Assembly: GCF_023195695.1 (NCBI RefSeq)
Contig: NZ_JALPQG010000005.1
Span: forward strand, 248,001 to 312,000
Source: Aliiroseovarius sp. S1339
GTDB taxonomy: Bacteria > Pseudomonadota > Alphaproteobacteria > Rhodobacterales > Rhodobacteraceae
Direction of reading: 5' to 3'
DNA: 64,000 nt
The translations under genes and the position numbers were made by a program. Every line of letters begins with the position of its first letter. The first letter of the stretch is position 1. Under the pieces are notes generated by a model. That model did not search any database, was not told where the DNA came from, and worked only from the letters and a program-made list of their open reading frames with translations. Positions 1 through 64,000 of the stretch are shown in pieces.

Positions 1-2375
1 TAGATCTCGACCTGAAGCTCGGTGCCGGGGGTTGCAAGATCAGCGCGCACCATACCCAGCGCGATTGAGGCACCCACGCGATAGCCCCAGCCGCCAGACG
101 TGGTTTCGCCGACAATCTGACCGTCATGCCAAATGCACGACATATAGGGCGCGTCGGTATCCCCCGCGTCGACGATCATCGTGACAAAGCGCTTCTTTGG
201 GCCGGTTTTGGCTTCGGCCCGCAGCGCCGCTTTGCCCGGGAAGTCTTGCGGCTTGTCCAGACGCACGAAACGATCCAGCCCCCCTTCGAACATGGTGTAG
301 TCGGTGGACAGGTCGCCTTTCCACGCGCGATACCCTTTCTCAAGCCGCAGACTGTCCAGCGCATACATGCCGAAGGGCTTGGCACCCGCCCCGATCACTG
401 CATCGTAAAGTGCGGGGATATTGGCGTTCTCGGCGTGGATTTCCCAACCCAGTTCCCCGGCAAAGCTGACCCGCGCGAGGGCGCAGTCGACCCCAGCCAC
501 GCTCGCGGGCTGATGCGACAGCCAAGGCGCGGTCAGATCGGCCTGGGTTCCCAGACCTTCGAACAGATCACGGGCCTTGGGTCCAGTGACAATCAGGGTG
601 GAATAGTCTCTTGTATGGTCCGTCAGGCTAAGTCCCGCTGGCAACGCGCGGGCCAGCACTTCGAAGTCATGCCATTGCGCCGTGGCGGCGGTGATCAGGG
701 TAAAGAAGTCGTCGGCGTGGCGCATACACGACATCTCGGTCAGGATGCGCCCGCGGGTATCGGCGAAATAGAGAAGGTTCATCCGGCCAATTTTTGGCAA
801 ACCCCCGGTGCACATGCCGCGCAGCCATTCCGCTGCGCCATCGCCCGACAGGTTGAAGCGGGAAAACCCCGGCAGGTCCAGCACGCCCACACCGTCACGT
901 ACGGCCTCGCATTCTTCGCGGATACGTTGCTCCCACGGACCTGTGCGACCCCATGTATGCGTTGCCTCAAGCGAGGTATCGTCACCGGGCTTGGCGTACC
1001 AATTCGCGCGTTCCCAGCCGTTATAGACACCCATTACGCCACCAGCGGCGATCACTTTATCATGGATGGGTGACAGCTTTTTGTCACGTGCGGCGGGCCA
1101 TTCGTGGTGGGGGAAATGCATGGCATATTCGTTGCCATAAACCTCCATCCCTTTCTGCACGCAATAGTCGTGATCGGTGTAGTCAGTGTAACGGCGCGGA
1201 TCACACGCCCACATATCCCATTCGGTCGCCCCGTCGACGATCCATTCCGCCAGCACCTTGCCTGCCCCACCGCCTTGGGCAATGCCGAAAGTAAATACGC
1301 ACGCCTCAAACGCGTTTTTCACACCGGGCATCGGGCCGATCAGGGGCAACCCATCGGGCGCATAGGGGATCGGGCCGTTGATCACGCGCGACACGCCTGC
1401 TGTGCCCAGCGCAGGGACACGTTCCATCGCATCCGTGACAATATCCTCGATCCGGTCCAGATCATCGTTCCAAAGCTGGAAGCTGAAATCGTCGGGCATC
1501 GGGTCGTCGTCAGTTGCCCAATGAGCGCGGCAGTTAGGCTCATAGGGGCCAAGGTTGAAGCCGTGCTTTTCCTGCCTCAGATAGTACGACACATCCACAT
1601 CCCGCAGCAAAGGCAGCTTCTTCCCAGTTTCCTTTGTATACGTCTCTATTTCAGGGATTTCCTCAGACAACAGGTATTGGTGGCTCATCACCATCATCGG
1701 CACGGTGCGCCCGCCGAAGGGCTTGAACCACTCGCCCACACGTTGGGCATAATAGCCAGCGGCGTTCACCACATAATCGCAAGCAATGTCGCCCTTTTCG
1801 GTGTGGACGGTCCACGTGCCGTCAACGTGCTGGGTGACGCCATTTGCCGGACAGAACCGCACAATCTTGGCGCCCATATCGCGCGCGCCTTTTGCCAGAG
1901 CCTGCGTCAACTGCGCCGGGTCTATGTCACCGTCATGCGGATCATACAGCGCACCCACAAGATCATGCGTTTCGAGAAACGGATACCGCGCCTTGGTTTC
2001 ATCCGGGGTCAGGATCTCGATATCCATTCCTTGATAACGACCCATCGAGGCTGCACGCTGAAACTCCTGCATCCGTTCCTTCGTATGCGCCAAACGGATC
2101 GACCCGGTGACGTGGTAGTTCATCGGATAATCCACCTCGTCGCCCAACCGCGCATAAAGCTCGGTCGAATAGCGCTGCATGTTCATAATCGCCCATGAGG
2201 TTGAGAAGGTCGGAACATTGCCCGCCGCGTGCCATGTAGACCCCGCCGTCAGCTCGTTCTTTTCCAGCAGAACGCAGTCAGTCCAACCCTTCTTGGCAAG
2301 GTGATACAGCGACGAGGCGCCGACGACACCGCCGCCGATGATGACGACGCGGGCTTTGGTGGGAAAATCAGACAT
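1..2375 (-). CDS. Dimethylglycine/sarcosine dehydrogenase-like FAD oxidoreductase with GcvT domain (3' end outside window)
   Basis: This is a large flavoprotein of the dimethylglycine/sarcosine dehydrogenase type, which oxidatively demethylates N-methyl glycines and passes the one-carbon unit to tetrahydrofolate. The N-terminus is a Rossmann FAD motif (VVIIGGGVVGASSLYHL) followed by a DAO-type oxidoreductase domain (ELTAGSTWHAAG, a flavin-linkage region). The last visible residues (LGMVRADLATPGTELQVEI) match the C-terminal aminomethyltransferase (GcvT_C) domain. The frame is open from the ATG at 2375 to base 1, about 791 residues, so only a few C-terminal residues are missing. It is the third gene of a minus-strand operon, 25 bp after the GFA-family gene and behind an XRE-cupin regulator. 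The exact substrate (dimethylglycine, sarcosine or a related methylamine) cannot be decided from the sequence. Confidence 0.85.
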   Translation of the reverse strand, partial: MSDFPTKARVVIIGGGVVGASSLYHLAKKGWTDCVLLEKNELTAGSTWHAAGNVPTFSTSWAIMNMQRYSTELYARLGDEVDYPMNYHVTGSIRLAHTKERMQEFQRAASMGRYQGMDIEILTPDETKARYPFLETHDLVGALYDPHDGDIDPAQLTQALAKGARDMGAKIVRFCPANGVTQHVDGTWTVHTEKGDIACDYVVNAAGYYAQRVGEWFKPFGGRTVPMMVMSHQYLLSEEIPEIETYTKETGKKLPLLRDVDVSYYLRQEKHGFNLGPYEPNCRAHWATDDDPMPDDFSFQLWNDDLDRIEDIVTDAMERVPALGTAGVSRVINGPIPYAPDGLPLIGPMPGVKNAFEACVFTFGIAQGGGAGKVLAEWIVDGATEWDMWACDPRRYTDYTDHDYCVQKGMEVYGNEYAMHFPHHEWPAARDKKLSPIHDKVIAAGGVMGVYNGWERANWYAKPGDDTSLEATHTWGRTGPWEQRIREECEAVRDGVGVLDLPGFSRFNLSGDGAAEWLRGMCTGGLPKIGRMNLLYFADTRGRILTEMSCMRHADDFFTLITAATAQWHDFEVLARALPAGLSLTDHTRDYSTLIVTGPKARDLFEGLGTQADLTAPWLSHQPASVAGVDCALARVSFAGELGWEIHAENANIPALYDAVIGAGAKPFGMYALDSLRLEKGYRAWKGDLSTDYTMFEGGLDRFVRLDKPQDFPGKAALRAEAKTGPKKRFVTMIVDAGDTDAPYMSCIWHDGQIVGETTSGGWGYRVGASIALGMVRADLATPGTELQVEI

Positions 2376-2400
2376 TTTTGGGCTCCGTCCATTTAGGGTG

Positions 2401-2775
2401 TCACTGCGCGCTTTGCGGCAGGCCGTCTGTGATGTCGTAATAGTCGCCTTTGTCGGCAACATAGATGTGCTTTTCCAGTGTCAGACCGGTCGGGCCGTCG
2501 ATGGCACCCAACGAGAAACTGATCGTGTCATCGTCATGGGCTTTCCAGAACAGAAACGACCCGCAGGAAGCGCAGAAGCCGCGCTTGGCCGTGGGGCTGG
2601 CGGCATACCAGGTCACGTCGCCTGTGATTGTCAGGTCGCGTTCCGGCACATAGGCAGACGACCAGATGCCGCCGGATTGTTTGCGGCACTGACCGCAGTG
2701 GCACATCGAATTGCCCTTCGGCTTCGCGGACGTTTCGAATTGGATATTGCCGCAGAGGCAGCTTCCTTTCAGCAT
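2401..2775 (-). CDS. GFA family protein (glutathione-dependent formaldehyde-activating enzyme-like, zinc-binding)
   Basis: This 124-residue protein has the zinc-ligand pattern of the GFA/CENP-V fold: GSCLCG at residues 4-9, MCHCGQC near 24-30 and GFCASCGS near 68-75. Family members bind zinc; some condense formaldehyde with glutathione, but many have unproven activity. I chose the ATG at 2775 because AAGGAG precedes it by a good distance and the CLCG motif follows at once. It lies between an XRE-cupin regulator gene (10 bp gap) and a demethylating dehydrogenase gene (25 bp gap). A formaldehyde- or thiol-related role therefore fits the context: the downstream enzyme releases one-carbon units at formaldehyde oxidation level. 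That link is inference. Confidence 0.8.
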   Translation of the reverse strand: MLKGSCLCGNIQFETSAKPKGNSMCHCGQCRKQSGGIWSSAYVPERDLTITGDVTWYAASPTAKRGFCASCGSFLFWKAHDDDTISFSLGAIDGPTGLTLEKHIYVADKGDYYDITDGLPQSAQ

Positions 2776-2785
2776 GGCGATCTCC

Positions 2786-3367
2786 TTAATAAACCGGTGG
2801 GGCGATGACCCACACGGCGACGGCAGGTTCGTCATAGGGGTTGGCCCATTCGTGCAGCTCGTTGCGAATGCGAAAACTATCGCCACGCGCGACTGTGAAG
2901 CGACGGCCACCGATTGTCAGATCGAGTTTTCCGGCCACCATATAGCCAAGCTCTTGCGTTGGGCGCAGCGCCGGTGTCTGCATTTTCGAACGCGGCTTGA
3001 ACGTGGAATGAATCACTTCAAAATCATCCGTCAGGTCCGGCGAAAGCAGTTCTTCAATCAGCCCCTCGTCGCCAGACCCCATCGGGCGGCGCGCTCCCGC
3101 ACGCACGACATATCCCTGCTCATCAGCCAAGGCAGAAGTATGCGTAAATAACAGCGACATCGGCACGCCCAGCGCCTTGGCAATAACCCGCAAGTCCGAA
3201 ATCGATGGGTCGGATTTGTCACGCTCAACCTGACTAAGCCACCCGACCGAGCGGCCAAGCGCAGCGGCCAACTCGGTCAGCGTCAACCCGCGCGACTTGC
3301 GCAGCGCGCGAATATCCGCGCCGAGGCTTCTGTTTGAGGCGGGATCACTGTGCAGCATCCTGAACAT
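2786..3367 (-). CDS. XRE-family transcriptional regulator with C-terminal cupin
   Basis: Residues about 15-70 form a helix-turn-helix of the XRE/Cro type (RKSRGLTLTELAAALGRSVG, then SQVERDKSDPSISDL). Residues about 110-190 form a cupin sensor domain containing GYMVAGKLDLTIGG and ending AVWVIAPP. This architecture matches the PuuR/SutR-type regulators, which usually control uptake or catabolism of amines and amino acids and often repress their own operon. It is first in an operon with a GFA-family protein and a dimethylglycine/sarcosine-dehydrogenase-like enzyme, so it probably controls N-methylamine use. The start may be the ATG at 3367 or the in-frame ATG at 3358, which has GAGGA at better spacing. 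A perfect palindrome sits 20 bp upstream. Confidence 0.85.
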   Translation of the reverse strand: MFRMLHSDPASNRSLGADIRALRKSRGLTLTELAAALGRSVGWLSQVERDKSDPSISDLRVIAKALGVPMSLLFTHTSALADEQGYVVRAGARRPMGSGDEGLIEELLSPDLTDDFEVIHSTFKPRSKMQTPALRPTQELGYMVAGKLDLTIGGRRFTVARGDSFRIRNELHEWANPYDEPAVAVWVIAPPVY

Positions 3368-3387
3368 TCCTCACGGCTTGAAACCCC

Positions 3388-3404
3388 ACGTGAAAATTTC
3401 ACGT
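3388..3404. promoter_or_regulatory. Perfect palindrome, probable operator of the XRE-cupin regulator
   Basis: The 17-base sequence ACGTGAAAATTTCACGT has two perfect 8-base arms around one central base. A further half-site (TTTTCACG) follows at 3408-3415. It lies in the leader of the XRE-cupin operon, where an autoregulatory operator is expected for this regulator type. Which protein binds it is inference. Confidence 0.6.
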
Positions 3405-3462
3405 CTTTTTTCACGATGGGGCGAAGAGATGATTCGAGGCAAGTGGAAATTCTCAATGCCAC

Positions 3463-3918
3463 TTAGCGCGTGAAGGTGTCGCTCAGGATAGCGGCCAATT
3501 GATTTGCATCGTCTTGAGTAAACGCATTGGGTTGATTGCTGTCGATATCAAAGACCGCAATCAGGTCGCCCGCCCCGTTCCAGACCGGCAATACCAACTC
3601 GGACTGGGTCGAGGACGCACAGGCGATATGGCCGGGAAACGCGTTCACATCCGGCACCAATTGCCCCTGCCCCGTGCGCGCCGCCGCGCCGCAGACCCCG
3701 CGTGAGAACGGGATTTGCAGGCATCCGTGCCCACCCTGATAGGGACCGATTTTCAACAAATCAGGCTCTGTTACGCGGTAAAACCCCGTCCAGTCGAACC
3801 GATCATCTGCGTGATGCACTTCGCATGTCACAGTCGCCATCAAGGCAACCTCGTCACGCTCCCCTTCGGTCAGGGATGCGATGGTCTGTGCAAGTTCTTT
3901 GTACTCGACGCGTGGCAT
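3463..3918 (-). CDS. msrC: Free methionine-(R)-sulfoxide reductase, GAF domain (fRMsr)
   Basis: A 151-residue single GAF-domain protein. The three cysteines that define free methionine-(R)-sulfoxide reductase are present: C66 in GGHGCLQIPF, C76 in SRGVCGAAA and C100 in AFPGHIACAS. The long shared segment around PFxRGVCGxAAxTGQxQ is typical of the family. The enzyme reduces free methionine-R-sulfoxide in the cytoplasm using thioredoxin as reductant. Length is normal for the family. It is a lone gene, transcribed in the same direction as the downstream regulator operon but 95 bp away from it, and 59 bp after the thiolase gene on the same strand. Confidence 0.9.
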   Translation of the reverse strand: MPRVEYKELAQTIASLTEGERDEVALMATVTCEVHHADDRFDWTGFYRVTEPDLLKIGPYQGGHGCLQIPFSRGVCGAAARTGQGQLVPDVNAFPGHIACASSTQSELVLPVWNGAGDLIAVFDIDSNQPNAFTQDDANQLAAILSDTFTR

Positions 3919-3977
3919 GGGGGCTCCGAAAACCTAGGAGCGCGGATGATCCGCGCCCCTTTTGTATACGGTCGAGC

Positions 3978-5156
3978 TTATACGCGTTCAATCGCGATGG
4001 CTGTGCCTTCTCCGCCGCCAATGCAGATCGCCGCAACGCCCCGTTTCAGCCCGCGTTTTTCAAGCGCGTTCAAAAGCGTCACGATGATCCGCGCGCCCGA
4101 GGCGCCGATTGGGTGGCCCAGCGCACAGGCGCCACCGTTTACGTTCACTTTGTCACGGGTCAGACCCATTTCGTGCATGAAGGCCATCGGCACGACGGCG
4201 AAGGCCTCGTTCACCTCCCACAGATCTACGTCGTCCGTCGACCAGCCAAGCTTCGCCAAAAGCTTTTTGGCGGCAGGAACGGGCGCGGTGGGGAACAGGT
4301 TGGGTTCCTGCGCGTGGCTGGCGTGACCCAGAATGCGCGCGCGAATTTTCAGGCCTTGCGCCTTGGCAGCCTCCTCAGACGCGACAACCAGAGCCGCAGC
4401 GCCATCTGAAATCGACGAGCTGTTGGCCGGCGTCACGGTGCCATTCTTGCGGAAGGCCGGTTTCAGCGTCGGGATCTTTTCAGGCCGTGCATTGCCGGGT
4501 TGTTCATCCTCGGACACCAAAACCTCGCCCTTGCGGGTCTGGATGGTTACGGGCGCGATTTCACCCTCAAACGCACCGGATTTCTGCGCGTCCAGCGCGT
4601 TTGACAGCGATTTCAGCGCATATTCATCCTGCGCTTCGCGGGTGAACTGGAAGCTTTCTGCGCAATCCTCGGCAAATGTGCCCATCAGGCGCCCCTTGTC
4701 ATAGGCATCCTCAAGCCCATCAAGGAACATGTGGTCGACGACCGCGCCATGCCCAATACGTGCGCCGCTGCGCATTTTTGGTAGGATATAAGGGGATTCA
4801 GTCATGCTTTCCATACCGCCCGCGACCATAATATCGGTGCCGCCCAGCGCGACTTGGTCATACGCGATCATGGTGGTTTTCATCCCTGACCCGCACATCT
4901 TATTCAGCGTGGTCGCGGGAACTTCATTGCCTAATCCAGCGGAAAACCCTGCCTGACGCGCCGGGGCCTGACCCTGACCTGCGGGAAGAACGCAGCCCAT
5001 CAGAAGCTCTTCGATGTCACCAGACTTGGCGCCGGCGTCCGCAAGCGCAGCCTTGATGGCCGCACCACCCAATGCCGAGGCCGCAACCCCCGAAAACGCC
5101 CCCTGAAAGCCTGCCATCGGCGTGCGCGCGGCACCTGCGATAACTACGTTCTTCAT
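3978..5156 (-). CDS. Acetyl-CoA C-acetyltransferase (thiolase)
   Basis: This 392-residue protein is a type II thiolase that condenses or cleaves acetoacetyl-CoA. The nucleophilic cysteine is C88 in LNKMCGSGMKT. The GHPIGASGARI histidine motif and the CIGGGEGTA catalytic cysteine motif near the C-terminus are intact. The ATG at 5156 starts the standard MKNVVIAGAARTP N-terminus and is preceded by GGAGAAGACG. A biosynthetic role (PhaA-type, toward polyhydroxybutyrate or the ethylmalonyl-CoA pathway) is usual in Rhodobacterales, but there is no phaB neighbour here, so the pathway is not fixed. A STAS-domain gene starts divergently about 100 bp away. Confidence 0.93.
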   Translation of the reverse strand: MKNVVIAGAARTPMAGFQGAFSGVAASALGGAAIKAALADAGAKSGDIEELLMGCVLPAGQGQAPARQAGFSAGLGNEVPATTLNKMCGSGMKTTMIAYDQVALGGTDIMVAGGMESMTESPYILPKMRSGARIGHGAVVDHMFLDGLEDAYDKGRLMGTFAEDCAESFQFTREAQDEYALKSLSNALDAQKSGAFEGEIAPVTIQTRKGEVLVSEDEQPGNARPEKIPTLKPAFRKNGTVTPANSSSISDGAAALVVASEEAAKAQGLKIRARILGHASHAQEPNLFPTAPVPAAKKLLAKLGWSTDDVDLWEVNEAFAVVPMAFMHEMGLTRDKVNVNGGACALGHPIGASGARIIVTLLNALEKRGLKRGVAAICIGGGEGTAIAIERV

Positions 5157-5257
5157 CGTCTTCTCCGTCCCAATTGCAAATTCCTGATCACGCTTACCGA
5201 ATGGTAACGATCGCCGTCTAGACTGTAGTTCTACCAATCGCGTGAAGGAGAAGACAG

Positions 5258-5605
5258 TTGGAACTTACTCATATCGACACGGCAAAGGCGCGTGTGATCA
5301 CTGTTAGCGAAAACAGAATCGACGCCGCCATCGCCATCAGCTTCAAAGATCGCATGCGCGAACTGACCGAAGGTGGCCCAGATCGCATCTTGGTCGACAT
5401 GGCGCAGGTCGACTTCATTGATTCCAGCGGGCTGGGGGCCATCGTCGCCGCGATGAAGCAAGTCGGGCCCGACAAATCCTTCGAACTGGCGAACCTGTCC
5501 AGCACCGTTCAGAAGGTTTTCAAACTGACCCGCATGGATACAGTTTTCACCATTCACGCGAATGTCGACACCGCTTTGGGTGGCGGTCTTGCGAATGCCG
5601 GCTGA
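5258..5605 (+). CDS. STAS-domain anti-sigma factor antagonist (SpoIIAA/RsbV-like)
   Basis: A 115-residue single STAS domain. The phospho-acceptor region reads VDFIDSSGLGAIVAAM, with the conserved serine pair and the LGAI loop. In the partner-switching scheme the unphosphorylated protein sequesters an anti-sigma kinase, and phosphorylation of the serine releases it. The start is a TTG at 5258, supported by a strong GAAGGAG ribosome-binding site seven to eight bases upstream; no ATG fits the domain start. It overlaps the next gene, an ATPase of the anti-sigma kinase type, by 11 bp. No sigma factor or PP2C phosphatase gene is nearby. Confidence 0.87.
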   Translation: MELTHIDTAKARVITVSENRIDAAIAISFKDRMRELTEGGPDRILVDMAQVDFIDSSGLGAIVAAMKQVGPDKSFELANLSSTVQKVFKLTRMDTVFTIHANVDTALGGGLANAG

Positions 5606-6101
5606 GGCGCTTTGCTTTATGGGCCATGCGAAAGATCTTCATCAATCGGCTCTAACGCCGCAGAAAAACGAGATGAAGCTTGTTTTTCCCGCCGATCCGG
5701 TGGCCGTGCGCGGTGCGTTGAAGGCATCTATGTCAGGATTGACCAATCTGAACCTGACCATAGACGAAAGGGGCGTGATCGAAATTGTATTGGCTGAGGT
5801 GTTGAACAATGTGGTGGAACACGCTTACGCGCACCACACATCCGGTGTGATCGAATTGCGGGTCAAACGCGGGGCAGACCGTCTGCACTTCACGGTTCTG
5901 GATGATGGCGTTCCGCTGCCTGATGATGGCCTGCCCGAAACCCCGTCTCACAGCCTTGCCGGCCCGGTCGACGACCTGCCAGAAGGTGGGTTTGGCTGGT
6001 TTCTGATTAAAGAACTGACGCAAGATCTGAATTATGTTCGCAGTGACATCCGAAATCGGTTGGATTTCACAATTGCCCTGGCGGACACGCGAGTTAGCTG
6101 A
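5595..6101 (+). CDS. Anti-sigma regulatory factor, serine kinase-type ATPase (RsbW/SpoIIAB-like)
   Basis: A GHKL-fold ATPase of about 168 residues. The N-box is EVLNNVVEHAY, the G1 box DDGVPLPDD, and a glycine-rich lid GGFGWFLIKEL follows. This matches the HATPase_c_2 group of anti-sigma serine kinases, which phosphorylate STAS partners or hold a sigma factor. The ATG at 5595 overlaps the end of the STAS gene, suggesting translational coupling; internal ATGs at 5619 and 5673 are alternatives. The pair forms a minimal partner-switch module, and its sigma or effector target must be elsewhere. Confidence 0.82.
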   Translation: MPAEALCFMGHAKDLHQSALTPQKNEMKLVFPADPVAVRGALKASMSGLTNLNLTIDERGVIEIVLAEVLNNVVEHAYAHHTSGVIELRVKRGADRLHFTVLDDGVPLPDDGLPETPSHSLAGPVDDLPEGGFGWFLIKELTQDLNYVRSDIRNRLDFTIALADTRVS

Positions 6102-6188
6102 CAGCGGTGCCTGTTCCCGATTTCTTGTGGCGCGTTGGCAAAAGCCGCCTCATCTCCTAGTCTTCGCGAGAACCAACAGCGAGGCGTC

Positions 6189-7775
6189 ATGCGCGATTTT
6201 CACCTGCCCGGACGGTCGCCCGTCCTTGCCACCAACGGCATCTGCGCCACGTCTCATCCGCTGGCCGCACAGGTCGCGTTGGACATTCTGAAGGCGGGTG
6301 GCAATGCCGTTGACGCCGCCATAGCCGCCGGGGTGCTGCTGGGCATTTGCGAACCTCAGATGACGGGGATCGGGGGCGACTGTTTCGTCCTGCTAGACGT
6401 GCCGGGGCGGAAGGACATCATCGCGCTGAATGGGTCCGGGCGCGCGCCCCGCCGCCTTTCGGCGAACGCTTTACGCGCGCAGGACCACACACGCATTCCC
6501 GAACGTTCGGTTCATGCGGTAACCATTCCCGGCGCGATTGACGCTTTTTGCATGTTATCAGCAGACTGGGGGCGGTTGTCGCTGGCCGAAACCCTCGCCC
6601 CAGCCATTCACTATGCAGAAGACGGCGTGCCGGTTGCGCCGAGGGTCGCACTGGATTGGAAGATCGCCGCGCGCGACGGGTGCCTGTCTGGCGTGGCGCG
6701 CGATTTTTACTTGGTTAACGGCGCGCCACCCGGCGTAGGCGATGTGTTCCGAGCCCCTGAACAGGCACAGGTCCTTCGCGCCATCGCGGCAAAGGGGCGT
6801 GCTGGCTTTTATGAAGGCGAAGTTGCCGATGATATGGTTGCCAGCTTGAAGGCTATGGGTGGCGTCCATGAGCTGGACGATTTCGCAGAACCGCAAGCGT
6901 TCTATACAAACGCGATTTCCGGCACTTACAAAAAAGTTGACCTGATCGAGCACCCCCCAAACAGCCAAGGCGCAACGGCGATCCTGATGGCAAATATCTT
7001 GTCGCAATTCGATCTGCCATCCCTCGACCCATTTGGTGCCGAACGTGCACATATCGAGGCAGAAGCGGCCAAACTCGCCTATGACGCGCGCAACCGGATC
7101 ATCGCCGACCCAGATGACACCACCCGGCTGAAGCACATGCTGTCAGCCAACACAGCGGCTGATCTGGCGGCACTTATCGACCTGCGCAGAGCGATGGTGA
7201 CAGCGACTGACACCAGCGAGGCCACGCACCGGGACACCGTTTACCTGACCGTTGTCGACAAAGACAGAATGTCGGTGTCGCTGATCTATTCAATATACCA
7301 CGCATTTGGCGCAGGACTGGCGTCAGACAAGTTCGGCATTTTGTTCCAAAACCGCGGCGCCGGTTTCAACCTGACCGCCGGGCACCCGAATGAAGCGGGA
7401 GGCGGCAAACGCCCGATGCACACGATTATTCCCGGAATGCTTCGTGAAGGCGGGCGGGTGACGATGCCGTTTGGCGTGATGGGTGGCGCGTATCAACCGA
7501 ATGGGCATGTGCGCTTCCTCAGCAATATGGTCGATTTCGGCATGGACGCCCAAACCGCAATCGATGCCCCGCGCGCCTTCTCGGACGGTGGGGTTCTGAA
7601 ACTGGAACGCGGCTATGGCGTGGATGTGCGGGCACAACTGGCGGAAATTGGGCACAGGATCAACATACCCGAAACACCAATCGGCGGCGCACAAGCCATT
7701 CATATTGACCATGATCGTGGGGTGTTAATCGGTGCGTCGGACGGACGGAAAGACGGATGCGCAATTGGCTATTAA
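6189..7775 (+). CDS. ggt: Gamma-glutamyltransferase
   Basis: A 528-residue N-terminal-nucleophile hydrolase of the gamma-glutamyltranspeptidase family, which cleaves glutathione and related gamma-glutamyl compounds. The N-terminal region has GGNAVDAAIAAG and MTGIGGDCFVL. The probable autoprocessing threonine is in THRDTVYLTVVDKD, placed as in the family's T-x-Y-V-V-D-K-D pattern. There is no clear signal peptide, so a cytoplasmic location is likely, as in many alphaproteobacterial homologues. I prefer the ATG at 6189, preceded by GCGAGG, over an upstream in-frame ATG at 6135. The gene converges on hspQ with a 6 bp gap. Confidence 0.87.
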   Translation: MRDFHLPGRSPVLATNGICATSHPLAAQVALDILKAGGNAVDAAIAAGVLLGICEPQMTGIGGDCFVLLDVPGRKDIIALNGSGRAPRRLSANALRAQDHTRIPERSVHAVTIPGAIDAFCMLSADWGRLSLAETLAPAIHYAEDGVPVAPRVALDWKIAARDGCLSGVARDFYLVNGAPPGVGDVFRAPEQAQVLRAIAAKGRAGFYEGEVADDMVASLKAMGGVHELDDFAEPQAFYTNAISGTYKKVDLIEHPPNSQGATAILMANILSQFDLPSLDPFGAERAHIEAEAAKLAYDARNRIIADPDDTTRLKHMLSANTAADLAALIDLRRAMVTATDTSEATHRDTVYLTVVDKDRMSVSLIYSIYHAFGAGLASDKFGILFQNRGAGFNLTAGHPNEAGGGKRPMHTIIPGMLREGGRVTMPFGVMGGAYQPNGHVRFLSNMVDFGMDAQTAIDAPRAFSDGGVLKLERGYGVDVRAQLAEIGHRINIPETPIGGAQAIHIDHDRGVLIGASDGRKDGCAIGY

Positions 7776-7781
7776 GCGCGA

Positions 7782-8108
7782 TCAGTTCATTTGGACATGC
7801 ATCGGATACTGACCATCCTCAAGATCTCCGAAGAATTCGGGGACATCCGGGTGGCCGACAGGCTCGCCTGAATAGTCAGCAATCAGGTTCTGCTCGGATA
7901 CATAAGCAACATAATAGCTTTGGTCGTTTTCGGCGAGCAGGTGATAGAAAGGCTGATCTTTCTGAGGCCGACTTTCTTCGGGAATGGCGTCATACCATTC
8001 CTCGGTGTTCGAAAACATGGCGTCCACGTCAAACACCACACCCCGGAAGGGATGCTTCCGGTGACGGACAATCTGTCCGAGCGAGTATTTGGCGCGCGTC
8101 TTTAACAT
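7782..8108 (-). CDS. hspQ: Heat shock protein HspQ
   Basis: A 108-residue YccV-like protein. The start MLKTRAKYSLGQIVRHRKHPFRG and the central VVFDVDAMFSNTEEWY and QPFYHLLAE motifs are characteristic of HspQ, a small hemimethylated-DNA-binding and protease-specificity factor. In E. coli it modulates DnaA levels and Lon activity; a similar role here is assumed from homology. Its length is typical. It is a single gene converging on ggt, with its promoter presumably in the 219 bp region shared with the divergent lytic transglycosylase. Confidence 0.92.
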   Translation of the reverse strand: MLKTRAKYSLGQIVRHRKHPFRGVVFDVDAMFSNTEEWYDAIPEESRPQKDQPFYHLLAENDQSYYVAYVSEQNLIADYSGEPVGHPDVPEFFGDLEDGQYPMHVQMN

Positions 8109-8327
8109 TTAGCAAAGCTCCTAACTCATAATTAGCGCTTTTGGGGGGTGTTTGTCCATGCAGGCAACCCCGGTTTTTGCGAAACAAATTGTGTAAGACG
8201 CGGGCTTACAACGCACTTCAACCCCCTGCGCGGGGCACCGCTGGTAGGAAATTTTTAGCATTCTTGCAATTCCCAGCACCGAGTATTTCGGCTATGGTTA
8301 CAAAAAACAAAAGATTGCGAGAGGCAG

Positions 8328-8906
8328 ATGAGCAGACTTCTTCGCGCAGCACTGATTTTGGTATTCGTGGCATCGTGTGGGGGTGACTCCAAAGCACCGC
8401 GAAATCTGAACAATGCCTGCAGCATTATCAACCAGCGTCCGAACATCCATCGGGCAATGAAACGCACCGAGCGCAAATGGAAAGTGCCGGTGCCAGTCCT
8501 GATGGCGATGATCTATCAGGAATCGAAATTCATCAGGGATGCGCGTACGCCAATGAAATACGCGCTCGGTGTTTTGCCTATGGGGCGTCAAAGCTCGGCC
8601 TATGGGTATGCACAAGCGCTGGATGCCACGTGGAAAGAGTACCAACGCGCCGAAGGTGGCAGGGGCGCACGACGCACCGACATCAAGGACGCCACGGATT
8701 TCATGGGATGGTACATGAACGAAACGCGCGCCAAGACGGGGATCCCGCTGACCGACGCGCGCAACCAGTATCTGGCCTATCATGAAGGGCGAACGGGCTA
8801 TCTGCGCGGCAGTTACAAGTCGAAATCCTGGCTTGTGCGGATCGCTTCAGAAGTAAACGCGCGCGCTATCCTGTATCAACATCAGTTGGCTACCTGTCGA
8901 CGCTGA
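8328..8906 (+). CDS. Lytic transglycosylase SLT-domain lipoprotein
   Basis: This 192-residue protein starts with a lipoprotein signal peptide (hydrophobic ALILVFVASC, lipobox VASC, Cys near residue 18), so it is probably anchored to the outer membrane. The SLT domain follows: VPVLMAMIYQESKFIRDA contains the catalytic glutamate in YQESKF, and SSAYGYAQALDATW is the conserved GxxQ region. Such enzymes cleave the MurNAc-GlcNAc bond of peptidoglycan with formation of 1,6-anhydro products. It is short for the family, consisting essentially of the catalytic domain. The gene stands alone, convergent with lolA. Confidence 0.88.
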   Translation: MSRLLRAALILVFVASCGGDSKAPRNLNNACSIINQRPNIHRAMKRTERKWKVPVPVLMAMIYQESKFIRDARTPMKYALGVLPMGRQSSAYGYAQALDATWKEYQRAEGGRGARRTDIKDATDFMGWYMNETRAKTGIPLTDARNQYLAYHEGRTGYLRGSYKSKSWLVRIASEVNARAILYQHQLATCRR

Positions 8907-8929
8907 GGCCCTGCAGGCTCGGCTACCCG

Positions 8930-9532
8930 TTAGCGCGACCAGTCTTCGATCGCCACGGTTATCGAAAACAGCGAGCTTCTAAGCGGCACGCCTTTTGATA
9001 GCTCACCTAATATGACTGTGGTTTTTGATCCAGCATTGTCGGTGATGATCCACTGACGCAACTCGGTTGGGTTGCTGGTGAATTTCAGCTCGATCGTGCC
9101 GATATCGGGGTTCTGCGGATCCTGCGCAAGCACCGTGGTCGCGGTCCCGTCGTATTTGTGGCCCACCACCATCTTGGCCTGATTAAGGTTGACGTTACGC
9201 GCCAGAATCAGGTTCAACGGCGTACGCTTCAGCGGGTATTGCTGCGGCCCGGCGTTCGATTTCCCATCGAAGATTGCGACTTGCGAGCTGCCTGCCACCA
9301 CCAGAGCGTCGGTGGGCGCGTTGTATTCGAACCGTGCCCGGCCCGGACGCTTCAAATATATCGTCCCGGTCGATATCGTGCCGTCGTCATTGATCTGGGT
9401 AAACTGCGCTTTGGCCGTATCCAACTTGTTCAGATATTGCGAGATTGTGTTCAGTGACAGTTTTTCAGCCGTTGCCGGAACCGCGCTAAGGGCCACCACA
9501 GCGGCGGCCATCATCATACGTAAGGGGGTCAT
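8930..9532 (-). CDS. lolA: Outer membrane lipoprotein carrier protein LolA
   Basis: A 200-residue periplasmic protein with an N-terminal signal peptide (MMMAAAVVALSAVPATAEK). The mature part shows the LolA pattern: INDDGTISTGTIYLKRPGRA, FEYNAPTDALVVAGSSQV, YPLKRTPLNLIL and a beta-rich C-terminus. LolA ferries lipoproteins from the LolCDE complex across the periplasm to the outer membrane. It lies 146 bp downstream of ftsK on the same strand, the usual order in Rhodobacterales. Confidence 0.92.
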   Translation of the reverse strand: MTPLRMMMAAAVVALSAVPATAEKLSLNTISQYLNKLDTAKAQFTQINDDGTISTGTIYLKRPGRARFEYNAPTDALVVAGSSQVAIFDGKSNAGPQQYPLKRTPLNLILARNVNLNQAKMVVGHKYDGTATTVLAQDPQNPDIGTIELKFTSNPTELRQWIITDNAGSKTTVILGELSKGVPLRSSLFSITVAIEDWSR

Positions 9533-9678
9533 TCATCCTACCTTTACTGCTCGGGCGTACTCTATCCCGCTTTATATGGGAAGATTAAGCCCGATCAGAA
9601 GATGATAGGCGATAACACGCCTTAAAAAGATGCTGTGTTATTGAGCGACGGCCCGTCGTTGCGGGCGCGCCCTTGGTT

Positions 9679-12597
9679 TTATTGCTCAGGGATCAGGATT
9701 TCGCGTTTGCCCACGTGGTTCGAAGCAGACACCAAACCTTGATCTTCCATCTGCTCAACAAGACGCGCGGCCTTGTTGTAACCGATGCCAAGCTTGCGTT
9801 GGATGTAAGAGGTCGAGCATTTGCGATCCTTGATCACAATCGCCACCGCCTGATCATATTGGGCATCTTCGCCATTGGTGTTCCCACCAGTGTTCAGCCC
9901 CAGAACAGCGTCGATATTGTCAGCCTTGTCGTCCGGCGGGCCTTCAACCACGCCGCCGACGTATTCGGGCGCACCGAAACCTTTCAGATAGGTGACGATC
10001 TCTTCGACCTCTTCATCTGACACAAACGGCCCGTGAACGCGCGTGATCTTTGAGCCGCCAGCCATGTAAAGCATGTCGCCCATGCCCAGAAGCTGTTCGG
10101 CCCCTTGTTCGCCCAGAATGGTGCGGCTGTCGATCTTTGAGGTCACCTGGAACGAAATCCGGGTCGGGAAGTTGGCCTTGATCGTCCCGGTGATCACGTC
10201 GACGGACGGACGCTGCGTGGCCATGATCAGGTGAATACCCGACGCCCGCGCCATCTGCGCCAGACGTTGAATACAGGCTTCGATTTCCTTGCCAGCCACC
10301 ATCATCAGGTCGGCCATCTCGTCGACGACCACCACGATATAGGGCAGCTTTTGGGGCTCGAACTCGTCAGTTTCAAAAATCGGCTCGCCGGTGTCGTCGT
10401 CAAAACCGGTCTGCACGGTGCGTTCAAACATCTCGCCTTTGGCCAGCGTGTCGGCGACACGACCGTTATAGCCCTCGATGTTGCGCACGCCCATCTTGGA
10501 CATTTTGCGATACCGGTCTTCCATCTCGCCCACGACCCATTTCAGGGCAACAACCGCCTTTTTCGGGTCGGTCACAACGGGCGACAACAGGTGCGGGATG
10601 CCGTCATAAACGCTAAGTTCCAGCATCTTAGGGTCGATCATGATCATCCGGCATTCTTCCGGCGTCAGACGATACAACAGCGACAAGATCATCGTGTTGA
10701 TCGCCACGGATTTACCAGACCCGGTGGTCCCCGCAATCAACAGGTGAGGCATTTTGGCAAGGTTTGCGACAATCGGATCGCCGCCAATATCCTTGCCCAG
10801 CGCCAATGGCAGTCCGTGATTGCCGTCGCCGAAATCTCGGGTCGACAAGATTTCGCGAAACGACACCATCTCGCGTTTTTCATTGGGCAATTCGATCCCG
10901 ATCACCGACCGGCCCGGCACAGTTGAAACACGCGCCGACAAAGCCGCCATCGAGCGTGCAATGTCATCGGCCAAACCAATCACGCGGCTGGCTTTCAAAC
11001 CCGGTGCAGGTTCCAGTTCGTACATGGTGACGACGGGGCCGGGACGGACCGACACGATTTCGCCTTTGACGCCATAGTCATCCAGCACGACTTCCAGCAT
11101 CCGCGCGTTTTCTTCCAGTGCCTCATCCGACAGGTGATGACGTTCGATGGTCACCGGGTTTGCCAGCAGGTTCAACGGCGGCAATTCGTAACCGGGATGG
11201 CTGTCTTCGAATTTCAACTGCGGTTGTGCCTCGGCCTTCGCGCGGGTGGACGGCGGCGTGGGCTTGGGCGCGGTGTGCTGCACAACCTTTTTGGCGGGCT
11301 GCGACAGGCCGGCATGGGCGGGCGTGTAAACGCGGGGCTCGGATGCGGCGGTGTCGGGATCCATCAGATCCTCGACGATAAGATCGTCATCTTCCATCAT
11401 CGGCGCCTCATCGGCAAAATGAGTGTCTATTTCGCCTGAATTATCCATCTGTTCCGGCTGCGGGTTGACGTTCAAGATCATCGGGTCGGGGCCACGGCGA
11501 TGGCGGGCGACGGCCCGCGCAAGCGGTGGTTCGGCCCGTGTCGGATCACCCAATGTCGGATGATGTGCGCGGTTTTTCAAAGCGAAAGCGATCTTGGCAC
11601 GGATGCGATCCTCGCCACCCAGACCTTCGGGAATTTCCCCGTCAAAGGTGGGTTGTTCGATCAACTCAGGTTGGGGATCAGGTGTGCGACGGAACAGTGA
11701 TTCCAGCAAACCCGGCTTTGATGGCGCGGGGGCGGGTTCTCCAATCACCTCGTCATAGGTCGTAGTAACGCCACCGTGCACCGGCGGCTCTGGTCGCGTG
11801 ACGCGCGCGGCGCGAAGCGGCGGCGGGGCGGTGAATTCTTCGCCATATTGGTCGTCATCTGCAGCTTGTGCCAAACGCTCTTCTTTGCGCGCAGCTTGAC
11901 GCGCCTGCATTTGACGCGCGGTCGCAGCGGCACCGTAAGCCGCCCCTTTGGCGCCCTTGCCAAGCAGCGAAATGACGCCAGCATAGGTCATCACCAGACC
12001 GACAATCAGGAAATGGCCAAAGCGCTGAATTTCGAACCGGTCGATCCCGATGACAAACAACACCGCGCCAAGCGCCGCGATGGCCGACACAGCCGACATA
12101 ATTTTCAGTCCAAGCCCGGCCCCGACTGGCAGACCCGCCAGCAACGCGCCCAGCACCGTGTCTCCAAACAACCCGCCCAGCCCAAAGGAATGGGTCCAGC
12201 CCACGCCTGGCACCAGTGTCGAGGCATAGATTGAGCACAGCGCAACAGCGATTGGCGCAAATATCAGTCGGCCCATGACGCGGTCTTGAGCGATATGGAA
12301 GGTCAGGCGCAGACCCCACACAGCAAGGATCAACGACAAAGACCACGCGCCCAGACCGGCAATGACCGCCAGCGGCGAGGCAATAAAGGCACCAATTCGC
12401 CCTAAAGCGTTCTGCGCGGGCGTGTCGGTGGCGGACATCCAGCCGGGATCTTCGGGCGAATAGCTGCCAAGGATCATGGCCACGATAACGCCAAGGGCGA
12501 TCAACCCCAGCCCCAGAAGCTCTTTCCCCCGTCGTTCGATCACAGCCTGTGTGTTGCTGTCAAAGATCGGATCCCGTTGTTTTGCCTGATACGCCAT
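9679..12597 (-). CDS. ftsK: DNA translocase FtsK
   Basis: A 972-residue FtsK/SpoIIIE-type motor. The N-terminal ~210 residues hold several membrane helices (for example [17 protein letters not shown]), which anchor it at the septum. A proline- and acid-rich linker runs to about residue 470. The motor has a Walker A at about residue 620 ([14 protein letters not shown]) and a Walker B at about 752 ([13 protein letters not shown]). The C-terminal gamma winged helix ([20 protein letters not shown]) recognises KOPS and contacts XerCD. It moves chromosome termini through the closing septum and activates dif recombination. It lies between a DapC-like aminotransferase gene and lolA. Confidence 0.96.
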
Positions 12598-12609
12598 ACC
12601 ACCACGTCC

Positions 12610-13794
12610 TTACTTAAAGAGACAGTCGCGAAGCTGGATCAACCCGCGCTGCATTTCTTGTTTTGGGGCCACCATTGCGACCCTAATATACCCCTTACCG
12701 GGGTTTTGATTATTTACATCCCGCGACAGATAAGCGCCGGGCAAAACCCGCACGCCAGTCTTGATCCAAAGCTTCATTGCGGCCGTTTCGTCGTCGTCGA
12801 CCGGTAGCCACAGGAAAAAACCAGCGTCTGGGCCTTTGTAGCCGTCGATGCCCGCGAAAATCTCATCCGCCATCGCGTATTTTTCCTGATACAGCGCGCG
12901 GTTCTCTGCGACATGCGCCTCGTCAGCCCACGCCTTTTCGGCAACGCGTTGCAAGGGAAGTGGCAGTGGCGCGCCTGCATAGGCTCGCAACTGGCGCACA
13001 CGTTGAATACTTTGTGGCCCGCCCGCGACAAATCCTGATCGAAGGCCGGGCAGGTTTGATCGTTTCGACAGCGAATGGAACGACACCACCCGTTCGGGGT
13101 CTGCACCGCCTTCGCTTGCAATCTCAAGCGCGCCAACCGGCGGTGTGTCGCGATAAATCTCTGAATAGCATTCATCCGCGAAAATTTGGAAATCGTATTT
13201 CTCGGCCAACGCGATAAGGTTGGCCCAGTAATCGCGATCGGCCACTGCCCCCTGCGGGTTGCTGGGCGAGCAGATATAGGCAATTTCGGTCCGGTTCAGA
13301 ATGTCTGGCGACACCTGCGAGTAATCAGGCAAAAAACTGGTTTCTGCGGTTGCAGGCAAGAAAACCGGTTCGGCCCCAACGGTCACAGCGGCGACAGCAT
13401 AGACCTGATAGAATGGGTTCGGGATCAGAACGACGGGCTTTTCGCCGCGCGCGGTTTGTTCGGGGCACAGCGCGATCAGTGTATTGAACAGACCTTCACG
13501 CGTGCCGTTCAACGCCATGACCTGTTTGGTCGGGTCCAGCTGGACGCCATAACGTCGCTTCAACCAATCTGTGATTGCCGCCAGCAGTTCGGGCGATCCC
13601 TCGTTAGGCGGATATTTCCCAAATTCTTCAGTGTGTTGTGCAATAACTTGCGGCACCCATTCGGGAAATGGGTGTTGGGGCTCGCCAATGGTCATATGCG
13701 TCACTTCGCCGCCCGGCGTATGGGCGTCAAGAAGGCTCCGCAGGCGCGGAAATGCATATTCGGGCAAGCTGGAATACCGCTCGGGAAACGTCAT
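12610..13794 (-). CDS. Class I/II aminotransferase, DapC-like (succinyldiaminopimelate transaminase type)
   Basis: A 394-residue fold-type I PLP aminotransferase. The PLP lysine lies in SLSKRSNLPGLRSGF, a sequence typical of DapC-type N-succinyl-LL-diaminopimelate aminotransferases; ICSPSNPQGAV and DECYSEIY are the other PLP-contact motifs. DapC acts in the succinylase route to lysine and meso-diaminopimelate. The start chosen is the ATG at 13794 (MTFPERYSSLPEYAFPRL), which gives family length; an open frame continues upstream without homology. It is 12 bp from ftsK on the same strand. Assignment to DapC rather than another aminotransferase is likely, not certain. Confidence 0.85.
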   Translation of the reverse strand: MTFPERYSSLPEYAFPRLRSLLDAHTPGGEVTHMTIGEPQHPFPEWVPQVIAQHTEEFGKYPPNEGSPELLAAITDWLKRRYGVQLDPTKQVMALNGTREGLFNTLIALCPEQTARGEKPVVLIPNPFYQVYAVAAVTVGAEPVFLPATAETSFLPDYSQVSPDILNRTEIAYICSPSNPQGAVADRDYWANLIALAEKYDFQIFADECYSEIYRDTPPVGALEIASEGGADPERVVSFHSLSKRSNLPGLRSGFVAGGPQSIQRVRQLRAYAGAPLPLPLQRVAEKAWADEAHVAENRALYQEKYAMADEIFAGIDGYKGPDAGFFLWLPVDDDETAAMKLWIKTGVRVLPGAYLSRDVNNQNPGKGYIRVAMVAPKQEMQRGLIQLRDCLFK

Positions 13795-13924
13795 TGGAAC
13801 GTCACTATACTGCCTCAGATCTCGGGATCGTTTCGTCCCGTTTGGACCAAAGATAGCCCGCATTTCCCGGCGGGTCCAGAAAAACGCCGGGATTTTCGGT
13901 GCTTGTGAGGTTTCGCTGTGGCTT

Positions 13925-15253
13925 TTAGGCCAACACGGCCTCGGCTGCGGCACCCAGACGCAACAGCCGTTCTTCAGCCATAGGCGCACCCAATAGCATG
14001 ATCCCGGTCGACGCCAGGCCCGTCGGCAGGCTAAGCCCGCACGATCCCATCAGGTTTCCAATGCGCGTGTTTCGAAGCGCCCACAGGTTTTCCTCAACGT
14101 AATAGTCATGATCGGCCATCAACCGACTGGCAATCGGGGGCATGATCGGGGATGTGGGCAACACCACAGCGTCATAACCTGCAACCGCTGCATGGTATTG
14201 CTTACGAATATCCTCCAGCTTCTGCCATGCCCGCACAAATTCAACGCCGGTGAATTGACCGCCCGCGCGGAACCGTTCGCGGACTTCACCAAACATCAGA
14301 TCCGGCTGGGCTTCAATCTCGTCATGCCAGGTGGCATAGGCTTCGGTGGTGAACAGGACGCCCGACATGGCAAGGGCTTCGTCGACAATTGACAGTTTAG
14401 CGCGTTTGACCTTCGCACCTGCGGCTATCAGGCGGCTTAGCGCACGTTCAAACCCAGCTTGCGGCTCATCCCGCGCGCCGTCCAACCCATTTTCCAGCAC
14501 CAAAAGCTGCGTATTGTTCAGGCTTGCCCCGCGCAGATCGGGTGCAGACTGCCCTTCCAATACGGCAAGCAAAAGGGCTGCATCTTCCACAGTGCGGCAC
14601 AGCGGACCGACTGTATCGAAACTGGCAGCCAGAGGCACAGCGCCGTCCAAAGACAGCCGCCCGGAAGTGGTTTTCAATCCCACGAGATCGTTCCAGGCCG
14701 AAGGGATACGCACAGATCCGCCCGTATCAGACCCTATTCCGCCTGCTGCCAGACCAAACGCCACCGATGTTGCCGCACCCGAGCTGGAGCCGCCCGACAC
14801 CGCATCATAATCGTTCACACATGGGCTGGTTGCCGTCACCGGGTTCAGACCAAGGCCTGAAAAGGCAAGTTCGCTCATATGCGTTTTGCCAAGGCAGACC
14901 AGACCCTGCGCCGTTGCATTGCGCAGCACTTGCGCGTCCCGCGTCGGCACCCGGCCCTTCAAAAGTGCCGATCCCGCTTCGGTCGCGACGCCTGCTGTAT
15001 CAAACAGGTCTTTCCAGCTGATCGGCACTCCATCCAGCAATCCCAAGCGATGACCGGAAGCTGCGCGTTTTGACGCCGCCGCAGCCTCGGCCAAGGCGCG
15101 GGATTCCGTTGGGCGGGCATAGATACGATCTGCAAACTTGTGCGCCTTGATCGCCTCAAGATAGGTCTGGGTTAAGGCAAGCGGGTCGATCTTTCCTGCG
15201 CCGATTCCCCGGCCAAGGTCGCCCATGCTCATGGTCAGCCATTGGTTGCTCAT
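13925..15253 (-). CDS. Amidase (amidase signature family)
   Basis: A 442-residue amidase-signature enzyme. The Ser-cisSer-Lys triad is visible: lysine in GVPISWKDLFDTAG, the glycine/serine-rich stretch SGGSSSGAATSVAFG, and the nucleophile in GSDTGGSVRIPS. The start is the ATG at 15253, directly behind AGGAGGG. Such enzymes hydrolyse amides, from indoleacetamide to aryl amides; it could also be a GatA-like paralogue, but no gatB or gatC is adjacent, so a catabolic amidase is more likely. It is transcribed ahead of the DapC-like gene with a 130 bp gap, and divergent from the UbiH-like gene. Confidence 0.87.
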   Translation of the reverse strand: MSNQWLTMSMGDLGRGIGAGKIDPLALTQTYLEAIKAHKFADRIYARPTESRALAEAAAASKRAASGHRLGLLDGVPISWKDLFDTAGVATEAGSALLKGRVPTRDAQVLRNATAQGLVCLGKTHMSELAFSGLGLNPVTATSPCVNDYDAVSGGSSSGAATSVAFGLAAGGIGSDTGGSVRIPSAWNDLVGLKTTSGRLSLDGAVPLAASFDTVGPLCRTVEDAALLLAVLEGQSAPDLRGASLNNTQLLVLENGLDGARDEPQAGFERALSRLIAAGAKVKRAKLSIVDEALAMSGVLFTTEAYATWHDEIEAQPDLMFGEVRERFRAGGQFTGVEFVRAWQKLEDIRKQYHAAVAGYDAVVLPTSPIMPPIASRLMADHDYYVEENLWALRNTRIGNLMGSCGLSLPTGLASTGIMLLGAPMAEERLLRLGAAAEAVLA

Positions 15254-15337
15254 CAGACCCTCCTGTCCTGTGCCTGAGTGACGGTAGCGGCGCAACGGCG
15301 CATGGACAATCCCCAGCGACGGGTTCACAAAGGGCAC

Positions 15338-16564
15338 ATGAAACTTGATGCCGATATCCTGATCGTTGGTGGCGGGTTGAACGGCCCGGCGCTTGCCTTG
15401 GCGTTGGCCGATACCGGCTTCACCGTCACCATTGTCGATGCGCTGCCCAAGACGGCGCGCGGCGGTGAAGATTTTGACGGACGCGGCTATGCGCTGGCGC
15501 TGGCCTCACAGCGGTTGCTATCCGCGATTGGAGTCTGGCCAACGGTTGCGCCAAACGCCCAACCGCTTCTGGATATCCGCATTTCCGACGGTCGCCCCGG
15601 TGAAGGCCCCAGCCCGTTTGTGTTAGAGTTCGACCACGCCGAAATCGACGAAGGCCCGATGGGTTATATGGTCGAAGATCGCTTCTTGTCACGCGCCCTT
15701 CTGAACGCAGTCGAGGCGCATCCGAAAGTGACCCTAATCGACCAGGAAACCGTGGTTGCGCAGAAGGTCGACCCTGCCTCGGTCACGCTTGAACTTGCGT
15801 CGGGCAAGCATCTAACGGGCCGCATGGTTGTGGGTTGCGATGGACGGCGGTCAGGCACATGCGAACGTGCCGGCATTAACCGGCACGGGCATGATTATGG
15901 GCAAACTTCGCTGGTCTGTGCGATTGATCACGAGCTGCCGCATAACGGTGCAGCGCATCAGTTTTTCATGCCATCAGGCCCCTTGGCGATCTTGCCGCTG
16001 CCGGGCAACCAAAGCTCGATCGTCTGGACGGAAACCCACGAGGAGGCTGCCCGCATCCACGCGCTAGATGACGAAGGCTATCTTGACGAGTTGCGCCCCC
16101 GTTTCGGGTCATTTCTGGGCGACATCAGTCTGGCAGGCGGACGGTTCACCTATCCGCTGAACCTGACGGTTGCCGACGCTTTCGTGTCAGACCGACTGGC
16201 CCTTGTTGGCGACGCCGCACATGGGTTGCACCCGATTGCGGGGCAAGGTCTGAATGCGGGCCTGAAAGACGTGGCCGCCTTGGCCGAGGTGCTGACACAC
16301 GCCCGCCGCCGTGGCGAAGACATTGGACGGATTGATGTGCTTGAGCGTTATCAGCAGTGGCGTCGTTTTGATGTGGCCCAAATGGTTGCCGTGACCGAGG
16401 CAACCAACCGTCTGTTTTCAAACGACAACCCAATCCTGCGTGCAACCCGCGATCTTGGGCTTGGGGTTGTGAATGCGATGCCGGGTCTGCGTCGTGGCTT
16501 CATACGTGAAGCAGCCGGGTTGACCGGCGATCTGCCCCGTCTGTTGCAAGGTCGCCAAATCTAG
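15338..16564 (+). CDS. FAD-dependent UbiH/UbiF-family hydroxylase
   Basis: A 408-residue flavoprotein monooxygenase of the UbiH/VisC family. It begins with the FAD-binding ADILIVGGGLNGPALALAL, has the GCDGRRS motif (DG fingerprint) near residue 165, and the second FAD motif LALVGDAAHGLHPIAGQGLN. These enzymes hydroxylate the ring in ubiquinone biosynthesis. The ATG at 15338 follows AAAGGG and starts the conserved strand directly. Which ring position it modifies cannot be read from the sequence. It is divergent from the amidase gene. Confidence 0.86.
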   Translation: MKLDADILIVGGGLNGPALALALADTGFTVTIVDALPKTARGGEDFDGRGYALALASQRLLSAIGVWPTVAPNAQPLLDIRISDGRPGEGPSPFVLEFDHAEIDEGPMGYMVEDRFLSRALLNAVEAHPKVTLIDQETVVAQKVDPASVTLELASGKHLTGRMVVGCDGRRSGTCERAGINRHGHDYGQTSLVCAIDHELPHNGAAHQFFMPSGPLAILPLPGNQSSIVWTETHEEAARIHALDDEGYLDELRPRFGSFLGDISLAGGRFTYPLNLTVADAFVSDRLALVGDAAHGLHPIAGQGLNAGLKDVAALAEVLTHARRRGEDIGRIDVLERYQQWRRFDVAQMVAVTEATNRLFSNDNPILRATRDLGLGVVNAMPGLRRGFIREAAGLTGDLPRLLQGRQI

Positions 16565-16568
16565 CGCG

Positions 16569-16760
16569 TTAGTCTTCGATCTTGCGCGCTTCGTCCACCA
16601 ACATCACCGGAATACCGCCCCGGATCGGAAAGGCCAGTCGCGCCGCTTTCGACACAAGTTCTTGTTTTTCCGCATCATAACGCAACAGCGTCTGGGTGAC
16701 GGGGCAGACCAGCGCTTCGATCATGCGGCGGTCAAACTGGGGGGATGCGGCTTCGGTCAT
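16569..16760 (-). CDS. Trm112 family protein
   Basis: A 63-residue Trm112p-like protein ([21 protein letters not shown] ... [20 protein letters not shown]). In the family these are small zinc-ribbon-like activators or chaperones of methyltransferases, though bacterial members are mostly uncharacterised. The CPVC motif of many homologues reads CPVT here, so zinc binding is probably lost. Its ATG overlaps the stop of the LON-domain gene by 4 bp, so the two are translationally coupled. Confidence 0.82.
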
Positions 16761-17401
16761 TGAACTTTCTCCTCACCCACGCCTTTGCGCAAGCTGAATT
16801 CCATCAGCGTCACCAAGGTTTCGCGGCGGGTGCTAAGCGATGGCGCTTCCAACAGCGCCTGTTTGTCTTCTGGGTCAAACGGGCACAGCATCGACAGCGC
16901 GTTGATCATCAGCTCATCTTCTGCGGTTTTCAAACTCTCCCAATCGGTCTGTAGTTCTTCCAGATCGAAGTAACGCTCGAGCAATTTCAAGAAGGCATCG
17001 CGGTCCATTTCTGGATCATGTTCGGGTTGGCCTAGATCGCGGTCGAAACTGCGCCAATCCACTTCGGCGCGCAGATAGGGGGTAAACCCTTGCTGCACTG
17101 CACCCAACCGAAACCGCGACACACCGGTCAGCGTGATCATATAGCGCCCATCTTCGGTTTCTGTGAACGAGGTGATCCGCCCGGCACTTCCAATGGTGTG
17201 CAAGCGGACGTCGTCGCCTTCGCCTTCTCCCATCGGTTGGATCATTCCGACCAACCGTTCGGGCGTTTTCAGGGCATCGTCAAACATCGCTAAATAACGC
17301 GGCTCGAACACATGCAGGGGCAAGCGGCCACGCGGCAATAGCAACGCTCCCGGCAACGGGAACAGCGGCAGGAAATCGGGCAGGTCAGCGGATGAGATCA
17401 T
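16757..17401 (-). CDS. LON peptidase substrate-binding domain protein
   Basis: A 214-residue protein consisting of the Lon N-terminal (LAN) domain only. [34 protein letters not shown] is the hallmark segment (residues about 11-44). It has no AAA+ or protease part. Such stand-alone domains are common in alphaproteobacteria and their role is unknown; substrate or adaptor binding is presumed. It sits between a CnoX-like thioredoxin (27 bp upstream) and a Trm112 gene (4 bp overlap) in a minus-strand run. Confidence 0.87.
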
Positions 17402-17428
17402 GGGACCAGTGTAGCGCGGCTTGCGCGA

Positions 17429-18337
17429 TCACACAAAGATCATCGACGACAGCTTGCGCCGACCCGTCAGCGCAACCGGGTCTTTCGCATCCAGCGCGTC
17501 GAAAATCGTGAACAGTTGCGCCTTGGCGGCCCCGTCATTCCAGTCTCTATTCCTGCGGAAAAGCTCTAGCAATTCGTCAACGGCGCCTTGCACGTCACCT
17601 GACGCATTCAGGGCAACCGCCAGATCAAAACGGGATTGGTGATCATCAGCGTTCGCGTCCACCGCAGCGCGCAGTTCGGTCACCGGACCTGCGTTTTCCG
17701 CCTGCCGCGCCAGTTCGATCTGCGCGCGAACAGCCTCAAGTTCAGGCGCGTCAGAAATCTCGGCGGGGGCACCGTTCAAGACAGCTTCTGCTTCGTCAGG
17801 TTTGCCAGCCGCAATATGCGCGCGTGCCAGCCCACCAAAGGCGGCGGCACTGTTGGGGTCTTCTTCCAGGATCGCGGCATAGGTTTGCGCGGCGTCGTCA
17901 ATTGCGCCAGCCTCAAGCATCTCGTCTGCGGCAGCAATCGCATCCGCCAGCCCGTTATCCGCATCACCGCCCAGCGCAGCCACTCGGTTCACAAACTCTT
18001 TGATTTCCGACGGCGGCACGGCCCCCTGAAACCCATCGGCGGGCTGCCCCTGCCAAAATGCGTAAACCGTTGGGATCGACTGCACGCGCAACTGGCCTGC
18101 GATCGCTTGGTTTTCGTCCACGTTCACCTTGACCATCCGCACCTTGCCACCCGCTTCGGTAACGGCAGCTTCCAGCGCGGGGCCAAGCGTTTTGCACGGG
18201 CCACACCACGGCGCCCAGAAATCAACGATGATCGGAACCTCCTGCGAGGCTTCGACCACGTCCTGCATGAAGGTTGCTTCGCCGACATCCTTGATCAGAT
18301 CAACTGCGGCCGGTGCACCACCAAGTTCGAGTTCCAT
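17429..18337 (-). CDS. Thioredoxin-TPR protein (CnoX/YbbN-like co-chaperone)
   Basis: A 302-residue protein with an N-terminal thioredoxin domain whose active site is intact (VDFWAPWCGPCKTLGPALE, C45 and C48). TPR-like helices follow from about residue 135 to the end (AGAIDDAAQTYAAILEEDPNSAAAFGGLAR). This is the CnoX/YbbN architecture: a redox-linked holdase that hands clients to GroEL or DnaK. The E. coli protein lacks a standard CxxC, so this one may retain oxidoreductase activity. It is followed closely by the LON-domain gene and preceded by xthA. Confidence 0.88.
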   Translation of the reverse strand: MELELGGAPAAVDLIKDVGEATFMQDVVEASQEVPIIVDFWAPWCGPCKTLGPALEAAVTEAGGKVRMVKVNVDENQAIAGQLRVQSIPTVYAFWQGQPADGFQGAVPPSEIKEFVNRVAALGGDADNGLADAIAAADEMLEAGAIDDAAQTYAAILEEDPNSAAAFGGLARAHIAAGKPDEAEAVLNGAPAEISDAPELEAVRAQIELARQAENAGPVTELRAAVDANADDHQSRFDLAVALNASGDVQGAVDELLELFRRNRDWNDGAAKAQLFTIFDALDAKDPVALTGRRKLSSMIFV

Positions 18338-18391
18338 CGCGTAAGCTCCTTCAAATTCGCTAGGGTCTATATGACCCCTACCCTGCCGGTT

Positions 18392-19180
18392 TTAAAGGTC
18401 GAAAGTGGCAAAGACCGGGGCGTGGTCGGATGGCTTTTCCCAGCCGCGCGCATCGCGCAAGACCCGCGAAGCGTGACCCGCGTTCGAGATGTCAGGCGTG
18501 GCCCAGATGTGATCCAGCCGCCGCCCCTTATCCGCCGCGTTCCAATCCTTCGCACGATAGCTCCACCAGCTGTAAAGCTGCCCCTCGGGGATATCCTGCC
18601 GGGTGATATCGACCCATTTGGCGGCGTCCTGAACCTCGGCCAGTGCTTCAACCTCGACCGGCGTGTGGCTGACGACTTTCAGAAGCTGCTTGTGGCTCCA
18701 GACATCATCTTCACGCGGGGCGATGTTCAAATCACCCACAAGGATCGACTTGCCCGGTTTTTCGCGGGCAAACTGGTTGCGCATGTCTGTCAGGTAATCA
18801 AGCTTCTGCCCGAACTTCTCGTTCACCTCGCGGTCCGGCACGTCGCCGCCTGCGGGCACATAGAAATTGTGGATGGTGACCCCGTTTTCCAACTGCCCCG
18901 CGATGTGGCGGGCATGATCAAGACCGGCAAAACCGAAGCTCACCACCTCTTTCATCGGCAGGCGGGACAAGATCGCAACGCCATTATACCCCTTCTGCCC
19001 GCGCGCCACCATGTGGGTGTAGCCCAGCGCAGCGAAGCCGTCGGTCGGGATCTTGTCCACCGGGCTTTTGCATTCCTGAAGGCACAGAACATCGGGGCCT
19101 TCTTCCTTCAAAAGCTTCTGCACAATCGGTTCGCGCAGGCGCACCGAGTTAATGTTCCAAGTGGCAAGGGTGAAGCTCAT
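18392..19180 (-). CDS. xthA: Exodeoxyribonuclease III (AP endonuclease)
   Basis: A 262-residue EEP-fold nuclease. The N-terminus TLATWNINSVRLRE, the metal-binding glutamate in VLCLQECKS, the DLNIAPREDDVWSH segment and the C-terminal PSDHAPVFATF histidine motif are all present. ExoIII enzymes incise abasic sites and remove blocked 3' ends in base-excision repair. The start at 19180 is supported by GGAGGATATC just upstream. It lies 54 bp ahead of the thioredoxin-TPR gene on the same strand. Confidence 0.92.
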   Translation of the reverse strand: MSFTLATWNINSVRLREPIVQKLLKEEGPDVLCLQECKSPVDKIPTDGFAALGYTHMVARGQKGYNGVAILSRLPMKEVVSFGFAGLDHARHIAGQLENGVTIHNFYVPAGGDVPDREVNEKFGQKLDYLTDMRNQFAREKPGKSILVGDLNIAPREDDVWSHKQLLKVVSHTPVEVEALAEVQDAAKWVDITRQDIPEGQLYSWWSYRAKDWNAADKGRRLDHIWATPDISNAGHASRVLRDARGWEKPSDHAPVFATFDL

Positions 19181-19241
19181 GATATCCTCCGGTGAACGCG
19201 CGTTTGGGGCGACCATAGAGGACGGGGCAAAAAGTGAACAG

Positions 19242-19256
19242 GGGCGAGTTTCGCCC
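19242..19256 (-). terminator. Possible terminator hairpin after the VOC-family gene
   Basis: On the minus strand GGGCG-AAACT-CGCCC forms a 5 bp GC stem, followed a few bases later by a short T-run. It is positioned directly downstream of the VOC gene stop. The T-run is separated from the stem, so this is tentative. Confidence 0.35.
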
Positions 19257-19267
19257 GCCCCCGTTTG

Positions 19268-19645
19268 TCAGGCATAAGACACCACTTCCCATTCCACACC
19301 ATCATGGTCATCGAAATAGAACCGCCGCCCCGGCTCATAATCCCCGTGGTTGTGCGGCGTAAACCCGGCCGCTTTCACCCGTGTTTCAATCGCGTCGATG
19401 TCATCCACGGTCACACCCACATGGTTCAACCCGGCGCGGGTTGTATAGGAGTGCTGCGGGTCACCTATAGCCTTGTTGGGCGTGTATAGAGCCACATAGC
19501 TGCCCTCATCCCCCACATGGGCGGTGTACCCACCCGACATCGCATCGCCTTCCCAACGGATTTTCCAGTCAAACACCGCACCCAGCCACGCGGCTGTCGC
19601 CTTGGGGTCGCTGACGGTTACATTCACATGTTCCAGAACTGCCAT
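19268..19645 (-). CDS. VOC (glyoxalase/dioxygenase superfamily) protein, probable SoxR target
   Basis: A 125-residue single VOC domain (VLEHVNVTVSDPKATAAWLGAVFDW ... LNHVGVTVDDIDAIETRVKAAGF ... RFYFDDHDGVEWEVVSYA). The histidines in EHVNVTV and NHVGVTV and the glutamate in VEWEVVS could be metal ligands as in glyoxalase-like enzymes. The substrate is unknown. The ATG at 19645 follows AAGGAGGCC. The gene is divergent from soxR, and the shared 83 bp spacer contains a near-consensus SoxR box. It is therefore likely induced by redox-cycling compounds and may act on a drug or reactive aldehyde. Confidence 0.85.
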   Translation of the reverse strand: MAVLEHVNVTVSDPKATAAWLGAVFDWKIRWEGDAMSGGYTAHVGDEGSYVALYTPNKAIGDPQHSYTTRAGLNHVGVTVDDIDAIETRVKAAGFTPHNHGDYEPGRRFYFDDHDGVEWEVVSYA

Positions 19646-19685
19646 TTTGGCCTCCTTGATTTCATTTGCGACTCGGTTGATAATT

Positions 19686-19703
19686 CCTAAAGCTAACTTT
19701 AGC
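19686..19703. promoter_or_regulatory. SoxR box between soxR and the VOC-family gene
   Basis: The sequence CCTAAAGCTAACTTTAGC is an inverted repeat (CTAAAG-CTAA-CTTTAG). By my alignment it matches 14 of 18 positions of the E. coli SoxR box CCTCAAGTTAACTTGAGG. It lies between the divergent VOC and soxR genes, exactly where SoxR would act on both. Confidence 0.8.
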
Positions 19704-19728
19704 TCAAGCTTTTTCTTTAGGGATTCCC

Positions 19729-20193
19729 ATGGACCGCAGAAACGAGATTTCGATCGGCACTTTGGCAAACCGCACAGGGCTGGCCGTGTCCGCGATCCGC
19801 TATTACGAAACCCAAGGGCTGGTCGCACCGGAACGCAACGCGGGCGGACAAAGGCGGTTTTTGCGCTCGGACATCAGGCGGTTGAGCTTCGTGATGATCG
19901 CGCAGAAGTTTGGGTTCACCTTGGACCACATCCGAGAGGTGCTGTCCCGCCTGCCGCAAGGTCGAACCCCCACGGCAAAGGACTGGACCGATATTTCCCA
20001 AGACTTCCGCGCCGAGCTTGATGAACAGATCGAGGCCCTAACCCGCCTGCGCAACAAGCTGGACGGCTGCATCGGGTGCGGGTGTTTATCGCTGGATCGA
20101 TGTGCGCTTTATAACCCTGACGATGTAGCGGCTGAGAAGGGCGCGGGGCCACGGTATTTGATGGGGGATAAGGTGATGAGGCCGGAGGGGTGA
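19729..20193 (+). CDS. soxR: Redox-sensitive MerR-family transcriptional activator SoxR
   Basis: A 154-residue MerR-family regulator. The N-terminal winged helix reads SIGTLANRTGLAVSAIRYYE, followed by a dimerisation helix. The C-terminal [2Fe-2S] site is intact: C114, C117, C119 and C125 in CIGCGCLSLDRC, the exact C-x2-C-x-C-x5-C spacing of SoxR. It senses redox-cycling agents through cluster oxidation and untwists promoters with long spacers. A SoxR box lies 26 bp upstream. No soxS is present, as usual outside enterics, where SoxR controls a small set of genes directly; the divergent VOC gene is the obvious target. Confidence 0.94.
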   Translation: MDRRNEISIGTLANRTGLAVSAIRYYETQGLVAPERNAGGQRRFLRSDIRRLSFVMIAQKFGFTLDHIREVLSRLPQGRTPTAKDWTDISQDFRAELDEQIEALTRLRNKLDGCIGCGCLSLDRCALYNPDDVAAEKGAGPRYLMGDKVMRPEG

Positions 20194-20194
20194 A

Positions 20195-20986
20195 TTATTT
20201 GGTGCTAGTTTCGCCTTCCTCGACCCTAGCCTGCCAAGTCTCTATTAAAAACAACGCCATCGACCCTGCTAGATTAACGGTTAAGGCCGCGTGACGCGAC
20301 TTGAACGGAACACGCGAACGTCCGCCCGCATGAGCATCCCCTCCTTTGTTGCGTAAAGATCCAATACTTTGAACAACACTCTGGCAGCTTCCTAGGATGG
20401 TCTTAAACACTTCTTCCTGATGTTGTGACGGTGCAAGATTTAGTGCTTTTGATGCTTCGGCATAAAGTTTTGGTACATTCCAACGGTGACCCCAATCACC
20501 GCCACTGTCTTCGATGATATGCTTACACACCTCTTCAAGAAGAGTGCTCGCAGCGGTCACTGCGCCCTCCGGATCAGTTGCCCGTCTTTCCAATGCTTTA
20601 GTCCAAAAAGCTTGAACAGCGGGAGCATCATAGTCGGTAAGCACGTCTGTAATCGCCGCGTCCGCACCCCCTCCTCCAGATTCAAGATACTTTAATATTG
20701 GAAGGAAGTGGTCGTTGACGTGTTTTCGGCGTAGCGCCCACGATCCCGAACCACTCGCCACACTCGAAAGTGCTGATCTAACAGACATCGCGTCGTTTGA
20801 ATAACGAACGAAATCTGGCAGAAGCCTCTTGCAGGCGGGGTCATCCATTAGTTTCTTTCTAGCCAGTTTGTATTCAATATCTGAACCGCCCTCAGTAGTA
20901 AGGCCGACAATTGTGTTTCTTAGTAGTAAGGCACATTCAAAAAGATCGTCCGGAATTTCTGGCTCATCATAACCAATGATGGACAT
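20195..20986 (-). CDS. Abi_C (abortive infection C-terminus) domain protein
   Basis: A 263-residue protein. Its second half carries the Abi_C pattern: AVTAASTLLEEVCKHIIED at about residues 140-158, then WNVPKLYAEASKALNL, SCQSVVQSIGSLRNKGGDAH and RHAALTVNLAGSMALFLIETW. These helices resemble HEPN/ERI-type regions found in abortive-infection proteins, often with a conserved RN in SLRNKGGDAH that recalls the HEPN RNase motif R-x4-6-H (here R-N-K-G-G-D-A-H). The N-terminal half is unrecognised. The gene has lower GC than its neighbours and is a lone insertion between soxR and an OmpR-type regulator, suggesting horizontal gain. A phage-defence role is inferred from the domain only. Confidence 0.7.
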   Translation of the reverse strand: MSIIGYDEPEIPDDLFECALLLRNTIVGLTTEGGSDIEYKLARKKLMDDPACKRLLPDFVRYSNDAMSVRSALSSVASGSGSWALRRKHVNDHFLPILKYLESGGGGADAAITDVLTDYDAPAVQAFWTKALERRATDPEGAVTAASTLLEEVCKHIIEDSGGDWGHRWNVPKLYAEASKALNLAPSQHQEEVFKTILGSCQSVVQSIGSLRNKGGDAHAGGRSRVPFKSRHAALTVNLAGSMALFLIETWQARVEEGETSTK

Positions 20987-21118
20987 CGATTAGCTCCATA
21001 TCTGATAGACAACTTGTCGCCTAACATATCACCCCCAGATAGAAATCTACTAGATTTCCATCCATTATTAAGAACTTCCAATAAGGTGATTGATCCCCAG
21101 GTTTCGTCACAAAACCAA

Positions 21119-21148
21119 CAAAAAAAGACCGGACCCGAAGGCCCGGCC
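21119..21148 (-). terminator. Rho-independent terminator of the OmpR-type regulator gene
   Basis: On the minus strand CCGGGCC-TTCG-GGTCCGG forms a 7 bp stem with a UUCG tetraloop and one G-U pair. It is followed by TCTTTTTTTG. It lies about 80 bp after the regulator's stop codon. Confidence 0.8.
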
Positions 21149-21227
21149 AGTCCATCAGGGAGGATGTGCCCATGTGCACAAGTCGCGGCAATCCCGCAAA
21201 GCGCACCCCTCGGGCACGGGAGGAACT

Positions 21228-21914
21228 CTAGGCGTTCAACCGATACCCGCCGCTTTCCGTTACCAACAGCCGCGCGTTTGACGGATCGGGCTCGATCTTT
21301 TGGCGCAGGCGGTAGATATGTGTCTCTAACGTGTGGGTTGTGACGCCTGCGTTATAGCCCCAGACCTCGTGCAGCAGCACATCGCGCGCCACCACGCCAT
21401 CGCTTGAGCGGTATAGGAACTTGAGGATGTTGGTCTCTTTCTCGGTCAGGCGAACCTTGCGGTCATCCTCGGTGATCAGCATCTTCATCGACGGTTTGAA
21501 CGTATACGGCCCAAGCTGGAAGATGGCGTCTTCGCTCTGCTCATGCTGGCGCAGCTGGGCGCGGATGCGGGCCAGAAGCACCGGGAATTTGAAGGGTTTG
21601 GAGACATAGTCATTCGCCCCCGCATCCAGACCCAAAATGGTGTCGGAGTCGGTGTCATGGCCGGTCAGCATCACAATGGGGCATTTCACGCCCTGCTTAC
21701 GCATCACGCGGCACAGCTCGCGCCCATCCGTGTCAGGCAGGCCCACGTCAAGGATCACAAGGTCATAAATCGCCTCTTTCGATTTGGTGATCGCCTCGGC
21801 GCCGTTACCGGCTTCGAACACATCGAAGTCCTCGGTCATCAAAAGCTGTTCGGCCAGCGCGTCGCGCAGGTCTTCGTCATCATCAACCAACAGTATCTTT
21901 TTCAGCGTGGACAT
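21228..21914 (-). CDS. OmpR/PhoB-family response regulator
   Basis: A 228-residue two-component regulator. The receiver domain (residues 1-125) has the acidic pocket VDDDED, the phospho-acceptor D56 in DLVILDVGLPDTDG, and the KPF lysine in NDYVSKPFKF. The C-terminal winged helix (about 130-228) includes RLTEKETNILKFLYRSSDGVV and the recognition region THTLETHIYRLRQKIE. No histidine kinase is adjacent, so it is an orphan in this window and its signal is unknown. A clear terminator follows. Confidence 0.93.
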   Translation of the reverse strand: MSTLKKILLVDDDEDLRDALAEQLLMTEDFDVFEAGNGAEAITKSKEAIYDLVILDVGLPDTDGRELCRVMRKQGVKCPIVMLTGHDTDSDTILGLDAGANDYVSKPFKFPVLLARIRAQLRQHEQSEDAIFQLGPYTFKPSMKMLITEDDRKVRLTEKETNILKFLYRSSDGVVARDVLLHEVWGYNAGVTTHTLETHIYRLRQKIEPDPSNARLLVTESGGYRLNA

Positions 21915-22068
21915 ATCCGGGCTCCTCTGTCGTGCTTTGACTAGACATGTTGCCCGCTCGCGCGATTGGCAAGATTTGCAACAAACGCCTCACGGCCTCG
22001 TGTCAATTCGCCGGTAAATGTTTCATATCGTGACAGTTCCCACTAACTATGGGGCTGAAAGGACCACC

Positions 22069-23148
22069 ATGACGCTTGCCCCCAATCAGACCGAGCTTTT
22101 AGCCCGCGCCCGTGCGGATCTGCGCATGGGGGTGCCGGTGGTGCTGACCCGTGGGAGGCGCACGGTGCTGGTGGCGGCGGCTGAAACGCTATCGTCGGGA
22201 CGGTTGGCGGACATGCGGACCCTTGGTGCGCCTGTGCTTTCTATCACCCCGCGCCGGGCGGACACGTTGAAGGCACGCGCCTATTCCGATCAGGTTGCCC
22301 GGATCGAGCTGCCTCGGGACGCGGGTTGCGACTGGATCGCGACCGTCGCAGACCCGGCCGATGACCTGACCCACCCGATGAAAGGGCCGTTTCGAACCGT
22401 TCGCGGCGGGGATGATACGCTAGAGGCGCTGTCGATCACCCTGTGCAAAACCGCCCGTCTGTTGCCGGCGACGTTGGTTATAGACGTCTCTAACGCGCCG
22501 CAAATCGCGTCTCAGGACAACCTGACGACCATATCGCTGGACGACGCCATCGTGGACGATCTGTCCCTGTCTGCCGTCATCCACGCCCGCCTGCCCCTGT
22601 CCGTCAGCGACGCCGGTCGCCTGCACATCTTCCGCCCAAACGATGGCAGCGAAGAGCACTACGCGGTTGAAATCGGGCGCCCGTCCCGCGACGAACCGGT
22701 TCTGGCGCGCCTGCACTCGGCGTGTTTCACCGGCGACGTGCTGGGTAGCCTGAAATGCGACTGCGGCCCGCAACTGCACACGGCGTTGGCCCGGATGGGA
22801 GAGGAAGGGCGCGGCATTCTTCTTTACCTCAACCAAGAGGGGCGCGGCATCGGGCTTGCCAACAAGATGCGCGCTTATTCCCTGCAAGACCAAGGGTTTG
22901 ACACGGTCGAGGCGAACCACCGCTTGGGCTTTGAGGATGATGAGCGCGATTTCCGCATTGGGTCCGAAATCCTCAAGTCTCTGGGGTTCTCATCCGTGCG
23001 CCTGATGACAAATAACCCGCGCAAGGTCGCGATGATGGAGGGTGCTGGCATCCACGTCGCCGAACGCGTGCCGCTGAAAGTGGGCAAAGGCACACACAAC
23101 GCGGATTATCTGGCGACCAAGGCGGCCAAATCGGGGCATCTTCTGTGA
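22069..23148 (+). CDS. ribA: GTP cyclohydrolase II (RibA)
   Basis: A 359-residue protein. The C-terminal ~200 residues are GTP cyclohydrolase II: zinc cysteines in CFTGDVLGSLKCDCGPQLH, the catalytic NQEGRGIGLANKMRAYSLQD, and RLMTNNPRKVAMMEGAGI. It opens GTP to the first riboflavin precursor. The N-terminal ~150 residues resemble a degenerate RibB-like region without the DHBP synthase motifs, as in other alphaproteobacterial long RibA forms. The start is the ATG at 22069 behind GAAAGGACC. Its stop overlaps the GTG of an L,D-transpeptidase gene. Confidence 0.93.
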   Translation: MTLAPNQTELLARARADLRMGVPVVLTRGRRTVLVAAAETLSSGRLADMRTLGAPVLSITPRRADTLKARAYSDQVARIELPRDAGCDWIATVADPADDLTHPMKGPFRTVRGGDDTLEALSITLCKTARLLPATLVIDVSNAPQIASQDNLTTISLDDAIVDDLSLSAVIHARLPLSVSDAGRLHIFRPNDGSEEHYAVEIGRPSRDEPVLARLHSACFTGDVLGSLKCDCGPQLHTALARMGEEGRGILLYLNQEGRGIGLANKMRAYSLQDQGFDTVEANHRLGFEDDERDFRIGSEILKSLGFSSVRLMTNNPRKVAMMEGAGIHVAERVPLKVGKGTHNADYLATKAAKSGHLL

Positions 23149-23657
23149 TCCCCCGTCGCGGCGACATGGTTGTCACACGTTGGGGCGCGCGGTTCATGGG
23201 GCGACGCTTTCCCGTCGCAATCGGGCGCGGTGGCATGACCAATGACAAGCGCGAAGGCGATTTGGCCACGCCACGCGGGGTCTGGCGGATGGTTGGTGGT
23301 GGCTTTCGGGGGGACCGGACGACACCCCCACAGACCGGCTCAATTCCGGTGCGCCCCATTGGGCCGCGCGACATCTGGTCGGATGATCCAAACGACCCGG
23401 CCTATAATCATTGGGTCACGGCAAAGGATTACCCGTTCAGCCACGAAGCCCTGCGCATGCCCCCGCGCCTTTATGATCTTGTCCTGATAAGTGACTGGAA
23501 CTGGCCCGTCGCGGAGCCCGGCAAGGGGTCTGCCATCTTCATTCACCAATGGCGCAAACCGCGCCACCCAACCGCCGGGTGTCTTGCCTTTGCACCCGAC
23601 GATCTGCGCTGGATCGTCGCGCGCTGGACACCACGCAGCCGGATAATCGTGCGCTAG
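23145..23657 (+). CDS. L,D-transpeptidase (YkuD) family protein
   Basis: A 170-residue protein with the YkuD catalytic pattern: histidine in IFIHQWRKPRHP followed by TAGCLAFAPDDLRW, the H-x(n)-G-C core with the nucleophilic cysteine. Members cross-link peptidoglycan or attach proteins to it. There is no visible signal peptide, which is unusual for a periplasmic enzyme and typical of the small DUF-like YkuD group found in Rhodobacterales. The GTG start at 23145 overlaps the ribA stop (GTGA), implying coupling. It overlaps the convergent YggS gene by 4 bp. Confidence 0.82.
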   Translation: MIPRRGDMVVTRWGARFMGRRFPVAIGRGGMTNDKREGDLATPRGVWRMVGGGFRGDRTTPPQTGSIPVRPIGPRDIWSDDPNDPAYNHWVTAKDYPFSHEALRMPPRLYDLVLISDWNWPVAEPGKGSAIFIHQWRKPRHPTAGCLAFAPDDLRWIVARWTPRSRIIVR

Positions 23658-24307
23658 CCGTAGTCCCGCTCGCCAAAAATCGCAGACCCTACCCGGACAT
23701 GCGTCGCACCTTGCGCAATCGCGCTTTCAAAGTCGCTGCTCATCCCCATGGAAAGCTGCTCTAACCCGTTGCGCTTGGCCATCTTGGCCAGCAGTGCGAA
23801 ATGCAGGCTGGGTTCTTCATCAACGGGCGGGATACACATCAGACCGACGACGGGCAGACCCAAGTCGCGGCATTCGGCGACAAAGGCGTCCAGATCGTCG
23901 GGCATGATTCCGGCCTTCTGAGGCTCCTCGCCGGTGTTCACCTGAATGAACAGTTTCGGGCAATGCCCTTCTTCTTCGGCGATGCGGGCGATGGCGCGGG
24001 CCAGCTTGGGGCGATCAACCGAATGGATCACGTCGAACAAACTCATCGCCTGACGGGTCTTATTAGATTGCAGCGGTCCGATCAGGTGCAGCTCGACCCC
24101 GTCGAAACGCTCTTTTAGATCCGGCCACTTTCCCGCAGCTTCTTGCACCTTGTTTTCGCCAAAGACCCGATGACCTTCTTCCAAAACGGCAACAACGCGG
24201 TCGAGTGGCTGAACCTTAGACACGGCAATAAGATGCGTCGATCCGGGCGCACGCCCCACGCGCGCCTCTTCTTTGGCGATGCGGTCGGTGATGTCGGAAA
24301 GTGGCAT
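23654..24307 (-). CDS. YggS/PROSC-family PLP-homeostasis protein
   Basis: A 217-residue alanine-racemase-fold protein. The PLP lysine is in THLIAVSKVQPL, and FGENKVQEAAGKW, HLIGPLQSNKT and LSMGMSSDFESAI are diagnostic. YggS proteins bind PLP without known catalytic turnover and buffer vitamin B6 and amino-acid pools. The start is the ATG at 24307 after GGGGGG; an upstream open extension lacks homology. It lies between the convergent L,D-transpeptidase gene and the porin terminator. Confidence 0.92.
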   Translation of the reverse strand: MPLSDITDRIAKEEARVGRAPGSTHLIAVSKVQPLDRVVAVLEEGHRVFGENKVQEAAGKWPDLKERFDGVELHLIGPLQSNKTRQAMSLFDVIHSVDRPKLARAIARIAEEEGHCPKLFIQVNTGEEPQKAGIMPDDLDAFVAECRDLGLPVVGLMCIPPVDEEPSLHFALLAKMAKRNGLEQLSMGMSSDFESAIAQGATHVRVGSAIFGERDYG

Positions 24308-24353
24308 AGGACCCCCCAAGTCTGATTGTTCAGATACAGGTGTCCCAAAAGAA

Positions 24354-24378
24354 AAGAGCGGGCACAAGGCCCGCTCTT
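24354..24378 (-). terminator. Strong terminator hairpin after the porin gene
   Basis: The arms AAGAGCGGGC and GCCCGCTCTT pair perfectly over 10 bp around a 5-base loop. On the minus strand the stem is followed by a T-rich stretch. It lies about 25 bp after the porin stop. Confidence 0.88.
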
Positions 24379-24402
24379 CCCTAATCAAATAATCCGTTAG
24401 GA

Positions 24403-25275
24403 TTAGAAGGTCATGATGATACCCATGTCAGCTTTGGTCACACCGCCAACTTCGGCGATACCAGCGTTGACAGACGCGCCACCACCCAGGTCGTAGGCAA
24501 CGCCCAGACCGTAGGCTTCACCGGTAACCAGACCAAGCCCAGCGTTAACAGCGTTTACAGCCGCGTCAGTTTCCGAGTAACCGGCAGTCACGGAGACAGC
24601 ACCCATGGTGTAGCCAGCGGTCACACCATAAGAGGTCACGTCCAGATCGGAGTTACGCGAATACAGAGCGTTCAGCGAGAAGTCAGCGATATTGGCGCCA
24701 GCTTTCACGTGGATGGAGTTCGACGTGTTCACGTTGCCCCAGTCGTCGTAACCCAGGCCAACATTGAAGTCACCCATGGTGTAGGTGGCTGCAATCGAAG
24801 TGACCTCGGTGCCGTTCAGGTCGTGCGACAGTGCCACACCGAAGTCACCAAAGGTGCCTTGGTACATCAGGTTGCCTGCGTCGCCAGCGTCAACCAGCTC
24901 TTCTGCGACGTTATCAACGCCCAGACCCGAGTAACCGATGTCCGACAGACCCAGTGTTGCGTCAGCAGCCGAACCAACGGTACCGACCGAAAACTTACCG
25001 AAGCCACCTTCGATATAGACAACTTGGTTGTCAGTAGCAGCAGAGCCGCCATTGTCGAAGGTCAGGTCAAGGTCAACACCAAAGCCCAGGCCACCATCGG
25101 TTTCGCCGGTCATGTCGATGTTCAGTGTGGTGTAGAAATCAACGGTCCAGTCGTCACCAACTGCAACGTCTTCGTAGATAAAGCCCATACCGGCTTCACC
25201 ACCGAAGCTGATTTCAGCCGCAGCAAAGCCAGCCGAAGCTACAAGCGCGGTCGAAGCGAAGAGAATCTTTTTCAT
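24403..25275 (-). CDS. Outer-membrane porin (general, Rhodobacter-type)
   Basis: A 290-residue protein with a signal peptide (MKKILFASTALVASAGFAAA) and alternating beta-strand composition typical of 16-strand porins. It begins its mature part with EISFGGEAGMGFIYE and ends with a terminal phenylalanine (IIMTF), the BAM recognition signal. Repeated glycine-rich strands such as FNVGLGYDDWG fit the Gram-negative porin_4 group. It is a single gene with a strong terminator, and an inverted repeat sits in its leader, suggesting regulated and abundant expression. Confidence 0.9.
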   Translation of the reverse strand: MKKILFASTALVASAGFAAAEISFGGEAGMGFIYEDVAVGDDWTVDFYTTLNIDMTGETDGGLGFGVDLDLTFDNGGSAATDNQVVYIEGGFGKFSVGTVGSAADATLGLSDIGYSGLGVDNVAEELVDAGDAGNLMYQGTFGDFGVALSHDLNGTEVTSIAATYTMGDFNVGLGYDDWGNVNTSNSIHVKAGANIADFSLNALYSRNSDLDVTSYGVTAGYTMGAVSVTAGYSETDAAVNAVNAGLGLVTGEAYGLGVAYDLGGGASVNAGIAEVGGVTKADMGIIMTF

Positions 25276-25307
25276 TTCGTTTTCCCTCATGTGTTTCAAA
25301 GGTTCAC

Positions 25308-25333
25308 CTCAATTCAGGGAAATCCGAATTGAG
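25308..25333 (-). promoter_or_regulatory. Inverted repeat in the porin leader
   Basis: The arms CTCAATTC and GAATTGAG are perfect over 8 bp with a 10-base spacer. It starts 33 bp upstream of the porin ATG. It could be an operator or, if transcribed, a 5' UTR hairpin affecting mRNA stability. Confidence 0.5.
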
Positions 25334-25571
25334 TATGCATGATGCAATCTACCTTTCGGCCGATGTTTGCAAGAAATGCGAAACCAGTTTTGGGATTGCG
25401 ACCGGAATTGGTGCTTCTATGCCACAGTTACGCCATGCCCATATCACGGTTCTCTGCATTTCCGGTCTTTTCCAGCGTTTTCGCACGCATACGCGGCTTT
25501 TGGGAAAACGCTTGCTCGCCTCTTAGGCCTTATATACTAACAAGAGGAAATTGAGGAAACGGGGCTTTTTC

Positions 25572-26030
25572 ATGCGCATTTTTAAGTCTGTCGCATTCGG
25601 GATTTCATTAATTGGCGTGCTCGGGCTGTCTGCTTGTGGCGGCGGCGGTCAGACTTTGCAGCATACGCCCAAGGCGGAAGAGCCGCGCGCGACGATCTGG
25701 GATCTGTTCAAGAACGTGGACGACCCCAACACCACCGTCGAGGTGAACCGTTATATCTGGAATGCCTCGCTGGATGTGCTGAGCTTCATGCCAGTTCAGG
25801 CGGCTGACCCGTTCTCGGGTATCATCGTGTTTGGCTTTGGTCGTCCGCCCGGTGGCGGCACCGCCCATAAAGCCACCGTTTATGTGCGCGACCCCGCGTT
25901 GGACGCCCGGTCGCTGTCAGTTGCGCTTTATACAAGCTCCGGTCCGGCCAGTGCCGAAGCAGTGCGCAAGGTCGAAGATGCGATCCTGACCCGCGCGCGC
26001 CAGCTTCGTATTCGTGACGGCAAGCTCTAG
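25572..26030 (+). CDS. DUF3576 lipoprotein
   Basis: A 152-residue lipoprotein. The signal MRIFKSVAFGISLIGVLGLSAC ends in a lipobox (LSAC, Cys about residue 22). The mature part (TIWDLFKNVDDPNTTVEVNRYIWNASLDVLSF ... DPFSGIIVFGFGRPPGG) matches the alphaproteobacterial DUF3576 family of unknown function. The family is conserved next to leuS and lptE, and lptE inserts LPS into the outer membrane, so an envelope role is plausible. A terminator hairpin follows, then leuS. An in-frame TTG at 25551 with AGAGGAA is an alternative start, but the ATG fits the signal peptide better. Confidence 0.85.
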   Translation: MRIFKSVAFGISLIGVLGLSACGGGGQTLQHTPKAEEPRATIWDLFKNVDDPNTTVEVNRYIWNASLDVLSFMPVQAADPFSGIIVFGFGRPPGGGTAHKATVYVRDPALDARSLSVALYTSSGPASAEAVRKVEDAILTRARQLRIRDGKL

Positions 26031-26059
26031 ACCCGGACCGACCATAGGAATAAGACAAG

Positions 26060-26084
26060 CGCCGGGCCACACGCCCGGCGTTTC
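26060..26084 (+). terminator. Terminator between the DUF3576 gene and leuS
   Basis: The arms CGCCGGGC and GCCCGGCG form a perfect 8 bp stem with a CACAC loop. A short TTTCT tail follows, so termination may be partial. Confidence 0.65.
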
Positions 26085-26104
26085 TACATCAAGGACACGA
26101 CCCC

Positions 26105-28651
26105 ATGTCGCGATACACCGCCGCCGATATCGAACCGAAATGGCAAACAGCCTGGGATGAGGCCGGAATATTCACCGCCACGCGCGATGAAACCCGCCCC
26201 AAGTATTATGTGCTTGAGATGTTCCCCTACCCATCGGGCCGCATCCATATGGGGCATGTGCGCAACTACACCATGGGCGACGTGATCGCGCGCTATAAAT
26301 CTTCCTGTGGTTTCAGTGTGTTGCATCCGATGGGCTGGGATGCGTTCGGAATGCCTGCGGAAAACGCGGCAATGGCGCAGGGTGGCCACCCCGGCACGTG
26401 GACCTATGACAACATCAAGACCATGAAGGGTCAGATGAAGCCTCTGGGCTTGTCCATCGACTGGTCCCGCGAATTTGCCACCTGCGACCCGGAATATTAC
26501 GGCCAGCAGCAGTCGATGTTCATTGATTTCATGGAGCGCGGGCTGGTCTATCGCAAAAACGCCACGGTGAACTGGGATCCGGTCGATATGACCGTTCTGG
26601 CCAATGAACAGGTGATCGACGGCTGCGGCTGGAGGTCGGGCGCCCCCGTCGAGCGTCGTGACCTGACGCAGTGGTTCTTCAAAATCTCGGATTACTCGGC
26701 CGAGCTATTGGACGCATTGGACGGTCTGGACAACTGGCCCGAGAAGGTGCGCACGATGCAGGCCAACTGGATTGGCAAATCGCAGGGTCTGCAATTCAGC
26801 TTTGAACGCACCGATGGCGGCGAGATTGAGGTTTATACGACTCGCCCCGACACACTGATGGGTGCGTCCTTCATCGGTATCTCGCCTGACCACCCCATTT
26901 CCAAGACGCTTGAGGCCGAAAACCCCGAGATTGCCGCAAAACTCGCCGAAATGCGCAAGGGCGGCACGACGGAAGAGGCCATCGAAACTGCCGAGAAGCT
27001 GGGCTACGACACCGGCATCCGCGTGAAACATCCGCTGGACCCGAATTGGGAACTGCCGGTTTGGATCGCCAACTTCATCCTTATGGACTACGGCACCGGC
27101 GCGATCTTCGCCTGCCCGGCCCATGACCAGCGCGACCTTGATTTCTGCCGCAAGTATGATCTGCCAGTGATCGACACGTTCCTGTCGCTGGAAGACCCCT
27201 CGCCCGTTGAAAAAGAAGCTTTCGTGCCGCCCAAGACGGAAAAAGTTAAATGGATCAACCATTTCGCCGATCTGGACGAAGCCACGGGTGACGAGGCCAT
27301 CGAGGCCACCATCAAATTCGCCGAGGACGCCGGCTGGGGCCAAGGGGTCGAAAAGTTCCGCCTGCGCGACTGGGGGCTGAGCCGCCAACGCTATTGGGGC
27401 TGCCCTATTCCCGTCGTTCATTGCCCCGATTGCGGCGTTGTGCCTGAAAAGAAAGAGAATTTGCCGGTCAAGCTGCCCGAGGACGTCACCTTCGACGTGC
27501 CCGGCAACCCGCTGGACCGTCACCCCACATGGCGCGACTGCAAATGTCCGTCCTGCGGCAAGCCTGCCCAGCGCGAAACCGACACGATGGACACGTTTGT
27601 CGATTCGTCCTGGTATTTCGCGCGCTTCACGTCTCCGAATGCCGACACGCCCACGGATATGGACGACGCGTCCTATTGGATGAATGTCGACCAGTATATC
27701 GGCGGCATCGAACACGCGATCCTGCACCTGCTCTATTCCCGCTTCTTCGCCCGCGCGATGAATATATGTGGCCATCTGCCCGACAAAGCGATCGAGCCGT
27801 TCAACGCGTTGTTCACCCAAGGCATGGTCACACATGAGATCTATGTCACGCGCGATGAAAACGACCGGCCTGTGTATCACTTGCCCGAAGACATCGAGTG
27901 GACCGAAAGCGGGGCGCGCCTTGGGGCCTGCGGAACAGAGGTTAAGGTTATCCCCTCGGCCAAAATGTCGAAGTCCAAGAAGAACGTCGTTGATCCGGCC
28001 AACATCATTTCATCCTTCGGCGCCGACACCGCCCGCTGGTTCGTGCTGAGCGATTCGCCCCCCGAACGCGATGTGGAATGGACCGCCTCGGGTGCGGAAG
28101 CCGCGCATAAACATCTTTCGCGGGTCTGGCTGTTGTCTGATCGCGTCGCCGACATGGACGACACGCCCGGTGACGGCGACGAAGATTTGCTGCGCGAAAT
28201 GCACAAGGCCATCCATGATGTGACGATGGGCATTGAAAGCTTCGGCTTCAACGCGGCCATCGCCAAGCTTTACGCCTTTACCAACACGCTGGCGAAATCA
28301 AACGCTGGCAAGGCCGCGAAACAGCAAGCGATCATGACGCTGGCGCAGTTGATGTCGCCCATGACGCCGCATTTGTCCGAAGACATCTGGCATCACCAGC
28401 GCGGCAAAGGGCTTGTCGCCCAAGCCCCGTGGCCCAAAGCGGACGAGGCGATGCTGGTGGATGACACGGTCACCCTGCCAATCCAGATCAACGGCAAGCG
28501 GCGCGCAGAAATCAGCGTGCCGAAGGATATGGACAAAGCCGAGGTTGAAAAACTGGCGCTGGCCGAGGATGCTGTGATCAGGGTGCTGGATGGAAAGGCG
28601 CCCAAGAAAGTCATCGTTGTGCCGGGACGTATTGTGAATGTCGTCGTCTGA
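26105..28651 (+). CDS. leuS: Leucyl-tRNA synthetase
   Basis: An 848-residue class I synthetase. The HIGH-type signature is in [20 protein letters not shown], the KMSKS signature in [14 protein letters not shown], and the editing (CP1) domain lies between them, with the T-rich region [13 protein letters not shown] and the conserved aspartate in [18 protein letters not shown]. It charges tRNA-Leu and hydrolyses mischarged products. It overlaps lptE by 14 bp and leads the leuS-lptE-holA-GST operon, the standard order for Rhodobacterales. Confidence 0.97.
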
Positions 28652-29135
28652 TCGCCGCCTATTTCTGACCACCTGCCTGTCGCTTGCGGCATTGGCAGGG
28701 TGCGGTTTTGCCCCCGTCTATGCGCCGGGCGGGTCGGCTGACGGGTTGCGCGGGGCGGTCACCGTTGCCGCGCCGTCGAATGCCAACAGCTATGAGCTGG
28801 TGAAGCGACTGGAAGAACGGTTGGGTCGTAATCTGTCTGCCCCCTACGCGCTGGATTATTCCATCACAACCCGATCCGAAGACGTGGGCGTTACCCCACG
28901 ACAGGAAATCACCCGCACACAAATCCTTGGTGCGATTGAGTTTTCCGTGACCTCGAACGCCACTGGCAAGGTGGTGGAGTCAGGCAGCCTGTCAAACTTC
29001 ACAGCCTATTCCACCGAAGGCTCCACCGTGTCGACCGCGTCGGTCGAACGCGACGCGAATCGCCGCCTGATGGTGTCGCTGGCGGATATGATGGTCACTC
29101 GGTTCACCGCAACTTACGCAGGTTGGGGCGAATGA
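28638..29135 (+). CDS. lptE: LPS-assembly lipoprotein LptE
   Basis: A 165-residue lipoprotein with a short basic N-terminus and lipobox LAGC ([20 protein letters not shown], Cys near residue 22). The mature region ([10 protein letters not shown], then [13 protein letters not shown] and [26 protein letters not shown]) matches LptE, which plugs the LptD barrel that inserts LPS into the outer membrane. Position between leuS and holA supports the call. It overlaps leuS by 14 bp and holA by 4 bp. Confidence 0.9.
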
Positions 29136-30157
29136 AGCTCGCGCCGCGCGATGCCTCGAAATACTTTGCCAAGCCCGATCCCGGCCGCACGGGCGTTTTG
29201 ATTTTCGGGCCAGACGCTATGCGCATTGCCCTGAAGCGGCAGGAACTGATTGCCAATCTGATCGGCCCGCAAGGCGAAGAAGAAATGCGTCTGACCCGCA
29301 TTCCGGCAAGCGAGCTGCGCAAAGACCCCGCCCTTTTGTCTGACGCCATCAAGTCGCAAGGCTTCTTCCCCGGTCCCCGCGTGGCATTTGTCGAGGATGC
29401 GACCGAAACGGCCACCAAGGTCATCACCACCGCGCTGGACGATTGGCAGGAAGGTGACGCGCAAGTCATTGTCACCGCTGGCAATCTGAAAGCCCGCGGC
29501 GCATTGCGCAAGCTGTTCGAAACGCACCCGAACGCCTTTGCCATTGGCATTTACGACGATCCCCCCACCCGTGACGAGATCGAAGCCGACCTGAGACGCG
29601 CTGGCATCTCGGGCGTAGAGACCGAGGCGATGAACGACTTGACCGGATTGTCACGCGTGCTTGATCCAGGTGATTTCCGTCAGACCGTTGAAAAGTTAGG
29701 ACTTTACAAGCTAGGGGACGGCGCTCCCGTGACCCCCGATGACGTGCTGGCCGTCGCCCCCGCCTCGACCGAGGCCGAGCTGGACGACCTGCTGCACGCC
29801 GTCGCCGAAGGTCGCAAAGGCGAAATTGGCCCTGTGTTGGCAAGACTTCAGGCGCAGGGCGTGCAGGCTGTTGGCCTGTGTATCGGCGCGACCCGCCATT
29901 TCCGCGCGCTTCACGCTGCATCATCGGACCCAGGCGGGCCTGCGCAGGGGATCAATCGGCTGCGCCCGCCCGTGCATTTCAAAAGCCGCGACCGCATGGT
30001 GCGACAGGCACAAAAATGGGGCATCAGGCGGTTGGAACAAGCGCTGGAGATGCTCGTCGAAACCGACCTGACACTCCGCTCTTCGCAGAAAGCACCCGTC
30101 ATGGCGCTGATGGAGCGCACATTGATTCGCCTAGCCATGTTAGGCGAAAAAAAATGA
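29132..30157 (+). CDS. holA: DNA polymerase III subunit delta
   Basis: A 341-residue clamp-loader delta subunit. It has the typical GVLIFGPDAMRIALKRQELI start, the ASELRKDPALLSDAIKSQGFFPGPRVAFVED segment, and the C-terminal GIRRLEQALEMLVETDLTLRSSQ region. Delta opens the sliding clamp during replication. The ATG at 29132 overlaps the lptE stop (ATGA), so translation is coupled. Its own stop overlaps the GST start. Confidence 0.93.
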   Translation: MKLAPRDASKYFAKPDPGRTGVLIFGPDAMRIALKRQELIANLIGPQGEEEMRLTRIPASELRKDPALLSDAIKSQGFFPGPRVAFVEDATETATKVITTALDDWQEGDAQVIVTAGNLKARGALRKLFETHPNAFAIGIYDDPPTRDEIEADLRRAGISGVETEAMNDLTGLSRVLDPGDFRQTVEKLGLYKLGDGAPVTPDDVLAVAPASTEAELDDLLHAVAEGRKGEIGPVLARLQAQGVQAVGLCIGATRHFRALHAASSDPGGPAQGINRLRPPVHFKSRDRMVRQAQKWGIRRLEQALEMLVETDLTLRSSQKAPVMALMERTLIRLAMLGEKK

Positions 30158-30744
30158 GCTATACGGTGATCGGCCCAAACGTCACGCGCACATTCCGCGT
30201 TTTGTGGATGCTTGAGGAACTGGGTCAGAGTTACGACCGCCTGACACATGCCTCGCGATCCGACGATCTGCGACAGTTCAATCCGGCAGGCAAGGTTCCG
30301 GTCCTGCTGGATGGCGATGCCGTCCTGACCGACAGCACGGCCATCATTCAATATCTTGCAGACAAGCACGGCGACCTGACCTTTCCAGCAGGCACAATTG
30401 AACGTGCCCGCCAAGATGGGTTCACGCAATTCATACTGGATGAACTGGACGCGACCCTGTGGACGGCTGCCCGCCACACCTTTGTTCTGCCCAAAGAAAA
30501 ACGCGTTCCTGAGGTGAAACAGAGCCTGAAATGGGAATTTGAACGGTCCATCAGCGAACTGATGCGCCGCAAAGGTGACGCGCCGTTTTTGATGGGCGAG
30601 CGAATGACTGTTCCTGACATTCTGGCAACCCATTGCGGAACATGGGCGATCGCCGCGGGCTTCCCGTTGGAAAACGCAGCTTTCCGCGCCTACGCCAAAC
30701 CCTTGCGCAACCGACCCGCCTACGCGCGTGCGGCTGAGGGCTGA
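30154..30744 (+). CDS. Glutathione S-transferase family protein
   Basis: A 196-residue GST with an N-terminal thioredoxin-like fold (TRTFRVLWMLEELGQSYDR; FNPAGKVPVLLDGDAVLTDSTAIIQYLAD) and a helical C-terminal domain (FLMGERMTVPDILATHCGTW). The cis-proline in KVPVLL and the S/T in TDSTAI are glutathione contacts. The substrate is unknown. It is last in the leuS operon with a 4 bp overlap after holA, and it overlaps the convergent flavoprotein gene by 25 bp. Confidence 0.9.
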   Translation: MSYTVIGPNVTRTFRVLWMLEELGQSYDRLTHASRSDDLRQFNPAGKVPVLLDGDAVLTDSTAIIQYLADKHGDLTFPAGTIERARQDGFTQFILDELDATLWTAARHTFVLPKEKRVPEVKQSLKWEFERSISELMRRKGDAPFLMGERMTVPDILATHCGTWAIAAGFPLENAAFRAYAKPLRNRPAYARAAEG

Positions 30745-31916
30745 GCCAGCGCCCATTTTGCCGCTGCGCGCCCCGCGTGACGTCCCGTGGCAAAGCAGGT
30801 TGTCAGCAGATAGCCCCCGGTCGGGGCCTCCCAATCCAACATTTCGCCACAGGCAAACAAACCAGGCAAATTCTTTATCATCAACCCGTCGTCCAATACA
30901 TCAAATGGCACCCCCCCGGCGGTGGAGATTGCTTGATCCATCGGCCTTGGCCCCGCGTGACGCAGCGGCACAGCCTTGATGATTTTTGCCAAAGCAGCGG
31001 GATCAGACGGCAGGGGGCGGGCAAATTCCTGCAGCAGCGCAGTTTTTGCGGCGTCGAGCTTCAAGGCCTTGCGCAAATAGTTGGTCAGACTGGACTTGCC
31101 ACGCCCACGACTTAGGCGTTCGGCCACATCGCCTTCGCTTCGATCAGGGCAAAGATCGACCAGCAAAGTGGCACCCTCACGCAACTCGCGGCTGATTGCA
31201 TAGATCGCCGACCCCTCAACACCTTGGGACGAAATCACAAACTCGCCCAAAACCGACGCTTTACCTGCTCGCAGACGAACCGTTTTGACGGGTGCGCCGA
31301 AATGGCGGGCCATGTGGTTGCTCCAATTCACCACAAAACCCATGTTGGATGGCTGAAACGGGGCGCAAGAAACACCGTTTTCGGCAAGGATAGACACCCA
31401 TTTCCCATCCGACCCCAGTCGCGCCCAACTCGCGCCACCCAAGGCCAGAACGGTCACATTGGGCGTCAGTGACTGCATACCTTCCGGGGTCCGGAACATC
31501 ATGTCTTTTCCGCTTACCCCGGTCCAATACCAACCCCGTTTCAACACAACACCCAAGGCGTCAAGCTCGGCTAGCATCGCGCGAAGCAAGGGCGACGCCT
31601 TCATTGATTTGGGGAAGACCCGACCGGACGAGCCGGTGAACACCGCTTGTTCCAAACCATTGGCCCAAGCCTGCACCGCCTCTGGTCCAAAATCGGCAAC
31701 AATGTCGCACAAAGATGCCGGCCCTTCAATCTGGCTGAGAAAAGTGTCGAGCGGTTCAGACTTCGTGAGGTTCAACCCGGATTTTCCCGCCATCAGAAAC
31801 TTGCGCGCCGGGGAAGGTTTTGCCTCGGCAATCGTCACCGATAATCCAGCGCGCGCCAGTTCACTCGCCGCCATAAGCCCGGCAGGCCCGGCCCCAATGA
31901 CCAGCGCGTGCGTCAC
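30720..31916 (-). CDS. TIGR03862/HI0933-type flavoprotein
   Basis: A 398-residue flavoprotein. It opens with the FAD Rossmann motif LVIGAGPAGLMAASELARAG. The RKFLMAGKSGLNLTKSEP segment is the signature of the HI0933/BaiN group, and LALGGASWARLGSDGKW and GEMLDWEAPTGGYLL near the C-terminus bind the second half of FAD. The reaction of most members is unknown. Its ATG overlaps the stop of the MscS-type channel gene by 4 bp, so they form an operon. Confidence 0.88.
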   Translation of the reverse strand: MTHALVIGAGPAGLMAASELARAGLSVTIAEAKPSPARKFLMAGKSGLNLTKSEPLDTFLSQIEGPASLCDIVADFGPEAVQAWANGLEQAVFTGSSGRVFPKSMKASPLLRAMLAELDALGVVLKRGWYWTGVSGKDMMFRTPEGMQSLTPNVTVLALGGASWARLGSDGKWVSILAENGVSCAPFQPSNMGFVVNWSNHMARHFGAPVKTVRLRAGKASVLGEFVISSQGVEGSAIYAISRELREGATLLVDLCPDRSEGDVAERLSRGRGKSSLTNYLRKALKLDAAKTALLQEFARPLPSDPAALAKIIKAVPLRHAGPRPMDQAISTAGGVPFDVLDDGLMIKNLPGLFACGEMLDWEAPTGGYLLTTCFATGRHAGRAAAKWALAQPSAARA

Positions 31917-33238
31917 GCCGTTTCCTGGTCCGCGGCTTTCATCTCGACCACGCGGTGCGGATACGGAATTTCGATATTGTTGGCTTTAAGGGTTTTCCAG
32001 ACCTGCATCATCACGCGGGGGGTAAATTTATTACGCCCGTCGTCGATGCCGTTCACCCAGAACTCCACCGCGAAATCCACACCACTGTCGCCAAAGGCGC
32101 GCAGCTCGCAATCGGGCTTGTGTTCGTCCGGGTCCGTCAAAATGAAATCCAGCTTGGACACAGCGTCTTCTATGATCTCCGGAATCGCCTCTATGTCGGC
32201 ATCATAGCTTACGGAAAATGGCGCCTCGTACCGGTTGGCGCTGCCCGAGTCCGAGTAATTTATCACGCGGGTCGTAATAAAGTGCTCGTTCGGGACGACG
32301 ATCCAACGGCCATCATAAGACTCTAATATGGCAGCGCGAGCGGTCATTTTGACAATCGTCCCAGCCTCGCCCCCATCAAGTTCAACGTAATCGCCAACCG
32401 TTGCTTGCCCTTCAAGCAGAAGGATGACGCCAGAAATGAAGTTCGATGCGATCTGCTGCAATCCAAAGCCAAGACCCACACCGATCGCGCCGCCAAGCAC
32501 CGCAAGCGATGTCAGGTTGATGCCCATGATGTTCATCAGAATCAGGAATGCCGCGCCGAAAATGGCAATCTCGGCGGCCTTGGCAGCAAGCTCGCGGGTG
32601 GCGGGTCGCATTTCTTCCTGCTTCTTGATCGCCTGCGTAGTTTGTTCGTGTGACCAGCGACCCAGCCAGAAGATGACGCCGCTAAGCACCGCGAACTTGA
32701 TCGCGAACAGAAGCGAAAAGCTCATGTTTCCCAGCGGCACAACGGTTTCGTCAAGCTTGGTTATGACCACGTCAAGCAGCCCGACAGTGTAAAGCGCGGC
32801 GATTGGGATCAAAGCGTATTTGCCCAGAAGCTTCAGGAACGGGTCCTTCAGGATCTTGCGCGCAAACGCCCGGACGGCCAGAAACAGGAAGAAACGTTTG
32901 CCGAAGGCGATGACTGCGCCAGAGCCAAAAATAGATCGCGTAACCTGTTCACCCAGCCCGGTAAACGCCCACGCCAAAAGCGGAAGAGTCAGCGGCAAGA
33001 ACATCAGCAGAAACAGGCGCACCTGCGATACGAGGGTTTTCTTTTCGCCAGCGGGCGTCAGCAGGCGCGTAAGATATGGCTTCAGTTTTCGGTCAACCAA
33101 CCGCGCAACAAGATAAGCCGCGACCAGCAATCCAAGCTGTGACCACGCGGCGGGGGAAAGAAGCCAACCTTCCGCAATCTCCCACGCCTGATTAAAATAG
33201 CCGATCGCCTGATCCAGAATTTCCGGTCGGTTCTCCAC
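31913..33238 (-). CDS. MscS-family mechanosensitive ion channel
   Basis: A 441-residue integral membrane protein with about five hydrophobic helices in the first 270 residues. The pore-lining helix and beta domain are recognisable: LAVLGGAIGVGLGFGLQQIASNFISGVILLLE followed by VGDYVELDGGEAGTIVKMTARAAILESYDGRWIVVPN. MscS channels open under membrane tension and protect against hypo-osmotic shock, a sensible need for a marine bacterium. It is first in a two-gene operon with the flavoprotein. Confidence 0.93.
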   Translation of the reverse strand: MENRPEILDQAIGYFNQAWEIAEGWLLSPAAWSQLGLLVAAYLVARLVDRKLKPYLTRLLTPAGEKKTLVSQVRLFLLMFLPLTLPLLAWAFTGLGEQVTRSIFGSGAVIAFGKRFFLFLAVRAFARKILKDPFLKLLGKYALIPIAALYTVGLLDVVITKLDETVVPLGNMSFSLLFAIKFAVLSGVIFWLGRWSHEQTTQAIKKQEEMRPATRELAAKAAEIAIFGAAFLILMNIMGINLTSLAVLGGAIGVGLGFGLQQIASNFISGVILLLEGQATVGDYVELDGGEAGTIVKMTARAAILESYDGRWIVVPNEHFITTRVINYSDSGSANRYEAPFSVSYDADIEAIPEIIEDAVSKLDFILTDPDEHKPDCELRAFGDSGVDFAVEFWVNGIDDGRNKFTPRVMMQVWKTLKANNIEIPYPHRVVEMKAADQETA

Positions 33239-33404
33239 GTTCGTCCCCTTATCAAAACATGAATACTTGCAGAATTATGCAGCATGGATAGCGGTTTGGC
33301 CTTAAAGGGCAAGGATTCTGTGCTCTGTAGCGTCTGGTATTTTGTGCCGATTCCAGTGAATTACTATGCTGCGGCCATAGGCAAGAAGGCTTGGTCAACC
33401 AGTA

Positions 33405-34037
33405 TCAAGATGAGTTAGAGCCTACCATCGGAATCATTCGCTTGATCTCAGCAACGTGTTCGGCGCTTTGGGACCGGGCGTCATCCGCAAGCTCTAGCGC
33501 TGTTTCCATCAGGGCATCGTTTGGCACCAGCCGGTCAACAAGACCCCAGCGCAAGGCTTCATCCGCCTGGATCTTTTGCCCAGACATCAAAATCATTTTG
33601 GTTCGGGCAGGCCCGATCAACCCGGCCATGCGACGCGGGTCGGACGGCTGCGGAAGAAAGCCCAGCTTCATGACCGGATAGAAGAATTTCGCCTCAGGCA
33701 CAGCAATGCGAATGTCACAGGCCAGGGCCATGCCAAACGCACCGCCCGCCAATGTTCCGTTCAAGGCGGCAATCGTCAGACATGGCGCGGCAGAAACCGC
33801 ATTTGACAAGCGTTCCCAAACACCATCCACGGCAAGTCCTGCACGCGCTTCGTCCAGATCGGCCCCTGCGGAAAAAACTTTGCCCACACCGGTAAATACC
33901 AACACACGTGCATCGCCAGAGGCATCCATGGAAATCTGTGCCAGCTCTTCCAGCATCGCTTTGGTCAGCGAATTGGCCTTATCGGGGCGATTTAGGGTCA
34001 CAATCCAGACCCCATTGTCTTTTTTTAGGTCGATCAT
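33405..34037 (-). CDS. Enoyl-CoA hydratase/isomerase family protein
   Basis: A 210-residue crotonase-fold protein. FSAGADLDEARAG gives the first oxyanion-hole loop and ALNGTLAGGAFGMALACDIRIA the second; the FFYPVMKLGFLP segment holds the usual catalytic-glutamate position but no clear glutamate, so it may not be a classical hydratase. It is shorter than the usual 255-260 residues at the C-terminus. The start overlaps the stop of the SDR gene by 4 bp, so the two are coupled and probably serve the same pathway. Confidence 0.85.
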   Translation of the reverse strand: MIDLKKDNGVWIVTLNRPDKANSLTKAMLEELAQISMDASGDARVLVFTGVGKVFSAGADLDEARAGLAVDGVWERLSNAVSAAPCLTIAALNGTLAGGAFGMALACDIRIAVPEAKFFYPVMKLGFLPQPSDPRRMAGLIGPARTKMILMSGQKIQADEALRWGLVDRLVPNDALMETALELADDARSQSAEHVAEIKRMIPMVGSNSS

Positions 34038-34789
34038 CCGCGCACTTTCGCGCGGTCGCGGATGATGTCATCCCGCAGCGATATTTCTTCACCCAGAAAC
34101 TCGTTGGCGTCATCGCTGCACATCCACAAAAGCGCGCGGGCGACCCACTCTGGCGGAACATGATCGGACCACGCCAGTTGCGCCACGGCGTTGATACCCG
34201 AGCCCTTAATCTCGCGTTGCATCTGGGTGGCGACGGTTCCGGGCGACAGGCCCATCGCACGGATACCTTTGCCTGCACCTTCCTTATGCAAGGCTTTGGT
34301 CATCATATGAACGCCTGCCTTGGATGCGCAATAATGGGCCCAGCCTTCCAGCGCATTATGCGCTGCGCCCGAACTGATCGTAAGCACAGACCCGCCACCT
34401 TGCGCCGCCATAATCGGCATCACCGCCCGCATTCCATAGTAAACGCCCTTCAGGTTCACGTCGATCACATGCCCCCATTCCGCCGGATCAGAGTCAATTA
34501 GCGGCCCAATCGGTTCGATTACGCCAGCGTTGTTGATCAGCACATCGACCGTGCCGAATTTTTGCACAGCCGCATCAACCGCCGCTTTCACGTCGTCCCA
34601 TTTCGACACATCGCACGGAACCGCGAGGGCGCGATCGCCGATGGATGCGGCAATCGCGTCGATCTGAGATTTTCCACGCGCGGTCAACACCACGTTTGCA
34701 CCCGCTTGGGCAAAGATGTGGGCGGCAGCCTCGCCGATCCCGCGGCTTGCGCCGGTGATTAGTACGGTTTTCCCGGTCATATCTGTCAT
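34034..34789 (-). CDS. Short-chain dehydrogenase/reductase
   Basis: A 251-residue classical SDR. The cofactor site is TGASRGIGEAAA, NNAG is present (DVLINNAGVIEP), and the catalytic Ser-Tyr-Lys lies in ISSGAAHN and YCASKAGV. NADP or NAD preference is not decided. The ATG at 34789 follows AGGAGGATCG; an upstream open extension has no homology. It is translationally coupled to an enoyl-CoA hydratase-like gene and divergent from the PmbA gene. Confidence 0.92.
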   Translation of the reverse strand: MTDMTGKTVLITGASRGIGEAAAHIFAQAGANVVLTARGKSQIDAIAASIGDRALAVPCDVSKWDDVKAAVDAAVQKFGTVDVLINNAGVIEPIGPLIDSDPAEWGHVIDVNLKGVYYGMRAVMPIMAAQGGGSVLTISSGAAHNALEGWAHYCASKAGVHMMTKALHKEGAGKGIRAMGLSPGTVATQMQREIKGSGINAVAQLAWSDHVPPEWVARALLWMCSDDANEFLGEEISLRDDIIRDRAKVRG

Positions 34790-34907
34790 CGTCGATCCTC
34801 CTATCCCCCTAAGTGCTAGCCCAGCGCGCACGCTTAGGCCAGAGACACGTCTTGCGACCGCGCCTTTGGATCGTTACCTCAGGGGCACGACCGCGAAAGG
34901 GACCAAA

Positions 34908-36254
34908 ATGACAAATGCGCTGGATCAATTGACACAACAATTGCTTGACGCCGCCCGCAAGGCTGGTGCCGACGGGGCCGATGCGCTGGCTGTTGATGGC
35001 ACCTCGATTTCAATCGATGTGCTGGGCGGCAAGCTTGAGCACGCAGAACGATCCGAGGGCATCGACATCGGCTTGCGCGTGTTGGTCGGGCAGCGTCAGG
35101 CCTGTGTTTCGGCGTCTGATACCTCGTCCCACACAATCGAAACGATGGCGGAACGCGCGGTCGCGATGGCAAAAGAAGCCCCGGAAGACTCGCATATCGC
35201 TTTGGCCATGCCCGACGCGCTCGCGCGCGATTGGGATTTGGCCACGCTGGAGCTTCAGGATCCATCCGCTGAACCGAACCCTGCAGACCTTGAACGTGAC
35301 GCCGCCGAGGCGGAAGCTGCCGCGCTTGCCGTCACCGGCGTTACGCAGGTTTCAAGCAGTTCCGCAGGCTATGGACGCCACCAGTTCCATTTGGCCACCA
35401 GCAACGGGTTTTCGGGCGGATATGGTCGCACGCATCGGGCCACTTCCACGGTCGCCATCACGGGCGAGGGTGCGACGATGGAACGTGACTATGCTGGCGA
35501 AATACGCAGTTTTCAGGCCGACCTACCATCTGCAAACGAGATCGGCACAAAGGCGGGCAGGCGCACAGTTGAACGGGCCGGGGCACGCAAACCCCCAACC
35601 GGTGCTTTCCCGGTATTGTATGACGAACGCATTTCATCGTCGCTGATCGGCCACTTGTTGTCCGCCGTGAATGGCGCCTCGGTCGCACGCGGATCGTCGT
35701 GGTTGCGCGACGCATTGGGAGAGCAGGTGCTGCCAGACGGCATCGACCTGATCGAAGACCCCCACCGGCCCCGCATTTCTGGCTCGCGTCCGTTTGACGG
35801 TGAAGGTCTGGCAACCTGGAGGCGCAAAATCATCGACAATGGCATGCTGACTGGGTGGACATTGGACCTCGCAAACGCCAACAAACTGGGCATGAAAAGC
35901 ACGGCCAGTGCGTCACGCGGGACGTCGTCACCGCCGTCGCCCTCGATCTCGAATGTGACCCTAACGCCGGGCGAAACGACCCGGGACGCGCTGATCTCCC
36001 AGATGGGGACGGGATTGATCGTAACCTCAATGATCGGGTCGACCATCAACCCGACCACTGGGGATTATTCGCGCGGCGCGTCAGGCTTCTGGGTTGAGAA
36101 CGGGCAAATCACCTATCCGGTCAACGAATGCACCATCGCGGGCAACCTGCGCGAGATGCTGGGTCGGATCATCCCTGCCAATGACGCCGAAGCTCATCTA
36201 AGTCGCATGGTCCCCAGTCTGCTGGTCGAAGGAATGACCATTGCCGGCGACTGA
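34908..36254 (+). CDS. pmbA: TldD/PmbA family protein (PmbA/TldE-like)
   Basis: A 448-residue protein of the TldD/TldE family, which forms a heterodimeric metallopeptidase that trims microcins and antitoxins. It contains the N-terminal DGADALAVDGTSISIDVLGG pattern and the C-terminal SGFWVENGQITYPVNECTIAGN segment. There is no HExxxH motif, which makes it the TldE (PmbA) partner rather than the catalytic TldD. The ATG at 34908 follows AAAGGGACC. A TTG-started IMPase-family gene overlaps its end by 14 bp. Confidence 0.9.
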   Translation: MTNALDQLTQQLLDAARKAGADGADALAVDGTSISIDVLGGKLEHAERSEGIDIGLRVLVGQRQACVSASDTSSHTIETMAERAVAMAKEAPEDSHIALAMPDALARDWDLATLELQDPSAEPNPADLERDAAEAEAAALAVTGVTQVSSSSAGYGRHQFHLATSNGFSGGYGRTHRATSTVAITGEGATMERDYAGEIRSFQADLPSANEIGTKAGRRTVERAGARKPPTGAFPVLYDERISSSLIGHLLSAVNGASVARGSSWLRDALGEQVLPDGIDLIEDPHRPRISGSRPFDGEGLATWRRKIIDNGMLTGWTLDLANANKLGMKSTASASRGTSSPPSPSISNVTLTPGETTRDALISQMGTGLIVTSMIGSTINPTTGDYSRGASGFWVENGQITYPVNECTIAGNLREMLGRIIPANDAEAHLSRMVPSLLVEGMTIAGD

Positions 36255-37020
36255 TGATCTTTCCCTATTGACAGACGCGGCCATCGAGGCTGGCAAGATT
36301 GCGGCACGCTATTTCCACGGCACTGCGGATCGCTGGGACAAACCTGGCGGCCAAGGCCCCGTGACCGAGGCGGATTTGGCCGTGGACCAACTGCTGCGCG
36401 AGGAATTGACCGCCGCACGCAAAGATTACGGTTGGTTGTCGGAAGAAACCGACGACGGCCCCGACCGGTTGCACGCCGAACAGGTGTTCATCGTCGACCC
36501 AATCGACGGTACGCGGTCCTTCATCGAAGGCTCAACCACCTGGGCCCATTCCCTTGCCATCGCGCGAAATGGCCGCATCGAAGCCGCAGTGGTCTATCTG
36601 CCACTGCGTGACAAACTTTATGCCGCAGCCCTTGGCGAAGGGGCCACGCTGAATGGCGCGCCTTTGGCTGTCAGCCCAAAGCACGATCTGACAGGCGCAA
36701 CCGTTCTGGCTGCGAAACCGAATTTCGACCCGTCACGTTGGATCAATGCCGACGTGCCGCCGATCACACGGAAGTTTCGATCATCACTGGCATACCGGAT
36801 GTCGCTGGTCGGCGAAGGTCGGTTTGACGCGATGATGACGTTACATCCTACATGGGAATGGGATGTCGCGGCAGGCAGTCTGATCATTGAAGAGGCAGGC
36901 GGAACAGTCAGTGACCGGTCCGACAAACCCGCCCGTTTCAACAACCCAACGCCCAAACTGGCCGGCATGGTCGCGGGTGGTGGCTTTATTCACGACGCCT
37001 TGATCGCCCGATTGGCCTGA
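36241..37020 (+). CDS. Inositol monophosphatase/CysQ-family phosphatase
   Basis: A 259-residue lithium-sensitive phosphatase-fold protein. The metal ligands are in SEETDDG, VDPIDGTRSFIEG and WEWDVAAGSLIIEEAGG. Family members hydrolyse inositol monophosphate, 3'-phosphoadenosine 5'-phosphate or fructose bisphosphate; this one resembles the CysQ/histidinol-phosphatase branch, but the substrate is not certain. The start is a TTG at 36241 inside the end of pmbA, with GAAGGA eight bases upstream, so expression is coupled to pmbA. Confidence 0.88.
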   Translation: MPATDDLSLLTDAAIEAGKIAARYFHGTADRWDKPGGQGPVTEADLAVDQLLREELTAARKDYGWLSEETDDGPDRLHAEQVFIVDPIDGTRSFIEGSTTWAHSLAIARNGRIEAAVVYLPLRDKLYAAALGEGATLNGAPLAVSPKHDLTGATVLAAKPNFDPSRWINADVPPITRKFRSSLAYRMSLVGEGRFDAMMTLHPTWEWDVAAGSLIIEEAGGTVSDRSDKPARFNNPTPKLAGMVAGGGFIHDALIARLA

Positions 37021-37115
37021 GCCTGTTAGCCTAACATCTTAGTGAAAAGAGGCCATTGCCAAGAAACACTTTATCGCTAACATGTGTGCAGCCATATATG
37101 TTCAAGGATGCATTC

Positions 37116-38156
37116 GTGACCGAGAAACCCCCAATTAAAAATCGCCGCCCCCTTACCCTTCGCGACGTTTCGGAAGCGTCCGGCGTCAGTGAAATGACGG
37201 TCAGCCGGGTGCTGCGCAACCGGGGCGATGTCAGTCAAGCGACGCGTGAACGGGTGTTGGAAGCCTCAAAAGAACTTGGCTATGTGCCCAACAAGATCGC
37301 TGGCGCATTGGCCTCGCAACGTGTGAACCTTGTGGCGGTCGTTATTCCTTCGCTCAGCAATATGGTGTTTCCCGAGGTGCTGACCGGCATCAACGAGGTG
37401 CTGGACGAAACGCCCCTACAACCGGTTGTCGGTGTGACCAACTATGACCCCGAACGCGAGCAAAAGGTTCTTTACGAGATGCTGTCATGGCGTCCGTCAG
37501 GCGTGATTATTGCCGGGCTGGAACATTCGGACGCCGCCAAAGCGATGCTGAAAGCCGCGGGCATTCCTGTGGTCGAGATTATGGACACCGACGGTCAGGC
37601 CATCGACGCCTGCGTCGGCATTTCGCACCGCCGCGCGGGTCGAAAAATGGCGCAGGCGATCCTGAAAGCAGGTTATCGAAACATTGGCTTCCTTGGCACC
37701 AAGATGCCGCTGGACCACCGCGCCCGTAAGCGTTTTGAAGGCTTCACCGAGGTGCTGGCCAAAGAAGGGGTCGAAATCGCAGATCGCGAGTTTTACGAAG
37801 GCGGGTCCGCACTGGCCAAAGGTCGCGAGATGACTGAGGTCATGTTGAAACGCACGCCCGAACTCGACTTCCTTTATTACTCCAATGACATGATCGGGGC
37901 CGGTGGTTTGCTTTACTGTCTTGATCAGGGGATCAGCGTACCCGGCCAAATCGGCCTGGCTGGGTTTAATGGGGTCGAGTTGCTGGATGGCCTGCCCCGT
38001 CAGCTTGCCACCATGGATGCCTGCCGCGTCGAAATCGGCCGCGCCGCCGCGCGTATCATCGCCGATCGCACAACTGAGGCTGGTGACAGCGGTGGCGGTG
38101 AACGCGTCGAGTTGACCCCCATGATACAACCCGGTGACACCCTAAGCCGGCGCTAA
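37116..38156 (+). CDS. LacI-family transcriptional regulator (GntR-like)
   Basis: A 346-residue regulator. The N-terminal helix-turn-helix and hinge (TLRDVSEASGVSEMTVSRVLRN ... VLEASKELGYVPNKIAGALAS) are typical of LacI, and the rest is a periplasmic-binding-protein-like sugar domain (NLVAVVIPSLSNMVFPEVLTG; CVGISHRRAGRKMAQAIL). It is most like gluconate-type (GntR) members. I chose the GTG at 37116, which has AAGGA at seven bases; ATGs at 37056 and 37098 are in frame but poorly supported. No sugar genes are adjacent, because the tRNA and accessory DNA follow immediately. Its former operon may have been displaced or lies elsewhere. Confidence 0.9.
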   Translation: MTEKPPIKNRRPLTLRDVSEASGVSEMTVSRVLRNRGDVSQATRERVLEASKELGYVPNKIAGALASQRVNLVAVVIPSLSNMVFPEVLTGINEVLDETPLQPVVGVTNYDPEREQKVLYEMLSWRPSGVIIAGLEHSDAAKAMLKAAGIPVVEIMDTDGQAIDACVGISHRRAGRKMAQAILKAGYRNIGFLGTKMPLDHRARKRFEGFTEVLAKEGVEIADREFYEGGSALAKGREMTEVMLKRTPELDFLYYSNDMIGAGGLLYCLDQGISVPGQIGLAGFNGVELLDGLPRQLATMDACRVEIGRAAARIIADRTTEAGDSGGGERVELTPMIQPGDTLSRR

Positions 38157-38200
38157 AGTGCGCTGGACAAGCCATTTCCACGTCATTATTCCAACCGGGC

Positions 38201-38277
38201 GGCCCCGTGGCTCAACTGGATAGAGCAGCCCCCTCCTAAGGGGCAGGTTGCAGGTTCGAATCCTGCCGGGGTCACCA
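38201..38277 (+). tRNA. tRNA-Arg(CCU)
   Basis: The 77-base cloverleaf can be folded by eye: acceptor GGCCCCG with CGGGGTC, D-arm GCTC...GAGC, anticodon stem GCCCC/GGGGC around loop CTCCTAA (anticodon CCT), and T-arm GCAGG-TTCGAAT-CCTGC. The CCA end is encoded. It marks the border between core genes and accessory DNA. Confidence 0.97.
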
Positions 38278-38589
38278 TTTGGCTTTAATGCAAAAACAAC
38301 CAGAAGTGCGCGCAAAAGAAACCAATAGTGTGCGCAAACCGTGCTTGTGATCTGGATCGGCACTCTGTCGAGCGTTAATCTTCCTATATCTTTCAGATAC
38401 ATAACCTGTTGTGGCTGGGTTTGACTGAGCGCGGCCCGTTTGTGCCGCCGATCGCTGATTTGACAAGCTGCAATCCGTAATCACTGTTTGTTCTCAAGGT
38501 TCCGGAACCTTTCATCAGTAACTGCTCCAGCGCCAATGCGCCGAGGGCCGTCACGCAAGGTGCGCCTCGCGCCCAGAAAGGACTCCGCG
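38278..38589. other. Intergenic region after the tRNA, left edge of accessory DNA
   Basis: A stretch of 312 bases without a gene I can support. It probably carries the promoter of the following three-gene operon. No integrase fragment and no repeat of the tRNA 3' end was recognised here. Confidence 0.5.
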
Positions 38590-39690
38590 ATGACCCGCGC
38601 CACGACGAACATCCCGTTTCATGATCTCACTTTCATCGACGACATCGCCAAGCTGCGCGATGTCGAGGCACGATGGAAAACCTTCCTCAAACGCATCCGA
38701 CAGAAAGCGCAGGTGGCCGATCTGGAGACCGGGAAGATCACCGAGGAGGACGCGGTGGAGCCATACTATCTGGTGAACGACAGCGACCTGCGCCGCATTA
38801 AACGCCGCGCGATGCGGCTTGTGGAACGCGTGCATTCGTCCACCGGCATGTATCACCTGAGCGAGGAGAACCGCGCCCGGCTGACGCCGCTGCGTGGCGG
38901 CCTGCCGGTCACCCGCGTCACGTCCGAGCACGAAGCCGATGAAATCGCCGCCGCGCTGCATGCCGAGATGCCGTGGATGGCACGCGCAACCGAAGAGGTT
39001 TGGCATGGTCTGCGCGCCTCAGCTCGTGACGGGTTGCCGGGCGTGCGGTTCAATCCGCTCGTCCTGAACGGCTCCCCCGGCATCGGCAAGAGCTATTGGG
39101 CGCGACGCTTGGCGCATCATCTTGCGGTGCCCACGACGATGATCGAAGCCACGGGTGAGCCTGCGACCTTCTCTCTGGTCGGTTTGCAGAAGGGATGGGG
39201 GAGTGCAGGCCCCGGCAAGCTCCTGCAAACCGTCCTGAGCGCGCGTCACGCGGGCCCGCTGGTCATTGTGGATGAGATCGAGAAGGCAGGTGAAATGCAG
39301 TCGAACAAGGGCGTGCGACATACGCTCACCGACGCCCTCCTGCCGCTACTGGAACGCATGACAGCGGCCCAGTGGGAATGCCCGTTCTTCCAGATCAAGT
39401 GCGATATGTCCTGGGTCAATTGGGTTCTGACGGCAAACAGCCGCGTGGGGCTGCCTGAGCCCCTGCAGAGCCGCTGTGTCGTACTCGACCTGCCGGACCT
39501 GACGCCGGACCAGCTACGGCAGTTCGCAATCACCGAAGGCGCCCGCCGCGGCCTTCCTGATCCGGCGCTGGCCGCTCTGGTTGATGTCTTCGACTGCGGT
39601 GCGGTCTCGAACGCGCGCCTCAGCCTGCGGACCGTCGCCCGGATGCTCGACCGCGCCAAGGCGCTGGCCAAGCAGCCCATGTTGCATTGA
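38590..39690 (+). CDS. Lon-like AAA+ ATPase without protease domain (first gene of three-gene operon)
   Basis: A 366-residue protein. The first ~150 residues are helical and charged with no domain I recognise. The AAA+ module follows: Walker A GSPGIGKS at 161-168, Walker B LVIVDEIEK at 224-232, sensor-1 asparagine in VLTANSR (N283) and an arginine-finger candidate in PLQSRC (R295). The order and the KS-YWARRLA start of the helix resemble the Lon/ClpX-like clade, but no Ser-Lys protease domain is present. It probably remodels a protein or nucleic acid partner. The ATG at 38590 follows AAAGGA. A phosphoesterase gene starts 10 bp later and a third gene is coupled to that, so the three products likely act together. 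Function is unknown. Confidence 0.8.
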   Translation: MTRATTNIPFHDLTFIDDIAKLRDVEARWKTFLKRIRQKAQVADLETGKITEEDAVEPYYLVNDSDLRRIKRRAMRLVERVHSSTGMYHLSEENRARLTPLRGGLPVTRVTSEHEADEIAAALHAEMPWMARATEEVWHGLRASARDGLPGVRFNPLVLNGSPGIGKSYWARRLAHHLAVPTTMIEATGEPATFSLVGLQKGWGSAGPGKLLQTVLSARHAGPLVIVDEIEKAGEMQSNKGVRHTLTDALLPLLERMTAAQWECPFFQIKCDMSWVNWVLTANSRVGLPEPLQSRCVVLDLPDLTPDQLRQFAITEGARRGLPDPALAALVDVFDCGAVSNARLSLRTVARMLDRAKALAKQPMLH

Positions 39691-39700
39691 GGAGCCCGCC

Positions 39701-40603
39701 ATGACCCCCCTGACCATCCCCTTCCAGCACGGCACGTTGGCGATCCTCTCGGATTTGCACCTGGACAGCTACCAGCGGCTCGCGCTGGACCCGATCAGCC
39801 TTCTGAGCCTCGAAGAGACGCTTTGGAACGCTGACGCATTGATCCTCGCCGGAGACCTGACGAACGGGCCCCCGCAGAACTGGGCGCGCGTGTTCCAACA
39901 TTTGTCCGATTACATCCCCGCGGATCATATCTACGCGCTGCCGGGCAATCACGATTACTATAACGGCAGCCTTGATGGCGACGCTTGGTTGGCAGAGGAG
40001 GCCCGCAAGGCCGGGGCCCATTTCATTCAAAAGCAGGTCCTGCTGCATGGCGACACGCGGCTTGTCTGCTGCACGCTGTGGACGGACTTCAACCTGACCC
40101 AAAACCAGCCCGCAGCCATGCAGACTGCACAACGCGCCCTGCGGGACTATGATCTGATCGCGGTGCCAGACGACCCGGACAAAAGGTTCTGGGAAGGAGC
40201 GTCTAAGCCGCCACCGCGACGGATCCGGCCCATCGACACGCTGAACATTCACCTTGATCATCGCGCGTGGCTTGAAAGCACGCTGGCCAGCCCGCATCCC
40301 TGTGGACCAGAGGGCAACACCGTGGTCGTCACGCATCACGGCCCGCACCCGGCTGTCGCGGGTCCGGTCGATGACCTGACGCCGAGTTTCCAGTCCGACC
40401 TTGGGGCGCTCATCAAACGCCATACCCCCGACGCCTGGTTCTTCGGCCATTCCCACCGCCGCCTGCGCGCCCAGGTCCACGGCTGCGACATCCGCAACGT
40501 GTCCGTGGGCTATGCCGGCGAACTGATCGACGAGCCCCTGACCTATCTGCGCGAGGCCTGTTTGTGGGATATCCTGCCCGTGAAGAAGAGGACCGGAAAA
40601 TGA
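39701..40603 (+). CDS. Calcineurin-like metallophosphoesterase
   Basis: A 300-residue protein with all five metallophosphatase motifs: SDLHLD (D18, H20), GDLTN (D52), GNHD (N83, H84), THHGPHP (about H212) and GHSHRR (H250, H252). These coordinate two metals and hydrolyse phosphomono- or diesters; nucleotide, cyclic-nucleotide or nucleic acid substrates are all possible. There is no signal peptide, so it acts in the cytoplasm. It follows the AAA+ gene by 10 bp with GAGGAG upstream of its ATG, and its stop overlaps the next start (ATGA). The close packing with a Lon-like ATPase suggests an effector in a small system. Confidence 0.88.
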   Translation: MTPLTIPFQHGTLAILSDLHLDSYQRLALDPISLLSLEETLWNADALILAGDLTNGPPQNWARVFQHLSDYIPADHIYALPGNHDYYNGSLDGDAWLAEEARKAGAHFIQKQVLLHGDTRLVCCTLWTDFNLTQNQPAAMQTAQRALRDYDLIAVPDDPDKRFWEGASKPPPRRIRPIDTLNIHLDHRAWLESTLASPHPCGPEGNTVVVTHHGPHPAVAGPVDDLTPSFQSDLGALIKRHTPDAWFFGHSHRRLRAQVHGCDIRNVSVGYAGELIDEPLTYLREACLWDILPVKKRTGK

Positions 40604-41469
40604 CAGACGACACAGCCACTCGCGCGCAAAGCCGTCCAAAGCTTATCGTGCTCGACCTTCGGTCGATCGGTACCGCCGAGAGCCTGAGCGAGTTGTCTCC
40701 ACAGGAATGTGTAGACACGCTCTGGACCGCCGCGATCGAGACGGGGTTGCCGATTGTCGTGATTACAGGCGGCGGCGATATCATGCCTCACGACATGGAG
40801 GATGTGTATCCGCCGCATGTGACCTTCGTTGATGACCGAAAAGCCGCGCTCGCGAGTCTTGCGGCATTCCGACGCTTCGGTCCAGAATCGACACGCAGCA
40901 CTCGAACGCCCCAGGACGTGTTCTGGATTTCTGACGACGAAGGTCAGAAAAACGCGCCCGAAGGTGCGCGCCACTGGTCTATTCAGGACGCGATCCCGAA
41001 GCTCTACCAACTTTCCAACCGGTATCGCAGCTCGGTCCTGAACGGTCTGTCTCCGACCGAAGGAGAAATAGTACACACGATACTGCTGCCCCTTGACCTG
41101 GACCTCGGTTCAATGGGCGACCCGCACCTGATCTGTTCCCACGGCCGGTTTTTTTTTGATGCTATCCTGCTGGTCGAGGGTCAGGTCGCGATGGCCGGGT
41201 TCAAGGTGAAATCCCTCGAAAAGCTGATCGCAGGTTATGCGCCTCTCCTTTACAGCCTGGACAACGAGTTTTTTGAAGGAGCCAAAGAGCTGCGCAGCGC
41301 CCTAAAGCGGCTGCACGACTGTGGCGCGCGCGACGTGATCGGTGTCTGCAACGGGCGGGAAGACCGAGAGACGCATCACCCGTTCGAAGACTATGTGCGG
41401 AACGCAGGGCTCGCATGGCATCGGGCCAAATGGAATGATCTGTTTTCCAAACCGGGCCACGTATCGTAG
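40600..41469 (+). CDS. Uncharacterised 289-aa protein, third gene of AAA+/phosphoesterase operon
   Basis: I do not recognise this protein. The N-terminal half (KLIVLDLRSIGTAESL ... TGLPIVVITGGGDIMP ... DVFWISDDEG) has alternating hydrophobic strands and helices like a Rossmann or HAD-type fold, but the first strand reads LDLR instead of D-x-D, so a HAD phosphatase is not supported. The C-terminal half (GRFFFDAILLVEGQVAMAGFKVKSLEKL; ELRSALKRLHDCGARDVIGVCNG) is also alpha/beta. It is soluble, without signal peptide. The 4 bp overlap with the phosphoesterase gene shows translational coupling. It could be the sensor, the substrate carrier or the toxin of the operon; I cannot choose. Confidence 0.75.
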   Translation: MTDDTATRAQSRPKLIVLDLRSIGTAESLSELSPQECVDTLWTAAIETGLPIVVITGGGDIMPHDMEDVYPPHVTFVDDRKAALASLAAFRRFGPESTRSTRTPQDVFWISDDEGQKNAPEGARHWSIQDAIPKLYQLSNRYRSSVLNGLSPTEGEIVHTILLPLDLDLGSMGDPHLICSHGRFFFDAILLVEGQVAMAGFKVKSLEKLIAGYAPLLYSLDNEFFEGAKELRSALKRLHDCGARDVIGVCNGREDRETHHPFEDYVRNAGLAWHRAKWNDLFSKPGHVS

Positions 41470-41730
41470 AGGGTTCACTCGCAGCTAGCGCCGCATCATT
41501 AGTAAAAGATTCTACACGACCAAATGACGACAGTTTAAGCATGCGGTCATTCGCTGCGCTCCTCATAGATATCTTTTAAGCGGGACGGAGCTGCCGTTCG
41601 CTTCCTGTGCGTTAATGACCTCTCCCAGCTCAAAGCGGACCCATAGCCCTTGAGGCGAAACAACGATAGCCGACCGCTCAACCAGCGGGCCGCCATCAGG
41701 AAAGGCGCAGACGAAGTGTGCATTCTAACG
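41470..41730. other. Intergenic stretch with a copy of the dispersed CGGACATTCGCTGCG-type element
   Basis: No gene is visible. Bases 41544-41561 hold CGGTCATTCGCTGCGCTC, which recurs elsewhere in the accessory region. Confidence 0.45.
41544..41561. repeat. Dispersed intergenic element, copy 1
   Basis: CGGTCATTCGCTGCGCTC. An identical 18-base copy lies at 43607, and a relative at 47411. Confidence 0.55.
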
Positions 41731-43344
41731 TCAACTCATCCCCGTCTTTCGATGCGAAGGAATATGATCAATGATTGTCTGCTGGGTTTCTGTTTCCCAA
41801 AAATAGTAGATGCGCAAGCAACGCTTGGGATCGCGGGAGTTTCCGTTAGTTTTAATGTGCCAATCGACGTTGTAGCGTCTACCTTTCCAATCCGTCGGAT
41901 AAGTGTCACCCCCACAAGATGCATTGATGATCCCGTTCTCGACGGTAACGTCCCGAAGCGAACCTCCACCGTTGACGCGCGTTTCATGTTGTTCGGTGGC
42001 AAGCCAAGCGATAGAGCGGGCCACCAATTCAACGTTCTCATATTCCGGCGATTTCAGCATGCGGCGCGCCGATGGCGTCAAAAGCACCCTGTCAGGATAG
42101 GTTTCATCGAGCCAATCAACGAATTCGCCCCATTCCAAAGGCAACGGAGGCTCTGCTGTTGGTGTTTCACCGCCCTTGGCCAAGGCATCCTTCAACTGCC
42201 GGACCTTGAACAACAGCGCACGGTTTTCTTGCTCAGCAGCAAGGGCGCGGGCCTCGGCGGCCTCGCTTAATTCAACATAGCCGTCAATCTCAGTATTCTT
42301 TTCAGTAACTTCCTTGTCCAAACTGTCGATCAGTGACTGGGCCGCTTCCAGCAACTCTGCGTCAGGCGCAGCACGGTCGCTTTGGACTTGGGCCTTTAGA
42401 CGGCGGCTGGTTGTCCGGACGCTGGAAAAATCCAAAACCTCTTTACCAAGGCGAGTAGTGGAGATACTAGTTTCAGCGGCAAGGTTCCGTAGCGCAGCAG
42501 CACAGGCGCCTGCGCCCGCTGCATCGCGCAGAGTTTCACCCAAGAACAAGCGATGACCATACGGGTCATCTGTTGCAGAAAATCCCGGCATGTAGGCACG
42601 CACACCCGCACTGAAGACAGAACGATACTTCCCAAATCGTTTCGTCAGGACCCAAGTCTGTTCTTCAGGTATGCGCACGACACGCGCCATCCCAGCGACA
42701 GCCTTTGCCACCGACACATCGTCAATCAATGGCGTGCTACCTTGTCCCTGCGGCACAACTAGAACGAAAACCGGAAGGCGGCGTTCTGGGTCTTCCAGAT
42801 GGTCACAAAGGTCTTCAGCATCATTTTCAGTGTTGATGGTTCGCGGTATTTTTAAGATGTCGCGCGACCCGCGGATCAGGCCGGGTGCTTCTATCATTTG
42901 CAAGATTGTGCCGGGCACGTGAGGTTCAACCGAAAAATCAGCTTCTGTGGTGCTTACAATCAAACGCAAGCTCAGATGAGGGCGTTGCCCGACCCCGCCG
43001 CCGATGACCACCTCAGTGGACCAGATACGTCCCGCGACTTTTTTGTCAGGGTCTTCGGCGCGCAATGCCCATAGGTCCATTGCGCCAGTGGAAATCCGCA
43101 CGGCTGCACTGTTGCGCCCGCCTGCCATCAAGTCAAAATCGCGGTGATCCCACGCCTCTTTGGGCAAAGCAGCACCTGCACGTTTGCTTGCCCATTTAAG
43201 AACGGCCGCACGGGCGGCGTTGGAAGATGCGACAAAATCTTCGCCGTCCAGCTGGGCAGACACGCGCAGGATTTCGATGTTCCGCGCGGCGCGGGGCATC
43301 GTTCGGGCGAGGGGGGAGAGGGCATCGGCGAAACTGGTTGCCAT
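41731..43344 (-). CDS. Uncharacterised 537-aa coiled-coil protein with beta-rich C-terminal domain
   Basis: I do not recognise a named family. Residues 1-300 form an alpha/beta region with VFVLVVPQGQG (about 192-202) and WVLTKRFGKYRSVFSAG. Residues about 310-392 form a coiled coil (LLEAAQSLIDSLDKEVTEKN, AEARALAAEQENRALLFKVR). Residues about 402-452 are a helical linker (WGEFVDWLDETYPDRVLLTP). The C-terminal ~80 residues (CLRIYYFWETETQQTIIDHI, then PSH) are beta-rich and resemble the RelE/HigB-like pattern of a short strand pair followed by an HxPSH end. There is no signal peptide. It stands alone on the minus strand, convergent with the AAA+ operon. A defence or toxin-like role is only a guess from context. 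The ATG at 43344 gives the first plausible N-terminus. Confidence 0.72.
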   Translation of the reverse strand: MATSFADALSPLARTMPRAARNIEILRVSAQLDGEDFVASSNAARAAVLKWASKRAGAALPKEAWDHRDFDLMAGGRNSAAVRISTGAMDLWALRAEDPDKKVAGRIWSTEVVIGGGVGQRPHLSLRLIVSTTEADFSVEPHVPGTILQMIEAPGLIRGSRDILKIPRTINTENDAEDLCDHLEDPERRLPVFVLVVPQGQGSTPLIDDVSVAKAVAGMARVVRIPEEQTWVLTKRFGKYRSVFSAGVRAYMPGFSATDDPYGHRLFLGETLRDAAGAGACAAALRNLAAETSISTTRLGKEVLDFSSVRTTSRRLKAQVQSDRAAPDAELLEAAQSLIDSLDKEVTEKNTEIDGYVELSEAAEARALAAEQENRALLFKVRQLKDALAKGGETPTAEPPLPLEWGEFVDWLDETYPDRVLLTPSARRMLKSPEYENVELVARSIAWLATEQHETRVNGGGSLRDVTVENGIINASCGGDTYPTDWKGRRYNVDWHIKTNGNSRDPKRCLRIYYFWETETQQTIIDHIPSHRKTGMS

Positions 43345-43983
43345 AGGGTCACTTTCCAAGATGATGTTTTTCAATTTCAGATTGCACGAATGGCCACTGT
43401 CAGACAACCGCTTGAACTTACCAAACTCCACTTCGTCCTGCGCATTGCTGCCGTTCGTCTATCGCGCAGCATCTAGAATTTTGGGCACATAGCCGACCTT
43501 GGATGCGGCGCAGCATCTGCCGCAAATACCTCGTGTGCGCCGTCACACACGGCCCAAAGCCAACATCTGGCTATATATCGCCGTGTTGCAGTGCAGCCCG
43601 TCGAACCGGTCATTCGCTGCGCTCGCTCAGTCTGGGTATCGACGGATGACTGCAACGCGGAGGGAGCTTCCGGGCGCGTCGGTTGTGCAGGTTGCGCGTC
43701 ACTAGTCGATGAATGCCAAACGGATCCACACCTGATTGGAAGACGCAAGGTTCGCGGCGTAACCGCACTGGCGCTCTCAGAACGGACACCGTGAGGATGC
43801 AAACTGGCCTGGCGCGGTCGGAATGTGCCCTCGGCTGACGCTCCAGTAAGCAGAAATACGGGTTTTACGCTACGCGCAGACCCCCCGTTTCTTGTCCTGC
43901 ACTCCGGCCTTTTTCGCCGTTCCTATTCGAATGCATCAAAACAGGAAAGGAACGACAACGTACGGACTGCTCAATCGGTCCGG
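43345..43983. other. Gene-poor region containing a dispersed-element copy
   Basis: A 639-base stretch in which no open frame has convincing protein character. It contains the element at 43607-43624. It separates the coiled-coil gene from the DUF900-type gene. Confidence 0.5.
43607..43624. repeat. Dispersed intergenic element, copy 2
   Basis: CGGTCATTCGCTGCGCTC, identical to the copy at 41544-41561 over 18 bases. Confidence 0.55.
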
Positions 43984-46248
43984 CTATAAGCAATTCGGCA
44001 CGATGAAATAGATGTTGTCGGTTCCGGTTTCCGCATTTTCGGCCGAAGGCCACAGGCAGCGTTCAGGACGGTTCGGGGCATGGCCGTTCAAAAGCATCGC
44101 TATGTCTCGACGTACTGCGGGGGTATTGATGAAGTAGCGGTGGTTTGTGTTGATCCACTCGTCGCTGGCCTGACCTTCCCACTCTGCCAGCGAAGCATCT
44201 ACTGTGCGGGTCTCTCCCAGCACGATGCGGTCGGCGCCCCCTTGGCCGATGCGCTGGCGGTCCTCATTTAATTGCACGGATTTCCCCAGAACCGGATCAT
44301 TTCGGGTCACATAGATCGTCACGTCGGCAGCGAGACCGCGCAGCATCGGGTAAGATTGGGTAAACCGCGCAACAGAGACATCCCCCGCGGCGATCACGAT
44401 GTGTCTGAATTGGGGCGTTTCAGACAGCGGCAAAAGGCCGTCGGTTGGTTCAGGCATATTTTGATCGATACCTTGCGTCCCATCGAAGCTGCATCCGGTT
44501 GCGATATTGTAGAGCATGAAAGCACCCATCGAATGGGCGATGATATCCACGTTGCCCTCTCCGTAGGCCGTCGCGAGTTCACCCAGGGCGGCCCTCAAGG
44601 CGTGGCAGGCCTGCATCACTCGGTTCCGGTCCTCGCGATATACCGGTTCGATTCTTATGGGAGCGTCCTCCCAGATTGCCCCTAGCCGGCCCTGGGAATG
44701 CCAACTCATCAGAATCGGCTGGGCTCCGACGCGGGCCGTTGACATGATGGAGGCGAGCGCATGGGTCGCCTCCTCGAACTCCACATTAAAACCGTGAATG
44801 AAGACGACCGCTCTGGGAAAGCCTGCGTCTTTTGCGATTTCCCTTGTAAGTGCGGCAGACAGGCTTTCCCCATCAAGTGGCTCGAAAATAGGGGCACCAT
44901 CAAAGTCCTGATTGACGTCTGGTGCAGTGCCGCATCCGCCGACCACGGCACAGCCATATTGCCCAGCAGCCGTCAGAATCCGACCATTGTCGACCAGATT
45001 AGCTACCACCGACTGATTGACGACGCCAAATGAGACCGTCGCCGCATCACTACTTTCATTCAAATAACTGCTTGTGTACCGATCCCAGTCACGGGTAGTC
45101 GCATAGAGCAGACGGTGGGTGAGACAAGGTGAGCTTTTCTGATCTTGTCCGACGGCGCAGATGGCTCGTCTGGCTGCTAGGGCGATTTCGAACTCTTCTT
45201 CGTTCGTGGCTGTCTGCATCGCGATATTGGAACTGCTCTCGCGGAAGGAGGCGGACCAGATTGGTTCAGACGCAACAAAGAGGTTGGCGTCATAGTCGAG
45301 GTTGAGCGCTGCCTGGGTGATAAGCTCGATAGCTTCACTTTGAGGGGCGGCGAAGGCACCGTCGGGGTTTTCAAGGCTAAGGCGCCCATAGAGCCACTGC
45401 GCGGAAACACTAGGGGCCGCTGTCTGCGTGGCCAATTGGATGGCTTCCAAAGCGGCGCCTTGGTCGCCACGCCGAAGCTCCAGTAGGGCGCGGGTCTCGT
45501 CCTGAAAGGGATTAGTACCCAGTGGCGGCAGCGCGGCGATGAGATCATCGTTGGACAGGTTCGGGATTTCCGGAATCTCGGACAGATCGAAGCCATAAAG
45601 TTCCCCCTCTGCAAAAGCTCTGAGAACAAAAGGGGATTGGGCCTCGAGTCCGTTACTGAGCAACGTCCGCAAGGAGTCGGCCTGCTGTTCAGATTCCGCG
45701 CGTTCCAATGCATCGACATAGCTGGGGGTAAATAGGTTCGGGTTTTCTAGTGCATTCTGCGCCAGTCCATTGAGGATCTCTTCCGTAATTATCAATGTCT
45801 GCCGGTCGTCCCTACTCTCGAGCAAGTAGTCGGCAAATGTCGGGTTCGAGAGAATAGTCTCGATTTCTGTTGTGGCGGTGTCTGCTGTCTCAAGCGTCGG
45901 GAGTGGATTGCCCCGATAGAATTCCAGCATAATTGTTGCGTCATCGGAGAGCCCGTCGCGCGCGCTCATGCTCTCTAGCACGTTGGGGTCGAACGTTACG
46001 GTGGGGTTGAGAAGGGCGCGCGACATCTCTCCGTCGCTCATTATTTCTGCCGTGTTTGGACCTACATACTGGAAATCCGAGGATACGCCTGGCCTGCCCA
46101 TCGGAAAGATGTCATCGGAGTCACCGATCTGGGGCGTTGCAGGCAGAAGAACCTTCGGATTGAAATAACCAACATCCTGAGCGGTGACAAAAGTTGGAAG
46201 ATATAGAAGAGCAATCGGGAGACAAAGGCGCAGCATGGAATCACTCAT
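43984..46248 (-). CDS. Secreted DUF900-type alpha/beta hydrolase with long N-terminal extension
   Basis: A 754-residue exported protein. Residues 1-23 form a signal peptide (CLPIALLYLPTFVTAQ). Residues about 24-390 are acidic and helical with TPR/Sel1-like stretches (ALLELRRGDQGAALEAIQLA; AQWLYGRLSLENPDG). The hydrolase domain starts near residue 395 (LLYATTRDWDRY), as in DUF900 proteins, with the oxyanion region AVVFIHGFNVEFEEA, a nucleophile elbow VDIIAHSMGAFML, and a VYVTRNDPVL-like acidic motif (IYVTRNDPVLGKS). Known DUF900 proteins are 300-400 residues, so the extension is unusual. Substrate is unknown; lipid or ester hydrolysis is likely from the fold. It is a single gene. Confidence 0.8.
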   Translation of the reverse strand: MSDSMLRLCLPIALLYLPTFVTAQDVGYFNPKVLLPATPQIGDSDDIFPMGRPGVSSDFQYVGPNTAEIMSDGEMSRALLNPTVTFDPNVLESMSARDGLSDDATIMLEFYRGNPLPTLETADTATTEIETILSNPTFADYLLESRDDRQTLIITEEILNGLAQNALENPNLFTPSYVDALERAESEQQADSLRTLLSNGLEAQSPFVLRAFAEGELYGFDLSEIPEIPNLSNDDLIAALPPLGTNPFQDETRALLELRRGDQGAALEAIQLATQTAAPSVSAQWLYGRLSLENPDGAFAAPQSEAIELITQAALNLDYDANLFVASEPIWSASFRESSSNIAMQTATNEEEFEIALAARRAICAVGQDQKSSPCLTHRLLYATTRDWDRYTSSYLNESSDAATVSFGVVNQSVVANLVDNGRILTAAGQYGCAVVGGCGTAPDVNQDFDGAPIFEPLDGESLSAALTREIAKDAGFPRAVVFIHGFNVEFEEATHALASIMSTARVGAQPILMSWHSQGRLGAIWEDAPIRIEPVYREDRNRVMQACHALRAALGELATAYGEGNVDIIAHSMGAFMLYNIATGCSFDGTQGIDQNMPEPTDGLLPLSETPQFRHIVIAAGDVSVARFTQSYPMLRGLAADVTIYVTRNDPVLGKSVQLNEDRQRIGQGGADRIVLGETRTVDASLAEWEGQASDEWINTNHRYFINTPAVRRDIAMLLNGHAPNRPERCLWPSAENAETGTDNIYFIVPNCL

Positions 46249-46625
46249 GATTAATTAGGATCAGTTCAACTCTACTTTGTTTTGGGCTTTGCTTGAACAA
46301 CTTGCCAAGTAAAGCTCGCGCCGACGATGCCTCTTAACCACCCCAACACCGATATGGTCGACTATATCTGAACTCGCCGAATATGGGTCAACGCGGCCTC
46401 CGACCCTAAGCTGCCGTTGATCACGACAACTCATTTCTGAGGCCTCAGCCGCATTGCGGGCATTGGCTGCAAGAGATCGAGCCAACTGCACGAGGCGGCT
46501 AAATGTTCCGTGCTAGACCACCTAGGTTAGCCCACAACAGTAAACCTGCAATCGGAAGTTGTCCCAATACGGATACAAAGGCTAACCTTGCTTCATTGGT
46601 TTTCTAAGTCATGGAGATTTGAACA
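46249..46625. other. Intergenic region between the DUF900-type gene and the nuclease gene
   Basis: A 377-base divergent spacer. It must contain the promoters of both neighbours. I see no gene, repeat or strong hairpin. Confidence 0.45.
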
Positions 46626-47354
46626 ATGAACGACCCTTTTCAGATGCAGCCAGAACTGCGCTATGGAGCCCCAGTGTGTGACCAAATACTGACGGGCCGG
46701 CATTTCTGCATTGGGTACTCTTGGTACTTTAGGCAGGCGAAGTGGACGCTAGAAATTGTCAACCGAAACGACCATCTATTAACAGAGGTCGAAAGACGAG
46801 ATCACTTCCGCGCAGACACACGGATCCCACATCGGTTCCGGGCTAGTCTAGACGCTTACAGGGGAAGTGGTTTCGATAGAGGACATCTCGTCGCAAGTGC
46901 AAATCAAGACATTCAAGAGATACAGAACAGTGAAACGTTCCTTCTTTCAAATATGTCTCCGCAGCGCCCTGAATTCAATCGCAGGCAATGGAACCGGTTT
47001 GAAAGTTCAGTTCGCGAATTGAACGACCGAGATGATGTTCTGGAGACCTATGTTCTCACTTGCCCTGTATTTTATTTTGGGGAGATCGTCGAAACTATCG
47101 GGGATGAAGGTGATGAATATGGCATTGATGTCCCTGTACCCCACGCATTCATCAAGAGCGTGCTCACTGAAGATTTGAGGGGGCGTTTGTCATTGTGGAC
47201 GTTTGAGATGAAGAACGAAGCGCTCGACGGAGACCTTGGCGGGTATATCGTAAATACCTACGATGCGGAACAAATCGTTGGCGGTCGATTTTGGGATCGG
47301 ATTAGTGGAGGCGATATGCACGAACAAAAGAGAAACCCCAGACCGATGTGGTGA
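46626..47354 (+). CDS. DNA/RNA non-specific endonuclease (NUC1 family), no visible signal peptide
   Basis: A 242-residue beta-beta-alpha-metal nuclease. The catalytic motif FDRGHLVASAN places the general-base histidine at H87, and FNRRQWNRFES (N118, then the metal-side N and E) matches the Serratia-nuclease helix. FLLSNMSPQRPEFN is the family's SNMxPQ signature. Family members usually carry an export signal; here the N-terminus (MNDPFQMQPELRYGAP) is hydrophilic, so the enzyme appears cytoplasmic unless exported otherwise. No obvious inhibitor gene is adjacent. GC is lower than in the core genes. It may be an effector nuclease or a cargo toxin; this is inference. Confidence 0.88.
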   Translation: MNDPFQMQPELRYGAPVCDQILTGRHFCIGYSWYFRQAKWTLEIVNRNDHLLTEVERRDHFRADTRIPHRFRASLDAYRGSGFDRGHLVASANQDIQEIQNSETFLLSNMSPQRPEFNRRQWNRFESSVRELNDRDDVLETYVLTCPVFYFGEIVETIGDEGDEYGIDVPVPHAFIKSVLTEDLRGRLSLWTFEMKNEALDGDLGGYIVNTYDAEQIVGGRFWDRISGGDMHEQKRNPRPMW

Positions 47355-47410
47355 CGGCCCAAACCGGACCTTGGGCGAGGACCATGGAGCCGCGCTACGG
47401 TCCGTCAATA

Positions 47411-47428
47411 CGGACATTCGCTGCGGGC
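47411..47428. repeat. Dispersed intergenic element, copy 3
   Basis: CGGACATTCGCTGCGGGC, differing from copies 1 and 2 at three positions. It lies in the 209 bp gap between the nuclease and GNAT genes. Confidence 0.5.
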
Positions 47429-47563
47429 GCGCGGTATAGACCATCAGACGACCGGATCGCGGACAAAGCCAGCTTTCGCTGCGCCAGCACCAAAGGCCGC
47501 TTCGGAGCACTACGCCAAGAAGCATGGGTTCTGGCCAAATCACGTAGCCTGACCGATTTGGCT

Positions 47564-48049
47564 TTACAGTGTTATCGACATTTCATGCCAGATCATCCCA
47601 CCATGATCCGAGGCCGAGGGCTGTAGATAGCGGTATCCGAACTTCTCATAAAGCGGCACATGATGCTCCTTGCACATGAGGTGAATAGTGGCCTTCCCCA
47701 TGCGTCTCATTCGCTTCTCGAACTCGATCATCAGCGCCTTTGATAGGCCTTGTCCCTGATGCAAGGGATCGACGACGACTGACATGATGACAACATTCGG
47801 CGCGTCTGAGTCATGTCCCACCAGTTCCTTGAAATCTTCGTCAGACATTCCGACTTCGTATGCACACCCGCAGTTGATGAACCCGACCACATGCCCTTTC
47901 ACCTCAAGGATCAGAAACCCATCGGGATAGGTCTCAATACGTTTCGCAATCTTCTCATGAGTAGCCGCCTCGTCCCCCTCGTAAGCTGAGATCTCGATCT
48001 CGAAGCAACGATTGGCATCTGCTGGAAGTGCGTTTCGAAATACATGCAT
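47564..48049 (-). CDS. GNAT-family N-acetyltransferase
   Basis: A 161-residue GNAT protein. The acetyl-CoA pyrophosphate loop is VVDPLHQGQGLSKALM (Q/R-x-x-G-x-G/A type), preceded by the strand VVIMSVVV and followed by HLMCKEHHVPLYEKFGYRYL, the usual C-terminal motif. The acceptor is unknown. The ATG at 48049 is preferred; a TTG lies one codon upstream. It is a single gene, 128 bp from the RidA-family gene on the same strand. Confidence 0.88.
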   Translation of the reverse strand: MHVFRNALPADANRCFEIEISAYEGDEAATHEKIAKRIETYPDGFLILEVKGHVVGFINCGCAYEVGMSDEDFKELVGHDSDAPNVVIMSVVVDPLHQGQGLSKALMIEFEKRMRRMGKATIHLMCKEHHVPLYEKFGYRYLQPSASDHGGMIWHEMSITL

Positions 48050-48177
48050 CAATCGACTTTATCCTGAATTCAAAAGAGCCGCTAGTTCGCCCCCTGCCAC
48101 TTTGATGCGAGGTGGGGCTGACAAAAACCGTGGCCAATTCTCGCGTGTCAAGAACCTACGAGCATTGTCACATTTTG

Positions 48178-48564
48178 CTATTCAAGAACAACTGCATCCA
48201 CTTCGATTTCGACGAGCCACTCCGGATTCACGAAACTGGTTACAGCCATGATTGTGTCAACTGGACGGCTATCAACGCAGTACTTCCTTCTGGCCTCGAT
48301 GGCCTCTTTCCATGTGTCAATATCTGTCAGGATGACCCGCGTTCGAACAATGTCCTCAAGCCCAGAACCCGCTTGTACGAGGGCAGCTTTAATGATCTTG
48401 AAGCAATGTGTCGTTTGGGCAAAAACATCTCCGACACCAACTGTTTTGCCGCTTGCATCGACTGGTGCGGTGCCGCCGATGGCAATGAAAGAGCCAACAC
48501 GGACAGCACGGCTGAAGCCGACAATCTCCTCCATCGGGTTCCCATTCGATATCAGCTGTCGCAT
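48178..48564 (-). CDS. RidA/YjgF/YER057c-family protein
   Basis: A 128-residue RidA-like protein. The conserved segments are FIAIGGTAPVDASGKTVG, QTTHCFKIIKAALVQAGSGL, IVRTRVILTDIDTW and EWLVEIEVDAVV. The catalytic arginine of RidA proper (IRTR-V motif) is in VRTRVIL. These trimers deaminate reactive enamines, but many paralogues have other roles. The family pairs often with amino-acid catabolic genes; none is adjacent here. Confidence 0.87.
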   Translation of the reverse strand: MRQLISNGNPMEEIVGFSRAVRVGSFIAIGGTAPVDASGKTVGVGDVFAQTTHCFKIIKAALVQAGSGLEDIVRTRVILTDIDTWKEAIEARRKYCVDSRPVDTIMAVTSFVNPEWLVEIEVDAVVLE

Positions 48565-48784
48565 GCTTCATGGCTCCTATTCGTTATCAAACTAGCCCAA
48601 ACACAATAAATTTGCTACGCTGCAACCTGATAAGGATAGCGATTGGGCAATCCCGATCGACCCAAAATGTTTGCATTTTGAGGCACGCTTTGGAGCGACG
48701 AAAACCCCTCAGAAGCCCAGAAAAGACCGGGCTGCGTTTTCACGATATGCCCTGAAAACGCTGATCAGAAATTGAGGCAATGCC

Positions 48785-49570
48785 ATGCAGGGCAAATGGA
48801 ACGATGGCGACGCCTATGAGATGTATGTCGGTCGGTGGAGCCGTAAGACCGGCGAGGAGTTCCTGCCTTGGCTGGATATGCCACAGGGACAGCGCTGGCT
48901 GGACCTTGGATGCGGAACCGGAGCTCTGACATCCCAGGTACTGCGAAACTGTGCGCCAAGATCGGTAATCGGTGTCGAACCCTCAGACCGGTTTTTGGCG
49001 CTAGCTCGCGACGGTATCACAGACGAACGGGCGCAATTTATGCAAGGGTCCGGTGACACTATTCCTGTCGGTGATGGCACAATTGGTGTGGCTGTTTCGG
49101 GCCTCGTGATGAACTTCATTCCAGACAAAGAGCAGGCAATGGCGCAGTTGCTCCGCTGTGTCGATGAAGGCGGAACTGTCGCGGCGTATGTGTGGGACTA
49201 TTCTGGGCATGTTCAGTTCATGAGATATTTCTGGGACGCAGCGGTCGCCCTCGACCCTGCAGCGCGTGAGAAAGATGAAGGGGTGCGGTTTCCGATTTGC
49301 CGCCCAGATGCGCTGGCCGCGTTGTTCACGAGCGCGGGACTTCGCAACGTAGTCACAGCACCAATCGATATCGTGACGCCATTTGAGAATTTCGATGATT
49401 ACTGGACCCCATTTCTGTCCGGGATCGCACCTGCCCCAGGGTATTGCGCTTCGTTGGATGAGACCAAGCGAGAGCGGCTAAAACAGCGCCTAAAAGAGAC
49501 ATTGCCCACTGACCCGGATGGAAAGATGTTACTTGCGGCGCGCGCGTGGGCCGTGCGTGGGTTGCGCTAG
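48785..49570 (+). CDS. Class I SAM-dependent methyltransferase
   Basis: A 261-residue methyltransferase. Motif I is WLDLGCGTGALTSQVL at residues about 38-53, motif II-like VIGVEPSDRFLALA follows, and the FMQGSGDTIPVGDGTIGVAVSGLVMNF region gives motif III. The C-terminal half resembles UbiE/ArsM-like enzymes acting on small molecules. The substrate is unknown. It is followed after 22 bp by a second, distinct methyltransferase, so both may act in one pathway. Confidence 0.88.
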   Translation: MQGKWNDGDAYEMYVGRWSRKTGEEFLPWLDMPQGQRWLDLGCGTGALTSQVLRNCAPRSVIGVEPSDRFLALARDGITDERAQFMQGSGDTIPVGDGTIGVAVSGLVMNFIPDKEQAMAQLLRCVDEGGTVAAYVWDYSGHVQFMRYFWDAAVALDPAAREKDEGVRFPICRPDALAALFTSAGLRNVVTAPIDIVTPFENFDDYWTPFLSGIAPAPGYCASLDETKRERLKQRLKETLPTDPDGKMLLAARAWAVRGLR

Positions 49571-49592
49571 GCCCCAAATTCAGGAGACCCAT

Positions 49593-50426
49593 ATGGCAAA
49601 TGTTAAAGAACATGACACTTTCGCCGCGCTTGAAAAACGGGAATGGGCGGACACGGGTTTAGCACAGTCCTATGCGCGTGTATTTGCAAAAGCAGCGGAT
49701 ATGGTTGTGCCTCATCTGGTTAAAGCCGTCGGAACCGAAACCGGCACCAAGGCGCTCGACCTTTGTTGCGGGCACGGAAATGTGGCCGTTGGGCTTGTAA
49801 GAGCAGGCGCTCAAGTGACAGGTCTCGATTTCTCGCCAGCAATGTTGGACATGGCGCGCGCCAATCTACCAGAGGCAATGTTCATAGAAGGCGACGCGAT
49901 GGACTTGGATTTTGACGATGCGTCCTTTGATGCTGTCACTATTGGCTTTGGTATGCCGCATGTTCCAGACCCACCTAAAGTTGTTGCCGAGGCTCGCCGT
50001 GTCCTTCGCTCAGGCGGTCGTTTGGCATTTTCGGTCTGGTGTGGCCCAGAAGTAGATACTGCCCTCGGCTATGTCTTTGGGGCAATTGAGCTGTTTGGAG
50101 ACCCGAACGTTGCCCTGCCTCCGGGACCGGGCGCGAATGACTATGCTGATCCCGCATTGGCCTTTCCGGTGCTAATAGCCGCCGGATTTACTGACTGTCG
50201 CCAGTCCGTGGTTGCGTCAGAGTGGCGGGTCAATGACCCCGGCGCGCCTTATGACTTCTTCTTGGAGGGAACGGCCAGAGGCGGCGCGCTATTGCGCCCT
50301 CAGCCACCGGAAAATGCTGAGGCAATCCGGTCGGCGGTTATTGCCAAGGTGTTGGAGAAACATGGGTCTGGACCTCAGTGGGCTGTACCGATCCCCGCTG
50401 TTGTGACCGCCGCAGTCGCGGTTTGA
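49593..50426 (+). CDS. Class I SAM-dependent methyltransferase (second of tandem pair)
   Basis: A 277-residue methyltransferase. Motif I is ALDLCCGHGNVAVGLVRAGA, then VTGLDFSPAMLDMARANL and FIEGDAMDLDFDDASFDAVTIGFGMPHV, a UbiE/methyltransf_11 pattern. The ATG at 49593 follows AGGAGACCC. It resembles the preceding methyltransferase only in the general fold, so it is not a recent duplicate. The 3' flank is IS debris starting 30 bp later. Its acceptor is unknown. Confidence 0.88.
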   Translation: MANVKEHDTFAALEKREWADTGLAQSYARVFAKAADMVVPHLVKAVGTETGTKALDLCCGHGNVAVGLVRAGAQVTGLDFSPAMLDMARANLPEAMFIEGDAMDLDFDDASFDAVTIGFGMPHVPDPPKVVAEARRVLRSGGRLAFSVWCGPEVDTALGYVFGAIELFGDPNVALPPGPGANDYADPALAFPVLIAAGFTDCRQSVVASEWRVNDPGAPYDFFLEGTARGGALLRPQPPENAEAIRSAVIAKVLEKHGSGPQWAVPIPAVVTAAVAV

Positions 50427-50456
50427 GGTCCGTCTTCAGGCACCGTCTGTGCTAAG

Positions 50457-50600
50457 TGGACCTGTCCCGCTTTTGTGCCGCCCCGAGTGCTCGTTTAAGC
50501 CACTTTCCGTTCGAACACGACCGGGCTTTTCCAGCCGAGTGCTGAGTGCCGCCGACACGGATTGTAGAAGCCGTTGATATATTCGAAGATCGCCATCTCA
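50457..50600 (-). mobile_element. IS3-family transposase remnant (C-terminal end and IS terminus)
   Basis: On the minus strand a frame reads AEMAIFEYINGFYNPCRRH and then SALGWKSPVVFERKVA followed by a stop, the C-terminus of an IS3-family OrfB transposase. The probable terminus TGGACCTGTCCCGC is at 50457-50470. Upstream parts of the element are missing and are replaced by an IS91-family transposase gene at about 50600. Confidence 0.75.
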
Positions 50601-51721
50601 GCCTGCCGCATCTCAAGGTGATGTCTGCCATCGAGAATTGCCGGACCGCAGCGCTCGGCGGGCATGTCTCAGCCTGCAACAAGTGCGATCATCAGCACAT
50701 CGCCTATAATTCGTGTCGCAATCGGCATTGTCCGAAGTGCCAGGGCCTCGCGTCACGGGACTGGATGCAGGCTCGTGTCGAGGACCTGCTGCCGGTTGAA
50801 TACTTCCACGCGGTCTTCACCCTGCCAACCCAGATTGCTGACATTGCTTTCCAGAACAAGGCGGCGGTCTATGGTCTGCTGTTCAAGGCATCCGCCCAGA
50901 CCCTTCTGACCATTGCCGCCGATCCGAAGCATCTCGGCGCCCGGATCGGCATGACCAGCGTGCTGCACACATGGGGCTCGGCGATGACCCATTATCCGCA
51001 CGCCCATGTCATCGTGCCAGGTGGCGGGCTGTCGCCGGATGGTGCCCGATGGATCGCCTGCCGCCCGGGGTTCTTCCTGCCCGTGAAGGTCCTGTCGCGG
51101 CTGTTCCGGCGTCTGTATCTCGAAGGGCTGGCCAGATTGTACAAAGCTGGGAAGCTGGCGTTCTTCGGCGATCTGTCGGAACTGACCGACCCCGACATGT
51201 TCGCCGCCCATCTCGCGCCGCTGCGCAAGGCCGACTGGGTCGTTTATGCCAAACCTCCCTTCGGTGGACCGGAGGCGGTGCTTGCCTATCTCAGCCGATA
51301 CACCCACCGTGTCGCGATCTCGAACCACCGCCTCATCAGCGCGGATGCCGACACCGTGGCGTTCCACTGGAAAGACTACCGCATCAAGCGCGGGGATCGG
51401 ATGAAGGTCATGCGCCTGCCCATATCCGAGTTCATCCGCCGCTTCCTGGTTCATGTCCTGCCAACAGGCTTCCACCGCATCCGCCACACCGGCTTCTTGG
51501 TCAATGGTATCCGCCGCGACAGGATCGAGAAGATCAGGCGTCTGATCGGTACGGTGCCACGGCCCGATCAGACGACCGGTGAGGACAGGCGCTCCGATTC
51601 CGACGAGCGGGACCCGCGCCAGACATGCCCCAAATGCGGAGGGGAGATGCGCGTCATCGAAACCTTCACCCGCGGCAAAACGCCGAAATCCCGCGCGCCG
51701 CCTTGGGAGGACGCCGCATGA
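50546..51721 (+). CDS. IS91-family transposase, chimeric N-terminus
   Basis: A 391-residue frame. From about residue 17 it matches IS91-type transposases: zinc-finger cysteines C44, C47, C57, C62 and C65 (YNSCRNRHCPKCQ), the histidine pair in HYPHAHVIVPGGGLSPDG (H152, H154) and the tyrosine motif AYLSRYTHRVAISNHRL. These rolling-circle-type transposases use a Y-x-x-x-Y tyrosine. The first 16 residues are encoded by antisense IS3 debris, so the native start was lost and translation, if any, begins in foreign sequence. A second zinc-ribbon (TCPKCGGEMRVIETF) closes the protein. It may be inactive. Confidence 0.85.
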   Translation: MPPTRIVEAVDIFEDRHLSLPHLKVMSAIENCRTAALGGHVSACNKCDHQHIAYNSCRNRHCPKCQGLASRDWMQARVEDLLPVEYFHAVFTLPTQIADIAFQNKAAVYGLLFKASAQTLLTIAADPKHLGARIGMTSVLHTWGSAMTHYPHAHVIVPGGGLSPDGARWIACRPGFFLPVKVLSRLFRRLYLEGLARLYKAGKLAFFGDLSELTDPDMFAAHLAPLRKADWVVYAKPPFGGPEAVLAYLSRYTHRVAISNHRLISADADTVAFHWKDYRIKRGDRMKVMRLPISEFIRRFLVHVLPTGFHRIRHTGFLVNGIRRDRIEKIRRLIGTVPRPDQTTGEDRRSDSDERDPRQTCPKCGGEMRVIETFTRGKTPKSRAPPWEDAA

Positions 51722-52097
51722 TCCATCCGTCACACCCGGCCCTGCGATCTCGAGGCGTCGGACCCGTCAGTGCGGCCATCCCACTGAAACCTTCACTGCA
51801 ACGGGCCCAGCACGGCGAAACAAAGCACCGAGAGCGACGCCATCGGCCGTGGAATTCGACGGGCCGACCGTCCCAGAGGAAAAAGGCCCCGTAGATCGAC
51901 GCATCGACCGCCCAAGCCCTGAGCCACAATCCCCATAGTTCCAAAATCCGCCCGCGCCTTCCTCATTGTCAGATTTATCGCCGCTGCAGCTCGCGCTGAC
52001 AGCAGCCACAAACCTTAAACAAAGTTGCCATTCCCTTGAGGCAATCCAATGTCAGCTTAGGCGTCTTTTGCAGGCTGAACGCTATTGTGGGCCTTGA
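51722..52097. other. Tail of the IS91-type element and spacer to the acyltransferase gene
   Basis: A 376-base region without a convincing gene. Frames here look like eroded coding sequence. The element's right end should lie in it but I could not identify it. Confidence 0.4.
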
Positions 52098-52835
52098 TCA
52101 CTGTGGCAGGCTCGTCAGCTTTTTCAAGTTCGCGTAGATCTGGCTGGCTTCATTCTGCAGGTGATCAGCGAGGTCGCGCGCGTTGTCCTCGTGCATTCCA
52201 ACGGTTGAGATCGGCTCCCCGAATCGTACATGAACTGTACCAGGACGGGCTCGAATGGAACGAAGCGGCATGATTTGATGGCCTCCGTGGAACACCACGG
52301 GAACAAGTGGAACCTGTGCGCGAATTGCGATCAGGCTTGATCCAACCTTGAAACGACCCACCCCATCTTGGCCATGAATGCGCCCCTCTCCGCCCCACGC
52401 CAGCCGTTCGCCTGCCTCTACCGCGCTCACCATACGCTTGAGCAATCGGTCTGTACCCACACGATTCCCGCGCGGGACCATTTCGACGTTGGCCTTTCGG
52501 AGTGCAGCGCGCGCGAAAGGAACGAGCGCATAGAGATCAGTCAGCGCACCACGATCCACATGTGGCCACATGCAAACACCATACGCGATTGTGTCGATAA
52601 ATGAGGTCTCATTGTAAACTATGACGCTGCCCTCTCCGGGTTTCGGGGGCGTTCCACCCAATTCGATCGAGAACCGACATTTTTTCTGAAATTTGGAGAA
52701 ATGCGCCGTCAAAAGCGCTCGGGCCTGATGTTTGTCTGCTGCTGTATATGCCATTTTGTAGCACGTGTAAGGTGCGCTGGCGAGCCAGCTAAAGGAGGCA
52801 GATCCGCCCCGCCAGGTTTCGATGAGTTGCCGCAT
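52098..52835 (-). CDS. PlsC-like acyltransferase domain protein with altered catalytic motif
   Basis: A 245-residue protein with the layout of lysophospholipid acyltransferases: strand VIVYNETSFIDTIAYG at about 71-86, VPFARAALRKANVEMVPRGN (block II), GGEGRIHGQDGVGRFKVGSS at 148-167 (block III position) and VPLVPVVFHGGHQIMPL (block IV). The block I motif should be N-H-x4-D, but here it is N75-E76-T-S-F-I-D81, so the catalytic base histidine is replaced by glutamate. Block III reads GEGRIHG rather than PEGTRS. The fold is likely but acyl transfer is doubtful. The start is the ATG at 52835. It stands alone in an otherwise gene-poor area. Confidence 0.65.
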   Translation of the reverse strand: MRQLIETWRGGSASFSWLASAPYTCYKMAYTAADKHQARALLTAHFSKFQKKCRFSIELGGTPPKPGEGSVIVYNETSFIDTIAYGVCMWPHVDRGALTDLYALVPFARAALRKANVEMVPRGNRVGTDRLLKRMVSAVEAGERLAWGGEGRIHGQDGVGRFKVGSSLIAIRAQVPLVPVVFHGGHQIMPLRSIRARPGTVHVRFGEPISTVGMHEDNARDLADHLQNEASQIYANLKKLTSLPQ

Positions 52836-53662
52836 GTTGACCCTTATACCGTTTAATTTGATTTCAGTTAATCCGCCCGTCAAGATTGGGGTGACCCAAA
52901 AACGGTTTCGGCGTTTCGCTAAAAACGGCATCAATAAAAACGGATCTTGGGTTGGCGAAAACCATTTGAAAACTGACCTTCATGCTACGCGCTGAATCGG
53001 TCTCTTCGGACTGGAAGGAGACCTCGGAGGCGACGCAGCATCAGCCATTTCTGAAGGCAGGTATTCGTTGCTCACGGCCCTTTCCGGACCTGCACCCTAC
53101 CTTGAAGATGCTGCGGCCGCAGCCCGCATAGCCGCCATTCGCCGTGGCCGCAAACTCTGGAATTGCTCGAACTCACCGTTCGCGGACTTCGCTGACCTTG
53201 GGAAATTCGCCTTTGCTAGCGCAGCATCCTTTCGCACTTGCCGAAAGGGTTTCGCCGCCTTGCAGCTGGCGGAGCCAAACCGGACATTCAACCCGGCTCC
53301 TTGACGTCAAATTCAAACCTAACTTTCGCTACACCGAGCCAAGACAATCGAGACTCGGGCAAGTTCGCCGTCTGTGGGCGATGGAACGATGTCTGCAACC
53401 TATGGCAAGGGGCCGTTTTCGTCAGCCGGGAGTAAGTCGTTTTCAGCGTCTACGAAACATCGCCAATGCCTTCATTCTGCTGTTTGGCCTGATTTCCAAA
53501 GCGGGTTTTGTGCCGGAGAAAACCAGCAAGCTTCGATGCGTGTGGTGTTAAATTTGATGGCATTGTAGTCTTGCGTGTCAAAACGCTCAGATGAACGGCG
53601 CACGAAACGCTGCGGGGCATCAAAGCCATTGCGCTTGAGAAATTGATATAAGGAATGCCACG
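52836..53662. other. 827-base gene-poor region before the membrane AraC gene
   Basis: No open frame here has recognisable protein features. The open frames are GC-skew artefacts. The sequence looks like degraded DNA; the promoter of the AraC-type gene should be near its right end. Confidence 0.45.
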
Positions 53663-54694
53663 GTGAGCACGGTTCCCACGTCTTGGCTCATTTCGATTCT
53701 TGCGGTTTTTATCGCAGCGGCGGTTGTGAGCAGACCGCTGCTGCCGGTTGCTGCGCGCGTTCTGTTTGGCCTTGCACTTGGCCTTGTTGCAGTGGTCACC
53801 GTTTTTGTGGGATTGAGATCGGAATATGGGATTGAGGCGCTGAGCCGGATACAGCCCCATATTGCGATACTGATAGCCCCCACGCTATGGCTTGGTTTTC
53901 AATCACTTGCGTCAACGACCGGGGCCCCAAGCCGACAGAGGCTTCTGATCGTCGCTATTGGTCTTGTGGTCGGGCAACTTGCGCTGTTTCTACCAACGGC
54001 CTGGTCCGCTGATTTGGTCGTGATCGGCACCAATGCCATCTGTGCCATTTTGCTGGCGAGGATGCTGCTTCAGCCATCAGAAGCATTTGTTCAGGTCGCA
54101 CCCGGCAAATTTCGCATGACCAGACTTGCGCTGCTTTTTGCGCTGTTCTTCATCGGCCTGATCGTTGCGGCTGATCTGATCTTTGTTGCGGTGCTGTCTG
54201 CGGGCAATACAGGGATCATCCAGCTCCTGACTGGCGTATCTGGCGTGATTGTTACCGTCGTCTTGATGAGCGCGCTTGTTGGCGTGCCACTTGCCCTTGG
54301 GGGCCAGACGCGGCACGCGACGCGCGACCTTGCGACAGAAGCACCGCTGGAAGAGGACCACGACCTGTTGCGCAGGCTCGATCAACTGATGGCAGACCAA
54401 CAAATATTCACGGACCCGGATCTGACGCTCGCGCGGTTGGGTCGGCGGCTCCACTGCCCCGCACGAAGCGTTTCAAAAGCGGTCAATCGCGTTAACGGAG
54501 AGAATATTTCGCGCTATATCAATGGCTTTCGCGTGCGCCATGCAGCGACACTGCTGACAACCACTGATCTGCCCGTGACAGACATCATGTTGGAAGCCGG
54601 TTTCCAGAGTAAGTCCAGCTTCAACACCGAGTTTCGTCGCCTGACCGGCCAAACGCCGTCTGACTATAAAAGCCACGGAAGCGGCGACAAATAG
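53663..54694 (+). CDS. Membrane-embedded AraC-family transcriptional regulator
   Basis: A 343-residue protein whose first ~225 residues contain about seven hydrophobic helices (for example ILAVFIAAAVVSRPLLPVAA; LALLFALFFIGLIVAADLIF; GVSGVIVTVVLMSALVGVPL). The C-terminal ~110 residues are an AraC HTH domain: LTLARLGRRLHCPARSVSKA and VTDIMLEAGFQSKSSFNTEF, ending LTGQTPSDYK. It probably binds DNA from the inner membrane in response to an envelope signal. The start is the GTG at 53663 with AAGGA upstream. It precedes an exported small protein, S41 and class-C hydrolases and a CPBP protein on the same strand, which are likely its targets. Confidence 0.88.
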   Translation: MSTVPTSWLISILAVFIAAAVVSRPLLPVAARVLFGLALGLVAVVTVFVGLRSEYGIEALSRIQPHIAILIAPTLWLGFQSLASTTGAPSRQRLLIVAIGLVVGQLALFLPTAWSADLVVIGTNAICAILLARMLLQPSEAFVQVAPGKFRMTRLALLFALFFIGLIVAADLIFVAVLSAGNTGIIQLLTGVSGVIVTVVLMSALVGVPLALGGQTRHATRDLATEAPLEEDHDLLRRLDQLMADQQIFTDPDLTLARLGRRLHCPARSVSKAVNRVNGENISRYINGFRVRHAATLLTTTDLPVTDIMLEAGFQSKSSFNTEFRRLTGQTPSDYKSHGSGDK

Positions 54695-54813
54695 GTTCGC
54701 AATCGCGATTTCAAACGTTCGGAAACGTAAATCCGGGCGCGAATTAAGCGCTTTTCACCTTTGTTGATTGCAGAGCCCACATGCGTGGGACAGCAACAAT
54801 GAAAGGAAATGCT

Positions 54814-55353
54814 GTGAAACTCCGAACACTAAAAGATCATCTGCCGACCATGGGATTGGCGGCCGGTGTGATATTGATCAACTTTGCATCAATCGACTTT
54901 GCAATGGCTGAAACGATCACAACGACAGAAAGTGACATCGCGGTCATCAATATCCCGCAGCCAAAGGAAGGGAATCTTTTGATGCTGCGCGGGCTTGCCG
55001 GCAAAGGCACGGCCTCGTTTCGCATCAACAGCGCTTGTCGCACGATGCCTGTCCGGTTTGTGGCAGGCGACTTTTCTGGCGAAGATGTTGATGTGGCGCG
55101 AACGGGATCGATCCGAATTGTTATCACCAACCCAGAGGTCATGCGCGACCTGTTGGCAGGGCGGGATCTGGTCAGCGACATGGTACGCGTTTCATCCGAT
55201 CCCACCGATCGGGCGGCGGACTTGTATCTGGCGCAGGGCCTTTCGGCGGACACCGGATTTGTCATCAACCCAGGGCGAAACCTGTTTGCAGATGTCCTTG
55301 GCGCTCGCAACACAGACGTGGACTGCGCCAGCCTGTCAACGACGCTTCCATAG
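54814..55353 (+). CDS. Exported protein of unknown function (about 179 aa)
   Basis: I do not recognise a family. The N-terminus is a long signal peptide (MGLAAGVILINFASIDFAMA, cleavage probably AMA-ET). The mature part is beta-rich with a run SDIAVINIPQPKEGNLLMLR, two cysteines spaced far apart (SACRTM near 80 and VDCASL near 170) that could form a disulfide, and DLYLAQGLSADTGF. I chose the GTG at 54814 because AAAGGA sits just before it; ATGs at 54781 and 54799 are alternatives. The gene lies 119 bp after the membrane AraC regulator and may be its first target. Confidence 0.7.
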   Translation: MKLRTLKDHLPTMGLAAGVILINFASIDFAMAETITTTESDIAVINIPQPKEGNLLMLRGLAGKGTASFRINSACRTMPVRFVAGDFSGEDVDVARTGSIRIVITNPEVMRDLLAGRDLVSDMVRVSSDPTDRAADLYLAQGLSADTGFVINPGRNLFADVLGARNTDVDCASLSTTLP

Positions 55354-55436
55354 GCTGAGACATGCGTGCGCAGCTGATGCCTCTTGGGTTTCATGCTGCG
55401 CATACTTCCACGCCAAACATAAAAAGGGCTGCTCCC

Positions 55437-55835
55437 ATGCAAACCGAAACGACTAACCCGAAACGACCCACGATGTACCAGTTGATCCCCCTGCTGCGAC
55501 TGGAAGGCTTCGCGATTGGGCTTGCGGCCATCGTTGCCTATGCCAGTTTGGAACAAAGTTGGACGCTGTTCGCGATCTTGTTCCTTGCGCCCGACCTGGC
55601 GATGCTCGGTTACGCGTTCGGCGCGCGCGTCGGTGCGATTGCCTATAATGCGATGCACAGTTACATCGCCCCCGCTGCGGTCGGGACGATCGGCTGGGTC
55701 GCTGGCTGGTCAGAGGCTATCGCGCTGGTAACCATCTGGGTCGCCCATATCGGCCTTGATCGCGCGATCGGTTATGGCCTCAAACACAGATCGGGCTTCA
55801 AGACCACACACCTATCGCTGCAGGTGCAGCAATGA
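55437..55835 (+). CDS. DUF4260 family membrane protein
   Basis: A 132-residue protein with four hydrophobic helices (GFAIGLAAIVAYASL; WTLFAILFLAPDLAMLGYAFG; YIAPAAVGTIGWVAG; IALVTIWVAHIGLDRAIGYG). LRLEG near the start and AHIGLDRAIGYGLK near the end match DUF4260, a small membrane family of unknown function. The ATG at 55437 follows AAAAAGGG. Its stop overlaps the S41 peptidase start by 4 bp, indicating coupling with the hydrolase operon. Confidence 0.82.
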   Translation: MQTETTNPKRPTMYQLIPLLRLEGFAIGLAAIVAYASLEQSWTLFAILFLAPDLAMLGYAFGARVGAIAYNAMHSYIAPAAVGTIGWVAGWSEAIALVTIWVAHIGLDRAIGYGLKHRSGFKTTHLSLQVQQ

Positions 55836-56959
55836 ACAATGTCACCAAACCGCTTGGCTTTTTGTCCCTAAGTGCGCCTTCGCGTGTTCCTGATGTGCCG
55901 CTTGCATCCAACTCGTCCCGTTGGATAGACCGCCGGTCCTTTCTTGGGGCGCTCTCTGCGACAGGCCTGGCCATGATTTCAGGTCCCACTGCGGCAAGCC
56001 CGAACGATTACCGCCAATCCATTTCGATCATTCAAGACATCTTCGAGAGATACTTTTTCGATCCCGCCTGGATGACATCGCAGCAAGCGCATTCGCTGTT
56101 CTCTGAGCTGATGGAACTCGCCGAAACCTCGCAAGACCCCGAACGCCTTTGCCTCGATTTTGAACAAACGTTCAAACGTATAGGCCTGTCCCATGTCACG
56201 CTGTCTGTTCGACAACGCAGTACGGCGGCTTTGGGTCGACACTTCGATTCCATGCAAGTCGGCCCCGAGGCTGTAGCCTTGGAATGGGACCACCAGGTGG
56301 CCTGCCTCAGTGTTCGCACCTTCATGGGCCAGGACACCGGCCCGCGCATCACGGCCGCGTTCGAGGACATTGCGTCCAGGGGCGCGAAGGGGCTGATCAT
56401 TGATCTGCGCGACAATCCCGGCGGGGCATTTGCGATGCGCCGCCTCGTTGGCCACTGTATCGCTGATGGTGTCGATGCCGGCGTTCTACTGGGACGGGGG
56501 TGGTCTCGGGAAGGTGCGCTGATGCCAGAACGCACAGAGATCGAGGCGCTGGAGCCCTGGCACGGTGCAACTGTCGTTGGCCTTTGGAACCACCTTGCGA
56601 TCCATGCCGTCACACGGGTCCATTTCTTTCCCATGCGGCCGATGTTTCATGGCCCGATAGCGATCCTGATCAATGGACAAACGCAAAGCGCCTCCGAACT
56701 CGTTGCAGAGGTTCTGCGAAGCGTGCGAGGTGCCGTGCTGATCGGCGAGACCAGCGCGGGCGCTCTGCTGGTTCAAAAACCCTTTGATGTCGGGGATCAG
56801 TTTACCCTGTCCTTGCCTGTCGCCGATTACATAAGCCACGGCAGCGGTCGGATCGAAGGCGTGGGGCTGGTGCCGGACATAAACGCGTCTGACCAAGACG
56901 CGATTTCCGTAGCCTTTTCCTCCCTTTCCGAGATGCGGAATACTGAGGGGAAGTTATGA
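55832..56959 (+). CDS. S41-family peptidase, Tat-exported
   Basis: A 375-residue protein. A twin-arginine signal is visible near residues 30-60 (DRRSFLGALSATGLAMISG). The peptidase core has GLIIDLRDNPGGAF (about residue 180), the nucleophile region NGQTQSASELVAEVLR, and a lysine in GETSAGALLVQKPFDVG that fits the S41 Ser-Lys dyad. There is no PDZ domain, so it is closer to TSP/CtpA-like minimal forms. It acts in the periplasm after Tat export. It overlaps both the DUF4260 gene and the beta-lactamase-like gene by 4 bp, so three genes are translationally coupled. Confidence 0.88.
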   Translation: MNNVTKPLGFLSLSAPSRVPDVPLASNSSRWIDRRSFLGALSATGLAMISGPTAASPNDYRQSISIIQDIFERYFFDPAWMTSQQAHSLFSELMELAETSQDPERLCLDFEQTFKRIGLSHVTLSVRQRSTAALGRHFDSMQVGPEAVALEWDHQVACLSVRTFMGQDTGPRITAAFEDIASRGAKGLIIDLRDNPGGAFAMRRLVGHCIADGVDAGVLLGRGWSREGALMPERTEIEALEPWHGATVVGLWNHLAIHAVTRVHFFPMRPMFHGPIAILINGQTQSASELVAEVLRSVRGAVLIGETSAGALLVQKPFDVGDQFTLSLPVADYISHGSGRIEGVGLVPDINASDQDAISVAFSSLSEMRNTEGKL

Positions 56960-58137
56960 AATATGTGGCGCATAAGCGATGGGCGAAATGGGTGATTGGC
57001 CTGCTGGCCTCGTTCATGATCGCGGTGTGGATGATGATGGTCCCCCATCCTGCTGCACCCACGGCACCGCTTGATCGCGATCACCTTAAGGCATGGCTCG
57101 ACAGCATCGTCTCATCGCAAGCTGCCACTGCGATATCGATCTCTGTCATTCAGAATGGCGACGTTGCATTGGAAATGGCGTCAGGCACAGCAAATCCTTT
57201 TAGGACTCAACAGGCAACGCCGCAGACCCGATATCACGTCTGGTCTGTGACCAAACTCGCGACGGCTTTGACGATCTTGACGCTGGCCGAGGATCGGGAA
57301 CTGGATCTCGACCTTCCGGTTACAGAAATTCTGCCCTGGCTGGATTTGGACGAAGCCGCGGAAAACCGCATCACGACCCGAGATCTTTTGCGGCATAGGT
57401 CGGGTCTTCTAGACACAGTACCGGCGGTTTTTGGGTGGCTGCAATATGACGAAAACTTGCCAAATCAAACGGAGTTTCTGCGCCAAAAGATGCCCGCCTA
57501 CCGCGATCTTGGTTTCCAACCCGGTGACGACCGCAGCTACAGTAACCTCGGATACATGCTGCTTGGCGCGATTATCGAGGCGGTGAGCGGACAAGTGTAT
57601 GAAGAAGTGGTATTCGAGCGCGTGTTGGAACCCGCAGGGATGGCATCAAGCAGCTTTGTCTTTGGCGCACCGCAATCAGAAGACGAAGCGCTCGGGTCGC
57701 ACCCATTGGTGCATTTCTTCACGCCGTTCCTTCCCTATTTTGTCGATCTCGACGATCTGATCAGGGAACGGGACGGTCGGATTTGGTGGCTGAACCGTGT
57801 CTACATCAAAGCGACCCCGCCGACGGGTCTAATAGCCTCCGCACGCGACGCCGCCCGTTTGGGCTCTGTCACAATGGCAAAAGGCCCTGTTCTTCAAAGT
57901 GACGAAATGGTGCGACTTATGATTGCACCGGATCAAGAGGATTTTTCCCTTGGCTGGTTCGAACGTGATGCGGCGGCGCAATGGTTGCAACATCGCGGGA
58001 GAGGCCCGGGCTTTGCAGCGGTTGTGAGGGTCTATCCGGCACAAGGTCTTTCCATTGCCGTTCTCGCAAGCGGAACTGACGCCCCGGTTGCCGATATTGC
58101 CGATGTCGTCGCGCAGTCTTTGGGTGATGAAGAGTGA
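56956..58137 (+). CDS. Serine hydrolase, class-C beta-lactamase/PBP-like
   Basis: A 393-residue protein of the beta-lactamase-related (class C) family. The N-terminus is a membrane anchor or signal (WVIGLLASFMIAVWMMMVP). The S-x-x-K nucleophile motif is SVTK in YHVWSVTKLATALTIL, the Y-x-N motif is YSNLGYM, and HRGRGPGF corresponds to the H/K-x-G motif. Substrates range from beta-lactams to peptidoglycan peptides and esters. It starts inside the S41 peptidase stop (ATGA), so the two enzymes are made together and probably act on the same periplasmic substrate. Confidence 0.9.
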   Translation: MKYVAHKRWAKWVIGLLASFMIAVWMMMVPHPAAPTAPLDRDHLKAWLDSIVSSQAATAISISVIQNGDVALEMASGTANPFRTQQATPQTRYHVWSVTKLATALTILTLAEDRELDLDLPVTEILPWLDLDEAAENRITTRDLLRHRSGLLDTVPAVFGWLQYDENLPNQTEFLRQKMPAYRDLGFQPGDDRSYSNLGYMLLGAIIEAVSGQVYEEVVFERVLEPAGMASSSFVFGAPQSEDEALGSHPLVHFFTPFLPYFVDLDDLIRERDGRIWWLNRVYIKATPPTGLIASARDAARLGSVTMAKGPVLQSDEMVRLMIAPDQEDFSLGWFERDAAAQWLQHRGRGPGFAAVVRVYPAQGLSIAVLASGTDAPVADIADVVAQSLGDEE

Positions 58138-58269
58138 TGCAAAGGGCTGCTACAAAACCGATGCATCCCGCATCGCAGGATTGTCCCGGTCTGTTAAAGC
58201 CTGCATGCGGTGTCTGAGCATGACAGGTCGTTTCAAAATCTCATTCGGAAGTCTTTTGGAATTGGAGAT

Positions 58270-58992
58270 ATGATCGTGCCGTTTATCTCAGGCAACGCCA
58301 AGAAACTGTTGATTGCGATCCTGATCAGTCTTCCCGGTCTGCTCGCACTTGTGACGCTTGTCACACCTCCGCCTGGCATTCCGGCAATCGCTTTGGCCGT
58401 GAACCCGCTTGTTCTGCTTGTCGTTTTTACTTTGGGGGGATTTTTCGCAGCGCCTAGAATGAATCTGAAGTCAAGGTTGTTCCTTGGTGACGCATGGTCT
58501 CCAGCACAGCTGCTGTTCTATCTGCTGCTCGGCGCAATTGGCGGTCTGATGCTTGGCGTTTTCGATCAGACCACCGCATCGGTGTGGCGTCCTGACGGAA
58601 GTGAATTGAAGACATTGTTTGAAGGGGCAGATCTGTCCAACCTGACCATCGGTATATTCTACGGGGGGATCACCGAGGAATTCATCATGCGCTGGGGTCT
58701 GTTGAGCCTGCTTGCGCTTGGTCTTTCAAAACTGTCACACTACCGCGTCGCGTTGCAGTTGGCGGTCGTTCTGACGGCAGTCTTGTTTGCGGCTGGACAC
58801 TTACCCGCCATTTTTCTGATGTCTCCTGAACCGGGAAGCCTCGCTCTTGTCAGAACTCTTGGTCTTAATCTCATCGCCGGTCTTCTTTTCGGTTACGCCT
58901 ATACGCGCACAAGCCTCGAGGCGGCATTCAGCGCGCATATGGGGCTACATCTCGGAGTTTTCTTGACCGCCGCCACACTGCAACTGGTTTAG
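58270..58992 (+). CDS. CPBP-family intramembrane protease-like protein
   Basis: A 240-residue integral membrane protein of the CPBP/Abi (CAAX-protease and bacteriocin-processing) family. The catalytic pattern is intact: EEFIMRW (EExxxR) at about residue 131, FAAGH (FxxxH) about 40 residues later, and HMGLHLGVF near the C-terminus. These glutamic-type proteases process peptides or give self-immunity to bacteriocins. The start is uncertain: the ATG at 58270 or a GTG at 58276 with better RBS spacing, and an upstream GTG at 58210. It closes the regulated hydrolase set behind the serine hydrolase (132 bp gap). Confidence 0.86.
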   Translation: MIVPFISGNAKKLLIAILISLPGLLALVTLVTPPPGIPAIALAVNPLVLLVVFTLGGFFAAPRMNLKSRLFLGDAWSPAQLLFYLLLGAIGGLMLGVFDQTTASVWRPDGSELKTLFEGADLSNLTIGIFYGGITEEFIMRWGLLSLLALGLSKLSHYRVALQLAVVLTAVLFAAGHLPAIFLMSPEPGSLALVRTLGLNLIAGLLFGYAYTRTSLEAAFSAHMGLHLGVFLTAATLQLV

Positions 58993-59176
58993 TTCGAAAG
59001 ATCGTACTCTTTGTACGATAATCCGCAAAGGAATGAAGACGTGTGACACTGGTCGAAACGCGATGATCACGACCAACAACAATGCATAATTTGTCAAAAC
59101 CTTCGCAGGTTCAGTCATGTCGCGAAGCCTTGGACTGCGCCAATCTACCAGCATCAACAACGCAGGACATGAACCA

Positions 59177-59623
59177 ATGATACGTGATTTCAAAACCACC
59201 GACACCGACGCAGTTGTGGACGTCTGGAGAGCGGCGACGGCTGTTGCGCACCCCTTCTTGACTGCCGATTTCATCGAAAGCGAGGCGGATAACCTTCGCA
59301 ATATATACCTCGTCCATGCGCAGACCCGCGTGATAGAGTTTAACGGCCTGGTGTCGGGCTTTATCGCCATGATCGGTACCGAGATCGGCGGCCTGTTTCT
59401 TGATCCCAAGCTCCATGGGCGTGGGCTTGGACGGGCGCTGGTGGACGACGCCGCAAAACAGTTCGATACGCTTGAGGTTGAGGTGTTTGAGCAGAATACA
59501 GTCGGACGCAGGTTCTATGACAGCTACGGCTTTCAACAGATCGGGTCTTCATTCCATGAAGCAACTGGCGAAACCGTTTTGCGCCTTGCCAACACGGGCA
59601 AGAACACGGAGGCGGCAGCATGA
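59177..59623 (+). CDS. GNAT-family N-acetyltransferase
   Basis: A 148-residue GNAT. The acetyl-CoA site is LFLDPKLHGRGLGRALVDDA, with the N-terminal MIRDFKTTDTDAVVDVWRAA and the C-terminal GRRFYDSYGFQQIG typical of the family. The acceptor is unknown. Its stop overlaps the next gene start by 4 bp. The preceding 184-base gap has no recognisable gene. Confidence 0.87.
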   Translation: MIRDFKTTDTDAVVDVWRAATAVAHPFLTADFIESEADNLRNIYLVHAQTRVIEFNGLVSGFIAMIGTEIGGLFLDPKLHGRGLGRALVDDAAKQFDTLEVEVFEQNTVGRRFYDSYGFQQIGSSFHEATGETVLRLANTGKNTEAAA

Positions 59624-59970
59624 GCTACTTCATTTATCCCTTCGCGATCATCGGTTTTGTTTCTGTCACATTTGTGGCGATAGGGCTTTGGCTGGACATC
59701 AGCGACTTTGACAACACCCAAGGCGGCTATGAAGCGCCGTTCGAAGGTGTCACAGGTGATCCGGTTGACTGGTTTGCCATGGACAAAACTCCAACAGGCA
59801 TCGCCAAACGCGGATACGTCATGAATGTACTTGTCGATGGCACAACGGGCATGATCACTTTCGAACTCTTCGGATGGCGCATGCCGTTCCGCCAATTCTC
59901 GGAGCGCGCGCTGGTCGTCCACAAACCGCGGGAAGCGTTCATAGCAATGGGCTTCAGCCCCGAGTTCTGA
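59620..59970 (+). CDS. Small membrane protein of unknown function
   Basis: A 116-residue protein with one N-terminal hydrophobic helix (FIYPFAIIGFVSVTFVAIG). The remainder (GYVMNVLVDGTTGMITFELFG) is soluble and not similar to anything I know. It is coupled to the GNAT gene by a 4 bp overlap, and a strong terminator follows. It could be an anchor or a periplasm-facing partner of the acetyltransferase. Confidence 0.7.
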   Translation: MSYFIYPFAIIGFVSVTFVAIGLWLDISDFDNTQGGYEAPFEGVTGDPVDWFAMDKTPTGIAKRGYVMNVLVDGTTGMITFELFGWRMPFRQFSERALVVHKPREAFIAMGFSPEF

Positions 59971-59992
59971 TCGCTTCCATACCTAGATCGAA

Positions 59993-60019
59993 AAGGCGGG
60001 CCACGGTCCGCCTTTTTTT
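59993..60019 (+). terminator. Rho-independent terminator after the small membrane protein gene
   Basis: Arms AGGCGG and CCGCCT with an 8-base loop, followed by seven T's. Confidence 0.88.
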
Positions 60020-60150
60020 CGTTGGTGCTGATGATGCGCATTTGGTCAAATCATCTGCGCGGCCTGTCAATCTCAAAGCGAATGGACCGCCCTAAAGTCC
60101 ATGTATCGGCGCTTTGATGCGCCCCAACTCAGATCAGGATACATGGACCA

Positions 60151-61338
60151 ATGACCAGCAAATATCTCATCATCGGCGCCACGGGCGCTATTGGACACGC
60201 CTTTGCAGCTGCATTGCAAGACGCCGGCTTGCACGCCACGCTTCTTGTTCGCGACCGCAAAAAGGCGATTGCACTATTCGACAACACAATCGGCTTCACC
60301 ATTGTTGAGGGTGACGTGAACGATACCGCCTTACTAAACAGTATCGCCGAGGGTGTAGACTTCATTTTCCATGGCGCAAACGCCTCGTATGAACACTGGG
60401 CAAAAGCGATGCCGTTGATGACAACAAACGTCATCAACGCTGCTGAGCAGTCCGGCGCGACCGTGATTTTCCCAGGCAACAACTACAACTTCGGTAAAAC
60501 GGACCAACCGATCAGTGAGATCACGCCGTTCAATCCATCCGCCCCACTAGGTAAGGTTCGGGTCGACCTGGAGAAGATGCTGCAACGCGCGACCGATCAG
60601 GGCCGCATCCGCACGCTCATTGTTCGGATGGCCGAGATTTGGGGGCCAAATGTCACCAACAAACAATTTGCACCCGTTTTCGAAAACGCGCTGAAGGGCA
60701 AAGCCATGCCTTGGCTCATTTCCACCGAGTCCGCGCAGCAATTGCTTTACGCACCTGACGCGGGACGGGCGATGGTCGCCTTGAGCCAAGACCGTGATCG
60801 GAAGCCTTACGAAGTGGTCAATATTGGGGGAAAGCTGTTACCCTCTATCCAATCCTGGTTGGAACAGATTGCAGACGTCGCAGGCGTGCCCGCTAAGATC
60901 AGCGTGATTCCAAAATTCATGCTCTCGCTACTAGGCAACGTGATCCCGGTGATGCGCGAAGTGGCAACGATGTCTTACAAATATGAAACCAGCGTGATCT
61001 TGAACGATGACAAGTTCCGTGCGGCGCACCCAGATTTCAAGCAAACACCGATGAACACCGCAATCGCCGACACGCTTGCTTGGTTCAAAGCCAATGGTTC
61101 AGACGCCCCCGCCAAAAGCCGTGCACGGCGGAAGGGTCGCATCGACAGTGCAGTGCGGTTTGTAGTGGACAATCTCGCCATCGGTATCTTCCCGGCGATC
61201 CTTGCGATTTTGGCAACGCAAGTCCCAGCGTTAGAGGGTTTCCTGCCCTATTTGGCCGTCGCCGCAGGCATTTACTGGACGCCGGGTCTTCACAAACTGA
61301 CAGACAATTTACGGGGTCGTTTTTCTAAGGCGACCTAA
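60151..61338 (+). CDS. NAD-dependent epimerase/dehydratase with C-terminal membrane segment
   Basis: A 395-residue protein. Residues 1-300 form a Rossmann-fold SDR-extended domain: YLIIGATGAIGHAFAAAL binds the cofactor, and ATVIFPGNNYNFGK occupies the active-site region, with Y-x3-K absent in its usual form, so catalysis may differ from typical epimerases. Residues about 335-395 contain a hydrophobic segment (IGIFPAILAILATQVPALEG, then LAVAAGIYWTP) that could anchor it to the membrane. It converges on an AraC-type gene with a 4 bp overlap. Confidence 0.8.
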   Translation: MTSKYLIIGATGAIGHAFAAALQDAGLHATLLVRDRKKAIALFDNTIGFTIVEGDVNDTALLNSIAEGVDFIFHGANASYEHWAKAMPLMTTNVINAAEQSGATVIFPGNNYNFGKTDQPISEITPFNPSAPLGKVRVDLEKMLQRATDQGRIRTLIVRMAEIWGPNVTNKQFAPVFENALKGKAMPWLISTESAQQLLYAPDAGRAMVALSQDRDRKPYEVVNIGGKLLPSIQSWLEQIADVAGVPAKISVIPKFMLSLLGNVIPVMREVATMSYKYETSVILNDDKFRAAHPDFKQTPMNTAIADTLAWFKANGSDAPAKSRARRKGRIDSAVRFVVDNLAIGIFPAILAILATQVPALEGFLPYLAVAAGIYWTPGLHKLTDNLRGRFSKAT

Positions 61339-62339
61339 GTATTGGCCGCTCGAAATTCGCTGGGCGTTTGGCCGGTCCACTTTTTAAACGACCGTGAAAA
61401 GACGGACACCTCGGAATATCCCAGAAGGTAGGCAATCTCGTCATTGCCTACCTCTCCGGCCTTTAAGTATTCCTCTGCCAAATCGCGCCGGGCGTCGGTC
61501 AGAAGATTGGAGTAGCTGGTGCATTCGTCTGATAGTCTTTGCTGCAACTTCCGTACGCTGACTGCCAACTCGGACGCGATCCTCTCGACGCTTGGCGCCT
61601 CACCCTTCAAAGCGTCAAGAATGCGTTGGCGCACCCGAAACGCCCAAGTGTCTCCAAGTTCCAAATCGCCAAGCAATCGCTGTACTTTGTCCTCAAAGAC
61701 CGCAAAGACGCCTTGGCTTGCGCCGATAACAGGCTGATCCAAAGTGGAGTTCTCATAAATCTGGTAACTGTCATCAGCACCGAAAGTGACCGGCGCAGGT
61801 GCGAAGATAGACTCATAAGACGACACATCGCCAGGCCGCTCATACCGAAAGCCAACGCGAAGAGGGCAAACAGGAGCAGGCGCATTGGCGTTCGTCCAGC
61901 TCAGGATTGCGGCCATGAAGGTATCAACGGTATAGCGCAGCGTATCGTGCCAAGGGCTCCATTGCTCGATTGAAATGCGCGTTGTGTCGGGACCGCGCTC
62001 ACACACCATGCCCATCGAATCCCCAAGCACACGCTGATACGTGCAGCACTTTTCAACTGCGACCCGGATCGTCGGCGCGTTCGCCATGACGTACCCAAGC
62101 ATACCGTTGGCTTGCGTTGGAAACCGCTGGCCGCAAACAAGACCAATGTCATCTCTGCCAGTCGCCTCTACGATGGCGTCCCAGACATTCCGCTCAGTTT
62201 GAAGATCAACGTATGGTGGCTCTCCGCGCATCAGTCCCGGCGGTGCACCCGACGCACTTAGAATGCCGTCGATATCCGCACCTTCCTGCGCGGCGATCGC
62301 AATCCTGAACGCCACGATGTTCGAACTGAGCCTTGCCAT
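61335..62339 (-). CDS. AraC-family transcriptional regulator with N-terminal arabinose-binding-like domain
   Basis: A 334-residue regulator of the type with an N-terminal PF12625-like ligand domain (ERNVWDAIVEATGRDDIGLVCG ... PTQANGMLGYVMANAPTIRVAVE) and a C-terminal AraC HTH (VERIASELAVSVRKLQQRLS ... EIAYLLGYSEVSVFSRSFKK ... TGQTPSEFR). Such proteins respond to fatty acid-like or steroid ligands in other bacteria (OruR/VqsM-type). Its 3' end overlaps the epimerase gene by 4 bp, and it is divergent from an SRPBCC gene, which is a likely target. Confidence 0.9.
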   Translation of the reverse strand: MARLSSNIVAFRIAIAAQEGADIDGILSASGAPPGLMRGEPPYVDLQTERNVWDAIVEATGRDDIGLVCGQRFPTQANGMLGYVMANAPTIRVAVEKCCTYQRVLGDSMGMVCERGPDTTRISIEQWSPWHDTLRYTVDTFMAAILSWTNANAPAPVCPLRVGFRYERPGDVSSYESIFAPAPVTFGADDSYQIYENSTLDQPVIGASQGVFAVFEDKVQRLLGDLELGDTWAFRVRQRILDALKGEAPSVERIASELAVSVRKLQQRLSDECTSYSNLLTDARRDLAEEYLKAGEVGNDEIAYLLGYSEVSVFSRSFKKWTGQTPSEFRAANT

Positions 62340-62457
62340 ACATCAGCCTAACATTTCAGCGCGATTCATCAAATTCGCTGCGGATGGCGTCATGCGCAAA
62401 TCGCGCGCGGGCATCCATAAACACATTCAACATGAAGCAGCCAAGAGAGATTAGGCC

Positions 62458-62907
62458 ATGAGTACCTTCACCGAGACGATCAAAATCGATGCACCCGTCG
62501 CACGGGTGTGGGCCACGCTTGCCGACATTGGCTCGATTGCGGAATGGAACCCCGGCCTTGTCGGATCGAAAGCTACAAATGATACGATCGGGCTTGGCGC
62601 GATGCGCTATTGTGACATCGACGGGCGACAGAACCTAGACGAAGAGGTTGTCCACTTTGAACCAGAGCGGGCAATCACATTCCGCATTACCCGTTCGACG
62701 CTTCCGTTTCGCTCGGCAGATATCAGGTTCACGCTCGCGGGGGACACAAATAGCACCTTTGCCTCAGTCTCTCCCAACTACGAATTGAAGTACGGCCTAC
62801 TAGGACACCTCCTGGACAGGGCTTTCGTGTTGGCAGCATACAAAAAGGGAATGCGTGGACTGCTTAATGGGCTGAAAGAGCGTACTGAAGAGGTCAACAA
62901 ACGTTAG
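62458..62907 (+). CDS. SRPBCC-family protein
   Basis: A 149-residue START/SRPBCC-fold protein. It begins with the usual FTETIKIDAPVARVWATLAD and has the hydrophobic-ligand cavity pattern EWNPGLVGSKATNDTIGLGA; the long C-terminal helix (LDRAFVLAAYKKGMRGLLNG) closes the fold. These bind hydrophobic ligands or catalyse polyketide-like cyclisation. The substrate is unknown. It is divergent from the AraC-type gene with 118 bp between. Confidence 0.85.
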   Translation: MSTFTETIKIDAPVARVWATLADIGSIAEWNPGLVGSKATNDTIGLGAMRYCDIDGRQNLDEEVVHFEPERAITFRITRSTLPFRSADIRFTLAGDTNSTFASVSPNYELKYGLLGHLLDRAFVLAAYKKGMRGLLNGLKERTEEVNKR

Positions 62908-63315
62908 GATTGCTGTGTTGGCACATGGCAAGATGCCTCTTGAACGTTGGACTTATTTGGCGCGGTGCCGAAGGCGGACGATAATTTTCTCGCGTAATTG
63001 CAGCTCCGTCTTTGAGATCGGATGAGAATCCAGTTTGTCCTGTGCTTCCGGACCCAGGCGTGACTGCAGACCGCGTAAAGCGTACGTTTGGACAGATTTC
63101 ATCGACGCCGATATCGTCCGCGTTCGCCACCTGATCTTTGCTGCGACCTGCACGAATAGCCGCATCTCCCGCTACACTGCGGCGTGATGGTTTTCGCTCT
63201 TGCCGCATTTTTCGCGCTGCGAGCGCATGCAGCGTAAAATCAAAAGGTCCGCCTTGGGCTCGATCCGGACTTTCGCCGCATGGGCGCCGAACGGCTGCTT
63301 CGGCCTCTTGCTTGG
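62908..63315. other. Gene-poor region with a distant dispersed-element copy
   Basis: A 408-base spacer with no supported gene. Bases 63265-63279 (CCGGACTTTCGCCGC) resemble the CGGACATTCGCTGCG element. Confidence 0.4.
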
Positions 63316-63999
63316 TTACTGGGATCCTTCGGCCAGTTCGATCAGGCTAAATTCAATCACGCTGTGCTCGATATCTTCTTTCAGATAAACTGGGCCAAAA
63401 TCCGAACCGTCCGGCTGAAACCTTGTCACCCCCGATGCCTTCAAGCGTTGCGAGATTGCCCTGCTGGCGAAACCAGTCGTCACTGACAAGAGCTTCAACG
63501 TTGTGAACCTTTCGTGGAATGCTCTGGCGTCTTCCTGCGTCACATAGCGGTCGTGACGATGGGTTTGGGGGTTGTAAAGGATGGTCACAGGCGTGTGCCC
63601 TGCGTCCGAAAGAAGCCGAAACTCCCGATGCTTGTTCAGACCAACGCTCGTGGCAAACTCCGACAAAGTCTGATGCTCAGGTCGTGGCGGCCTCACGAAA
63701 TGGTTCACTTCGGATTTCAGCACGAAGATCGATGCATAGCCTCGCAAGTCTGTCTTATGACCAACCTTGAGCGTTCCGTTCAAAACTGAGCGCACAACCT
63801 TTTCGATCGATACGCGACACCTCTGCGCAGCACGGTGAATATGCTCCCAGTCGGTTTCCTCCGCTGATATATCCGACGCCCCTGACAAAATCTTTTCAAC
63901 GAAAAGCTCCGCGTCAACTGGATCCCAGGGACGGCGCGTTGCATCCAATGGAACGCGAGGTGAGACGAGTCCTGCCTCCGCCAGAGCCTCCAGTTGTTG
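63316..63999 (-). CDS. C-terminal part of a TniQ-like or other multi-HTH protein (5' end outside window)
   Basis: The frame is open from the window edge to the stop at 63316, about 227 visible residues, so the true start lies beyond base 64000. The visible part has several helix-turn-helix-like stretches (AAQRCRVSIEKVVRSVLNG; LSEFATSVGLNKHREFRLLS; LLSVTTGFASRAISQRLKAS). This repeated-HTH C-terminus recalls TniQ-type transposition proteins, but I cannot confirm it without the N-terminus. A TniQ would imply a Tn7-like or Mu-like element to the right. Confidence 0.5.
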   Translation of the reverse strand, partial: QQLEALAEAGLVSPRVPLDATRRPWDPVDAELFVEKILSGASDISAEETDWEHIHRAAQRCRVSIEKVVRSVLNGTLKVGHKTDLRGYASIFVLKSEVNHFVRPPRPEHQTLSEFATSVGLNKHREFRLLSDAGHTPVTILYNPQTHRHDRYVTQEDARAFHERFTTLKLLSVTTGFASRAISQRLKASGVTRFQPDGSDFGPVYLKEDIEHSVIEFSLIELAEGSQ

Positions 64000-64000
64000 C

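Follow-up and report, generated by a model that had tools for sequence, protein, structure and literature searches.

ToxR and TcpP are membrane regulators that have a single helix and bind DNA through a winged helix domain of OmpR type, and the gene of the partner, ToxS or TcpH, adjoins that of the regulator. ToxS is anchored in the membrane. Both pairs, from Vibrio cholerae, are named in excerpts of PMC7496328 and PMC11323476, and the latter excerpt gives TcpH as single-pass. AraC regulators can be membrane-bound too: an excerpt of PMC2386152 counts 16 such proteins among the 31 of Saccharophagus degradans. How does the locus studied here compare? It lies in a 64,000-nucleotide stretch of Aliiroseovarius sp. 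S1339 (the window) and encodes a membrane AraC-type regulator, an exported protein without known family (the orphan) and four predicted enzymes or membrane proteins. As described in that excerpt for S. degradans, an AraC DNA-binding domain is joined to helices in the membrane, and genes of degradative enzymes lie next to the regulator gene; there, however, the context is polysaccharide degradation and one regulator of Table 2 has two TM regions, whereas a seven-helix domain is predicted here. Unlike those of S. degradans, the window regulator also comes with an exported partner of its own and with an operator-like element that is conserved. With ToxR/ToxS and TcpP/TcpH it shares the combination of a membrane transcription regulator and an adjoining partner that would face the periplasm (in 19 of 21 loci, with export judged from the signal sequence only), but one helix, an OmpR-type domain and an anchored partner are replaced by seven helices, an AraC-type domain and an exported partner. 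The pair may work like ToxR/ToxS but, its DNA-binding domain being of AraC type, is not a member of that group. No description of the regulator–orphan pair was found in the open-access papers searched; apart from those cited, the papers returned for membrane AraC regulators were mostly unrelated, and DUF4260 is mentioned in two, once in each.

Layout of the locus

The initial annotation had placed six genes on the plus strand, and the open reading frames and Pfam matches (HTH_18/HTH_AraC, none for the orphan, DUF4260, Peptidase_S41, Beta-lactamase and Rce1-like/CPBP) agree with it. The features, in window coordinates, are:

53489..53526, + strand: possible autoregulatory half-site, place estimated; related upstream sequence at L098, L119 and L125, window copy decayed
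53663..54694, + strand: membrane AraC-type regulator; GTG start, 343 aa; PF12833, predicted model
54695..54740, + strand: operator-like element, 46 bp, GTTCGCAATCGCGATTTCAAACGTTCGGAAACGTAAATCCGGGCGC; in 19 of 19 loci with the pair
54814..55353, + strand: exported orphan; GTG start, 179 aa; signal sequence by eye; no Pfam family
55437..55835, + strand: DUF4260 membrane protein; PF14079, 131.5 bits; listed ORF from 55362
55832..56959, + strand: Tat-exported S41-family protein; PF03572, 96.2 bits; TIGR01409
56956..58137, + strand: PF00144 serine hydrolase, beta-lactamase/DD-peptidase superfamily; 171.8 bits
58270..58992, + strand: CPBP (Rce1-like) membrane protease; PF02517, 39.8 bits; listed ORF from 58210

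The two 4-bp overlaps reported between the DUF4260 and S41 genes and between the S41 and hydrolase genes are there (ATGA at 55832-55835 and 56956-56959), and by alignment coordinates they recur in all six cargo-bearing loci. The CPBP gene does not overlap the PF00144 gene, the gap being at least 72 bp. The orphan most likely begins at GTG 54814 and not at ATG 54781, since all 10 of the tandem sequences aligned there share an AAAGGA ribosome site followed in place by an ATG or GTG. The DUF4260 and CPBP genes probably start at 55437 and 58270; the upstream parts of their listed ORFs align poorly by eye.

The regulator and its constant partner

The regulator is of the membrane-bound one-component type, with a membrane domain and a DNA-binding domain in one chain. 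The latter is a C-terminal AraC domain (PF12833, 71.1 bits against a cut-off of 33.6, residues 260-336); Pfam finds HTH families only, with no kinase or receiver domain. A Foldseek search of its model matched AraC-type DNA-binding domains, and only this domain was matched with confidence. The seven helices of the initial annotation appear in the predicted model as seven long helices or hairpins, but under a strict hydropathy cut only six segments remain.

Which gene does this regulator accompany? An AraC gene adjoins the orphan gene in 19 of the 21 orphan loci, 11 in tandem and eight convergent; one of the two exceptions is cut by a contig end, and the 21 do not include a fragment with a stop (G635). 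The convergent loci cannot be counted as independent cases: L126 and L127 are close relatives, as are L129, L131 and L132, and the eight therefore represent about four or five lineages. In seven of them no gene stands between the orphan end and the regulator end, the exception being L130 with a CPBP remnant. AraC and orphan distances correlate with r 0.98 (17 loci), and nucleotide similarity to the Roseibium locus L124 spans 53535-55353, that is the regulator and the orphan up to its stop codon. Both genes are under purifying selection, with dN/dS of 0.10-0.15 for the regulator in 13 of 15 pairs and 0.25-0.38 for the orphan. On this comparison of gene neighbourhoods the constant partner of the regulator is the predicted exported orphan, not the hydrolases. 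The initial annotation had put the hydrolases under one regulator: their order does recur in six genomes, but it is the orphan that stays (19/21), while in 12 of 21 loci no cargo was detected.

A conserved operator-like element

Between the two coding regions of the window lies an element made of a dyad on AACGTT and an overlying 22-bp direct repeat (0.63 for the dyad and 0.61 for the repeat, over 17 sites). It is found in 19 of 19 regulator–orphan loci, whichever way the regulator gene points, and its spacing to the orphan start is 118-121 bp in the 11 tandem loci and 120-128 bp in the eight convergent ones. A consensus built from tandem loci only had its best match in the right place in all seven convergent loci scanned; in first-order resamples of these, an equal score was reached in 1, 1, 0, 0, 0, 0 and 0 of 60. 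L133, an orphan locus without the regulator, is also without the element (one case). Comparison of the loci thus shows the regulator gene, the putative operator and the orphan gene to be co-inherited in two opposite arrangements with held spacing. No sigma-70-like promoter was found between element and orphan, and Rfam over 53400-59100 at E 1 is empty, so that an RNA element was rejected for that interval.

In the host genome the only site with at most two mismatches to the 20-base core is the window element, and five other places with three mismatches lie inside predicted ORFs (by eye). Allowing two mismatches in 16 relatives' genomes gave 19 distinct sites: nine known operators, one belonging to a new pair and nine others whose 3-kb locus contains neither orphan nor regulator. 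The new orphan/AraC pair, the second in the L129 genome and the eighth convergent one, had been missed by the protein scan. Recovery at this setting was nine of the 15 operators already known in these genomes, those of L119, L121, L124, L125, L126 and L127 being too divergent. Among 394 family genomes searched at no more than one mismatch, one of 12 sites is an orphan operator. The core alone is without specificity for orphan operators, and a wider regulon was rejected, given where the other host and relatives' sites lie. A sequence related to the half-site stands about 160-170 bp before the AraC start in L098 (6656), L119 (370) and L125 (5693); the window's own upstream copy has no score. This half-site is possibly autoregulatory for the regulator gene.

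What is the orphan?

The orphan has no Pfam, NCBIfam or PADLOC match. Its N-terminal signal sequence, cleavable-looking by eye, is the basis of the predicted export, and two cysteines are invariant in the family (alignment of 19 sequences). The top two VIA matches of its model among 1000 chains, both weak, were 7OFN (SYLF; Z 6.8, 104 aligned, 4.1 A) and 5UC0 (Z 5.0, 96 aligned, 3.7 A). According to an excerpt of PMC10787603, 5UC0 is EipA and the SYLF structure and EipA are alike. Foldseek of the model against the PDB returned nothing below E 0.1, the sequence profile found nothing credible among PDB chains, and SYLF/Ysc84 (PF04366) and EipA (PF06577) are absent from the Pfam matches of the 19 sequences. 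By hhalign the orphan gave non-significant probabilities of 0.3 and 0.1 per cent against SYLF and EipA (alignments of six and five sequences). The SYLF-EipA comparison itself was likewise not significant. Pfam matches of the 19 sequences at E 10 to Nup188_SH3-like (three orphans, best 5.6e-4), MbhD and DUF2911 (one each) were taken as chance. The modelled orphan weakly resembles the SYLF/EipA barrels, with no sequence-profile similarity: like EipA (DUF1134) and SYLF it would have a small beta-barrel domain. It differs in control, as the excerpt of PMC10787603 places EipA under CtrA, and not under a dedicated membrane regulator as proposed for the orphan.

Cargo genes behind the orphan

The DUF4260, S41 and PF00144 genes stand behind the orphan in only six of the 21 loci, the window's genome included. 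Three further loci have DUF4260 only, a DUF4260 remnant or a CPBP remnant, and no cargo gene was detected in the other 12 (L121, L122, L124-L129, L131-L133 and L150) within 7 kb on each side, or 3 kb for L150. Close DUF4260 homologues (at least 67% identity) occur in six of 389 other genomes searched, all behind an orphan gene. Of the six cargo loci, two hold a CPBP remnant and two a truncated CPBP gene, and codon 142 of the Shimia PF00144 gene is an in-frame stop. Their presence in six loci and partial decay make the DUF4260, S41 and PF00144 genes look like cargo on the orphan's operon, and the regulator with the hydrolases was rejected as an inherited core unit, since 12 of the 21 loci yielded no cargo gene. 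The remnant between orphan and regulator at the distant L130 (59 residues, 44%, E 3e-4) suggests that at least CPBP cargo was attached more widely. As for the gene order expected in relatives, close relatives of the cargo genes do accompany the pair, but the pair is often found with none of them. Common control, by contrast, is borne out by the order recurring in six genomes, the window's own included, and by the conserved operator-like element before the second gene.

The S41 protein carries a Tat signal, in line with the annotation (TIGR01409, 18.8 against a cut-off of 16.7), and H121 and S286 are invariant in six of six copies. C-terminal processing peptidases (CTPs) have a catalytic Lys in a Ser-Lys pair. 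The window protein shares the PF03572 core with IRBP-like and C-terminal processing S41 peptidases, and among PDB sequences it matches retinol-binding protein 3 and carboxyl-terminal proteases best; it differs from the latter group (S41A) in scoring below the family cut-off (TIGR00225, 65 against 218.6 bits) and in having Ala311 aligned at the Lys position. The PF00144 hydrolase carries SVTK, YSN and an H.G motif in six of six copies, the stop-bearing Shimia copy among them. Its 'class-C' label holds for the Pfam superfamily, but not for class C beta-lactamases (NF033085, 45.6 against 415 bits), and beta-lactamase resistance was rejected on that cut-off. CPBP proteins have the motifs EExxxR, FxxxH and H; the window protein belongs to the CPBP/Rce1-like family (PF02517, 39.8 against 22.4 bits) and contains EEFIMR, FAAGH and HMGLH. 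An anti-phage defence system was also rejected, as PADLOC matched none of the six proteins at E 0.01.

Compared with nine relative loci one by one, the DNA is similar only over the block and up to about 500 bp of its surroundings, apart from one separate 148-bp match. Transposase- or recombinase-like ORFs were seen by eye near the block in the window, Shimia and G362. Plasmid carriage was rejected (the S41 tblastn gave three weak records only), as was phage carriage (a scan of viral contigs confirmed no orphan relative).

A proposed switch and its alternatives

How would these parts work together? With a probability of about 0.7, we propose a local one-component switch in which the membrane AraC protein binds the two-part operator and controls the orphan promoter. 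The regulator would be polytopic, with its N-terminus outside and its DNA-binding domain inside, and its seven-helix domain would act as a sensor of changes in the envelope or in its lipids. Bound to the predicted operator, the regulator would switch the orphan and any cargo when the envelope or the membrane lipids change. The cargo genes stand behind the orphan, so they probably share its promoter, and DUF4260, S41, PF00144 and CPBP would be accessory envelope enzymes in one group of loci. The exported, barrel-like orphan may act on the envelope change or feed back on the sensor from the periplasm. An envelope role is plausible because of the exported and membrane locations and the weak EipA/SYLF-like fold match. 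The whole, a block of about 2-6 kb, moves between genomes.

Is the orphan an effector, or rather a periplasmic co-sensor that stabilises or gates the regulator in a feedback loop, as in ToxS/ToxR or TcpH/TcpP? This analogy is a real possibility, though not the one we would back. It fits the tight pairing in both tandem and convergent arrangements, the high AraC–orphan distance correlation and the orphan being the one common target, with nothing between the gene ends in seven of eight convergent loci; but ToxS and TcpH are membrane-anchored while the orphan signal looks cleavable, and a target gene beside its own regulator requires no physical contact. It seems unlikely that the seven-helix receptor reads the occupancy of a periplasmic lipid-binding barrel and controls the gene of that barrel, which would make a closed receptor-ligand-carrier loop in Alphaproteobacteria with hydrolase cassettes plugged on.

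A self-protection operon whose exported enzymes degrade a peptide antibiotic or bacteriocin, as the initial annotation had suggested, is improbable: 12 of the 21 orphan loci showed no cargo gene, the Shimia PF00144 gene is interrupted by a stop, CPBP is truncated or a remnant in four of six cargo loci, the class C cut-off is not reached and no defence model matches. Speaking for it are an operon that combines hydrolases of three families, exported or in the membrane, the conservation of catalytic-type residues in both the S41 and the PF00144 protein, and the CPBP remnant behind the orphan even at the distant convergent L130. Could the 46-bp block be an RNA leader element or the core promoter instead of the operator of the regulator? 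Its position on the orphan's transcript side at near-constant distance would suit this, and the inverted repeat could fold; we find it quite improbable, as the AACGTT dyad centre is symmetric without a separate loop and overlain by the 22-bp direct repeat, Rfam is empty, and the block is absent in the one case (L133) where the regulator is absent. Very improbable, finally, is that the genes co-occur merely through carriage on mobile DNA, without functional dependence. The confinement of DNA similarity to the block and the transposase- or recombinase-like ORFs nearby would agree with such carriage, but the same operator geometry recurs in two opposite arrangements and the regulator and orphan are under purifying selection.

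Implications

Membrane-embedded transcription factors are poorly understood, because for most of them neither signal nor binding site is known. In this case a regulator, its constant exported target and a probable binding site, placed to within a few bases, come out of comparison alone; with these in hand, the signal can be sought with one reporter. The proposed switch also draws attention to an exported protein family that has no name yet, and offers an example of how enzyme cassettes may become attached to a ready-made switch.

Gene content and arrangement of the block

The six genes lie at the coordinates and on the strand given in the initial annotation, in the families assigned there, and the operon that it described, a membrane AraC regulator heading coupled envelope hydrolases and a CPBP protease, is real. 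The regulator makes better sense as one member of a pair with the exported protein, accompanied by a recognisable operator-like site. The block, with all genes on one strand, reads:

53663-54694, membrane AraC regulator
54695-54740, operator-like element
from 54814, exported orphan
55437-55835, DUF4260 gene, followed by the Tat-exported S41 and PF00144 serine hydrolase genes
from about 58270, CPBP (Rce1-like) gene

The orphan start was moved to the GTG at 54814, where an AAAGGA site and the start codon align in all ten tandem sequences; the starts of DUF4260 (to about 55437) and CPBP were shifted by eye. The 4-bp overlaps reported at the DUF4260/S41 and S41/PF00144 junctions are present, each reading ATGA, and alignment coordinates place both in all six cargo-bearing loci.

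Which parts of this block travel together? A genome_contigs scan with the orphan alignment returned 17 loci, all of which we take to be alphaproteobacterial from their genus or family names. A membrane AraC gene adjoins the orphan in 15 of the 17 (tblastn with the six window proteins), the exceptions being L133 (Aestuariispira), where none was matched within 7 kb, and L123, at a contig end. Together with the window, L098 (genome G362), L101 (genome G347) and L150 this makes 21 orphan loci, 19 with the AraC gene alongside: 11 in tandem (regulator then orphan, same strand) and eight convergent (tail to tail). Six loci have the full DUF4260-S41-PF00144 set (window, L117, L119, L120, L098, L101), a count that takes in the Shimia locus L117, where codon 142 of PF00144 is an in-frame stop. 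Of the CPBP genes in these six, two are intact, two truncated and two remnants. The Ruegeria locus L118 keeps regulator and orphan with DUF4260 reduced to a 46-residue remnant (7624-7761), an apparent step of cargo loss, and L123 (genome G431) has DUF4260 alone behind the orphan. There, after position 1099 (= L102 4898-5530, minus strand), the place of S41 on the same strand is taken by a small membrane protein that by eye looks DUF2306-like; it is a different cargo. Celeribacter L130 carries a CPBP remnant (7612-7785, plus strand; 59 residues, 44% identical) between the orphan and the convergent regulator, a sign that CPBP was attached in a distant branch too, which partly favours the initial grouping. 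No cargo gene was detected in the remaining 12 of the 21 loci. By this comparison, the regulator, the operator-like element and the exported protein form a heritable unit, with cargo optional behind the exported protein.

An operator-like element upstream of the orphan

The tandem loci share a common block between regulator and orphan, and from these loci alone a 38-base consensus was drawn by eye before the loci were scanned. In L126-L132, all seven of them convergent, the orphan stands between element and regulator gene, and the top match in 14.4 kb always falls just 5' of the orphan, scoring 21-25 of 29. Of 60 first-order resamples per locus, 1, 1, 0, 0, 0, 0 and 0 scored as high or higher; the regulator-less L133 resembles its own resamples (25 of 60). 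The convergent loci are partly related and represent about four or five lineages. The distance from element start to orphan start codon is 118-121 bp in the 11 tandem loci (119 bp in L098 and L101) and 120-128 bp in the eight convergent ones (124 bp in L150, a hand count from the core position). Over 17 sites, a dyad centred on AACGTT scores 0.63 (other centres at most 0.46) and a 22-bp direct repeat reaches 0.61 (at most 0.42 at other offsets); L132 has a perfect 26-base palindrome, found by hand. The half-sites that AraC-type proteins are known to bind are repeated, at a spacing of some two turns of the helix.

When the genomes of 16 loci were searched with the pattern, 19 distinct sites emerged. 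Nine belong to the 15 operators already known there; another nine sit in 3-kb loci that contain neither orphan nor regulator; and one exact match precedes a further orphan, convergent with an AraC gene, in the L129 genome. This pair (L150, 1586-2161 and 2186 onward; identities of 49.7% and 67.3% to the L128 proteins) was found through the DNA motif only, the protein scan having missed it. In the host genome the window site is the sole one with at most two mismatches. The short core alone is unspecific: at up to one mismatch it hit 12 sites in 394 genomes, of which a single one is an orphan operator. In L125 another operator-like site (5693) precedes the regulator gene by about 160 bp, with a weaker relative in L098/L119; autoregulation through such a site is possible, and the copy in the window has decayed.

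Mobility and signs of recombination

Among 20 congeners examined, no close relative of the regulator was present, the best matches reaching 33-39% identity. The S41 protein has one orthologue elsewhere, in G301 (295 genomes of the family, host included), and DUF4260 six close homologues at 67-96% identity (390 genomes of the order, host included). Five of these six have the window's gene order, four with CPBP truncated or a remnant, and the sixth is an orphan-DUF4260 pair at a contig end. The block is thus one that moves horizontally, not a lineage trait. In nine relative loci DNA similarity begins 15-481 bp upstream of the regulator and ends within the block, except in Shimia, where it ends 324 bp past it; a separate 148-bp match lies outside, at 63123. 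In the Roseibium and Labrenzia loci the match to the window is limited to the stretch that opens about 130 bp ahead of the regulator and closes at the orphan stop codon. The host genome comprises 19 contigs and 3.54 Mb. A transposase-like ORF (50546-51721, plus strand) with a zinc-binding N-terminus, IS91/IS801 type by eye, precedes the block by about 2 kb. Some 2.3 kb downstream, a second, soluble-looking AraC-type regulator (61335-62339, minus strand) adjoins an NAD-dependent epimerase-like gene (by eye).

For the regulator, dN/dS is 0.10-0.15 in 13 of 15 pairs (0.06 and 0.24 in the two very close pairs), the orphan 0.25-0.38, S41 0.23-0.44 and PF00144 0.21-0.43, the top values of the last two coming from very close pairs. 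DUF4260 has 0.22-0.49 in 14 of 15 pairs. Between window and Shimia, DUF4260 hardly differs at synonymous sites (dS 0.01, which makes its dN/dS of 1.7 uninformative), against 0.20 for the orphan and 0.34 for PF00144; the block is therefore a mosaic, the contrast being a sign of recombination inside it. Regulator and orphan distances correlate at 0.98 (17 loci) and 0.96 (the convergent seven), to which shared descent of linked genes contributes.

Regulator, orphan and hydrolases

In the AlphaFold model (mean pLDDT 76, pTM 0.53) the N-terminal half of the regulator consists of seven helices, where a strict hydropathy cut gives six segments; an AraC DNA-binding domain follows (residues 260-336). 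Its loops hold few positive charges and two alternate loops have none, which fits an N-out, C-in topology. Distant membrane AraC regulators in L062 (5195-6409), L063 (2045-3451) and L064 (6500-7651), where the orphan is absent, stand head to head or tail to tail with a gene for an exported protein that by eye resembles alpha/beta hydrolases; regulators of this type may thus be paired with exported hydrolases more widely.

A signal sequence is seen by eye in the orphan, and two cysteines are conserved without exception in its 19 aligned sequences. The model shows a beta fold, with high confidence over residues 41-150 (block means 84-93) and lower confidence beyond (67-71). Foldseek with this model gave no match below E 0.1. 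VIA-align placed the SYLF domain 7OFN first (Z 6.8) and 5UC0 second (Z 5.0); matches with Z under 8 may reflect no more than a shared arrangement. According to a review (PMC10787603), 5UC0 is EipA, its likeness to 7OFN suggests that EipA interacts with lipid, and eipA loss brings sensitivity to EDTA, SDS and ampicillin. Profile comparison of the orphan with SYLF and EipA, on small alignments, gave no support; the same test also fails for SYLF against EipA, so this failure says little. In the S41 protein, H121 and S286 are present in all six copies, but Ala311 occupies the Lys position of C-terminal processing proteases. The PF00144 protein of the window has SVTK, YSN and H.G motifs, and its best PDB sequence matches are a PBP-related beta-lactamase, an alpha/beta hydrolase, Flp and an alkaline D-peptidase.

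Biological meaning

How might the parts work together? The regulator would bind the element, its seven-helix domain acting as a putative sensor, and the output would be the exported protein, plus the hydrolases where present; the theme may be envelope or membrane lipid state. The regulator belongs to a known kind, the membrane one-component AraC regulators, and comes with a predicted, well-delimited binding site and an unnamed exported family.
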